From an uncultured Bacilli bacterium (GTDB lineage: Bacteria > Bacillota_I > Bacilli_A > RF39 > UBA660): DNA of 33,067 bases. Location of the stretch: the NCBI GenBank assembly GCA_947586205.1, contig CANPXO010000009.1:1-33067 (forward strand), read 5' to 3'. This document shows positions 1 through 33,067 of the stretch, piece after piece (positions within the stretch are counted from its first letter, which is position 1; every line of letters starts with the position of its first letter). Position numbers and translations under genes: made by a program. The notes under the pieces are model-generated. The model had not been told where the DNA came from and searched no databases. It saw nothing but the letters and a program-made list of their open reading frames with translations.

Positions 1-5
1 AAAAT

Positions 6-51
6 GAAAAAAACTGATAAATAGAAAATTTGTTCTAAATATCAGTTTTAA
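6..51 (-). terminator. Rho-independent terminator after the HAD/DUF488 operon
   Basis: A 10-bp inverted repeat (AAAACTGATA / TATCAGTTTT) with a loop of about 20 bases is followed on the minus strand by a run of seven T. It lies about 45 bases after the stop of the HAD-like gene. On the plus strand it is also followed by TTTTAATTTTT, so it may work in both directions. Confidence 0.7.
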
Positions 52-96
52 TTTTTGCCACTTTTTCAGCAGCCTCCGTTTGAGTCTCTATTTTCT

Positions 97-582
97 TTAG
101 TCAAAAAAGCTACTAATATGGACAGTAGAAAAATTAGAATTTGCCATCACATGATTTAACACACTTACTGTATCATCAATCATGACAAAATATTTATCTT
201 CTAAATCAGGATATTCTTTTTGGACTTGTTTCATGATATCTAACTTTTCATCATCATGATGAACTAAGAATACATGGTCATTTAAAATACCATAGTTTTT
301 AAAACAAAAATGAATCTTTTGCTGTAATTCTACATCATTATATCCTTTGGTAATGACATACACCTTTGACATATCTTTAGTTTCTAAAAATTTTTGAATG
401 GTTTTATTTGATCTTATCTTGTCATAGAAATCTGTGGTTTGTAACATTTCATTCCATTTCTCATCATCATAGTAATAATGATTATATTCACCTAGTTCTA
501 AAGGAGCAAGAACTCCATCGACATCAAAGAAATAAATGGTTTTATTACTTTCCCACAGTTCTTTAATTTTACTTTCTACCAT
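97..582 (-). CDS. HAD-superfamily hydrolase-like protein
   Basis: A 161-residue cytosolic protein with the HAD signature. Motif I is FFDVDGVL (nucleophile D20, acid/base D22), motif II is the Thr in VYVITKG near residue 78, a Lys near 113 could serve as motif III, and motif IV is MIDDT with Asp pair 136-137. The core is a small Rossmannoid fold with almost no cap, as in phosphatases or 5'-nucleotidase-like HADs. The substrate cannot be read from the sequence. The ATG is preceded by AGGAGAG and lies 14 bp inside the 3' end of the DUF488-like gene, so the two are translationally coupled. The distant HAD-like gene at 3126 is not a close relative. Family assignment is firm; the reaction is unknown. 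Confidence 0.75.
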   Translation of the reverse strand: MVESKIKELWESNKTIYFFDVDGVLAPLELGEYNHYYYDDEKWNEMLQTTDFYDKIRSNKTIQKFLETKDMSKVYVITKGYNDVELQQKIHFCFKNYGILNDHVFLVHHDDEKLDIMKQVQKEYPDLEDKYFVMIDDTVSVLNHVMANSNFSTVHISSFFD

Positions 583-1063
583 AACTCTCTCCTACTCTTT
601 TTAACTTTAATACTTCATGATCTTCTTTCATCATCACTTCTTGTAAATATTCTTTGATATAAGAAAGTCTTTCTACTTGAATAATTCTATCAGATTCTAT
701 TTTCACTTCTGGAACCCAAGTATTTAGTAAAAGTTCAAACCAAGCGGCGACTATATGACGATGGCAGAAAAGATGAGGCTCTTCATAACAAAGTAATACA
801 GAACCATCTAATTCTTCATAGACTTCTTGTGGATTTAATTTTGCTAAAACTTGTTTATAATATTCTTCTATGTAATAACGATTATTTTCTTCTTCAGATA
901 ACACTCCAATATTTTCATGCCAGATCTTCCAAAATCCTAGTTTAGGTGCTAACTTAGGATAACACTCTCCCTTATAATTTGCATCTTTCCCACGATTTCC
1001 TGAAATAGCAACTGTTTTATATTTATCAGAATCCCAATTTTCATGACAACTCGTTAAAATCAT
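569..1063 (-). CDS. DUF488-like protein
   Basis: A 164-residue protein that I place in the DUF488 family from the block LLCYEEPHLFCHRHIVAAWF (C92, C100-H101-R102), which matches the family's typical CYE...CHR motif near the C-terminal half. The N-terminal part (ISGNRGKDANYKGECYP) is less standard. DUF488 proteins have no established biochemical role, so none is claimed. The start ATG follows AAAGGAG by eight bases. An extended -10 promoter lies just upstream. It is the first gene of a two-gene operon with the HAD-like gene, whose start overlaps its last codons. The pairing of a DUF488 protein with a small HAD phosphatase suggests a shared small-molecule task, but this is inference only. Confidence 0.65.
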   Translation of the reverse strand: MILTSCHENWDSDKYKTVAISGNRGKDANYKGECYPKLAPKLGFWKIWHENIGVLSEEENNRYYIEEYYKQVLAKLNPQEVYEELDGSVLLCYEEPHLFCHRHIVAAWFELLLNTWVPEVKIESDRIIQVERLSYIKEYLQEVMMKEDHEVLKLKRVGESYGRK

Positions 1064-1078
1064 TTTTCATTCTCCTTT

Positions 1079-1101
1079 ACTACTCCATTATAACACGAGA
1101 A
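1079..1101 (-). promoter_or_regulatory. Extended -10 promoter of the DUF488/HAD operon
   Basis: On the minus strand TGTTATAAT forms an extended -10 box (TGn upstream of a perfect TATAAT), about 30 bases before the DUF488-like start codon. No convincing -35 hexamer is visible, which is common for extended -10 promoters. Confidence 0.55.
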
Positions 1102-1128
1102 TGATTAAAAGAGATTCTTTTTTAAAGC

Positions 1129-2376
1129 TTATTGAACAGATAATGTATATGGTTTGTTTTGGCTACCATCATTTTCATCATTTACAATTTTAATCCTTTG
1201 CTTTAAATATAAAGTAGGATAAACAGGGCGTTCGATTTTCGCACTAGGATAGGCATCAATATACCCATCCGAAACTACATTGAACACATTGCTGGATTTA
1301 GACGAATTCGGCATCAAAGTCCACATGTGCGACTGTGTTGGTTTTAGCCAATCATTTTCTGCACACTGTGTATGAGCATCTTCATGAACCCACGTTCCTC
1401 CCCAGAAATATGCTGGCTCAGCAAAACATCCAGTATTTCCTTCTCTTCCTTTTGTTCCTCCACTTGTCGCGTACACATAATCACTAGGATAAGGGAGTGC
1501 TATACTTGGTTTTTCTGGGTTCCATTTCGAAGATTGACCTTCATTAGTTGTTGTTCCTCTTTCTCTTTCATAGAACATGCTCGCAGTTACATTCCCATCA
1601 GTAGAACTTCCTCCAAGATTCCATATAATATCTGAAGCAATCATATTTTGCGCTGTGTTATTTAAACTGTTTTGATAATAATTATCATTTAATTCTGTCA
1701 TTAAACTTGCTTGGGTCCAGTCATTTACATTGTTAGAATTCCATGCATATTTGCCAATCATTTCATCTTTAATTATCTTTACTCTTTGTTCGAAGCCATC
1801 TCCTGTTTTAACATTCACAAGTCCAATGATACGCCAATCTTCATCATTAAATTTAATATAATTATTTGGACTAGAACCTGCATAACGCCATTCGGTTTGC
1901 TTAAATCCCTCATCTAATGAACTATCTTCATGTTTGACTTCATATAATCCATCTCCACTCGTGACTGCTTTAATTGGTTTTCCTAAAATAAATGCACCTC
2001 TTACAAAATATAAATTACATTTCGTTCTTGACGTAGTCATTCCACTTACATGTACTGTATAATCTTCGGTTAACGATACATGAATCTTTTCATCCTCTTG
2101 TCCATTTATTCCACAGTAACTTGCATCCTCATCTAATATATATCCACTATTAATTTGAGGCATGTCTTTTTGAATTTTCTCATCCACATAAAAAGCAAAA
2201 TAAATATTTCCAGGGTCTTGTACGGTTCCATTAATAACATTTTGACTTGTCTTTACTTCAAAAATAGCAAATGTTCGATAAAGTACTACTCCACTGACTA
2301 GTAAAATACACGTTATTGTAAATACAATAATTCCTATTCTTTTATGATCTTTTTCTTTAAATTTTTCTAGCTTCAT
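1129..2376 (-). CDS. Membrane-anchored surface protein, paralogue 1
   Basis: A 415-residue protein with a positively charged N-terminus (MKLEKFKEKDHKR) and one membrane segment at about residues 14-33, with most of the chain outside. An N-terminal module (to about residue 125) ends in a Cys pair (SYCGINGQ ... TKCNLYF) and is closely shared with the surface protein at 5557. The C-terminal module (about 165-415) starts at WRIIGLVN and carries YPSDYVYATSGG, CAENDWL and PTLYLK; it is shared with the surface protein at 26008 rather than the one at 5557. No catalytic motif or LPxTG anchor is visible. The ATG has AGGTGAGG just upstream. Its promoter overlaps a palindrome next to the divergent HTH gene. 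Probable surface or adhesive role; exact function unknown. Confidence 0.7.
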   Translation of the reverse strand: MKLEKFKEKDHKRIGIIVFTITCILLVSGVVLYRTFAIFEVKTSQNVINGTVQDPGNIYFAFYVDEKIQKDMPQINSGYILDEDASYCGINGQEDEKIHVSLTEDYTVHVSGMTTSRTKCNLYFVRGAFILGKPIKAVTSGDGLYEVKHEDSSLDEGFKQTEWRYAGSSPNNYIKFNDEDWRIIGLVNVKTGDGFEQRVKIIKDEMIGKYAWNSNNVNDWTQASLMTELNDNYYQNSLNNTAQNMIASDIIWNLGGSSTDGNVTASMFYERERGTTTNEGQSSKWNPEKPSIALPYPSDYVYATSGGTKGREGNTGCFAEPAYFWGGTWVHEDAHTQCAENDWLKPTQSHMWTLMPNSSKSSNVFNVVSDGYIDAYPSAKIERPVYPTLYLKQRIKIVNDENDGSQNKPYTLSVQ

Positions 2377-2397
2377 ATCCTCACCTACTATGTCTTA

Positions 2398-2426
2398 AGT
2401 ATATAAATTTTAAAGGTATCTGTCAA
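2398..2426 (-). promoter_or_regulatory. Sigma-A promoter of surface protein 1
   Basis: A perfect TTGACA (2421-2426), a 17-base spacer and TATACT (2398-2403) on the minus strand. The -35 box lies inside the first 17-bp palindrome (2415-2431), so a protein bound there should block this promoter. This is the expected layout for repression by the divergent HTH protein. Confidence 0.8.
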
Positions 2427-2464
2427 GTACCATATTATCTTTTTAAAGGTATTTTCGTAGTACC
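2415..2464. promoter_or_regulatory. Paired operator-like palindromes, locus 1
   Basis: Two 17-bp elements, GGTATCTGTCAAGTACC (2415-2431) and GGTATTTTCGTAGTACC (2448-2464), share the arms GGTA...GTACC and the flank TTTTAAA. Their starts are exactly 33 bp apart, about three helical turns. The first covers the -35 of the surface gene and the spacer of a possible plus-strand promoter (-10 TATTAT at 2433-2438). They are likely binding sites for the HTH protein encoded next door (inference). Confidence 0.6.
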
Positions 2465-2488
2465 CTTATGTTAGACGAGGTGAATGAA

Positions 2489-2704
2489 ATGAAAGTAACA
2501 TCAGAACATTACAAACCAGAAGAAATGTTTAAAATTTTACGTGAATGGTCAGGACTTACTCAAGAAGAGTTTGGAAATTTAATTGGGAAAAATGGTCGTT
2601 CTTGGGCAAAAGGAATTGAAAGAGGTGTTAATCGATTCTATTTTTCAGATATTTATGATATTGCAAAAAAATTAAATATTACTATTACATTCGAAAAGAA
2701 ATGA
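2489..2704 (+). CDS. Small XRE-like HTH regulator, locus 1
   Basis: A 71-residue protein that is little more than one Cro/C1-type helix-turn-helix: the GLTQEEFGNLIGKNGRSW region gives helices 2-3, and the protein ends in a lysine-rich tail (ITITFEKK). I chose ATG 2489 because GAGGTG sits six bases upstream; an in-frame ATG at 2468 has no ribosome site and lies close to the operators. It is divergent from surface protein 1 across a 112-bp gap holding two palindromes. A homologue at 7454 occupies the same position beside surface protein 2. Likely a local repressor of its neighbour and of itself; not shown experimentally. Confidence 0.75.
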   Translation: MKVTSEHYKPEEMFKILREWSGLTQEEFGNLIGKNGRSWAKGIERGVNRFYFSDIYDIAKKLNITITFEKK

Positions 2705-2737
2705 TTCTATTATTATTGTGAAGCAAAATATTACATA

Positions 2738-2766
2738 TTGACACGCATCTAATGTTTCGTTATAAT
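2738..2766 (+). promoter_or_regulatory. Consensus sigma-A promoter of the tandem small RNA
   Basis: A perfect TTGACA (2738-2743), a 17-base spacer and a perfect TATAAT (2761-2766). It is among the best promoters in the window and fires into a stretch with no open reading frame. A 13-bp palindrome, TTACAAGTTGTAA (2774-2786), sits at the expected start site and could be an operator. Confidence 0.8.
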
Positions 2767-2788
2767 AAATTTGTTACAAGTTGTAATT

Positions 2789-2894
2789 GACTGCATTGTG
2801 AAGAGTTATTCGAGGAACATATAAGTCAGTCTAAATTATGATGTTATGAATAGCATTGTGAAGAACTTGTTTCGAGGAACATATAAGTCTATTC
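2789..2894 (+). repeat. Two-copy direct repeat within the small RNA
   Basis: The units at 2789-2831 and 2848-2894 share 5' and 3' blocks of 11 and 18 bases that are identical, and differ in the loop and closing stems. Two copies with unequal interiors do not fit a CRISPR array. Confidence 0.85.
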
Positions 2895-2902
2895 GTTGTT
2901 TT

Positions 2903-2929
2903 AAGGAACTCTATTATAGGGTTTCTTTT
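2903..2929 (+). terminator. Terminator of the tandem small RNA
   Basis: An 11-bp stem (AAGGAACTCTA with TAGGGTTTCTT, two G-T pairs) with a three-base loop, followed by T residues. It defines the 3' end of the small RNA. Confidence 0.65.
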
Positions 2930-2942
2930 GATTTATGCAAAC

Positions 2943-2967
2943 AAAAAAGCCTTATTTTAAAGGCCTT
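2943..2967 (-). terminator. Terminator downstream of tRNA-Arg
   Basis: On the minus strand GCCTT pairs with AAGGC (extended by A-T and G-T pairs) around a six-base loop, followed by six T. It lies just 3' of the tRNA. Confidence 0.7.
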
Positions 2968-2977
2968 AAATACAAAA

Positions 2978-3054
2978 TGGTGTCTTGGATGAGATTCGGA
3001 CTCATGACCTTTAGCTTCGGAGGCCAACGCTCTATCCAACTGAGCTACCAAGAC
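2978..3054 (-). tRNA. tRNA-Arg, anticodon CCG
   Basis: A full cloverleaf on the minus strand. The acceptor pairs GTCTTGG with CCAAGAC, the discriminator is A, and the CCA end is encoded. D arm GCTC/GAGC; anticodon stem TTGGC/GCTAA with loop CTCCGAA, giving anticodon CCG that reads the Arg codon CGG. T arm ATGAG/CTCAT. The T loop is TCCGAAT, with C rather than the usual T at position 55, which is odd. A promoter (TAGTCA, 17 bases, TATAAT at 3063-3068) is upstream and a terminator follows. Confidence 0.93.
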
Positions 3055-3062
3055 ACAAACAC

Positions 3063-3091
3063 ATTATAACAAAATTTTGTACTTTTGACTA
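3063..3091 (-). promoter_or_regulatory. Promoter of tRNA-Arg
   Basis: A perfect TATAAT (3063-3068) and, 17 bases further upstream, TAGTCA (3086-3091, four of six matches to TTGACA) precede the tRNA 5' end by about nine bases. Confidence 0.55.
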
Positions 3092-3125
3092 CATTTGGTG
3101 ATAAAATAAATGTAGGTGATACAAT

Positions 3126-3641
3126 ATGAAAGTTATATTTTTAGATAAAGATGGAGTTTTAAATAGTAAAAATTATTTAATGAAAGAAAAACAGATAAGA
3201 AATACCTTTAGTAAAATTTTAAGAACAGAAGAAGATAAGATCCGTTATGAAATGTTTTCTGTAAATCCAAAATGTCTTCATTGTTTAAAAGATATCATTT
3301 TAGAAACTGAGGCTTTCGTTGTTCTTACGAATACCGATCGTTTTAATGTATACTTTCAAAGACTTTTAGAAATATGTAAAATTCCGATTTATGGAGTGAC
3401 TCCTTATTTAGGAAATAAAAGAAATTTAGAAATTGATGCTTTCTTAAATGAACATTCAGAAATTACGGATTATATTATTTTAGATGATGAAGAAATAACT
3501 TTTTCAAAAGAACAAAAGAAACATTTAATTCAAACTGATTCTTATTTAGAAGGTAATGGTTTAAAGAAGCAAAATGTGGAAGAAGCTATTTCTTATCTTA
3601 ATGGAATGCAAAGAAAAAAGAGCTTTCGCCCTTTAGAATAA
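3126..3641 (+). CDS. HAD-domain protein (type linked to RNA-repair HADs)
   Basis: A 171-residue protein. Motif I is IFLDKDGVLNS (D7, D9), motif II the Thr/Asn in VVLTNTDR near residue 70, then KRNLEIDAFLNEH and motif IV IILDDEE near residue 121. This order resembles the compact HAD domain Pfam describes in Swiss Army Knife RNA-repair proteins, which often reads KRGEEI...WL...YVILDD. The usual SSSWR after motif II is replaced by TNTDR, so activity may differ. GGTGA precedes the ATG. It converges on rseP and overlaps its 3' end by nine bases, so the two transcripts are partly antisense. Fold is fairly sure; substrate unknown. Confidence 0.65.
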   Translation: MKVIFLDKDGVLNSKNYLMKEKQIRNTFSKILRTEEDKIRYEMFSVNPKCLHCLKDIILETEAFVVLTNTDRFNVYFQRLLEICKIPIYGVTPYLGNKRNLEIDAFLNEHSEITDYIILDDEEITFSKEQKKHLIQTDSYLEGNGLKKQNVEEAISYLNGMQRKKSFRPLE

Positions 3642-4676
3642 CCTGAAAATATCTTGAATGGTAATCACGACCATCAGAAGCATGATTAATGCGAATCCAA
3701 TCATTGTACAAACATTTTCAAATTTCGCATTAATTTTGCTTCCTTTTATTTTCTCTATAATCATAAAGAATACATGTCCTCCATCAAAAGCTGGGAATGG
3801 TAAAATATTAATAAACCCAACATTGATAGATAAGAATGCTGTAATATAAATAAGTTGTTGAATTCCATATTGGACACTTTCATCTACGACTTGATAGATT
3901 CCAACTGGTCCAGATAAATTACTTATGGATACTTGTCCACTGATAAGTCCCCAAACAGTAACTGCCATAGAGCAAATGACATCCCAGAATTTACGGAAAG
4001 CAAATCCAATGCTTTGTAAGAATCCTTTTGGAGCCGTATTATCCATTTGAATTCCATAGACTTTCGTTTCTTTTCCATCTTTTTCTACAGTTTTTGGTGT
4101 AATCTCAAACGTTTTTGTTTCCCCATTTCTTTCAATTTCAAATTCATAAGCTCCATCTGCATCTTTGTAATATAAATAAATTTGTCCAACATCCCATGAA
4201 TCAAAATGATGTCCATTAATAGCCGTGATTTTATCCCCATCTTGTAGTCCTGCTTCCATTGCTGCTGAGTCATCTTGAACATCTAATATTGTAGGATTTG
4301 AAGACTTTGGTCCCCAAATAAGTGCCATGACAAAGAGTAATACTAAAGCCAAAATAAAGTTGTTCATAACACCAGCTACAAGAATAATTAAACGTTGATA
4401 CCAAGGACGATTACATAAAAATTTTTCTTTTTTGATTTTGGAATCATCCTCGTAAATCTCTCCAGCCATTTGCACAAACCCACCAATTGGAAATGCTCGA
4501 ATGTTATAATAAATTCCATCCTTTCCTTTATGTGAGAAAAGAACTGGTCCCATACCAATCGAGAATTCATAAATATATACTCCACAAGTCTTTGCCCAAA
4601 TGAAATGGCCAAATTCATGAACTAAAATAATCACTCCTAAAATTAAGATAAATAATAATAAACTAAGAATCCACAT
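3633..4676 (-). CDS. rseP: RseP/RasP site-2 intramembrane zinc metalloprotease
   Basis: A 347-residue M50 protease of the cytoplasmic membrane that cuts transmembrane substrates such as anti-sigma factors and signal-peptide remnants. The zinc site HEFGH (H20, E21, H24) lies in the first membrane segment; a PDZ domain follows at about 125-205 (SAAMEAGLQDGDKITAING), and the second active-site motif NILPFPAFDGG lies near residue 290, where the Asp is the third zinc ligand. It has one PDZ domain and is shorter than the B. subtilis protein of about 420 residues. It starts nine bases after the cdsA stop, so it is in that operon. The usual uppS and dxr neighbours are absent from this cluster. Confidence 0.93.
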   Translation of the reverse strand: MWILSLLLFILILGVIILVHEFGHFIWAKTCGVYIYEFSIGMGPVLFSHKGKDGIYYNIRAFPIGGFVQMAGEIYEDDSKIKKEKFLCNRPWYQRLIILVAGVMNNFILALVLLFVMALIWGPKSSNPTILDVQDDSAAMEAGLQDGDKITAINGHHFDSWDVGQIYLYYKDADGAYEFEIERNGETKTFEITPKTVEKDGKETKVYGIQMDNTAPKGFLQSIGFAFRKFWDVICSMAVTVWGLISGQVSISNLSGPVGIYQVVDESVQYGIQQLIYITAFLSINVGFINILPFPAFDGGHVFFMIIEKIKGSKINAKFENVCTMIGFALIMLLMVVITIQDIFRLF

Positions 4677-4685
4677 TTTTATCGC

Positions 4686-5471
4686 CTAAAATCCTTTCCA
4701 TATCATAAATGCGAGAATCACAAATAAGAAACTATCAAATCTGTCTAGTATGCCACCATGTCCTGGTATTAAATTAGAAAAATCTTTAATTTCATTTTCT
4801 CGTTTCATTTTACTAAATAGTAAATCCCCAAATTGACTAATGATGGATAATATGAAACTTTGTAAAAGTATTCCTATTATATTTTGGTTACTAATGAGAA
4901 AATAATACAAAATAGTTGGTCCTATCGTTCCAAAAATAGCTCCCCAGACACAGCCTGCATAGGTTTTATTTGGACTAATGACTGGAGTAATTTTTTTATG
5001 TCCAAACCATTTCCCCATCAGCATCGCGAATGTATCAGTAAATATTGGAATGGATAAAATGTAACAAAGTAAATATAAATTTTCATTTCGAAGAACAAGA
5101 ACCGAATGGAAAGAGATTCCTAAAAAGACTAGTACTCCCATTAAATAAAAAGCATCTTTGGTTTCATAATCTCCTTTTTTATATGGAAACAATGTTGGAA
5201 GTAAGAACACAAAACTTAGTATAGCAAGAATGACACCTGGAATTCCATTAATCGTATCAAAATTATAAATGACTAAAAAGAATAAAGCACACATAGCAAT
5301 GAGAACAATTCCATTAGGAATCTTATTATGACTTTGTTTTAAATCAATAATTTCTTTCAGTGCGAGTAATGAAAGAATTCCTACTGCTATTGTAAATGCT
5401 CTTCCCCCAGCAATAAATAAGGGAATCAAAATAAGAGCTAGAACAACCGCGCTAATGACTCTTTTTAACAT
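4686..5471 (-). CDS. cdsA: Phosphatidate cytidylyltransferase
   Basis: A polytopic membrane enzyme of 261 residues that makes CDP-diacylglycerol from CTP and phosphatidic acid, the branch point for phosphatidylglycerol and related lipids. The family signature is complete near the C-terminus: SKMKR, then KDFSNLIPGHGGILDRFD with the conserved Lys, His-Gly-Gly and Asp-Arg. The ORF can be opened at a GTG at 5480, but that lies within the AGGTGG ribosome site, so I start at ATG 5471. It is first in an operon with rseP, and a good promoter lies directly upstream. Pairing with rseP is a common bacterial arrangement. Confidence 0.93.
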   Translation of the reverse strand: MLKRVISAVVLALILIPLFIAGGRAFTIAVGILSLLALKEIIDLKQSHNKIPNGIVLIAMCALFFLVIYNFDTINGIPGVILAILSFVFLLPTLFPYKKGDYETKDAFYLMGVLVFLGISFHSVLVLRNENLYLLCYILSIPIFTDTFAMLMGKWFGHKKITPVISPNKTYAGCVWGAIFGTIGPTILYYFLISNQNIIGILLQSFILSIISQFGDLLFSKMKRENEIKDFSNLIPGHGGILDRFDSFLFVILAFMIWKGF

Positions 5472-5488
5472 AAGCACCACCTATTAAA

Positions 5489-5517
5489 AGTATACTATGA
5501 TTCCCCAGTTTATTCAA
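5489..5517 (-). promoter_or_regulatory. Sigma-A promoter of cdsA-rseP
   Basis: TTGAAT (5512-5517), a 17-base spacer and TATACT (5489-5494). The predicted start site is about 12 bases before the cdsA ATG, giving a very short leader. Confidence 0.65.
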
Positions 5518-5556
5518 CTATTGACATGAAAACTTTACAAAATCTTACTTTTTGAT

Positions 5557-7356
5557 TTATGGAGTTAGAACAAGTCGAAAAGTATTCCCTATACCTGTTG
5601 TACCACGAGTACCCAAAAATGCACTAATTCCCGATTCACTTCCATGACTTATACTTCCATTTCGAATAAACCACGGAAAATCTGAATAAATAAAGTATGC
5701 CATATCAGCAAAATAACTACTTATGGATTGTGTAAGATTTTGACCATAACTATACTGAATGGTATAAAAAGGACCAGTCTCTTTTGTGGCATCCCCTAAA
5801 TGTCCTAAGAAATAATTTTTATCAGTGGTACCAAATTCGTATAAATCATAATATTTACTTTGAGGCATAGGTAATCCATCTTCTTTTTCGCCTTCCATTT
5901 TAGAATAGGGCCCATTAAATCCAGAATTTGTAGTAGAATTATTTCCCGTAGTAGGTGTTCTATTAGTAAGAGAAGATTGCAAAACACCCATAACAAATTC
6001 TCCTGCTCCTCCAGACATGTCATATATTCCTGAATAATTTCCAGTCGTGCTTGATTCCATACTTAATGGATTATAATAATTATAACTATAGTTTCCATCT
6101 TGATTGATTTTCACATTTTCGTATTTATTACATTCTTCGTTTGATGCTGTATATCCACAAGTTGCATCTTTACTTGCAGAATACCCTGTTATATAATTGC
6201 CGTTATTATTTAATCTTACTTCTTTACATTCTGTTTCACTACATCTCCCATATTTGGAATAAGTCAAATAGAAAACTGCACCCCATTCAGTGTTTTTCAT
6301 CATATGACTATCTAAATCCCGTAAATAATTATAAGAATTATAAAATGCATGAGAAATATCGATAGATCTCCAACTATAAGTATTAGGTTTTATTTGAATA
6401 GTGGAACTATTCAACACATTATAATTTTCAATGAGTGTTGTTCCAGTTTCAAATTTGCCTACCCACATTCCATTGGCATGAAAAGAGACAAAAGCAGGAT
6501 GAGTCAGCCAATCATTTTGTTGAGTACCAGTCGATAATCCAGAATCTACAGTTTCATAGACTATTTTATATGGATTTTTTAAACCTAAATTTGAAACAGT
6601 ATCGTTGTTTGAATGTACGCCTAAAGAAGTTCTGTCAGAATAATTATTATATGTACTTTCACTGTCTTTTAATTGATATCTATATCTTGGAATCCATACA
6701 AAATAACTTTCAATATCACTTTCGGGTATTTCTTGTCCAGATGCATAATTATCAGGGACTCCATCTTTTAAAATTACTGCATTCGCCCATTGGTTATCTA
6801 AATAACTATACCATTTATCCGTAATATCTGCTTTTATAACTTTTCCTCCATAATTTTTCAAATTATTTATGTATTCTACATCACTTGGCTTAGCATTATT
6901 TGAAATTTGAACTGGAACAAGTCGTCCATTTCCAAGATCTGGTATTGCTCCATTTAATATTTCTTCTTTATAAATCTGTTTAAAATAAAGATAACATTTT
7001 GCTTTCGTAGTAGAAACATTTTTAATTTCTATACTCCAATTTTCATAATCCCAATTCACATTACTTACTTGTTTATTATTCAATAAATCAATACAGTAAC
7101 TTGAACTTGTATCTAAAGAGTAACCATCACTTTTCTGAGGAGCTTCTTTAACAATCTGATCATCTTTATAAAAAGCAAACTCTAAATCTCCCATACTTTG
7201 AACATTACCATTAATCACATTTTGATTAGTTCTCACTTCAAATATGGCAAATGTTCGATAAAGTATGACTCCACTTACTAACAAAATACAGACTAATGTA
7301 AATACTATAATTCCTATTCTTTTATGATCTCTTTCTTTAAATTTCTTTAATTTCAT
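5557..7356 (-). CDS. Membrane-anchored surface protein with FGE-like domain, paralogue 2
   Basis: A protein of about 599 residues. The N-terminus (MKLKKFKERDHKR plus one membrane segment and the module ending TKAKCYLYF) is nearly the same as in surface protein 1. The C-terminal two thirds is different: YFVWIPRYRY, HPAF, GMWVGKFETG, NTEWGAVFYLTYSKYG, IYDMSGGAGEFVMG and GNTFRLVL occur in the order seen in formylglycine-generating-enzyme/sulfatase-modifying (C-type-lectin-like) domains. Such domains are often used for ligand binding, so catalysis is not assumed. I start at ATG 7356, which aligns with paralogue 1; the upstream ATG at 7380 has no ribosome site and lies inside an operator. It is divergent from the HTH gene at 7454. 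Confidence 0.65.
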   Translation of the reverse strand: MKLKKFKERDHKRIGIIVFTLVCILLVSGVILYRTFAIFEVRTNQNVINGNVQSMGDLEFAFYKDDQIVKEAPQKSDGYSLDTSSSYCIDLLNNKQVSNVNWDYENWSIEIKNVSTTKAKCYLYFKQIYKEEILNGAIPDLGNGRLVPVQISNNAKPSDVEYINNLKNYGGKVIKADITDKWYSYLDNQWANAVILKDGVPDNYASGQEIPESDIESYFVWIPRYRYQLKDSESTYNNYSDRTSLGVHSNNDTVSNLGLKNPYKIVYETVDSGLSTGTQQNDWLTHPAFVSFHANGMWVGKFETGTTLIENYNVLNSSTIQIKPNTYSWRSIDISHAFYNSYNYLRDLDSHMMKNTEWGAVFYLTYSKYGRCSETECKEVRLNNNGNYITGYSASKDATCGYTASNEECNKYENVKINQDGNYSYNYYNPLSMESSTTGNYSGIYDMSGGAGEFVMGVLQSSLTNRTPTTGNNSTTNSGFNGPYSKMEGEKEDGLPMPQSKYYDLYEFGTTDKNYFLGHLGDATKETGPFYTIQYSYGQNLTQSISSYFADMAYFIYSDFPWFIRNGSISHGSESGISAFLGTRGTTGIGNTFRLVLTP

Positions 7357-7377
7357 ATCTATTCGCCCTATCTTACC

Positions 7378-7426
7378 CATTCATTCTGTATGGATTATAA
7401 TCAAATTATACATTCATATTGTATGC
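7378..7426. promoter_or_regulatory. Paired operator-like repeats, locus 2
   Basis: CATTCATTCTGTATGG (7378-7393) and CATTCATATTGTATGC (7411-7426) match at 13 of 16 positions and each is part of an imperfect 17-bp palindrome. Their starts are 33 bp apart, exactly as at locus 1, although the sequence is different. Element 2 fills the spacer of the surface-gene promoter. Element 1 lies in the spacer of a possible HTH promoter (-10 TATAAT at 7396-7401). This geometry suggests one regulator controlling both directions. Confidence 0.6.
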
Positions 7427-7433
7427 TTGTCAA
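7405..7433 (-). promoter_or_regulatory. Sigma-A promoter of surface protein 2
   Basis: A perfect TTGACA (7428-7433), a 17-base spacer and a perfect TATAAT (7405-7410) on the minus strand, giving a strong promoter that needs repression if expression is to be conditional. Its spacer is occupied by the second operator repeat. Confidence 0.82.
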
Positions 7434-7453
7434 GAAAGGATGAAAGTGTAAAT

Positions 7454-7672
7454 ATGAAATTTATTGCAAATGATTACTCAGAAAAAGATGTCATGAAATT
7501 TTTAAGGGAAGGAACTGGTCTCATTCAAGAAGAGTTTGGAAAAAGTATTGGTCTTAGTGGGATGACAATACAAGGATATGAAAGAGGAATTAGAAATTAT
7601 ACGTTTAAAACATTTATGAAAATCATAAAAAAACATGGTTATATAGTAACCATTGAAAAAAAGAAGCATTAA
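7454..7672 (+). CDS. Small XRE-like HTH regulator, locus 2
   Basis: A 72-residue homologue of the HTH protein at 2489: GTGLIQEEFGKSIGLSGMTI gives helices 2-3, YERGI matches IERGV, and it ends in TIEKKKH. I start at ATG 7454. A TTG at 7427 opens the frame earlier but overlaps the -35 of the opposing promoter and has no ribosome site. AAAGGA is 13 bases upstream of the ATG, rather far, so expression may be low. It diverges from surface protein 2. The differing recognition helices (GKNGRSW against GLSGMTI) go with differing operators, which supports one regulator per locus (inference). Confidence 0.7.
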   Translation: MKFIANDYSEKDVMKFLREGTGLIQEEFGKSIGLSGMTIQGYERGIRNYTFKTFMKIIKKHGYIVTIEKKKH

Positions 7673-7700
7673 ACTAAACTGTCTTAAAAGCTTCTTTTTT
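7656..7700. terminator. Bidirectional terminator between HTH 2 and pentapeptide gene 1
   Basis: AAAAAAGAAGC and GCTTCTTTTTT form an 11-bp stem with a 22-base loop and T-runs on both strands. It serves the convergent HTH gene and the pentapeptide gene. Confidence 0.65.
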
Positions 7701-10326
7701 ATTTTTTAACAATTTTTCTTACTTGAACTTCCTCTTTATCTAAAATAATTGCATTCGTTAAATCAAATTTTTCATTAACTCTAGGATCATCACTTAATAT
7801 GACACGGCAACCTGATAAATTGCCTTTTGTCTTTATTAATTCTAATTTAGGATGCTTAATTTTATTTAAATCAATAAACGCACCAGTTTCTCCTAAATTA
7901 GCTCCGTATATATCAACATCTGTAAAATCTTTACCACTTAAGTTTAAACCTTCCAAATTACAACTTCTTAAACTACGAAAACTGATTTTTTGAGGGTCAA
8001 TATGAGCATTTGTTCCTTTTAAATTAGCGCCCTCTAGGTAAAAGTGTCCAAAATCTATTTTACTTAAATCTAAATTTTCTAAATTGGTATACGATAAATC
8101 AAAATTCCGACAACGAATTATACTTGATATATGAGCATTTGTATTTTTTAAATTGGCCCCTGTAATATCAACATCTGTAAAATTTGCTTTAGATAAATCA
8201 AGTCCTTCTAAATTAGTACCTTCTAAACTTAGTTCGCACACTTTTTGGGGATTAATATAAGCGTTTGTTCCTGATAAGTTTGCATTTTTTATCTCACAAC
8301 CCGAAAAATTTTTGGAAGCCATAGGAACATTTCTTAGATTTACGTCTACTAAACATTTCGCATAAACTTGTTGGGGATCGATATTTACAAGTGTATTTGC
8401 AAAACTTGCACCTCTTATCATCGTATGATTAAAATTTGCTTTTTGAAGATTACAACCTTCTAAATTACAGTTTTCTACCGAATTTTTTGCAAGCGTTTGA
8501 GGATTGATTGGGGCATAAGTATTTTTTAAATTCGTATTTTTTAAAATGGCTCCTGAAAAATCAGATTTTGATAAATCAAGACCTTCTAAATCACAATCTG
8601 TAAAATCTTTATAATACATCTTTTTGGGGTTAATATGAGCATTCGTTCCTTTTAATTTTGTTTTATATAATTTTATTTTAGAAAAATCTACATTCGATAA
8701 ATCTATATTGGTAAAATCAGCTTCTGAAAAATCTCGTTGAAGTGCTTTTTTCATACCTATTTTTTGAATAATGATTTCTTTTTTATCAGCGTAGCTTTCA
8801 AACAATAAGTTTGGACAAGCAGAAGTTAAAATACATTTTCCGTCACAAAAAACAAAAAAATCTTCTGTATAAGGATTTTGCATGATAAAACAATTTTCTA
8901 TATTACTTTTTACATCATGATTGATAAATACTTCTCCTGGCACTATGTAAGCAAACGTATCTTTTAAATTTGTTTCTTCTAAATATACCCCTGCAAAGGA
9001 CACATGGGATAAGTCTAAGCCTTCTAAATTGCATCTTCCTAAACTTTTATTAAGAATTTTTTGAGGATCAATATGTGCATTTGTTCCTTTTAAGTTTGCA
9101 CCTCTTATTTGTACATCTGTAAAATCAGCTTCTGATAAATCAAGATCTTCTAAATTGCAGTCTTTTAAACTTTGTCCTACCACTTTTTGTGGATCTATAT
9201 GAGATCCAGTTCCTTTTAGATTAGATCCTTCTATATTACAACCTGTGAAATCTTTACCACTTAAGTCTAAGCCTTCAAGATTAGCATAAGATAGTCTTTT
9301 ATTTTCAATCGTTTGAGGATCAATGTGTGCACCCGTGTCTTTTAAATTTGCCATTTCTATTTCACAACCATTGAAATCTTGCCCACTTAAGTCTAAGCCT
9401 TCAAGTTTTGCCAAAGCTAGACTTTTTCCTGCAATCGTTTGAGTATTAATATGTGCCCCTGTATTTCTTAAATTAGCTCCTACGATCCCAACATCTGTAA
9501 AATCTACAGTAGATAAATCTATACCGCTTAAATCTGTATATTCAAAATTTTTGCTGTTAGCTTTTTCTATTCCAATTCTTTGAATGACTTCTTCTTTCGC
9601 TTTTCCTAAATAAGAAAGTGGTCTTAGTCGAAGCTGAATTTGTTTTACTTTCTTCCAAATTGATGTATAAAAAGTACTTTTCTCTTCGATTACTTCCACT
9701 TTTGTTTCTTTTTCTTCGATAGAAATTATATCTTGTTTGGTAGAAAAAAGATAATCTTCTAAAATAGTCTCTAATGTATAATTTTCTAAATGTGCTGGTA
9801 AAGAAAGAAGACTTGATTTTCCATAACTTTGAATACTTTCTATTAAATATGGAAATTTTTTTAAATCTTGATAATAATTTATATATTCTTCCTTGTCTTC
9901 TTGATAATCTTTCATAATTTTTTTAAGAAGCAAATTGTGAAAACGCATATAAATATCTTTTTGAAGATTCATATTTCCAAAAGTTAAGACTATTTTTTCT
10001 AATTTGCTTTCGATAATATCAAATTTTTCTAAATTCACATCTAAATTCCAATCTTCAGTTAAATGAATAAGTTCTAAAAATAAAATATAAATTTCTAAAT
10101 CCATTTCTAGTTTCATGAGTTCAACAGATAGCTCTGTTTCTGGATTTCCATAGTGATTTAGAACTAAACTTCCTTCTTTTTGTTCTTGTTCTTTTTTTAA
10201 TTTATAACTCGAAATCAATAGATCTAATTTTTTATTTTCTTTTTCAAGCGAAACAGAGTATGTTTTTAATTCTTCTATCACTGTTTTTAAATACTCGATT
10301 TTATTGATATTTTCCATTTGTAACAT
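7699..10326 (-). CDS. Interrupted pentapeptide-repeat protein 1
   Basis: An 875-residue cytosolic protein without signal peptide. Residues 1-230 are helical with a charged coiled-coil start and are closely similar to pentapeptide protein 2. After a linker, a capping motif (SYLGKAKEEVIQRIG) leads into pentapeptide repeats such as NLEGL DLSGK DFTGC NIEGS NLKGT. After each five or so pentapeptides comes a loop with the motif NAHIDPQ, making a module of 42 residues; I count 12 such loops. A second cap (DKKEIIIQKIG) near residue 515 restarts the helix. The C-terminus VRKIVKK is shared with the paralogues. Pentapeptide repeats form a right-handed square beta-helix; some members mimic DNA, but no function can be assigned here. 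Start chosen at the ATG after GGGAGG, as in paralogue 2. Confidence 0.8.
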   Translation of the reverse strand: MLQMENINKIEYLKTVIEELKTYSVSLEKENKKLDLLISSYKLKKEQEQKEGSLVLNHYGNPETELSVELMKLEMDLEIYILFLELIHLTEDWNLDVNLEKFDIIESKLEKIVLTFGNMNLQKDIYMRFHNLLLKKIMKDYQEDKEEYINYYQDLKKFPYLIESIQSYGKSSLLSLPAHLENYTLETILEDYLFSTKQDIISIEEKETKVEVIEEKSTFYTSIWKKVKQIQLRLRPLSYLGKAKEEVIQRIGIEKANSKNFEYTDLSGIDLSTVDFTDVGIVGANLRNTGAHINTQTIAGKSLALAKLEGLDLSGQDFNGCEIEMANLKDTGAHIDPQTIENKRLSYANLEGLDLSGKDFTGCNIEGSNLKGTGSHIDPQKVVGQSLKDCNLEDLDLSEADFTDVQIRGANLKGTNAHIDPQKILNKSLGRCNLEGLDLSHVSFAGVYLEETNLKDTFAYIVPGEVFINHDVKSNIENCFIMQNPYTEDFFVFCDGKCILTSACPNLLFESYADKKEIIIQKIGMKKALQRDFSEADFTNIDLSNVDFSKIKLYKTKLKGTNAHINPKKMYYKDFTDCDLEGLDLSKSDFSGAILKNTNLKNTYAPINPQTLAKNSVENCNLEGCNLQKANFNHTMIRGASFANTLVNIDPQQVYAKCLVDVNLRNVPMASKNFSGCEIKNANLSGTNAYINPQKVCELSLEGTNLEGLDLSKANFTDVDITGANLKNTNAHISSIIRCRNFDLSYTNLENLDLSKIDFGHFYLEGANLKGTNAHIDPQKISFRSLRSCNLEGLNLSGKDFTDVDIYGANLGETGAFIDLNKIKHPKLELIKTKGNLSGCRVILSDDPRVNEKFDLTNAIILDKEEVQVRKIVKK

Positions 10327-10348
10327 AAGAAGACCTCCCTGCAAGCTT

Positions 10349-10376
10349 ATTATAACAAAGTACCATAAATTTTCAA
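10349..10376 (-). promoter_or_regulatory. Promoter of pentapeptide gene 1
   Basis: TTGAAA (10371-10376), a 16-base spacer and TATAAT (10349-10354). The spacer contains TATGG and CTTTG, shared with the promoter at 13824, and the CTTTG also with the one at 12778. Confidence 0.75.
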
Positions 10377-10377
10377 T

Positions 10378-10401
10378 AAAAAACGAATCTTTGATGACTC
10401 G
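10378..10401 (-). terminator. Terminator of the pentapeptide 2/PHP operon
   Basis: CGAGTC pairs with GATTCG around a six-base loop, followed by six T on the minus strand. The same hairpin sequence recurs before the other two pentapeptide genes of this cluster. Confidence 0.7.
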
Positions 10402-10423
10402 CTGTTTATATTTCGTAGAAAAT

Positions 10424-11311
10424 TTATATCTTTTGTACTTTATCAATCCAATCTTGAATCAAACTTAAAGAAATATTTAAATTTTTATTTTTTCCTGTTC
10501 CCATTTCTATATCTGGTTTTGTTTTTGCATGATAATCAGAACCACCAGAAATATATTTATGATATTTTTGAGCTAAAGTTTTAATAAACTCACGTTCTTC
10601 TAAAGAAAATAAAGGATATTCTGCTTCAATTCCATCTATATTTGTGGTTGCTAAAATAGTTTCTATTGTTTGTTGTTTATTATCAAAAGGATATAAAAAT
10701 GGATGGGCTAAAAATGCTAATCCTCCCGCGTCATGAATTCTGTCTACAACTTCTTTTATAGTTAAGAAATGAGCCGTTTCATCATAATAGAAAACACTAT
10801 GCCTATTACTCGCGTGCATTCTAAAAAAACCAGTAGCCGTGAAATTTCCATATTTTTTAATTAAATCATCATTTTCTTTGTAACTTAGAATTTCACTTGC
10901 TATAACAAAAGATGCCCATTGTTTTGCGGGATCATTCCGATCAATATATAAATTTTCTTTCTTAAATTTAAATCCCAATTCTCCAATTTTCTTTGTGAAT
11001 GATTTCAATGCTTCATCTTGTAATGTTTCTTGATCAATTTGATGAATTTTTAATTTTTTATAATCTATTCCATATGCGAGTATTTCTATTGGAACATGTT
11101 CATAAACTGCTTTCAGTTCAGATCCTGTAATAATTATACCAGAAAATTTTTCCCTTAAACTCGGATTTTCCTCAAGTTCTTTATAAGCAGCAACTTGATC
11201 ATGATCTGTAATGGAAATAATTTCAAGTTTTTTATTCTCTGCATTACTCAAAAGTTCTGATAAACTATCTGTTCCATCTGAATAATTTGTATGCATATGT
11301 AAATCTATCAT
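10424..11311 (-). CDS. PHP-domain phosphoesterase
   Basis: A 295-residue protein of the PHP family, probably of the TrpH/YciV type (5'-3' exonuclease or nucleoside 3',5'-bisphosphate phosphatase group). Metal-binding motifs are in the usual order: DLHMHTNYSDG (H5, H7, D12), ITDHD (residues 34-38), AFLAHPF, and GGSDYHAKTKPD near the C-terminus. It starts 26 bases after the stop of pentapeptide gene 2 without a promoter between them, so the two are co-transcribed. The ATG is preceded by a purine-rich site (AAAGAAAGAGG). A terminator follows. The substrate is not readable from the sequence; a nucleotide or nucleic-acid phosphoester is the family norm. Confidence 0.82.
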   Translation of the reverse strand: MIDLHMHTNYSDGTDSLSELLSNAENKKLEIISITDHDQVAAYKELEENPSLREKFSGIIITGSELKAVYEHVPIEILAYGIDYKKLKIHQIDQETLQDEALKSFTKKIGELGFKFKKENLYIDRNDPAKQWASFVIASEILSYKENDDLIKKYGNFTATGFFRMHASNRHSVFYYDETAHFLTIKEVVDRIHDAGGLAFLAHPFLYPFDNKQQTIETILATTNIDGIEAEYPLFSLEEREFIKTLAQKYHKYISGGSDYHAKTKPDIEMGTGKNKNLNISLSLIQDWIDKVQKI

Positions 11312-11337
11312 TTTATACCTCTTTCTTTTAATTTTTC

Positions 11338-12756
11338 TTATTTAATCATTTTTTCAATTGAGCTTTCATTTAAAATCATTGCGTTTGTTAAATCAAATTT
11401 TTCATTAGTGTAGGGATCACTTAATATGACACGGCAACCTGACAAATTTCCTTTTTTCGTTATATCTTCTAATGTTTCTTCATAACCATAAGCAATTTTA
11501 TTTAAGTCAATGAATGCATTGGTTTCAGCTAAGTTAGCTCTCAAAATATAAACATCTGTAAAATCTGCGCCCGACAAATCAAGGCCTTCTAAGTTGCATC
11601 CTTTTAAACTACGAAAACTGATTTTTTGAGGATCAATATGAGCGTTGGTTCCTTTTAAATTAGCTTCGAATATAGTACAATTGGAAAAATCTTGCTCACT
11701 TAAGTCTAAGTTTTCGAGATTGGTATGGTATAAATTTTTTTGTTTCACAGTTTGAGGATTTATATAAGCATTAGTGTTTTTTAAATTAACTCCTCTCATC
11801 TCTACTTCATTAAAATCCACATTTGATAAATCTAAACCTTCTAAGTTGCAGTAATAGAGACTTTTATTACGAACTTTTTGAGGGTCAATATGTGCTCCTG
11901 TATTTTTTAAATTACAATTTTCGACATTTACATCAATAAAATTTACGGTAGACAAATCAATACCACTTAAATCTTGATCTTTAAAAGTTTTGAATTTTGC
12001 CCTTTCTAATCCAATTCTTTGAATAACCTCTACTTTCGCTTTTCCCAAATAAGAAAGAGGAGTTAATTGATACTGAATTTGTTTTGCTTTCTTCCAAAGT
12101 GAAGTATGAATAGAGCTCTTTTCTTCTGTAGTTTCTACTTTCGTTTCATTTTCTTCAATAGAGATTAAATCTTGTTTAGATAAAATGAAATAATCTTCTA
12201 AAATAGTGTCTAAAGTATAATTTTCTAAATGCTCTGGTAAAGACAGGTGATTCGCTTTTCCATAACTTTGAATACTTTCTATTAAATATGGAAATTTTTT
12301 TAAATCTTGATAGTAATTTATATATTCTTCTTTTTCTTCCTGATAATCTTGAATGATTTTTTTAAGAAGTAGGTTATGAAAACGCTTGTAAATCTCTTTT
12401 TGAAGGTCCATATTCCCAAAAGTTAAAATAAGTTTTTCTGTTTTATTTTCAATCATATCAAATTTTTCTAAATTTACATTTAAATCCCAATTTTCTGTTA
12501 AATGGATAAGTTCTAAAAATAAAATATAAATTTCTAAATCCATTTCGAGTTTCATAAGCTCAACGGATAACTCTGTTTCTGGATTTCCATAAAGATTTAA
12601 AGAAACACTTTCTTCTTTTTCTTTTTTTAATTTATAATTTGAAATTAATAAATCTAATTTTTGACTTTCCTTTTCGAGTGAAATAGGATATGCTTTTAGT
12701 TCTTCTATCACTTTTTTCAAATATTCTATTTTATTTATGTTTTCCATTTGTAACAT
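11338..12756 (-). CDS. Interrupted pentapeptide-repeat protein 2
   Basis: A 472-residue paralogue of the 7699 protein with the same layout: a helical N-terminal domain (1-230, most positions the same as in paralogue 1), cap SYLGKAKVEVIQRIG, then pentapeptides with four NAHIDPQ-type loops, and the C-terminal GNLSGCRVILS block. It thus has a much shorter beta-helix than paralogue 1 (4 against 12 modules). Stretches of DNA in the last modules are almost the same in both genes, which suggests recent duplication or gene conversion. The ATG at 12756 follows AGGGTGA. First gene of an operon with the PHP phosphoesterase. Function unknown. Confidence 0.8.
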   Translation of the reverse strand: MLQMENINKIEYLKKVIEELKAYPISLEKESQKLDLLISNYKLKKEKEESVSLNLYGNPETELSVELMKLEMDLEIYILFLELIHLTENWDLNVNLEKFDMIENKTEKLILTFGNMDLQKEIYKRFHNLLLKKIIQDYQEEKEEYINYYQDLKKFPYLIESIQSYGKANHLSLPEHLENYTLDTILEDYFILSKQDLISIEENETKVETTEEKSSIHTSLWKKAKQIQYQLTPLSYLGKAKVEVIQRIGLERAKFKTFKDQDLSGIDLSTVNFIDVNVENCNLKNTGAHIDPQKVRNKSLYYCNLEGLDLSNVDFNEVEMRGVNLKNTNAYINPQTVKQKNLYHTNLENLDLSEQDFSNCTIFEANLKGTNAHIDPQKISFRSLKGCNLEGLDLSGADFTDVYILRANLAETNAFIDLNKIAYGYEETLEDITKKGNLSGCRVILSDPYTNEKFDLTNAMILNESSIEKMIK

Positions 12757-12777
12757 ATAATCACCCTACTTATCTTT

Positions 12778-12805
12778 ATTATAGCAAAGAACAGTATTTT
12801 TTCAA
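12778..12805 (-). promoter_or_regulatory. Promoter of the pentapeptide 2/PHP operon
   Basis: TTGAAA (12800-12805), a 16-base spacer containing GTTCTTTG, and TATAAT (12778-12783). The layout is the same as at the other two pentapeptide promoters of the cluster. Confidence 0.75.
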
Positions 12806-12807
12806 AT

Positions 12808-12831
12808 AAAAAGCGAATCTTTTTTGACTCG
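12808..12831 (-). terminator. Terminator after pentapeptide gene 3
   Basis: CGAGTC/GATTCG hairpin followed on the minus strand by CTTTTTATTT. Homologous to the terminators at 10378 and 13855. Confidence 0.65.
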
Positions 12832-12856
12832 TTATTGAATAAATTTTTCTTAATAT

Positions 12857-13798
12857 TTATTTAACAAGTTTTCTTACTTGTACTTCTTCTCTATCTAAAA
12901 TAATTGCATTTGTTAAATCAAATTTTTTATTTATTTTAGGATCATTGCTTAATATAACACGACACCCTGATAAATTGCCTTTTTTCTTTACATAATTTAT
13001 CCATGTACTATTTATTTCATTCAAATTAATAAAGGCATTGGTTCCTTCTAAATTGGCTCCAAAAATGGATAGACTGGAAAAATCAACATCAGATAAATCG
13101 ATATTCGAAAAATCGGCATTATCCAAAATATGACATACTGCATTTTCGAGTCCTACAACGTTAATAATCACATCTTTTTTGTTGCCATACCACTCTAACA
13201 ACTTTTTCGGATTATCATACACTATATGTGCACCAAGATACGACGACCACCTATTATTTTCTGATCTGTCAAAAAAACATCCTTTAAAACTCATATCAGA
13301 ATCAAATAATATCTTTACAATCACTTCATTTGGATTGATGTATGCATGTGTATTTTTTAAATTAGCATAACTAATGTCTGCACCAGAAAAATTAGCATCA
13401 AATAAATCAAGACCTTCTAAATTAGTACACACTAAGTTTCTTTTCAACACTACTTGTGGATCTATATAAGCGTTGGTTCCTTTTAGATTAGTTCCTTCTA
13501 TATCACATCCCGTAAAATCTTGACCACTTAAGTTTAAGCCTTCAAGATTAGCATAAGCTAAATTTTTATCTTTAATTGTTTGAGGATTAATATGTGCTCC
13601 TGTATTTTTTAAATTGGCTCTGGAGATGTAAACATCTGTAAAATCAACAGTAGACAAATCAATGTCACTTAAATCTTGACCACTAAAATCTTTGTCTTTG
13701 GCTCTTTTTACTCCAATTTTTTGAATAACTGCCATCTTAGCTTTTCCTAAATAAGGCAAAAACGTTAATTGATACTGAAGCTTTTTAATATTTTCCAT
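12857..13798 (-). CDS. Interrupted pentapeptide-repeat protein 3, lacking the N-terminal domain
   Basis: A 313-residue paralogue. The first residues MENIKKLQYQL pass directly into the cap (PYLGKAKMAVIQKIG) that lies after residue 240 in paralogues 1 and 2, so the helical N-terminal domain is missing. Three pentapeptide modules with AHINPQ/AYIDPQ loops follow, then a second cap (YGNKKDVIINVVG), a further short block and the shared C-terminus GNLSGCRVILS...VRKLVK. I start at ATG 13798, after GGGAGG; the longer frame to 13852 would run through the promoter. The gene looks intact and has its own promoter and terminator. Function unknown. Confidence 0.78.
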   Translation of the reverse strand: MENIKKLQYQLTFLPYLGKAKMAVIQKIGVKRAKDKDFSGQDLSDIDLSTVDFTDVYISRANLKNTGAHINPQTIKDKNLAYANLEGLNLSGQDFTGCDIEGTNLKGTNAYIDPQVVLKRNLVCTNLEGLDLFDANFSGADISYANLKNTHAYINPNEVIVKILFDSDMSFKGCFFDRSENNRWSSYLGAHIVYDNPKKLLEWYGNKKDVIINVVGLENAVCHILDNADFSNIDLSDVDFSSLSIFGANLEGTNAFINLNEINSTWINYVKKKGNLSGCRVILSNDPKINKKFDLTNAIILDREEVQVRKLVK

Positions 13799-13823
13799 AA
13801 TCGAAAACCTCCCTATGGGTCTT

Positions 13824-13852
13824 ATTATAAACAAAGAACCATATATTTTCAA
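13824..13852 (-). promoter_or_regulatory. Promoter of pentapeptide gene 3
   Basis: TTGAAA (13847-13852), a 17-base spacer with TATGGTTCTTTG, and TATAAT (13824-13829). Confidence 0.78.
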
Positions 13853-13854
13853 TC

Positions 13855-13880
13855 AAAAAAAACGAATCTTTTATGACTCG
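13855..13880 (-). terminator. Terminator after hup
   Basis: CGAGTC pairs with GATTCG around a six-base loop, followed by at least eight T on the minus strand. Confidence 0.75.
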
Positions 13881-13892
13881 CTTTTTCTTTTC

Positions 13893-14165
13893 TTATTGAA
13901 CAGAATCTTTTAATTTCTTTCCAACTTTGAAAGTAACAACTTTTTTTGCTGGAATTTTCATAGTTTCGCCAGTAGCTGGGTTACGTCCTTCTCTTGCATC
14001 ACGTTTTTTTACAGAGAATTTACCAAAACCTACGAAAGTAATATCTTTTCCTTTCTTAAGTCCTTCCTCTACTGTAGCGAAGAATGCATCTAATGCACGT
14101 CCTGCTTGAGCTTTGCTCATTTCTGCTTTTTCAGCAACTGCGTCAATAACGTCTTGTCTTGACAT
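13893..14165 (-). CDS. hup: HU-family DNA-binding protein
   Basis: A 90-residue histone-like nucleoid protein, the family's normal length. The N-terminal helices (SRQDVIDAVAEKAEMSKAQA) give the dimer core; GFGKFSV leads into the DNA-binding arm with the conserved GRNPATGE and the Pro used to intercalate. It binds and bends DNA as a dimer, without strong sequence preference. AGGGAGG precedes the ATG. It lies directly downstream of spoIVA, as hbs does in B. subtilis, so the order is ancestral. Confidence 0.96.
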   Translation of the reverse strand: MSRQDVIDAVAEKAEMSKAQAGRALDAFFATVEEGLKKGKDITFVGFGKFSVKKRDAREGRNPATGETMKIPAKKVVTFKVGKKLKDSVQ

Positions 14166-14245
14166 TTTTTATACCTCCCTTTCAAATTTCATAAGGCCGT
14201 ATTACCTTACACATTAAAAGTATCAAAAAATAGAAAGAAATGCAA

Positions 14246-14275
14246 GAAAAAATGCGCATTTTTCGCACATTTTTA
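14246..14275 (-). terminator. Terminator after spoIVA
   Basis: AAATGTGC pairs with GCGCATTT (one G-T) around a short A-rich loop, followed by T residues, beginning two bases after the spoIVA stop. Confidence 0.7.
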
Positions 14276-14277
14276 CA

Positions 14278-15756
14278 TTAAATGACAAATGCAATCAAGT
14301 TACTTGACCCTTTGTTTACAATTTTTGTCACGGTTTGAGACAATTTATAACGAGTATTTTCAGGCATAATGGAAAGTTTGGCTTGAATTCCTTCTTTTAC
14401 GATAACATCTAAACTACGTCCAAAAATTTCACTTTTCCAAATACTAGATGGGTCTGTTTGATAGTCTTTCATTAAATAATTAATAAGTTCTTTACTTTGA
14501 AGTTCCGAACCAATGATAGGTTCAAAGGTACTTTCCACATCGACACGCATTAAATGAATGCTACTTGCAACAGCCTTTAACTTCACTCCATAACGATTTC
14601 CTTGTTTAATAATTTCTGGAGTCGATAACTTCATATCTTTTAGGGTTGGGAAAACAATTCCATAACCAGTGGTCTTTGCAGATCTTAAAGCTTCTTTTAG
14701 TCCATCTAACTCTTCTTTTCCTTCGGCATAAGTCGTGAATACTTTTAAGAGTCCCGCTTTACTTGTCGCGGCGTCTCCCACTAGACTCTTTAATACACTT
14801 TGGTAAAGAGCATCTTCACTTTCTAAACGAATCGATACAATCCCGTTTGCTGTATCTAAGTTACTTATATAAGCTTTGGAAATAATTTCGGAATCCGTAA
14901 AATGACTGATGATATCCTCCACATCTCTTACTTTAGAAACACTTCCAACACTTTCTTTGATTTTTTCTAAATAATGCTTTTTAATCTCATGAGTATTGGA
15001 TAATACATGAACCCATTCTGGAATATCAATTGCAATATCCATAACAGGGAATTCATATAAAGCTTCTTTTAAAATATTTAGTATTTCTGGTTCTTCCATC
15101 TCTTCTACATTAATGGGAAGGACTGGAACATTATAAGTATTACTTAAGTTGTCTTTTAAAGCTCTTGTACTATCGGCATTTGGCTTACTACTATTTAAAA
15201 CAATAATAAAAGGTTTGCCTATTGCCATTAACTCACTGATGACTTTTTCCTCGGCATCCAAATAATCTTCTCTTTTTAGTTCACCAAAAGAACCATCTGT
15301 TGTCACCACAATTCCAATCGTAGAATGATCTTTAATCACTTTTTCCGTTCCAATTTCAGCAGCTTCCACGAATGGTACTGAGTCATTGAACCATGGTGTT
15401 TTAATCATTCTTGGATTCCCATCTTGGTCTTCATATCCAACTGAATTTGGAATAACAAAACCTACACAATCGACAAGCTTAATATCAGCTTCAAAATCAT
15501 CCACTTTAATTTTAGCTCCAGAAGATGGAACAAACTTAGGCTCGGTTGTCATAATCGTTTTTCCTTGAGCACTTTGAGGAATTTCATCTAAGCAACGTTT
15601 CTTTTCATATTCATCTGTAATGTTAGGTACCACCAAGTTTTCAATAAAACGTTTAATAAAGGTACTTTTTCCTGTTCGAACGGCTCCGACAACTCCTAAA
15701 TAAATTTCTCCATTTCCACGTTTGGCTATGGATGACAATAATTCTTTCTTATCCAT
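14278..15756 (-). CDS. spoIVA: Stage IV sporulation protein A
   Basis: A 492-residue ATPase, the same length as the B. subtilis protein. It polymerises on the outer forespore membrane in the mother cell and forms the base on which the spore coat is built. The Walker A is GAVRTGKST (residues 24-32) after NGEIYLGV, followed by the KLVDCVGF Walker B-like motif and a long C-terminal region ending in a hydrophobic tail used for membrane binding (with SpoVM). AGGTGA is six bases before the ATG. In B. subtilis the gene is under sigma-E control; a weak sigma-E-like site is seen upstream. It marks the organism as an endospore former or a recent descendant. Confidence 0.95.
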   Translation of the reverse strand: MDKKELLSSIAKRGNGEIYLGVVGAVRTGKSTFIKRFIENLVVPNITDEYEKKRCLDEIPQSAQGKTIMTTEPKFVPSSGAKIKVDDFEADIKLVDCVGFVIPNSVGYEDQDGNPRMIKTPWFNDSVPFVEAAEIGTEKVIKDHSTIGIVVTTDGSFGELKREDYLDAEEKVISELMAIGKPFIIVLNSSKPNADSTRALKDNLSNTYNVPVLPINVEEMEEPEILNILKEALYEFPVMDIAIDIPEWVHVLSNTHEIKKHYLEKIKESVGSVSKVRDVEDIISHFTDSEIISKAYISNLDTANGIVSIRLESEDALYQSVLKSLVGDAATSKAGLLKVFTTYAEGKEELDGLKEALRSAKTTGYGIVFPTLKDMKLSTPEIIKQGNRYGVKLKAVASSIHLMRVDVESTFEPIIGSELQSKELINYLMKDYQTDPSSIWKSEIFGRSLDVIVKEGIQAKLSIMPENTRYKLSQTVTKIVNKGSSNLIAFVI

Positions 15757-15774
15757 TCATAATCACCTATTTCC

Positions 15775-15803
15775 ATAATATGTTACAAAAATAAAACTAT
15801 TCC
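15775..15803 (-). promoter_or_regulatory. Possible sigma-E promoter of spoIVA
   Basis: GGAATAGT (15796-15803), a 13-base spacer and CATATTAT (15775-15782) fit the sigma-E pattern (GKMATATT, 13-14 bases, CATACAnT) at most positions. The start site would fall close to the ribosome site, which is tight, so this is tentative. Confidence 0.35.
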
Positions 15804-15828
15804 TCTGTTCAAAAACAAAATTTTGTAT

Positions 15829-15834
15829 TATAAT
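15829..15834 (+). promoter_or_regulatory. -10 box of the double-HTH gene
   Basis: A perfect TATAAT on the plus strand, with only a weak -35 upstream. It would give a leader of about 105 bases that holds a long hairpin. Confidence 0.4.
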
Positions 15835-15845
15835 AGAGATGTAAA

Positions 15846-15923
15846 CGCGAGAAAAAGTGAAAAAATTGTCAGTTTTTAATCATATACAACCACTACTACT
15901 CGATTATTTCACTTTCTTTTGCG
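15846..15923 (+). other. Long inverted repeat in the leader of the double-HTH gene
   Basis: The arms beginning CGCGAGAAAAAGTGAAAA (15846-15863) and ending TATTTCACTTTCTTTTGCG (15905-15923) can pair with about four mismatches around a loop of about 40 bases. As RNA this would be a large hairpin between the promoter and the ribosome site; as DNA it could be two facing binding sites. Confidence 0.45.
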
Positions 15924-15945
15924 AAAATAGATGTAGGTGATAAAA

Positions 15946-16383
15946 ATGAATTTTGAAAGGTTAAGACAATTAAGGAACCTAGAAGGAATTACTCAACAAA
16001 ATATTGCTGACGTACTTCATGTTCAACGTGCAACTTATGCAGGTTGGGAAACTGGAAAGGATATCATGCCACTTCGACAATTAAATAAGATTGCCAATAA
16101 TTATAAGGTAAGCTTAGACTATGTCACTGGATTATCAAATGATAATCGTAAGATGAAAAGTAAAATTGGCGACGTGATTGATGTAAATTTAGTTTCTGAA
16201 AACTTAAAGAAAACAAGAAAATCAAAAGCCTTAACTCAAAAAGCAGTTGCAGATGCTCTTCAAACAACTCAGTCTAATATTCATAAATATGAAACTGGAA
16301 AATGTTTGATTACAACTGTTTATGCTTTAGAGTTTGCAAAACACTTCTCATGTTCCTTAGATGACTTATTAGGAAGAAAATAA
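15946..16383 (+). CDS. Two-domain XRE-family transcriptional regulator
   Basis: A 145-residue protein made of two Cro/C1-type helix-turn-helix domains in tandem: residues 3-62 (ITQQNIADVLHVQRATYAGW) and 84-143 (LTQKAVADALQTTQSNIHKY), each ending with the usual SLDY/SLDD tail. No ligand or protease domain is attached. ATG 15946 was chosen because AGGTGA sits five bases before it; the GTG at 15937 lies within that site. It is divergent from spoIVA and ends at a strong terminator. A single chain with two recognition helices could bind tandem half-sites; the target is unknown. Its place among sporulation genes is suggestive only. Confidence 0.85.
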   Translation: MNFERLRQLRNLEGITQQNIADVLHVQRATYAGWETGKDIMPLRQLNKIANNYKVSLDYVTGLSNDNRKMKSKIGDVIDVNLVSENLKKTRKSKALTQKAVADALQTTQSNIHKYETGKCLITTVYALEFAKHFSCSLDDLLGRK

Positions 16384-16412
16384 GTAGAGACTTCAAAATC
16401 TCTACTTTTTTT
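16383..16412 (+). terminator. Terminator of the double-HTH gene
   Basis: GTAGAGA pairs with TCTCTAC around an eight-base loop, followed by seven T. Confidence 0.88.
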
Positions 16413-16653
16413 AAAACATTTTTTCGACTCCTTTAGGAACTTTATCTTGGGTAATGGTTTCAATAATCTTATCTTCTTTTTCTTTGGAAACAGTTTTCCC
16501 AGTCATTTTACTTAATGTCGCGATCACTTCTCTTAATGTAGCCTCATCTTTCATGTTCCCGTTTTGTAACTTTTCAGCCAAAGATAAAATCGTATTCTTA
16601 TCGACTTTGGTCTTTTTTTCAACTTTTTCAAAAAAATGGTCTCCGAATTCCAT
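16411..16653 (-). CDS. spoVIF: SpoVIF-like sporulation protein
   Basis: An 80-residue protein whose start FFEKVEKKTKVDKNTILSLA and the later blocks (LQNGNMKDEATLREVI, VSKEKEDKIIE) follow the SpoVIF family pattern, in which FF.KIEKKT, QNANFKDE and SKEKEDKI are typical. In B. subtilis SpoVIF acts late in the mother cell and is needed for proper coat assembly and spore resistance. ATG 16653 follows AGGTAGGTG; a longer frame to 16761 lacks a ribosome site and reads through promoter-like DNA. A sigma-K-like promoter fits the B. subtilis timing. Close to der and spoIVA. Confidence 0.75.
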   Translation of the reverse strand: MEFGDHFFEKVEKKTKVDKNTILSLAEKLQNGNMKDEATLREVIATLSKMTGKTVSKEKEDKIIETITQDKVPKGVEKMF

Positions 16654-16671
16654 AAAACACCTACCTAATAA

Positions 16672-16700
16672 TATTTTATGAAATGGAAACCATTTTGTGT
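16672..16700 (-). promoter_or_regulatory. Possible sigma-K promoter of spoVIF
   Basis: ACAC (16697-16700), a 16-base spacer and CATAAAATA (16672-16680), which fits the sigma-K -10 pattern CATAnnnTA exactly. The consensus is short, so chance is not excluded. Confidence 0.45.
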
Positions 16701-16777
16701 TAGTCCATTTTTTAGTCTTCATGAATTTTGGATTTGAAAGGAGTATCCGTCTCGATAACATTCAAGCTTGGACTAAC
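16699..16777 (-). other. Possible structured leader RNA upstream of spoVIF
   Basis: A perfect 8-bp outer stem (GTTAGTCC with GGACTAAC) encloses about 63 bases that include nested TGAAT/ATTCA and GGAT/ATCC pairings. It lies between the Spo0A-box promoter and the spoVIF start. No known riboswitch is recognised. Confidence 0.35.
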
Positions 16778-16805
16778 CGTCGCTTTTTTTAAGTGACTGC
16801 AACCT

Positions 16806-16834
16806 ATTTTAAGTGTCCTAAACCTTTTTTTCAA
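16806..16834 (-). promoter_or_regulatory. Sigma-A promoter beside the Spo0A boxes
   Basis: TTGAAA (16829-16834), a 17-base spacer and TAAAAT (16806-16811), pointing toward spoVIF. The spacer and flanks fall within a 20-bp direct repeat (AAGTG...AACCT at 16791 and 16811). Confidence 0.6.
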
Positions 16835-16854
16835 GAGAAGATTTTGACAAGTTT

Positions 16855-16891
16855 TGTCTTCTATTGTCGAGTATTGTCGAAGTTTGTCGAA
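16855..16891 (+). promoter_or_regulatory. Array of four Spo0A boxes at 10-bp spacing
   Basis: TGTCTTC, TGTCGAG, TGTCGAA and TGTCGAA begin at 16855, 16865, 16875 and 16885, an exact 10-bp period. The Spo0A box consensus is TGTCGAA, and tandem boxes 10 bp apart are the normal way Spo0A dimers bind. The array lies about 20 bp upstream of the promoter at 16806, between der and spoVIF. Confidence 0.7.
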
Positions 16892-16895
16892 AACT

Positions 16896-18194
16896 TTATT
16901 CTTCTTTATTTTTAAATTTTAAAATAATCGGTGTTCCTGTAAAATCAATGTTTTCTCTTAGTTTATTTTCTAAATATCTTTCATAACTAAAATGCACGAG
17001 TCCTTTGTCATTTACAGAAAACGTAAATTTCGGAGGTTCACTACTCTCTTGACTTACAAAATAAATTTTTAATCTTCTTCCTCGGTAAGACGGAGCTTCA
17101 TGTAAATTTGCAGCATCTTCAATAATACTATTTAAAGTAGAAGTTGGAATTTGTTTTTGGTGATTTTCATAAGCAGAGATAATTTCAGGCATTAAAGTCG
17201 AAATTCTTTTTTTAGTCTTGGCTGATAAAAAGACCACTTTGGCATAAGTTGCAAACTGAAATTCATATTTTAATTTTTCTTTCCAAGTTTTTAAAGCATT
17301 CTCATCTTCTACCGTATCCCATTTATTGACACAGATGACTAAAGCTTTACCAGACTCAATCGCCATACCAGCAATATGTTTATCGTGTTCAATAATTCCT
17401 TCCTCGGCATCAATCACAAGAACGCAAACGTCACTTCTTTCAATCGCTTTTAAGCTTCTTAGTAAACTATATTTTTCAATGGATTCATAGATTCTTCCTT
17501 TTTTACGCATACCAGCTGTATCAATCATGATATAATCTTCCCCATGATACTTAAATCTTGTGTCTGTGGCATCTCTTGTAGTTCCAGCAATATCACTTAC
17601 AATTGCTCTTTCTTTATTTAGAATGGCATTCACTAAACTACTCTTTCCAACATTGGGTCTACCTATCAAACAAAACTTACAAATTTGATCTTCTTCCTCG
17701 GTATCTTCAGGTAAATCTTCTGTGATTTGATCAAGTAAGGTATTCACCCCTATTTTATGCGCGGCAGATACAGGTAAAATATGTTCAAAGCCAAGTTCAT
17801 AAAAACGATAGATTTCTTCTTCTCTTTTTTCATTATCGATTTTATTTACGACGACAATGACTTCTTTGTTTGTTTTATGTAGTAAATCACGAATTTGATA
17901 ATCACTTTGATTAAGTTCAGTTTTCCCATCCACGACAAATAATATTAAATCCGCTTCATCAATGGCAAAAGTCGCTTGAGCTAAAATATCTTTTTGAAAA
18001 TTATCTTCCCCAAACTCTAACCCACCTGTATCAATGATATGAAATGTTTTATTTTTATAAGTAACCGTCCCATAAATACGGTCTCTCGTAATTCCAGGCA
18101 TATCTAAAATAATCGATTTTTCTTCCCCAACAAGGCGATTAAATAAACTCGATTTTCCTGTATTTGGTCTTCCTATTAAACATACTGTTTTCAT
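16896..18194 (-). CDS. der: GTPase Der (EngA)
   Basis: A 432-residue protein with two tandem GTPase domains and a C-terminal KH-like domain, required for 50S ribosomal subunit assembly. P-loops are GRPNTGKSS near residue 8 and GRPNVGKSS near 180; the G3 motifs are DTGG and DTAG, and G4 is NKID and NKWD. Length is that of the family. The ATG follows GAGGTG by seven bases; an adjacent GTG at 18197 is less well placed. It has its own promoter. The order der ... spoIVA-hup recalls B. subtilis, where gpsA lies between, but gpsA is absent here. Confidence 0.96.
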   Translation of the reverse strand: MKTVCLIGRPNTGKSSLFNRLVGEEKSIILDMPGITRDRIYGTVTYKNKTFHIIDTGGLEFGEDNFQKDILAQATFAIDEADLILFVVDGKTELNQSDYQIRDLLHKTNKEVIVVVNKIDNEKREEEIYRFYELGFEHILPVSAAHKIGVNTLLDQITEDLPEDTEEEDQICKFCLIGRPNVGKSSLVNAILNKERAIVSDIAGTTRDATDTRFKYHGEDYIMIDTAGMRKKGRIYESIEKYSLLRSLKAIERSDVCVLVIDAEEGIIEHDKHIAGMAIESGKALVICVNKWDTVEDENALKTWKEKLKYEFQFATYAKVVFLSAKTKKRISTLMPEIISAYENHQKQIPTSTLNSIIEDAANLHEAPSYRGRRLKIYFVSQESSEPPKFTFSVNDKGLVHFSYERYLENKLRENIDFTGTPIILKFKNKEE

Positions 18195-18219
18195 CACACG
18201 TCACCTCAAACAAGTTCTT

Positions 18220-18248
18220 ATTTTACCAAAAAGTAACTGAGTTGTAAA
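18220..18248 (-). promoter_or_regulatory. Promoter of der
   Basis: TTTACA (18243-18248), a 17-base spacer and TAAAAT (18220-18225), about 25 bases before the der start. Confidence 0.65.
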
Positions 18249-18250
18249 CT

Positions 18251-18727
18251 TTAACATGCTCTTTCGGGTCTTTTCACACAGACAATTTGTCCATTTTGCC
18301 TTGGCTCTTCTCCGGTGTTACAAACTCTAATCTCTTCCTCACAAGCATCTTTTAAAGTTGTATTGGTCTCGATAAAGAAAGCATATGCACGATTATTCAT
18401 TAAATAGATTCCGACTACATTATCATCCATAGCATCTCCAGTAAAAGGATTTTCGACATAAAAGTCTTCATGATCTTCCTTGCTCGTAATTCCTTGATTT
18501 ACTAAATCTTTTACAGTTAAAGATTTATAGCAATCATTAGATAACTGGCTTAAATGATTATCACCCCAGCGTTTGGCATCCGATATCACCATGTCTACTT
18601 TTTCACAGTACATCTTTTTTTTAATACTATTTGATATTCCTATTGCACTTGGAACCGCGATTGTTGCAAGTAAACCTAGGAGTACAATCACTGCTAGAAG
18701 CTCTACTAAAGTAAATCCTTTATTCAT
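18251..18727 (-). CDS. Type IV prepilin-like protein
   Basis: A 158-residue protein with a classic prepilin leader: short charged start MNKG, then FTLVELLAVIVLLGLLATIA. A prepilin peptidase would cut after the Gly, leaving Phe at +1 and the key Glu at +5. The extracellular part has Cys residues near 37 and 61 and in the tail (DACEEEIRVC, ending in VCVKRPERAC), likely forming disulfides. It is a pseudopilin of the ComGC/general type. No pilus assembly ATPase or peptidase is nearby, so assembly must use proteins encoded elsewhere. The ATG follows AAGGTGAG; a promoter (TTTACT, 17 bases, TAATAT) precedes it, so it is its own transcription unit. Confidence 0.8.
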   Translation of the reverse strand: MNKGFTLVELLAVIVLLGLLATIAVPSAIGISNSIKKKMYCEKVDMVISDAKRWGDNHLSQLSNDCYKSLTVKDLVNQGITSKEDHEDFYVENPFTGDAMDDNVVGIYLMNNRAYAFFIETNTTLKDACEEEIRVCNTGEEPRQNGQIVCVKRPERAC

Positions 18728-18744
18728 ATTCTCACCTTGGTTTA

Positions 18745-18773
18745 ATATTATCATGAAACTCAAAAAAAGTAAA
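18745..18773 (-). promoter_or_regulatory. Promoter of the prepilin gene
   Basis: TTTACT (18768-18773), a 17-base spacer and TAATAT (18745-18750), placed directly after the stop of the CDF-GNAT gene. Confidence 0.6.
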
Positions 18774-20069
18774 CTAAGCATTTTCTTCGTTTAAACACAT
18801 TTTAATACGACTTTCCTCTACTACTTCCTCTTTAAAACCTAATTTTTTATAGAAAGATATAGCAAACTTATTCTCGTTTCTCACCCATAAGTAGATAAGA
18901 ACATTGGAATGTTGCTTCATGATATCTTTTAAAATACGTGTTCCTATTCCACAGTAACGAAAGCGTTCTTCGATATATATTTCTTCTATATAAAGCTTAT
19001 TTTCTACCATGTAATATCCTATGGTTCCTATCACATCTTTATCATGTAAAATCATTTGATAATCTTCTAAATGTTTTTGAGTTTCCTTTCTCACAAAGTT
19101 TTCTTTTCTTTCTTTTTCTTCTTCACTTAAAGAATCATCTAAGACTGATTTTAATCGATACTCTTCTATTTTTTCTAAGTCTTTCTTACTTGCCCTTCTA
19201 AGGGAGTAAGATTCATCAGGATTCACATGAATATGAATATACCAAATCCGATCATCAAAAACTCTTAAACGATTCTCTGCTTCATGCGTATGACGATGAC
19301 TTTTTAAAAGAGACATATTTGGATCCATACTCACTTCCACATCAATCTTATAATAAGTTCCAAATTTTAATACTTTTAAATTATCAACTCTTCTTATTTC
19401 TGGACTTTCTAAAAGAATCTCTTTAATTTGATTTAAATAAGTTTCATCTCTTTCTTGTTCATCTAAGATAGAACTTACATTTTCTTTTAAAAGTTCAAAG
19501 CCAATTTTTAAAATGAGTAAACCTACAAGTAGCATAGCAACAACATCTGCATATTGAAATATTGGAATTTTCTTAGCCATTTGCATGAATAAAATAGATA
19601 CAAAAACTACGACAGAACTAAAAACATCCGTTCGACTTTCATAACCACTTGCAAGTAAAATACTGTTTTTTTCTTTCTTTCCCACGCGAATAATATAGGA
19701 AGATAAAAAATATTTGATAAAAATAGTAAAAAAACTTACAACCGCGACTAAGATACTAGGGATTTGTATCTCTTTCGTAACCGCATGAATAATGACAGTG
19801 ATACCTAGTATTAAAATGACAACAGATATCATAATACTAGTCATGTATTCTATTTTACCATGTCCATAAGGATGACTTTCATCAGCTGGTTTCCGAGAGA
19901 GTTTATGTCCTATCATCGCGACTAAGTCAGTCGAAAGATCACTGAAAGAATGAATTCCATCCGCGATTAAGGCTCCACACTCCCCTATCACACCTGCAAT
20001 TACTTTAAAAATGGATAGAAAAAGATTAGTAAAAAAACTAATAAACATTGTTTTAGATACGACACTCAT
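18774..20069 (-). CDS. Cation diffusion facilitator fused to a GNAT acetyltransferase domain
   Basis: A 431-residue protein in two parts. Residues 1-285 form a cation diffusion facilitator that exports divalent metal ions: membrane helices to about 195, the TM2 metal site DGIHSFSDLSTD (D44, D48), the HPYGHGKIE loop, the TM5 site ESRTD (E144, D148) and a cytoplasmic dimer domain ending near 285. Residues 288-431 form a GNAT acetyltransferase with the acetyl-CoA loop RFRYCGIGT (369-377) and the FYKKLGF end motif. The usual His of TM5 is Glu, so metal choice may differ from zinc transporters. The reading frame is continuous. The ATG follows GGAGTG and lies one base after the stop of the small upstream gene, so they are coupled. 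Confidence 0.85.
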   Translation of the reverse strand: MSVVSKTMFISFFTNLFLSIFKVIAGVIGECGALIADGIHSFSDLSTDLVAMIGHKLSRKPADESHPYGHGKIEYMTSIMISVVILILGITVIIHAVTKEIQIPSILVAVVSFFTIFIKYFLSSYIIRVGKKEKNSILLASGYESRTDVFSSVVVFVSILFMQMAKKIPIFQYADVVAMLLVGLLILKIGFELLKENVSSILDEQERDETYLNQIKEILLESPEIRRVDNLKVLKFGTYYKIDVEVSMDPNMSLLKSHRHTHEAENRLRVFDDRIWYIHIHVNPDESYSLRRASKKDLEKIEEYRLKSVLDDSLSEEEKERKENFVRKETQKHLEDYQMILHDKDVIGTIGYYMVENKLYIEEIYIEERFRYCGIGTRILKDIMKQHSNVLIYLWVRNENKFAISFYKKLGFKEEVVEESRIKMCLNEENA

Positions 20070-20070
20070 T

Positions 20071-20529
20071 TTATTTCACTCCACTTTCAGTGTATTCTTT
20101 TTTTCTTCGTTTGTCTATAGCAATAATCCCATATTGTTGTAGTTTACATCGAAATTTAGTTTTTTTCTTTATCTCTTCTAAATCAAGCAAGTGTCCTACT
20201 CCATAGTTTAACATAGACTCATGATAACGAATCACTAAATTGATATCTTTTAAAAAGACAAAAAAGATTTTTTTACATACACTAGCATACTCTTTCAAGA
20301 GCTCCTCAATTTCTTTTTTCTCACTATGGATTTTCCAATCACTTATCTTTATTGCATTTTCAAAACCACATTTTTTACAATTTCTAATATTTTGATATAT
20401 TTTTCCATCTAGACTTATGAACTTATCTTGTTCTACATCTCCTATGACAGCATAAATAGGAACAAAATCATCAATTTTCTCACTTGCCTTCGTCTTTAAA
20501 TAAATCGTTGCAAAGAATAGATTATTCAT
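20071..20529 (-). CDS. Hypothetical protein with CxxC motif
   Basis: A 152-residue soluble protein that I do not recognise. It has a single CKKC pair at residues 51-54, possibly redox-active or metal-binding, followed by a lysine-rich half. Start at ATG 20529 because GGTGA lies five bases upstream; an earlier in-frame ATG at 20544 has no ribosome site. It ends one base before the CDF-GNAT start, so the two are co-translated. A role linked to that transporter is possible but not shown. Confidence 0.6.
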   Translation of the reverse strand: MNNLFFATIYLKTKASEKIDDFVPIYAVIGDVEQDKFISLDGKIYQNIRNCKKCGFENAIKISDWKIHSEKKEIEELLKEYASVCKKIFFVFLKDINLVIRYHESMLNYGVGHLLDLEEIKKKTKFRCKLQQYGIIAIDKRRKKEYTESGVK

Positions 20530-20614
20530 TAGAATCACCAACATATAAATACCACAAAAAAGCGGATATTACTAGTCTTGTATTTTAATAAAAATTGTGT
20601 TAGCTTAATCTAAA

Positions 20615-22024
20615 TCAATCTTCAGTATAAGTAATATCTTTTTTACTAGGTCCTTCTAACCAAGTTCCATCAATAGAAAAACGTGAAGCATGACATGGAC
20701 AGTCCCAAGTTTTTTCTATTTCATTATAAATTAAAGTACAACCCATATGAGGGCATGTTGTAGTAACCGTGTAATCTACTCCATCTTCTGTCACTGTTGC
20801 TAAACTTTTGCCATTTTCATGAAAGAATTTTATATTTTTAGGATACCAACGTTTTCTTTTGAATATTTTATTTTGAACCATTCCTAAAGTATTGGATAAA
20901 ATATTTACTGGATATTGTCCTAGTTTTGCTAAGTTCATTTTCCTGTAAGGATCAAAAGTACTTGCATAGGCATTTTCTTTATCATTTAATAAATCTTTTA
21001 AGAGAATACTTGCAAAGACACTGTTTGTCATTCCCCATGTATTATATCCAGTAGCTAAATAAAGTTGATCTTTGATTTTCCCAATAAAAGGAAGAGAATC
21101 TGCCGTCATGATATCTTCATTCGACCATAAATATTTTGGTTTGGAGTCTCCCACAACATTTTCAAAATTCTTTTTATCATTTAATTTTACACAGATGTTA
21201 TGAGATTCACTCAATATGAGTTCATAAACTTCTTTTTGATTATCATAGTATCTTTTGGATACGACTGGATTCCCTGTTGTAATAAACGTTTCTTTTTTAT
21301 TCATTGCAATTAAATTGCTCATAATATAAGACTTTTCGATATAAGTTCTTACAGGAAGAAAAAAGGGGAATAACTCAAAAGGATAATGACAAGCTAAAAC
21401 GACTTGTTTAGCTTTAATTGTAACATCACCTTTACAAAGATAGATACCATCTTTTACTTCAATTTCTGTGATTTTAGTATTTTCATAAATCTCTTTTGTT
21501 TTACATGCAATACTCGCTAAAGATTGAAGGTATTTTAATGGATGAAAGACATAAGTATCGTTTGCTTGAATTCCATTTTTATCTTTCGTCACTGGAGCAT
21601 TTTGTTCTTTTAAAAACTCATATTCTTCTTCAATTTCTTTTTTATTAGAGTATATTTTAGAAGTCACACGTTCAAAATCACAATCTATATTTTCTTTATG
21701 AATGATATTTTCGATTCTTTTTATAGCCAGTTTTTGAGAATGGTAATAATCGATTGCCTCTTTTTCCCCCACTAATTTTTTAATTTTGGAATACATAATT
21801 CCTTGTAAATAATTGATTTTAGCAGTGGATCTCGAAGTGACTCCTCGACCAATTCGATTTCTTTCTACTAAAACAACCTTCTTTTTCGTATCTTTTAATT
21901 CATAAAGTAAAGAAATGCCTGTCATTCCTCCACCTATAATAAGTATATCAGTATCGATATTTTCTTTTAATGTTTTATAATTTGTCTCTTTGACATCTTT
22001 TAGCCAAATGCTATTTGTTTCCAT
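20615..22024 (-). CDS. FAD-dependent oxidoreductase with C-terminal Rieske domain
   Basis: A 469-residue cytosolic protein. The N-terminal part is a DAO-type FAD domain: DILIIGGGMTG (dinucleotide motif at 31-36), VVLVERNRIGRGVTSRSTAK, and the C-terminal FAD contact LYLATGYNTWGMTNS. The last 50 residues form a Rieske [2Fe-2S] centre: C424-P-H426 and C442-P-C-H445 bind the cluster, with C429 and C444 placed for the stabilising disulfide. Such DAO-Rieske proteins are known in Firmicutes, but the substrate is not established. The tail after the cluster is short. Start at ATG 22024 after AAAGGTGA; the GTG at 22033 lies in the site. It may be read through from pentapeptide gene 4, 50 bases upstream. 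Confidence 0.87.
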   Translation of the reverse strand: METNSIWLKDVKETNYKTLKENIDTDILIIGGGMTGISLLYELKDTKKKVVLVERNRIGRGVTSRSTAKINYLQGIMYSKIKKLVGEKEAIDYYHSQKLAIKRIENIIHKENIDCDFERVTSKIYSNKKEIEEEYEFLKEQNAPVTKDKNGIQANDTYVFHPLKYLQSLASIACKTKEIYENTKITEIEVKDGIYLCKGDVTIKAKQVVLACHYPFELFPFFLPVRTYIEKSYIMSNLIAMNKKETFITTGNPVVSKRYYDNQKEVYELILSESHNICVKLNDKKNFENVVGDSKPKYLWSNEDIMTADSLPFIGKIKDQLYLATGYNTWGMTNSVFASILLKDLLNDKENAYASTFDPYRKMNLAKLGQYPVNILSNTLGMVQNKIFKRKRWYPKNIKFFHENGKSLATVTEDGVDYTVTTTCPHMGCTLIYNEIEKTWDCPCHASRFSIDGTWLEGPSKKDITYTED

Positions 22025-22074
22025 ATTAATCACCTTTACTAATATGCTGCTATCTCATTTTTTTAAACTAAATA

Positions 22075-23949
22075 TTATTTTTTAACTAATTTTGACACCT
22101 CCTTTAAATGAATGCCCAAATCTTCTAAGAAAGTATAATCTTCATTCCATGTTTCTTTGGGATACAATCTATTTGCTTGTTCTTTCGTGATATGGGCATT
22201 TGTATTTTTAAGAGAAGTTTTATAATCAAGTAAAACTTCTGTAAAATCGACATTTGATAAATCGATATTTTCGATTTTAACACCTTGAAAATCTTTTTTA
22301 AGTAAACACTCGTACCATTCACTCAAACGTATACCTTCAATAAAACCTTTCGGAGTATATTTTCTTAAATAATCATAAAGAATCCATTTGGCATTGCCTA
22401 AATACTCTAATTTTTCTTTTGGGTCTTTTTCGACATAAATAGCTCCTTTCATTTGTTCTGTGGTAAAACATCCTTTCACACTTGCCCGTGTCCAAAAGAG
22501 CGAATAAGTATCTTGTGCCCTTTTAATATAGGCCCCTGTATAATCTAAATTTGCATAAGAAATATGTACTCCCGTAAAATCTTTATCCATGAGATTAATT
22601 CCTTCTGCTATACAGAATTGCATATTTTTATCTCTTATTTTTTGAGGATCTACATTTGCTTTTGTATAACTAATGTCAGCACCGTTAATTTTTACATCAG
22701 TAAAATCAACATCTGATAAATCCATTCTGTTAAATCTAACATCTGAAAAATCTTTTTCGTATATTGTTTTTGCACCTAGTTTTTGATAAAGTTCCCATTT
22801 TTTGGTTCCCAAGTAGCTTAGTCTTTCTCTTGGGTCACTTTCTACATACACAAAATTTATGCAATTTTCTGCATGTTTTTTATATTTTTCACTGGTCTTT
22901 AGAAAAACTCCACTAAAATGGTCTGATCTTTGTAATATTTGTAAGCAAGTTTTATCATCTTTACTTAAATCTAAAAATGCACCCGTATAATGTAAAGCAG
23001 CATTATCTAGCTTTACTCCTGTAAAGTCTTTATCAAACAAATTTTCATTTTCAATATCGCAAAAAGACATATCTTTATAACGTATTTTTTGTGGATCTAT
23101 CTTTGCACCTGTTCTTATAAAGACACACTTTTTAATCCAAACATCGGTAAAGTCAACATCTGATAAATCTATATAATCAAAGCGGTGATTTCTAAAATCC
23201 TTTTTAAGGGCTTTTTCTTCTCCTATGATTTCTATTACTCTTTCTTTTGCATTTCCAAGATAAGCAAGTGGATCTTCCTCTGAAATATTTTCATAATTTT
23301 TTAACTTACTTAATTCGAAACGTACTCTTTTTAAAATCGAAATCTTTTCCGTTTTTTCTATCTCCACAACTGTTTCTTTTTCAAATATTTTATCTAATAT
23401 TGTTTCTAAATCATAGTTTTCAATCTTACTTTCTAAAGAAAGATTTTTACTCTTTAAAAAGGATTCGATACTATGAACTAAATAAGGTCTTTCCTTTAAA
23501 TTAGAATATGGAATAAGATACGTTTCATTTCCATTTAAATATTCTTGTATGATTTTCTTTAAGAGTAAATCATAGTATTTTTGCAAATATTTTTCTTGTT
23601 TCTCAATTTTAGGAAACAAAGTGAGTAACTCTGCTAATTTATTTTCTATTGTATCAAAAGAAGATAAATCGACTTCTAGTTCCCAATCTTCTGTTAAATC
23701 CATCCATTTTAAGAAGAGAATGGGAATCGTTAAATCAAATTTTAATTGTTCTAGTTTTTGAAATAATTCTAATTCTTTATTTTCTGTTTCTAAGATAAGT
23801 CCATTTTCTTCTTTTTCACTTTTTTTATCATACTCTTCGATTATATTTTGAAGACGGTTTTGATATTGTGTGAAGGAACCATACTGTTCTAAACGATTTA
23901 AAGTATCTTTTAAATATTTTATTGTTTCTAAATTGTCGATTTGGATCAT
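22075..23949 (-). CDS. Interrupted pentapeptide-repeat protein 4
   Basis: A 624-residue divergent member of the 7699 family. It has a helical N-terminal domain of about 220 residues with the same landmarks (LTEDWELEVDLSSFDTIENK, YDLLLKKIIQEY, NYDLETILD), followed by three cap-plus-repeat blocks, each starting with a YLG..K helix (AYLGNAK, SYLGTKK, EYLGNAK), then DLSDVDFTDV and one or two AHIDPQ-like loops. The regular 42-residue tandem run of paralogue 1 is replaced here by short blocks with recurring caps. It ends EVSKLVKK, as the other members. GGGGG precedes the ATG. Lies between murF and the FAD/Rieske gene, away from the other three. Function unknown. Confidence 0.78.
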   Translation of the reverse strand: MIQIDNLETIKYLKDTLNRLEQYGSFTQYQNRLQNIIEEYDKKSEKEENGLILETENKELELFQKLEQLKFDLTIPILFLKWMDLTEDWELEVDLSSFDTIENKLAELLTLFPKIEKQEKYLQKYYDLLLKKIIQEYLNGNETYLIPYSNLKERPYLVHSIESFLKSKNLSLESKIENYDLETILDKIFEKETVVEIEKTEKISILKRVRFELSKLKNYENISEEDPLAYLGNAKERVIEIIGEEKALKKDFRNHRFDYIDLSDVDFTDVWIKKCVFIRTGAKIDPQKIRYKDMSFCDIENENLFDKDFTGVKLDNAALHYTGAFLDLSKDDKTCLQILQRSDHFSGVFLKTSEKYKKHAENCINFVYVESDPRERLSYLGTKKWELYQKLGAKTIYEKDFSDVRFNRMDLSDVDFTDVKINGADISYTKANVDPQKIRDKNMQFCIAEGINLMDKDFTGVHISYANLDYTGAYIKRAQDTYSLFWTRASVKGCFTTEQMKGAIYVEKDPKEKLEYLGNAKWILYDYLRKYTPKGFIEGIRLSEWYECLLKKDFQGVKIENIDLSNVDFTEVLLDYKTSLKNTNAHITKEQANRLYPKETWNEDYTFLEDLGIHLKEVSKLVKK

Positions 23950-24018
23950 AAAAATGTCCCCCTTAAACTATAAATTTATACTAACAAAAAAGTATTAGAA
24001 AAGCAAGAAAAAAAGATT

Positions 24019-25398
24019 TTATTTTTCGGATAAATCTTTTTCTAAATTTTGAGCAAGTTCTTTAAAATGCATATCTCTACTTGCTTTTACTAAAATCGTA
24101 TCATTAATTTCTAAATAGTTTATTAAATGGGTTCTTAATTCGTCTGTTGTATCAAAATGAAAAATCTTATTTTGATCATAACCTTTTTGAAGTGCTTCAT
24201 CCATAATATATTTCGTAGCATTCCCACATAAATAGATGGCATCTATGCATAAAAGAGTTCCTAAAGAACCAATTTTTCGGTGAATTTCTTCTTTAAAATC
24301 TTCCATTTCAAGAATATCACCAAGGACAGCAATTTTTCTTTTGCCTCTGTAATCTTTTAAAATTTGTAAAGCACTTGTTACAGCTTCTAAATTGGAATTG
24401 TAACTATCATCCATTAAAGTTATTCCATTTTTTAATGGAACAATTCGCATCCGATTTCCAGATAATTCGATTCTTTTTAAACTTTCTTGAATATCTTCTT
24501 TTTCAACTTCTAAAAGAGTTCCTACAGCAACAGCAAGCAAACTATTTAAAACAAATACTTTTCCCATGACTGGAATGGTGACTTCATAAGACTCATTGTC
24601 ATGTTTTATGTCATAGGTGCTAGTTCCTACTTCGAAATTGACATTCTTAGCTAAAAAGTCGCTTTCCGTATCGATTCCACAGGTGACAATCTTGTAACCA
24701 TTTATATTTAACTTTGATAATAAATCATTATCATTATTGATGACTAAAGTACTTCCTTCGTCCATTCCTTCTAAAATTTCTAGTTTAGCTTTTAAAATAT
24801 TTTCTCTTGAACCAAGAATTCCAATATGGGCTGTCCCAATATTTGTAAATACTGCCATGGTGGGTCTGGCAATATGAGTTAAAATGCTCATTTGACCAAA
24901 GTCATTCATCCCCATTTCTATTACTACAACATCTTCATCTTCATAAGATAAAAGAGTAAGAGGTAAACCAATTTGTCCATTTAAGTTTCCCATTGATTTT
25001 AAAACTTTATATTTTGATTTTAAGACCTCGGCTATCATATCTTTGGTACTTGTTTTGCCTGCACTTCCCGTCACCGCGATGACTGGAACAGTAATCACAC
25101 TTCTTACATATTTAGCAAGGTCTTGAAGAGCTAGGACACTGTCACCCACGAGAATAATGGGAACACTTTCTTCTAAAGTTTCATTACAAGAATCTAGAAT
25201 ACACGCACAAGCACCCTTTTCTATTGCTTCTTTATAAAATTTATTTCCATCAAAGACTTCCCCTTTCATTCCAACATAACAATCCCCTTTGGTAATTGTT
25301 CTTGTATCTTTTGAATAATTTTCAATTACTAAATTTTCATCACCACAGAGCAAAGTTCCATGACAAACTTCAACGATCTTTTTTACTGTTAATTTCAT
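24019..25398 (-). CDS. murF: UDP-N-acetylmuramoyl-tripeptide--D-alanyl-D-alanine ligase
   Basis: A 459-residue cytosolic Mur ligase that adds D-Ala-D-Ala to the UDP-MurNAc-tripeptide, the last cytoplasmic step in making the muropeptide. The ATP loop is VTGSAGKTSTKDM; the N-terminal substrate domain (KDTRTITKGDCYVGMKGEVFDGNKF) and the C-terminal ligase domain (MDDSYNSNLEAV) are complete. GGAG lies nine bases before ATG 25398; a TTG at 25407 overlaps the site region. It stands alone, away from murD at 28090, so there is no dcw cluster here. Confidence 0.95.
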   Translation of the reverse strand: MKLTVKKIVEVCHGTLLCGDENLVIENYSKDTRTITKGDCYVGMKGEVFDGNKFYKEAIEKGACACILDSCNETLEESVPIILVGDSVLALQDLAKYVRSVITVPVIAVTGSAGKTSTKDMIAEVLKSKYKVLKSMGNLNGQIGLPLTLLSYEDEDVVVIEMGMNDFGQMSILTHIARPTMAVFTNIGTAHIGILGSRENILKAKLEILEGMDEGSTLVINNDNDLLSKLNINGYKIVTCGIDTESDFLAKNVNFEVGTSTYDIKHDNESYEVTIPVMGKVFVLNSLLAVAVGTLLEVEKEDIQESLKRIELSGNRMRIVPLKNGITLMDDSYNSNLEAVTSALQILKDYRGKRKIAVLGDILEMEDFKEEIHRKIGSLGTLLCIDAIYLCGNATKYIMDEALQKGYDQNKIFHFDTTDELRTHLINYLEINDTILVKASRDMHFKELAQNLEKDLSEK

Positions 25399-25497
25399 AC
25401 TTATCAACTCCTACTAAAATATTACACATTTTTATGATAATATTTCTGGTTTTTCGCTTAAAAGTTTGATATATTATATATTGTTGAGGTGATTTAT

Positions 25498-25947
25498 ATG
25501 GAAATAGAATTAAAAAGTGAAGAAAATGTAAGTGAATTCATTACTTTAATGAATGAAAGATTTGTTGATTTATATAACACAAAAATTGTTTATACAGATT
25601 TAAATCAAGAAGATAATGCTATTTTAACATCTTATGAAGTGTATTTAGTAAATGTCATTCAAAAGTTAGTTCCTTCTTTAGTAGTCGTTATGTTTCAAAA
25701 TGGAAATTATGGATATCTTACTAAAAATGTTGTTTTAGATTTTTATGGAAATCCAGTTTATGAACAAAAATACACTGTTATATCAGATATGGAATTTGAA
25801 CGCTTACAAGGAAATGTCTTAGGAAAGTGTGATCCTCTTAGAAATCGTGTTTGGAGTACATTAGAAACAGATTTAATAAAAGATGGAATGTTTCTTCTTG
25901 AAACAGTGGATCAGCGTTCTTTTGAGAGAAAAAGAAATTTAAACTAA
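25498..25947 (+). CDS. Hypothetical protein, 149 residues
   Basis: A soluble 149-residue protein that I do not recognise. It is rich in short beta strands and acidic at the N-terminus (MEIELKSEENVSEF). No Cys cluster, Walker motif or membrane segment is visible. ATG 25498 is preceded by GAGGTGA, seven bases away; the GTG at 25489 is in the ribosome site. It is divergent from murF and ends at a strong bidirectional terminator, so it is monocistronic and looks genuinely expressed. Confidence 0.6.
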   Translation: MEIELKSEENVSEFITLMNERFVDLYNTKIVYTDLNQEDNAILTSYEVYLVNVIQKLVPSLVVVMFQNGNYGYLTKNVVLDFYGNPVYEQKYTVISDMEFERLQGNVLGKCDPLRNRVWSTLETDLIKDGMFLLETVDQRSFERKRNLN

Positions 25948-25978
25948 AAAGAGACTTTTATCAAACGAGTCTCTTTTT
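25946..25978. terminator. Bidirectional terminator
   Basis: AAAAAGAGACT and AGTCTCTTTTT form an 11-bp perfect stem with an 11-base loop and T-runs on both strands. It serves the convergent hypothetical gene and surface protein 3. Confidence 0.9.
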
Positions 25979-26007
25979 CATGTTATCTGTTACGTTTATA
26001 ATTACCA

Positions 26008-27894
26008 TTATGCCTCCAAAATGTATGGATTGATTTGACTTCCATCTCTTTGTGTTACAAATACATCAGGTTTAAGGTAGACAGAAGGATGGGTAGCTTC
26101 AGCATTGTATGCATAGCTGTAGGCCACACGTCCATCGGTATTGACACTAAAGACATCATACGCAACGTCCAAAAATGCGACAGGCGATAAAGTCCCATCC
26201 ACTTCACTCGGTAATAACCAATTATTTTCATAACAACTACTATGACTATACCAACTAGACAATGCTGTAGATAAACATGTTTTCCTTGTTGTTGCATCTT
26301 TGATTCCACTTGTTGAATACCCATAATCAGATGGATATATAAGGCCTACTTTTCCGTTCCAACTAGTTGTTCTATTTACTTGATCAGTACAATTGCTTCC
26401 ACCATTTCCACCTTTATCTTCTTTACATATATCTCCTGTGTTACTACTTCTTTCATATTCATAAAATTTGTTTACATCTAACAATTCATCATCAATCCAA
26501 TTTTTATCACTTCCTGTATTCCATGTTACTGTATCTATCATATTTTTTAAATTTTCTGGAATAGTATTATTTGTAAAATCACAATCTGTTGCAATATTAT
26601 CTTTAAATGTATAACATTTTCCTTTTCCACCATCCCAATATAAACTATTATTTACTAAATTATCATTAGTACATTGATCTTCTTCACATATCTGATCTTT
26701 ATTTGTTTCATATCCTGGATTTAAAAGTTTCATTAGATCACTTTGACTCCATTCATTTATTCCTGCTCCCAAATTAATATCTTCATCAGAACTATCCCAA
26801 CTATAGCCTCCTATAGATGCATCTTTTACTAATTTTACTCTTTGTCCTTCTGGTGTATTCACTAAACCTATGATTCGCCAATAAAGTGAATCTCCTTTTG
26901 CTGCAATTTGTTGACAATCAAGAATTCCACCCATACTTTGTAACACACCACCATATGTATTTTCAATTTGAGTTTTTTCTGTTTCACATTGTTCTTGAGT
27001 ATTAAAATAACTTTCTAATGGTAATCCTAATAATCGAATATTAATACACCCTTCTTCATCGCACAACATTAATTCAAACTTGTCTTCCGCTACTTTTTCT
27101 CCAAAATCTACATAATTATTCGGATCTTTCCCTGCATATCTGTATTCTGTTTGAGTTAATCTCTTTTGATAAAAAGAATCTGTTGTATATGTAATACTTG
27201 CTTCATCATGTGTTACTTTATATAAACCTGTTGCTCCAGTATCTTCATCGTCTTTATTTTCTATATCTAATGCAAGTATAGTCTCTTCTAATGTTTTCTT
27301 TGCTTCTTTTGCATAAGTCGCTACTATAGTTATCTTACTTGCAAATGTTTTTTCCATCGCATCTGTATTTTCTGCAGTAATATTTTCGTCCATCCATAAC
27401 CTAAGCTCAAATGTCTTTTCATCTTCTGCTGTCATATATCCTGTCATTAATTTATAACTTTCGGAAGCATCCTCTAATGTTGGAGTTACTTCTTCGTTAT
27501 CAATAAGTAAACGCATAGATCCATCTTTATCTTTTTCATTTAACTTTTCTTTAATATATTTATCTGCTAATTTTTTATCTTTAATAGATTCTCCACCTAC
27601 TGTATTTAAAGTTTCTAAGTTAATTTGATATTTCACATTTGCATTACATTTATTTTTAAGTTTAAAAGTATATGGAGTTAACTCTTCTCCTTCTTTATCC
27701 ACTATAGGGTATGCTTTCTCTAAATTTATGGCATTATTTTCTTCCGTTAATACTACATCAAAACAACTTGTTGCTAAATTGTCTTCATCTGTTTGCTCTA
27801 AAGTTAAAGTCCAATAAGCATAAGTAACTCCTACTACACTTAATAATAATATACTTAATCCTAAAATAAATAAACTTGTTTTTCTTTTATCCAT
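26008..27894 (-). CDS. Secreted/surface protein with TasA-like signal, paralogue 3
   Basis: A 628-residue protein. The N-terminus (MDKRKTSLFILGLSILLLS, then VVGVTYAYWTL) resembles the SipW-type signal peptide of TasA/camelysin proteins, with cleavage likely near TYA. A TasA-like beta domain follows (about 30-210, SCFDVVLTEENNAINLEKAYPI), then the module shared with surface protein 1 (WRIIGLVN, YPSDYGYSTSG, CYENNWL, HPSVYLKPDV). Several Cys pairs suggest disulfides. I start at ATG 27894, after AGGAG; the ATG at 27915 has no ribosome site. Upstream are two possible promoters, one with a run of nine G in its spacer. Probably a fibre-like or adhesive surface protein; function inferred. Confidence 0.7.
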   Translation of the reverse strand: MDKRKTSLFILGLSILLLSVVGVTYAYWTLTLEQTDEDNLATSCFDVVLTEENNAINLEKAYPIVDKEGEELTPYTFKLKNKCNANVKYQINLETLNTVGGESIKDKKLADKYIKEKLNEKDKDGSMRLLIDNEEVTPTLEDASESYKLMTGYMTAEDEKTFELRLWMDENITAENTDAMEKTFASKITIVATYAKEAKKTLEETILALDIENKDDEDTGATGLYKVTHDEASITYTTDSFYQKRLTQTEYRYAGKDPNNYVDFGEKVAEDKFELMLCDEEGCINIRLLGLPLESYFNTQEQCETEKTQIENTYGGVLQSMGGILDCQQIAAKGDSLYWRIIGLVNTPEGQRVKLVKDASIGGYSWDSSDEDINLGAGINEWSQSDLMKLLNPGYETNKDQICEEDQCTNDNLVNNSLYWDGGKGKCYTFKDNIATDCDFTNNTIPENLKNMIDTVTWNTGSDKNWIDDELLDVNKFYEYERSSNTGDICKEDKGGNGGSNCTDQVNRTTSWNGKVGLIYPSDYGYSTSGIKDATTRKTCLSTALSSWYSHSSCYENNWLLPSEVDGTLSPVAFLDVAYDVFSVNTDGRVAYSYAYNAEATHPSVYLKPDVFVTQRDGSQINPYILEA

Positions 27895-27969
27895 ATTTTT
27901 CTTTGCTCCTATCATTTATTATGTACTGCTTTTTCTATTTCATTCCGTTCTCTATTACCTTCTATTATC

Positions 27970-27998
27970 ATTATATAACCATTTAGTTATAATTTAAA
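27970..27998 (-). promoter_or_regulatory. Proximal promoter of surface protein 3
   Basis: TTTAAA (27993-27998), a 17-base spacer and TATAAT (27970-27975). The spacer includes the inverted repeat TATAAC/GTTATA, a possible operator. Competes as explanation with the poly-G promoter further upstream. Confidence 0.5.
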
Positions 27999-28023
27999 GT
28001 GATATTTTCTTTCCATAATATTA

Positions 28024-28057
28024 AAAATGAACCTACTTTCTATCATAAGTTCATTTT
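28024..28057 (-). terminator. Terminator after murD
   Basis: AAAATGAAC pairs with GTTCATTTT around a 16-base loop, followed by T-rich DNA. Its 5' arm overlaps the -10 region of the poly-G promoter, so transcripts from that promoter would lack the arm. Confidence 0.6.
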
Positions 28058-28083
28058 ATCGCAAATACCCCCCCCCTCGTCAA
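28055..28083 (-). promoter_or_regulatory. Candidate phase-variable promoter with G9 spacer
   Basis: On the minus strand TTGACG (28078-28083), a 17-base spacer holding nine consecutive G (28068-28076) and GATAAA (28055-28060). Seventeen bases is the best spacing for sigma-A, so gain or loss of a G would change promoter strength. It points at surface protein 3. Confidence 0.5.
28068..28076. repeat. Homopolymer tract C9/G9
   Basis: Nine consecutive C on the plus strand in an AT-rich intergenic region, an outlier in this window. Such tracts change length by slipped-strand mispairing. Confidence 0.9.
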
Positions 28084-28089
28084 GTTTTT

Positions 28090-29415
28090 TTACAATTTTT
28101 TAACAACTTCTTTAAATATTTGTCCTCTTGTTTCAAAATTATCAAATTGGTCCCAAGAAGCGCAGGCAGGACTCAGTAAAATAACATCACCTTCTGCACT
28201 TTCTTGATAAGCTAATTTTGTTGCTTCTTCTAAAGTCTCCGTTACAAGAACTTCTTTTCCATTGAGTTCTCCCAACTCTTTAATCTTTTCTTTGGTTTCT
28301 CCATAACAAATGATTTTTTTTGTATGAATTAAATGAGGTGCAATGGAATCAAAAGGAATATTTCGGTCTAAGCCTCCCATGATAAGAATGGTTGATTCTG
28401 TAAAAGAATCAAGGGCGATAATCGTAGATTCGTTATTCGTGGCTTTCGAATCATTATAAAATTTCCTACCATTTAACGTTGTCACATATTCAATGCGATG
28501 TTCTACACCTTTGAATTCTTTTAAATATTTTGTAATATCTTCATTGGTCACGTCAAACATTTTGGCAATCAAAATAGCCACCATACTATTTTCATAATTA
28601 TGATTTCCTTTCACACGAATGTCCTTGGTAGAAATAATCTTTTCTTCATTATAAACAATATCCCCTTCTTCGAGACAAATATCAGCTTTTTCTTTAGCTG
28701 AGAAATAAATTTTTTTTGAAGGGATATTCTGGGTGAGTTCTAAGATATCTTTATTCCCCGCATTTAATATGGCAATTGAATCTTTGGTATGATTAGCAAA
28801 GATTTTTTTCTTGATATTTTTATAATTTTCATAACTTCCATGAAAATCTAAATGGACTTCACTTAAATTTGTTAGAACACCGATATTCGTTGTAAAGTCA
28901 TACATATCCATCAGTTGATGGTCAGAGATCTCTAAAACAATAATATCTCCCTCTTTCACATCACTTACAATATCGGCGAGAGGAATCCCAATATTACCTG
29001 CTAAATGAACTTTATGATTAGAACGTTTGAGCATTTCATAAGTCATTGTCGTTGTTGTAGTTTTCCCATTTGAACCAGTAATCCCTATAATCGTTACATT
29101 TTTAGGTAATAACTCATAACTTGCTTCTAATTCGTTAATCACAGGTATTTGAAGCTCTTTTGCTTTTATGACAGCAGGATTATTTTTCGGAATCGCTGGA
29201 TTTTTAATCACTATATCAAAAGTATCATTCACTAAATCTTCTTGATGATCAGTGATTACAATATGAATACCTAAGTTTTCCAATTCTTTTACTAAACTTG
29301 AGCTTTGTTCTTTTAAATCCGTCAAAGTGATATCATTATCATACTGAGATAATAACTTACTAATAGCTACACCACTTCTTGCCATTCCCAATATTAATAT
29401 TCTTTTATTTCTCAT
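28090..29415 (-). CDS. murD: UDP-N-acetylmuramoylalanine--D-glutamate ligase
   Basis: A 441-residue cytosolic Mur ligase that adds D-Glu to UDP-MurNAc-L-Ala. The N-terminal Rossmann part begins RILILGMARSGVAISKLL; the ATP loop is GITGSNGKTTTTTM; the central domain has HLDFHGSYENYKNIK; and the ligase domain has NDSKATNNES and LLSPACASWDQF, both typical of MurD. Start ATG 29415 has only a weak ribosome site (GAAAG), so it may depend on the upstream gltX transcript, 42 bases away. Neighbours of the classic dcw cluster are missing. Confidence 0.95.
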   Translation of the reverse strand: MRNKRILILGMARSGVAISKLLSQYDNDITLTDLKEQSSSLVKELENLGIHIVITDHQEDLVNDTFDIVIKNPAIPKNNPAVIKAKELQIPVINELEASYELLPKNVTIIGITGSNGKTTTTTMTYEMLKRSNHKVHLAGNIGIPLADIVSDVKEGDIIVLEISDHQLMDMYDFTTNIGVLTNLSEVHLDFHGSYENYKNIKKKIFANHTKDSIAILNAGNKDILELTQNIPSKKIYFSAKEKADICLEEGDIVYNEEKIISTKDIRVKGNHNYENSMVAILIAKMFDVTNEDITKYLKEFKGVEHRIEYVTTLNGRKFYNDSKATNNESTIIALDSFTESTILIMGGLDRNIPFDSIAPHLIHTKKIICYGETKEKIKELGELNGKEVLVTETLEEATKLAYQESAEGDVILLSPACASWDQFDNFETRGQIFKEVVKKL

Positions 29416-29457
29416 AAAATTTTTTCAGCTTTCTTTCTTTTTAATGCCTTTACTATT

Positions 29458-31107
29458 TTATGATTTGGAGACAAGTTCTATTCTTCTTTCCAATTCTTCT
29501 TTTCCTAAAATCTTCATAATATCATAAAGGTTTGGTGTTCTTGATCTACTTGTGAAAGCAACACGAAGAACTGTAGAAACATCTGCGACATTTCCTTTAA
29601 AGTTTTCTGGATTTTGTTTATATTCTTTCATATTAGAAGCATAACCTAAGGCATCACATAAGTCTTTCACTTTATTAAACCAGTCTTCTTCATTATCATT
29701 TTCATCAAAGAAACTTTCCATATAGGTTTTTAAAATCGTTTCTATTTCTTCTTTATCCGTAATCTTTTGCCATTCATATTCTGTTGGATTAAATTCTTCA
29801 TTAAACATATACCACATTCCATCATAAACCTCGCTGTACATCGCATAATCTTTTCGTGGTTTCTCAACTTCTCTTTCTATATTTAAAAATTGTAAAGCTA
29901 CTTCCTTGTTTTGAGTTAAGAGACTTGCAAACTTCTCATTGTATTTTTTTGCCCATTCCAAAGTATTTTCATACATCTCAGAAGCACTAATCTGACTTAA
30001 ATAATTTCTAGATAAATTGAAAAGTTTTTCCATATCGAATAAAGCTCCTGAAGTTCCAATCTTATCAAAACTCATTTCAAAATGACTTACATCTTCTTTT
30101 GGATGACTTAAATACCATTCCTCAAAGTTTGAATTGGATACGGTAGCAAGATAAAGCATGACAGCCGTGACAGGAATACCCATTTCATGATAGTAAGAAA
30201 CAGCCATCTCTGGATCTTTTCTTTTTGATAATTTTCGAATGGAATTTCCATCTTTTTTATTAAGAGGTGGAATATGACAATAAATTGGTGGTGTAAAACC
30301 TAAGGCTTTATGAAGTCCTATATGAACTGGCAGAGAACTTACCCACTCATCTCCTCTTATCACATGGGTTGTATGCATTAAATGGTCATCAATCGCATGC
30401 GCAAAATGATACGTAGGAAGTCCATCATTCTTAATTAAAACTTGGTCAATATCATCTTCTGGAAATTCTAGTTTGCCACGAATGGCATCTTCAACGACTA
30501 CCTTACGATTAAAGTCTCCAGTACTTTTTAGACGAATGATATATGGAAGTCCTGCATCTAATTTTTCTTCAATTTCTTCTTCAGTTAAGAAACGACTTCT
30601 TGCCCATTTTCCATAATAACCAATTCTTCTTTTGCTTGTTTCTTGTTCTTTTCTTAATTTTTCCAATTCTTCTTTGGTTGTAAAATCAGGATAAGCAAGA
30701 CCTTTTAAAAGTAAGTCTTTCGCATAGGTTTGATAAATTTCTTTTCGATGACTTTGAATATAAGGACCATAGGCACCTTTTTCTTCTGTTTCACTGATGG
30801 CTCCTTCATCAAAGGTAATTCCAAAAGATTCAACATCACGAATGATTTTGGAAATTCCATTTTCCACCATTCTTTCTTGATCCGTATCTTCGATTCTTAA
30901 GAAAACAATTCCTCCTGTTTGTCTTGCCATTTTACTAGAAATATATAACTGAAATATATTGCCAATATGTACAAAACCCGTAGGACTTGGTGCATATCGA
31001 GTGACGATTGCCTTTTCTCCTAAATTTCTTTCTGGATACAACTTCTCATAATATTCTCTGTCATGAGTAAGTCCTGGTAATAATCTTTCTACTAATTCAC
31101 TTTTCAT
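29458..31107 (-). CDS. gltX: Glutamate--tRNA ligase
   Basis: A 549-residue class I aminoacyl-tRNA synthetase that charges tRNA with glutamate. The HIGH motif is PSPTGFVHIGN (residues 41-50), and KMSKS is represented by KLSKR in SIRKLSKRKDPEM. The N-terminus and an anticodon-binding C-terminal half are present. I start at ATG 31107 after GGAAGGAG; a longer frame to 31146 would extend into the T-box terminator. Expression is controlled by a T-box leader directly upstream. Followed by murD. Confidence 0.95.
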   Translation of the reverse strand: MKSELVERLLPGLTHDREYYEKLYPERNLGEKAIVTRYAPSPTGFVHIGNIFQLYISSKMARQTGGIVFLRIEDTDQERMVENGISKIIRDVESFGITFDEGAISETEEKGAYGPYIQSHRKEIYQTYAKDLLLKGLAYPDFTTKEELEKLRKEQETSKRRIGYYGKWARSRFLTEEEIEEKLDAGLPYIIRLKSTGDFNRKVVVEDAIRGKLEFPEDDIDQVLIKNDGLPTYHFAHAIDDHLMHTTHVIRGDEWVSSLPVHIGLHKALGFTPPIYCHIPPLNKKDGNSIRKLSKRKDPEMAVSYYHEMGIPVTAVMLYLATVSNSNFEEWYLSHPKEDVSHFEMSFDKIGTSGALFDMEKLFNLSRNYLSQISASEMYENTLEWAKKYNEKFASLLTQNKEVALQFLNIEREVEKPRKDYAMYSEVYDGMWYMFNEEFNPTEYEWQKITDKEEIETILKTYMESFFDENDNEEDWFNKVKDLCDALGYASNMKEYKQNPENFKGNVADVSTVLRVAFTSRSRTPNLYDIMKILGKEELERRIELVSKS

Positions 31108-31127
31108 TTTTTCTTTCTCCTTCCAAA

Positions 31128-31335
31128 CAAAAAGGTAGTATGCCAAAGGGTGCTGGGATTAGCACGGTACCACCTTATTATACTCTTCTCGTAACGTGAT
31201 TCTCACGGGGTATTATGTACTAAACCCAACTTCAAAGTTTCTTCAAAATGTCTTTTTGTTTGTTTTCACCTATTCCAAACTCTCTTTTCTAAAAAGATCC
31301 ATTTTTACTTTTCTTCTTCAACGTTTTATACCCAT
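31128..31335 (-). promoter_or_regulatory. T-box riboswitch leader of gltX
   Basis: On the minus strand the T-box AGGTGGTACCGTG (31163-31175) is followed by a hairpin GTGCT/AGCAC and a terminator arm TACTACC with TTTTT (31128-31140), which pairs with GGTGGTA. Upstream are the AGAGAG purine motif of stem I and a stem III hairpin (CGTGA/TCACG). Uncharged tRNA-Glu would bind a Glu specifier codon (GAA triplets lie in the stem I region) and the T-box, stabilising the antiterminator. Confidence 0.9.
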
Positions 31336-31338
31336 ATT

Positions 31339-32121
31339 TTAAGCTTTTTTTGATAGTCTGTCAACTGCATTTATGCTACTCATAACAGAGTCATTTTTGT
31401 TTTTTAAAGTGAATTCATTCCTTTTTTCTTTTTGTTCAAATGCTTGATCTAACTCAAAATCTATTTCGTGTTGGTATTTCCATCTTAATTCTTCTATTTT
31501 TATTGTTTGAGTCACTCTTTTAAAAGTTTCTTTATAACTTTCTGCAACTTTAGAAAGATTCTCAGTTATATCTTGTAATTCATTTTCTAATCTTGGTACT
31601 TGAATATCTAACTCATTTAAAGTATTTTTAGATTCTTCTATTTTCTGAGATATGATACCCAATTCTTGTTCTTGTCCATGAATCTTTGAAATAACTTCTT
31701 CTAATTTATAACTTTTTTTAATCTTATGAATTTCTTTTGTTTGCTCATTTATAATCATTTTGGTTATTGGAAACTCTAGTAAATTCCACATTATAATCCC
31801 TGCGACTATAATAGAACTTCTTAAAGAAGGGATAGTTATTAATGATATCAATACCGACATACCAATTCCAAGAGGCTCTATTCCTAAGAAAAGAAAAACC
31901 CATATTTTGACTTTATTCCAATAAAGTTTTCGATAATTTTCTAAAACTTCTTTTCGATGATATCCTTCTTCTATTTCTTTCTTTAAATTTTGTTCTTTTT
32001 CCTTATATTCTATTAAGTTTGACTTTATATCTGTTTGTTTAGATTGTAATTTTTCTAACTCAGACTCTTTTAACCTTTGAATGTCTTTTAAATTAGAAAT
32101 CATTTCAGTAAATTTATTCAC
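31339..32121 (-). CDS. Coiled-coil membrane protein
   Basis: A 260-residue protein with a long charged coiled coil (1-65), two membrane segments (about 72-96 and 101-118) and a second coiled coil (125-205), ending in a lysine-rich tail. Both ends should face the cytosol as a hairpin anchor. No enzyme motif is visible, and I do not recognise a family. The start is GTG 32121, ten bases after AGGAG; an ATG just before it runs into TGA, and the next Met (residue 7) has no ribosome site. It has its own promoter and a short leader hairpin. A scaffold or division-related role is possible but not supported. Confidence 0.6.
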   Translation of the reverse strand: MNKFTEMISNLKDIQRLKESELEKLQSKQTDIKSNLIEYKEKEQNLKKEIEEGYHRKEVLENYRKLYWNKVKIWVFLFLGIEPLGIGMSVLISLITIPSLRSSIIVAGIIMWNLLEFPITKMIINEQTKEIHKIKKSYKLEEVISKIHGQEQELGIISQKIEESKNTLNELDIQVPRLENELQDITENLSKVAESYKETFKRVTQTIKIEELRWKYQHEIDFELDQAFEQKEKRNEFTLKNKNDSVMSSINAVDRLSKKA

Positions 32122-32123
32122 AT

Positions 32124-32149
32124 GACAACATCTCCTTTTTACAGTTGTC
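32124..32149 (-). other. Leader hairpin holding the ribosome site of the coiled-coil gene
   Basis: GACAAC and GTTGTC form a 6-bp stem whose 14-base loop contains AGGAG. The hairpin begins at or near the predicted 5' end of the transcript. Confidence 0.4.
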
Positions 32150-32150
32150 T

Positions 32151-32178
32151 ATTTTACCATAAATATTTTTATAGTCAA
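32151..32178 (-). promoter_or_regulatory. Promoter of the coiled-coil gene
   Basis: TTGACT (32173-32178), a 16-base spacer and TAAAAT (32151-32156). Confidence 0.65.
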
Positions 32179-32179
32179 C

Positions 32180-32203
32180 AAAAAAAGAAGATTACTCCTC
32201 TTT
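32180..32203 (-). terminator. Terminator after the cyclophilin gene
   Basis: AAAGAGGA pairs with TCTTCTTT around GTAA, followed by T residues; the stem includes the last codons of the gene. Confidence 0.6.
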
Positions 32204-32839
32204 TGTTACTTTGACAAATCTTACTGTTTTCATACGCTGAGTCGTTGTTGGTTTATCATAGATATCGGTCGCGACTTTAGATATTTCTTCAACTGTATCA
32301 TATCCAGCAATCACACGCCCAAAAGCTGCATATTTTCCATTTAGGTTTTGCATATTTAGAGAGTCCTTCTCTCCAACACAGATAAAGAATTGACTGGATG
32401 CAGAATTCATATCATCACTTCTTGCCATCGAAAGAACACCTTTTTCATGAAGTAAGTTATTGTTTATTCCATTATCTGCAAATTCTCCTTTGATGGTCTC
32501 ACTGCTACCACCTGTTCCATTTCCTTGAGGGTCTCCTGTTTGAATCACAAAATCTTCAATCACTCGATGAAAAATAAGTCCATCATAAAATTTTTCTTTG
32601 ACTAATTTTTGAAAATTTTCGACTGTAATCGGTGCAATATCTGGATAAAGTTCTAATAAAATCACTTTATCTTTATTGGTAACGATTTTTACGTAATTTG
32701 TCACTTCTTCTGTTTCTTCATAAGAATATCCTTCAATTGTTCCATTTGGAGACAACTCTTTATTACATCCTGTAAATAAAACCAATATGGCAATTAATAC
32801 TAATATAAAACAAACCTTTGTTGTGTGTTTTTTCATCAT
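32192..32839 (-). CDS. Lipoprotein peptidyl-prolyl cis-trans isomerase (cyclophilin type)
   Basis: A 215-residue protein with a signal peptide and lipobox (LFTGC, Cys near residue 25), so it is lipid-anchored on the outer face of the membrane. The cyclophilin domain shows FHRVIEDFVIQTGDPQGNGTGG with the catalytic Arg, MARSDDMNSASSQFFI, and LNGKYAAFGRVI, all family motifs. It speeds proline isomerisation in secreted proteins and may help fold the surface proteins of this window (inference). AGAGG precedes two adjacent ATG codons; either may be used. It has its own promoter. Confidence 0.92.
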   Translation of the reverse strand: MMKKHTTKVCFILVLIAILVLFTGCNKELSPNGTIEGYSYEETEEVTNYVKIVTNKDKVILLELYPDIAPITVENFQKLVKEKFYDGLIFHRVIEDFVIQTGDPQGNGTGGSSETIKGEFADNGINNNLLHEKGVLSMARSDDMNSASSQFFICVGEKDSLNMQNLNGKYAAFGRVIAGYDTVEEISKVATDIYDKPTTTQRMKTVRFVKVTKEE

Positions 32840-32861
32840 TTTTACCTCTTTCGTAATATTT

Positions 32862-32890
32862 ATTCTATCATGGAATACTTTGTTAGTAAA
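32862..32890 (-). promoter_or_regulatory. Promoter of the cyclophilin gene
   Basis: TTTACT (32885-32890), a 17-base spacer and TAGAAT (32862-32867), directly after the stop of the AlkD-like gene. Confidence 0.6.
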
Positions 32891-33067
32891 TTATTTTTTA
32901 TACGAATTTAACTTTTCCTTGTCACTTTTACTCACTCGGTAGGAGTCTTTTATTTTAGAAATCGTTTTGTTTTGTACAAAAGAATCTAGCTTCTTTTCTT
33001 TTAAAAATGGGAGTCCAATACTCGGAAAACGAATGGTTATCTCCGCGACTAACCAAGCAATTGCCAT
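32891..33067 (-). CDS. C-terminal end of an AlkD-like DNA alkylation repair protein (partial)
   Basis: The last 58 residues of a gene that runs off the window edge. AIAWLVAEITIRFP, FLKEKKLDSFVQNKTISKIK and DSYRVSKSDKEKL follow the C-terminal pattern of AlkD-family HEAT-like DNA glycosylases (typically AWLIS..FIK.P, LDDFTYNKTLQKI, ESYRVSKEDK). The ATG at the very edge is probably internal. AlkD removes alkylated bases from DNA; catalytic residues lie outside the visible part. Confidence 0.6.
   Translation of the reverse strand: MAIAWLVAEITIRFPSIGLPFLKEKKLDSFVQNKTISKIKDSYRVSKSDKEKLNSYKK

Follow-up and report, generated by a model that had tools for sequence, protein, structure and literature searches.

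MazF-class toxins are known as partners of protein antitoxins. ToxIN, CptIN and TenpIN, by comparison, are type III toxin-antitoxin systems (PMC5086642, PMC4627078), and for ToxIN the order of promoter, RNA, terminator and toxin gene has been proven (PMC5086642). The RCd22-AbiF system of Clostridioides difficile belongs to a phage lysis module; its RNA, which has two copies of a motif and ends at a terminator, precedes the toxin gene and has been proven to bind the toxin and to neutralise it in trans (PMC12373285). Antitoxin-like RNA units also occur on phage PhiTE, whose pseudo-ToxI has no toxin of its own (PMC3475682). The element described here lies in a 33,067-nucleotide stretch of DNA from an uncultured Bacilli bacterium (hereafter, the window) and quite probably, in our judgement, provides the RNA component of a type III-like toxin-antitoxin system in which the toxin has the MazF/PemK fold. 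Its features are as follows.

2738–2766, + strand: sigma-70-type promoter TTGACA-17-TATAAT, matching the consensus at 12/12 positions (TTGACA at 2738–2743, 17-nt spacer, TATAAT at 2761–2766)
2780–2787, + strand: 5′ strand of stem P0 (GTTGTAAT), partner of 2835–2842, from own-locus duplex energies
2788–2832, + strand: unit 1, with closing stem P1 (GACTG 2789–2793 / CAGTC 2827–2831), inner stem P3 and internal loop CAUUGUGAA / GAGGAACAUAUAAGU; 63.8 bits with covariance model R2
2833–2847, + strand: linker, in which 2835–2842 (ATTATGAT) is the 3′ strand of P0
2848–2894, + strand: unit 2, with closing stem P1 (GAATAG 2848–2853 / CTATTC 2889–2894), inner stem P3 and internal loop as in unit 1; 68.9 bits with R2
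2903–2932, + strand: intrinsic terminator, with an 11-pair hairpin at 2903–2927 (terminator scan)

An earlier note on this DNA had described a stand-alone small RNA with a consensus promoter, no ORF, two units with identical interior blocks, co-varying closing stems and a terminator. The promoter, which is also present in the sister species (G050), and the terminator were found as described, and the transcript is expected from the promoter position to start near 2773. Both interior blocks of the 45–47-nt units indeed occur twice, CATTGTGAAGA at 2794–2804 and 2854–2864 and TTCGAGGAACATATAAGT at 2809–2826 and 2871–2888, and the closing stems, when aligned from the loop, differ by compensatory changes in exactly three of the five pairs (UA/AU, CG/UA, GC/AU), as had been counted. 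The statement on ORFs needs qualification: short ORFs do overlap the RNA region (e.g. 2846–2992, 48 aa), and none of them is common to the homologous loci. As to the surroundings, a 71-aa helix-turn-helix (HTH) protein is encoded upstream at 2489–2704; its family has six copies in the genome of the window and homologues in 16 of the 37 genomes of the genus. This protein was set aside: its family is a multi-copy one in the genus, and other RNA loci do not share it. Two HAD-like genes are located at 3126–3641 and 97–582, the first a clear HAD_SAK_2 match (E 4.7e-19) and the second a weak one.

The family was as unrecognised as the earlier note had stated: a search of the window and ten relatives against Rfam 15, including the abiF RNA, returned only tRNAs at the gathering threshold, and a permissive search (E ≤ 10) of the window region gave no credible match for the units. 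Because DNA similarity revealed only two clear copies in relatives (G006 and G018, 84% identity), covariance models were needed, and two were built, R1 on 25 units and R2 on 55 units. An exact-pattern scan of the genome collection yielded further copies, the genuine ones nearly all from uncultured Bacilli of rabbit or deer gut. Thirteen pattern matches in unrelated genomes, mostly inside coding sequences (L031–L034, L036, L037, L040, L041, L043, L044, L048, L049 and L051), were dropped as apparent chance occurrences, as which we also regard the viral pattern matches L059–L061 and a weak model match within a coding region (L092). In the genus, R1 detected units in 4 of 37 genomes, and in the family in 24 of 386. 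With R2, units were found in 41 of the 385 genomes of an order sample (about 10%) and 5 of the 395 of a class sample, every one belonging to the family of the window; in the class sample the RNA was not found outside it. The models thus recovered what the earlier note had proposed to look for, namely homologues with kept pairing, at E values of 1e-7 to 1e-17. Distinct two-unit loci number 46, with a unit pitch of mostly 57–63 nt, a near-identical core, and differing closing stems and linkers. Some genomes hold two or three such loci (G530 on contigs C52, C73 and C78; G434 on C9 and C46), and G530 has both toxin-bearing and toxin-free copies.

Each unit folds into the closing stem P1 (six pairs plus C7–G41 across a bulge), a short UGUG/CAUA helix and the inner stem P3. 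Over the 55 units, the covariation score of the stems was 0.355, against 0.175 for shuffles and at most 0.084 with the partners slid; the stems outscored every shuffle, and double changes occurred in six of the seven P1 pairs and in three P3 pairs. These results bear out the claim of a selected RNA structure and, together with the homologues recovered by the covariance models, show that the units of the window are not chance matches. The UGUG/CAUA helix receives hardly any covariation support, and in divergent units some of its positions are mismatched. Almost no variation is seen in the loops CAUUGUGAA and GAGGAACAUAUNAGU; GAGGA, which had been placed next to the closing stem, is actually part of the internal loop and adjoins the inner hairpin. 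Stem P0, formed by the 5′ flank and the linker, has a stronger duplex energy with the strands of its own locus than with those of swapped loci (0/5000 permutations), whereas the same swap test revealed no comparable stem in the flanks of unit 2 (433/5000). No pseudoknot was recognised, and covariation supports only the nested stems P1, P3 and P0. Since the single-sequence fold is unremarkable (z −1.2, with unit 2 misfolded), the structural evidence is the covariation.

Downstream of the RNA, 27 of the 46 two-unit loci have a MazF-like match, which in L138 and L142 is of a divergent type; contig ends cut two other loci (L147 and L149), and 17 are without a toxin. Only some genomes thus have the RNA as the stand-alone element that had been claimed; in relatives it precedes a MazF-like toxin gene as its leader partner. 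The toxin ORF is mostly 121–138 aa long and starts mostly 52–63 nt past unit 2, after the terminator and a ribosome-binding site; in relatives, a hairpin with a U-tract and then the ribosome-binding site separate the RNA from the toxin gene, and in G006 and G018 a 121-aa gene starts 57 nt after unit 2. Almost all of the aligned toxins (24/25) matched PF02452 PemK (L070, 39.6 bits against a cut-off of 23.1), while PF13958 ToxN was matched by 11 of the 25 at E ≤ 0.01; the ToxN score, 20.6 bits, was below the curated cut-off of 25. The predicted toxin structure (mean pLDDT 88) resembles MazF (Foldseek E 1e-5; VIA Z 13.8, rmsd 2.3 over 103 residues). A CptN chain was absent among the sequence matches and the listed structure matches; that neither ToxN nor CptN structures are among the best structural matches says little, because that list is filled by MazF and CcdB.

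The motif PLTSPKxKHF is invariant across the 25 aligned toxins, and the invariant histidine 23 aligns, in a weak alignment, with an arginine of M. tuberculosis MazF-mt1 that we take to be catalytic in MazF. Where the other toxins invariably have the S of PLTSPK, the G018 copy (L003:255–617) has I, and it may for this reason be inactive. Two other PemK-type proteins accompany the units: an N-terminally extended form (L142, and L138 behind a gap) and, at L080, a different PemK gene that follows a Panacea antitoxin and has a single unit behind it. No toxin homologues were found in the plasmid and phage collections. Toxin-linked loci (e.g. L035, L070 and L077) also contain a possible operator, an inverted repeat of the type AAATCAAA...TTTGATTT that lies about 60–90 nt before unit 1 and overlaps the −35 region; no such repeat is present at the window promoter, where the −35 is the consensus instead.

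The strongest point for the linkage of RNA and toxin is the reciprocal search: among the 386 genomes of the family, toxin homologues occur in 13, and 13/13 are at RNA loci. One of these pairs, that of G291, is split between two contigs: C21 ends with the RNA, and C56 begins with the toxin, which is followed by another unit. The neighbourhoods vary between loci, many being near tRNA genes, and the 27 that were compared have no ORF in common besides the toxin; a protein antitoxin is therefore unlikely, L080 with its Panacea antitoxin being the exception. Distances among RNAs and among toxins are correlated (Mantel r 0.67, 0/2000 permutations), which is weak evidence because adjacent genes are co-inherited anyway. 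Moreover, the core carries G instead of A in every unit of six loci belonging to one toxin clade (support 100/100), giving GAGGGAC, GATGGAC and the like against GAGGAAC in the others, and the third unit of L134, located behind the toxin, also has this clade-specific G. Since the switch is a single event on the toxin tree, it is suggestive of RNA–toxin contact rather than proof of it.

Units are not confined to the position ahead of the toxin. A phage contig (L201, IMG/VR) carries two units, the toxin and a third unit in its lysis region, flanked on one side by an endolysin gene with a holin and on the other by an HNH gene. A third unit behind the toxin is likewise present in L078, L134, L150 and L151, in these four bacterial loci 22–41 nt past the toxin stop codon, and has its own terminator in all five cases; through this unit the toxin may bind the mRNA that encodes it, or the unit may serve as a separate decoy. 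Single units (L086, L088, L090, L091, L055 and L080) lie 0–58 nt after a stop codon and immediately 5′ of a terminator, the genes ahead of them being, for example, gatB, a BRO-N gene, a prolyl-tRNA synthetase gene and the Panacea–PemK pair. Those of L055 and L080 have prophage-like surroundings without the toxin of the two-unit loci; the predicted fold of a 156-aa neighbour in L055 (pLDDT 38) was too poor for use.

The window copy is one of about 17 toxin-free orphans: no toxin gene follows its RNA, and no toxin homologue was found in the genome assembly, which is about 92% complete. Orphan units are as well preserved as toxin-linked ones (P1 pairing 0.995 against 0.991; core 0.954 against 0.956, with the four units of L147 and L149 counted among the orphans). 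The sister species G050 has an orphan at the same site, differing by substitutions in the inner hairpin, linker, P0 and one variable position, and its terminator has been replaced. In two more distant species, in which the HTH gene is 66% identical, neither the RNA nor the tRNA is found beside this gene.

Since relatives and a phage place the RNA directly before a MazF-like toxin gene, it is most likely an antidote. In complete loci, a single promoter would drive the two-hairpin RNA, and the terminator would then limit read-through into the toxin gene. The RNA would bind the toxin, presumably an RNase, through the conserved internal loops (CAUUGUGAA / GAGG[A/G]ACAUAUNAGU) and block it, possibly with each protomer of a MazF dimer taking up one unit. 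The window has no toxin gene at the locus, nor has the genome assembly; the RNA would have been kept there and would act in trans as a protection from copies of the module that enter the cell (anti-addiction). Judged from its strong promoter, both stems and the intact core, the window RNA probably still works in this way, which is the likeliest reading of its preservation. Speaking against the antidote reading are the single units behind genes that have nothing to do with toxins, such as gatB and a prolyl-tRNA synthetase gene, and the differences from solved type III antitoxins described below.

The alternative with the most weight, albeit a less likely one in our view, is that a toxin-antitoxin module was lost, perhaps recently, and that the window copy is what remains of it, no longer functional and with its decay pending. 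Apparent decayed toxin starts do stand behind intact RNAs in L120 and L123, the terminator is lost in G050, and the comparison at the window site is one between close relatives only. Against decay, the orphans as a group match the toxin-linked units in pairing and core, the differences between the window and G050 within the units fall only in the variable loop or at variable positions, and the window promoter is a perfect consensus.

The RNA might instead be a cis-acting leader, in which tandem sensor domains before the terminator control transcription of the toxin gene, in the manner of a riboswitch or an attenuator fed by the toxin, without neutralisation in trans. We regard this as improbable, although the RNA is always upstream of the terminator that precedes the toxin, and in many loci the core GAGGAAC can pair with the 3′ arm of the terminator, GUUCCUU (in the window, 2867–2894 with 2903–2932), so that this pairing could serve as an antiterminator. 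About 17 orphans have no gene to control and yet equal the toxin-linked copies in structure and core, and units also occur behind the toxin gene. Own-locus core–terminator pairing was slightly better than swapped pairing in toxin-linked loci (112/5000) but inconsistent over all loci (737/5000); with swap support this weak, attenuation by the core through terminator pairing was set aside. Control in cis and neutralisation in trans could coexist, as proposed for RCd22 (PMC12373285). Least probable is a general small RNA with the toxin gene as a passenger, its function being to sequester an RNA-binding protein of the host or to base-pair with mRNAs. The purine-rich internal loops and the single units placed before terminators behind ordinary genes such as gatB would suit it, but the toxins invariably found at the RNA, the near-constant spacing and a core that tracks the toxin subfamily would not, and the sporadic presence in the genus (4/37 genomes) is a poor fit to a housekeeping regulator. 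The earlier note had considered a decoy for an RNA-binding protein or a base-pairing regulator; the latter found no support, and the former holds up well, with the MazF-like toxin rather than a general regulator as its most likely target, because the RNA is the leader partner of that gene in relatives.

Taking the RNA as an antidote, the loci share with ToxIN, CptIN and TenpIN one promoter, an RNA with units that repeat at least in their near-identical core, an intrinsic terminator, a small toxin of MazF/Kid-like fold, the apparent lack of a protein antitoxin, and an association with phages and mobile sites; this layout agrees with how type III systems are recognised (PMC5086642). They differ in that both the sequence and the best structural match identify the toxin as MazF/PemK, the antitoxin consists of only two hairpin units of 42–48 nt with differing closing stems and linkers, orphan RNAs are many, and no pseudoknot was recognised in the units, unlike in solved type III antitoxins. 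Because the ToxN score is below the cut-off and no pseudoknot was recognised, we class the module as type III-like and do not assign it to ToxIN, CptIN or TenpIN. By analogy, the closest layout is that of RCd22-AbiF, with which it has in common two motif copies, a SigA-type promoter, a terminator before the toxin gene and the phage lysis module; in contrast, AbiF is a HEPN-type toxin related to Cas13 and not MazF, and the RNAs are unrelated in sequence and structure, no match to the abiF RNA (RF03085) being present here. With type II MazEF and PemIK the module shares the toxin family and fold, but here no mazE-like gene is adjacent, the conserved partner is an RNA, and an invariant histidine appears to occupy the position of the MazF catalytic arginine. 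The single units in the prophage-like L055 and L080 recall PhiTE pseudo-ToxI (PMC3475682), and counter-defence is a candidate role for them.

A broader reading, which we put forward tentatively and at somewhat less than even probability, is that at least one lineage of MazF-class toxins has come under a two-hairpin, non-pseudoknot RNA, and that toxin-free copies are kept as antidotes on the chromosome and as decoys on phages. With the orphan copies, anti-addiction by an RNA antitoxin becomes testable, and specificity could be probed simply through the core base, which changes with the toxin subfamily. If the antidote reading is true, the element would represent an RNA family not described before and one more type III-like lineage, linking type II systems (MazF) to type III systems (RNA), and would be relevant to the question of how toxins exchange a protein antitoxin for an RNA or the reverse.
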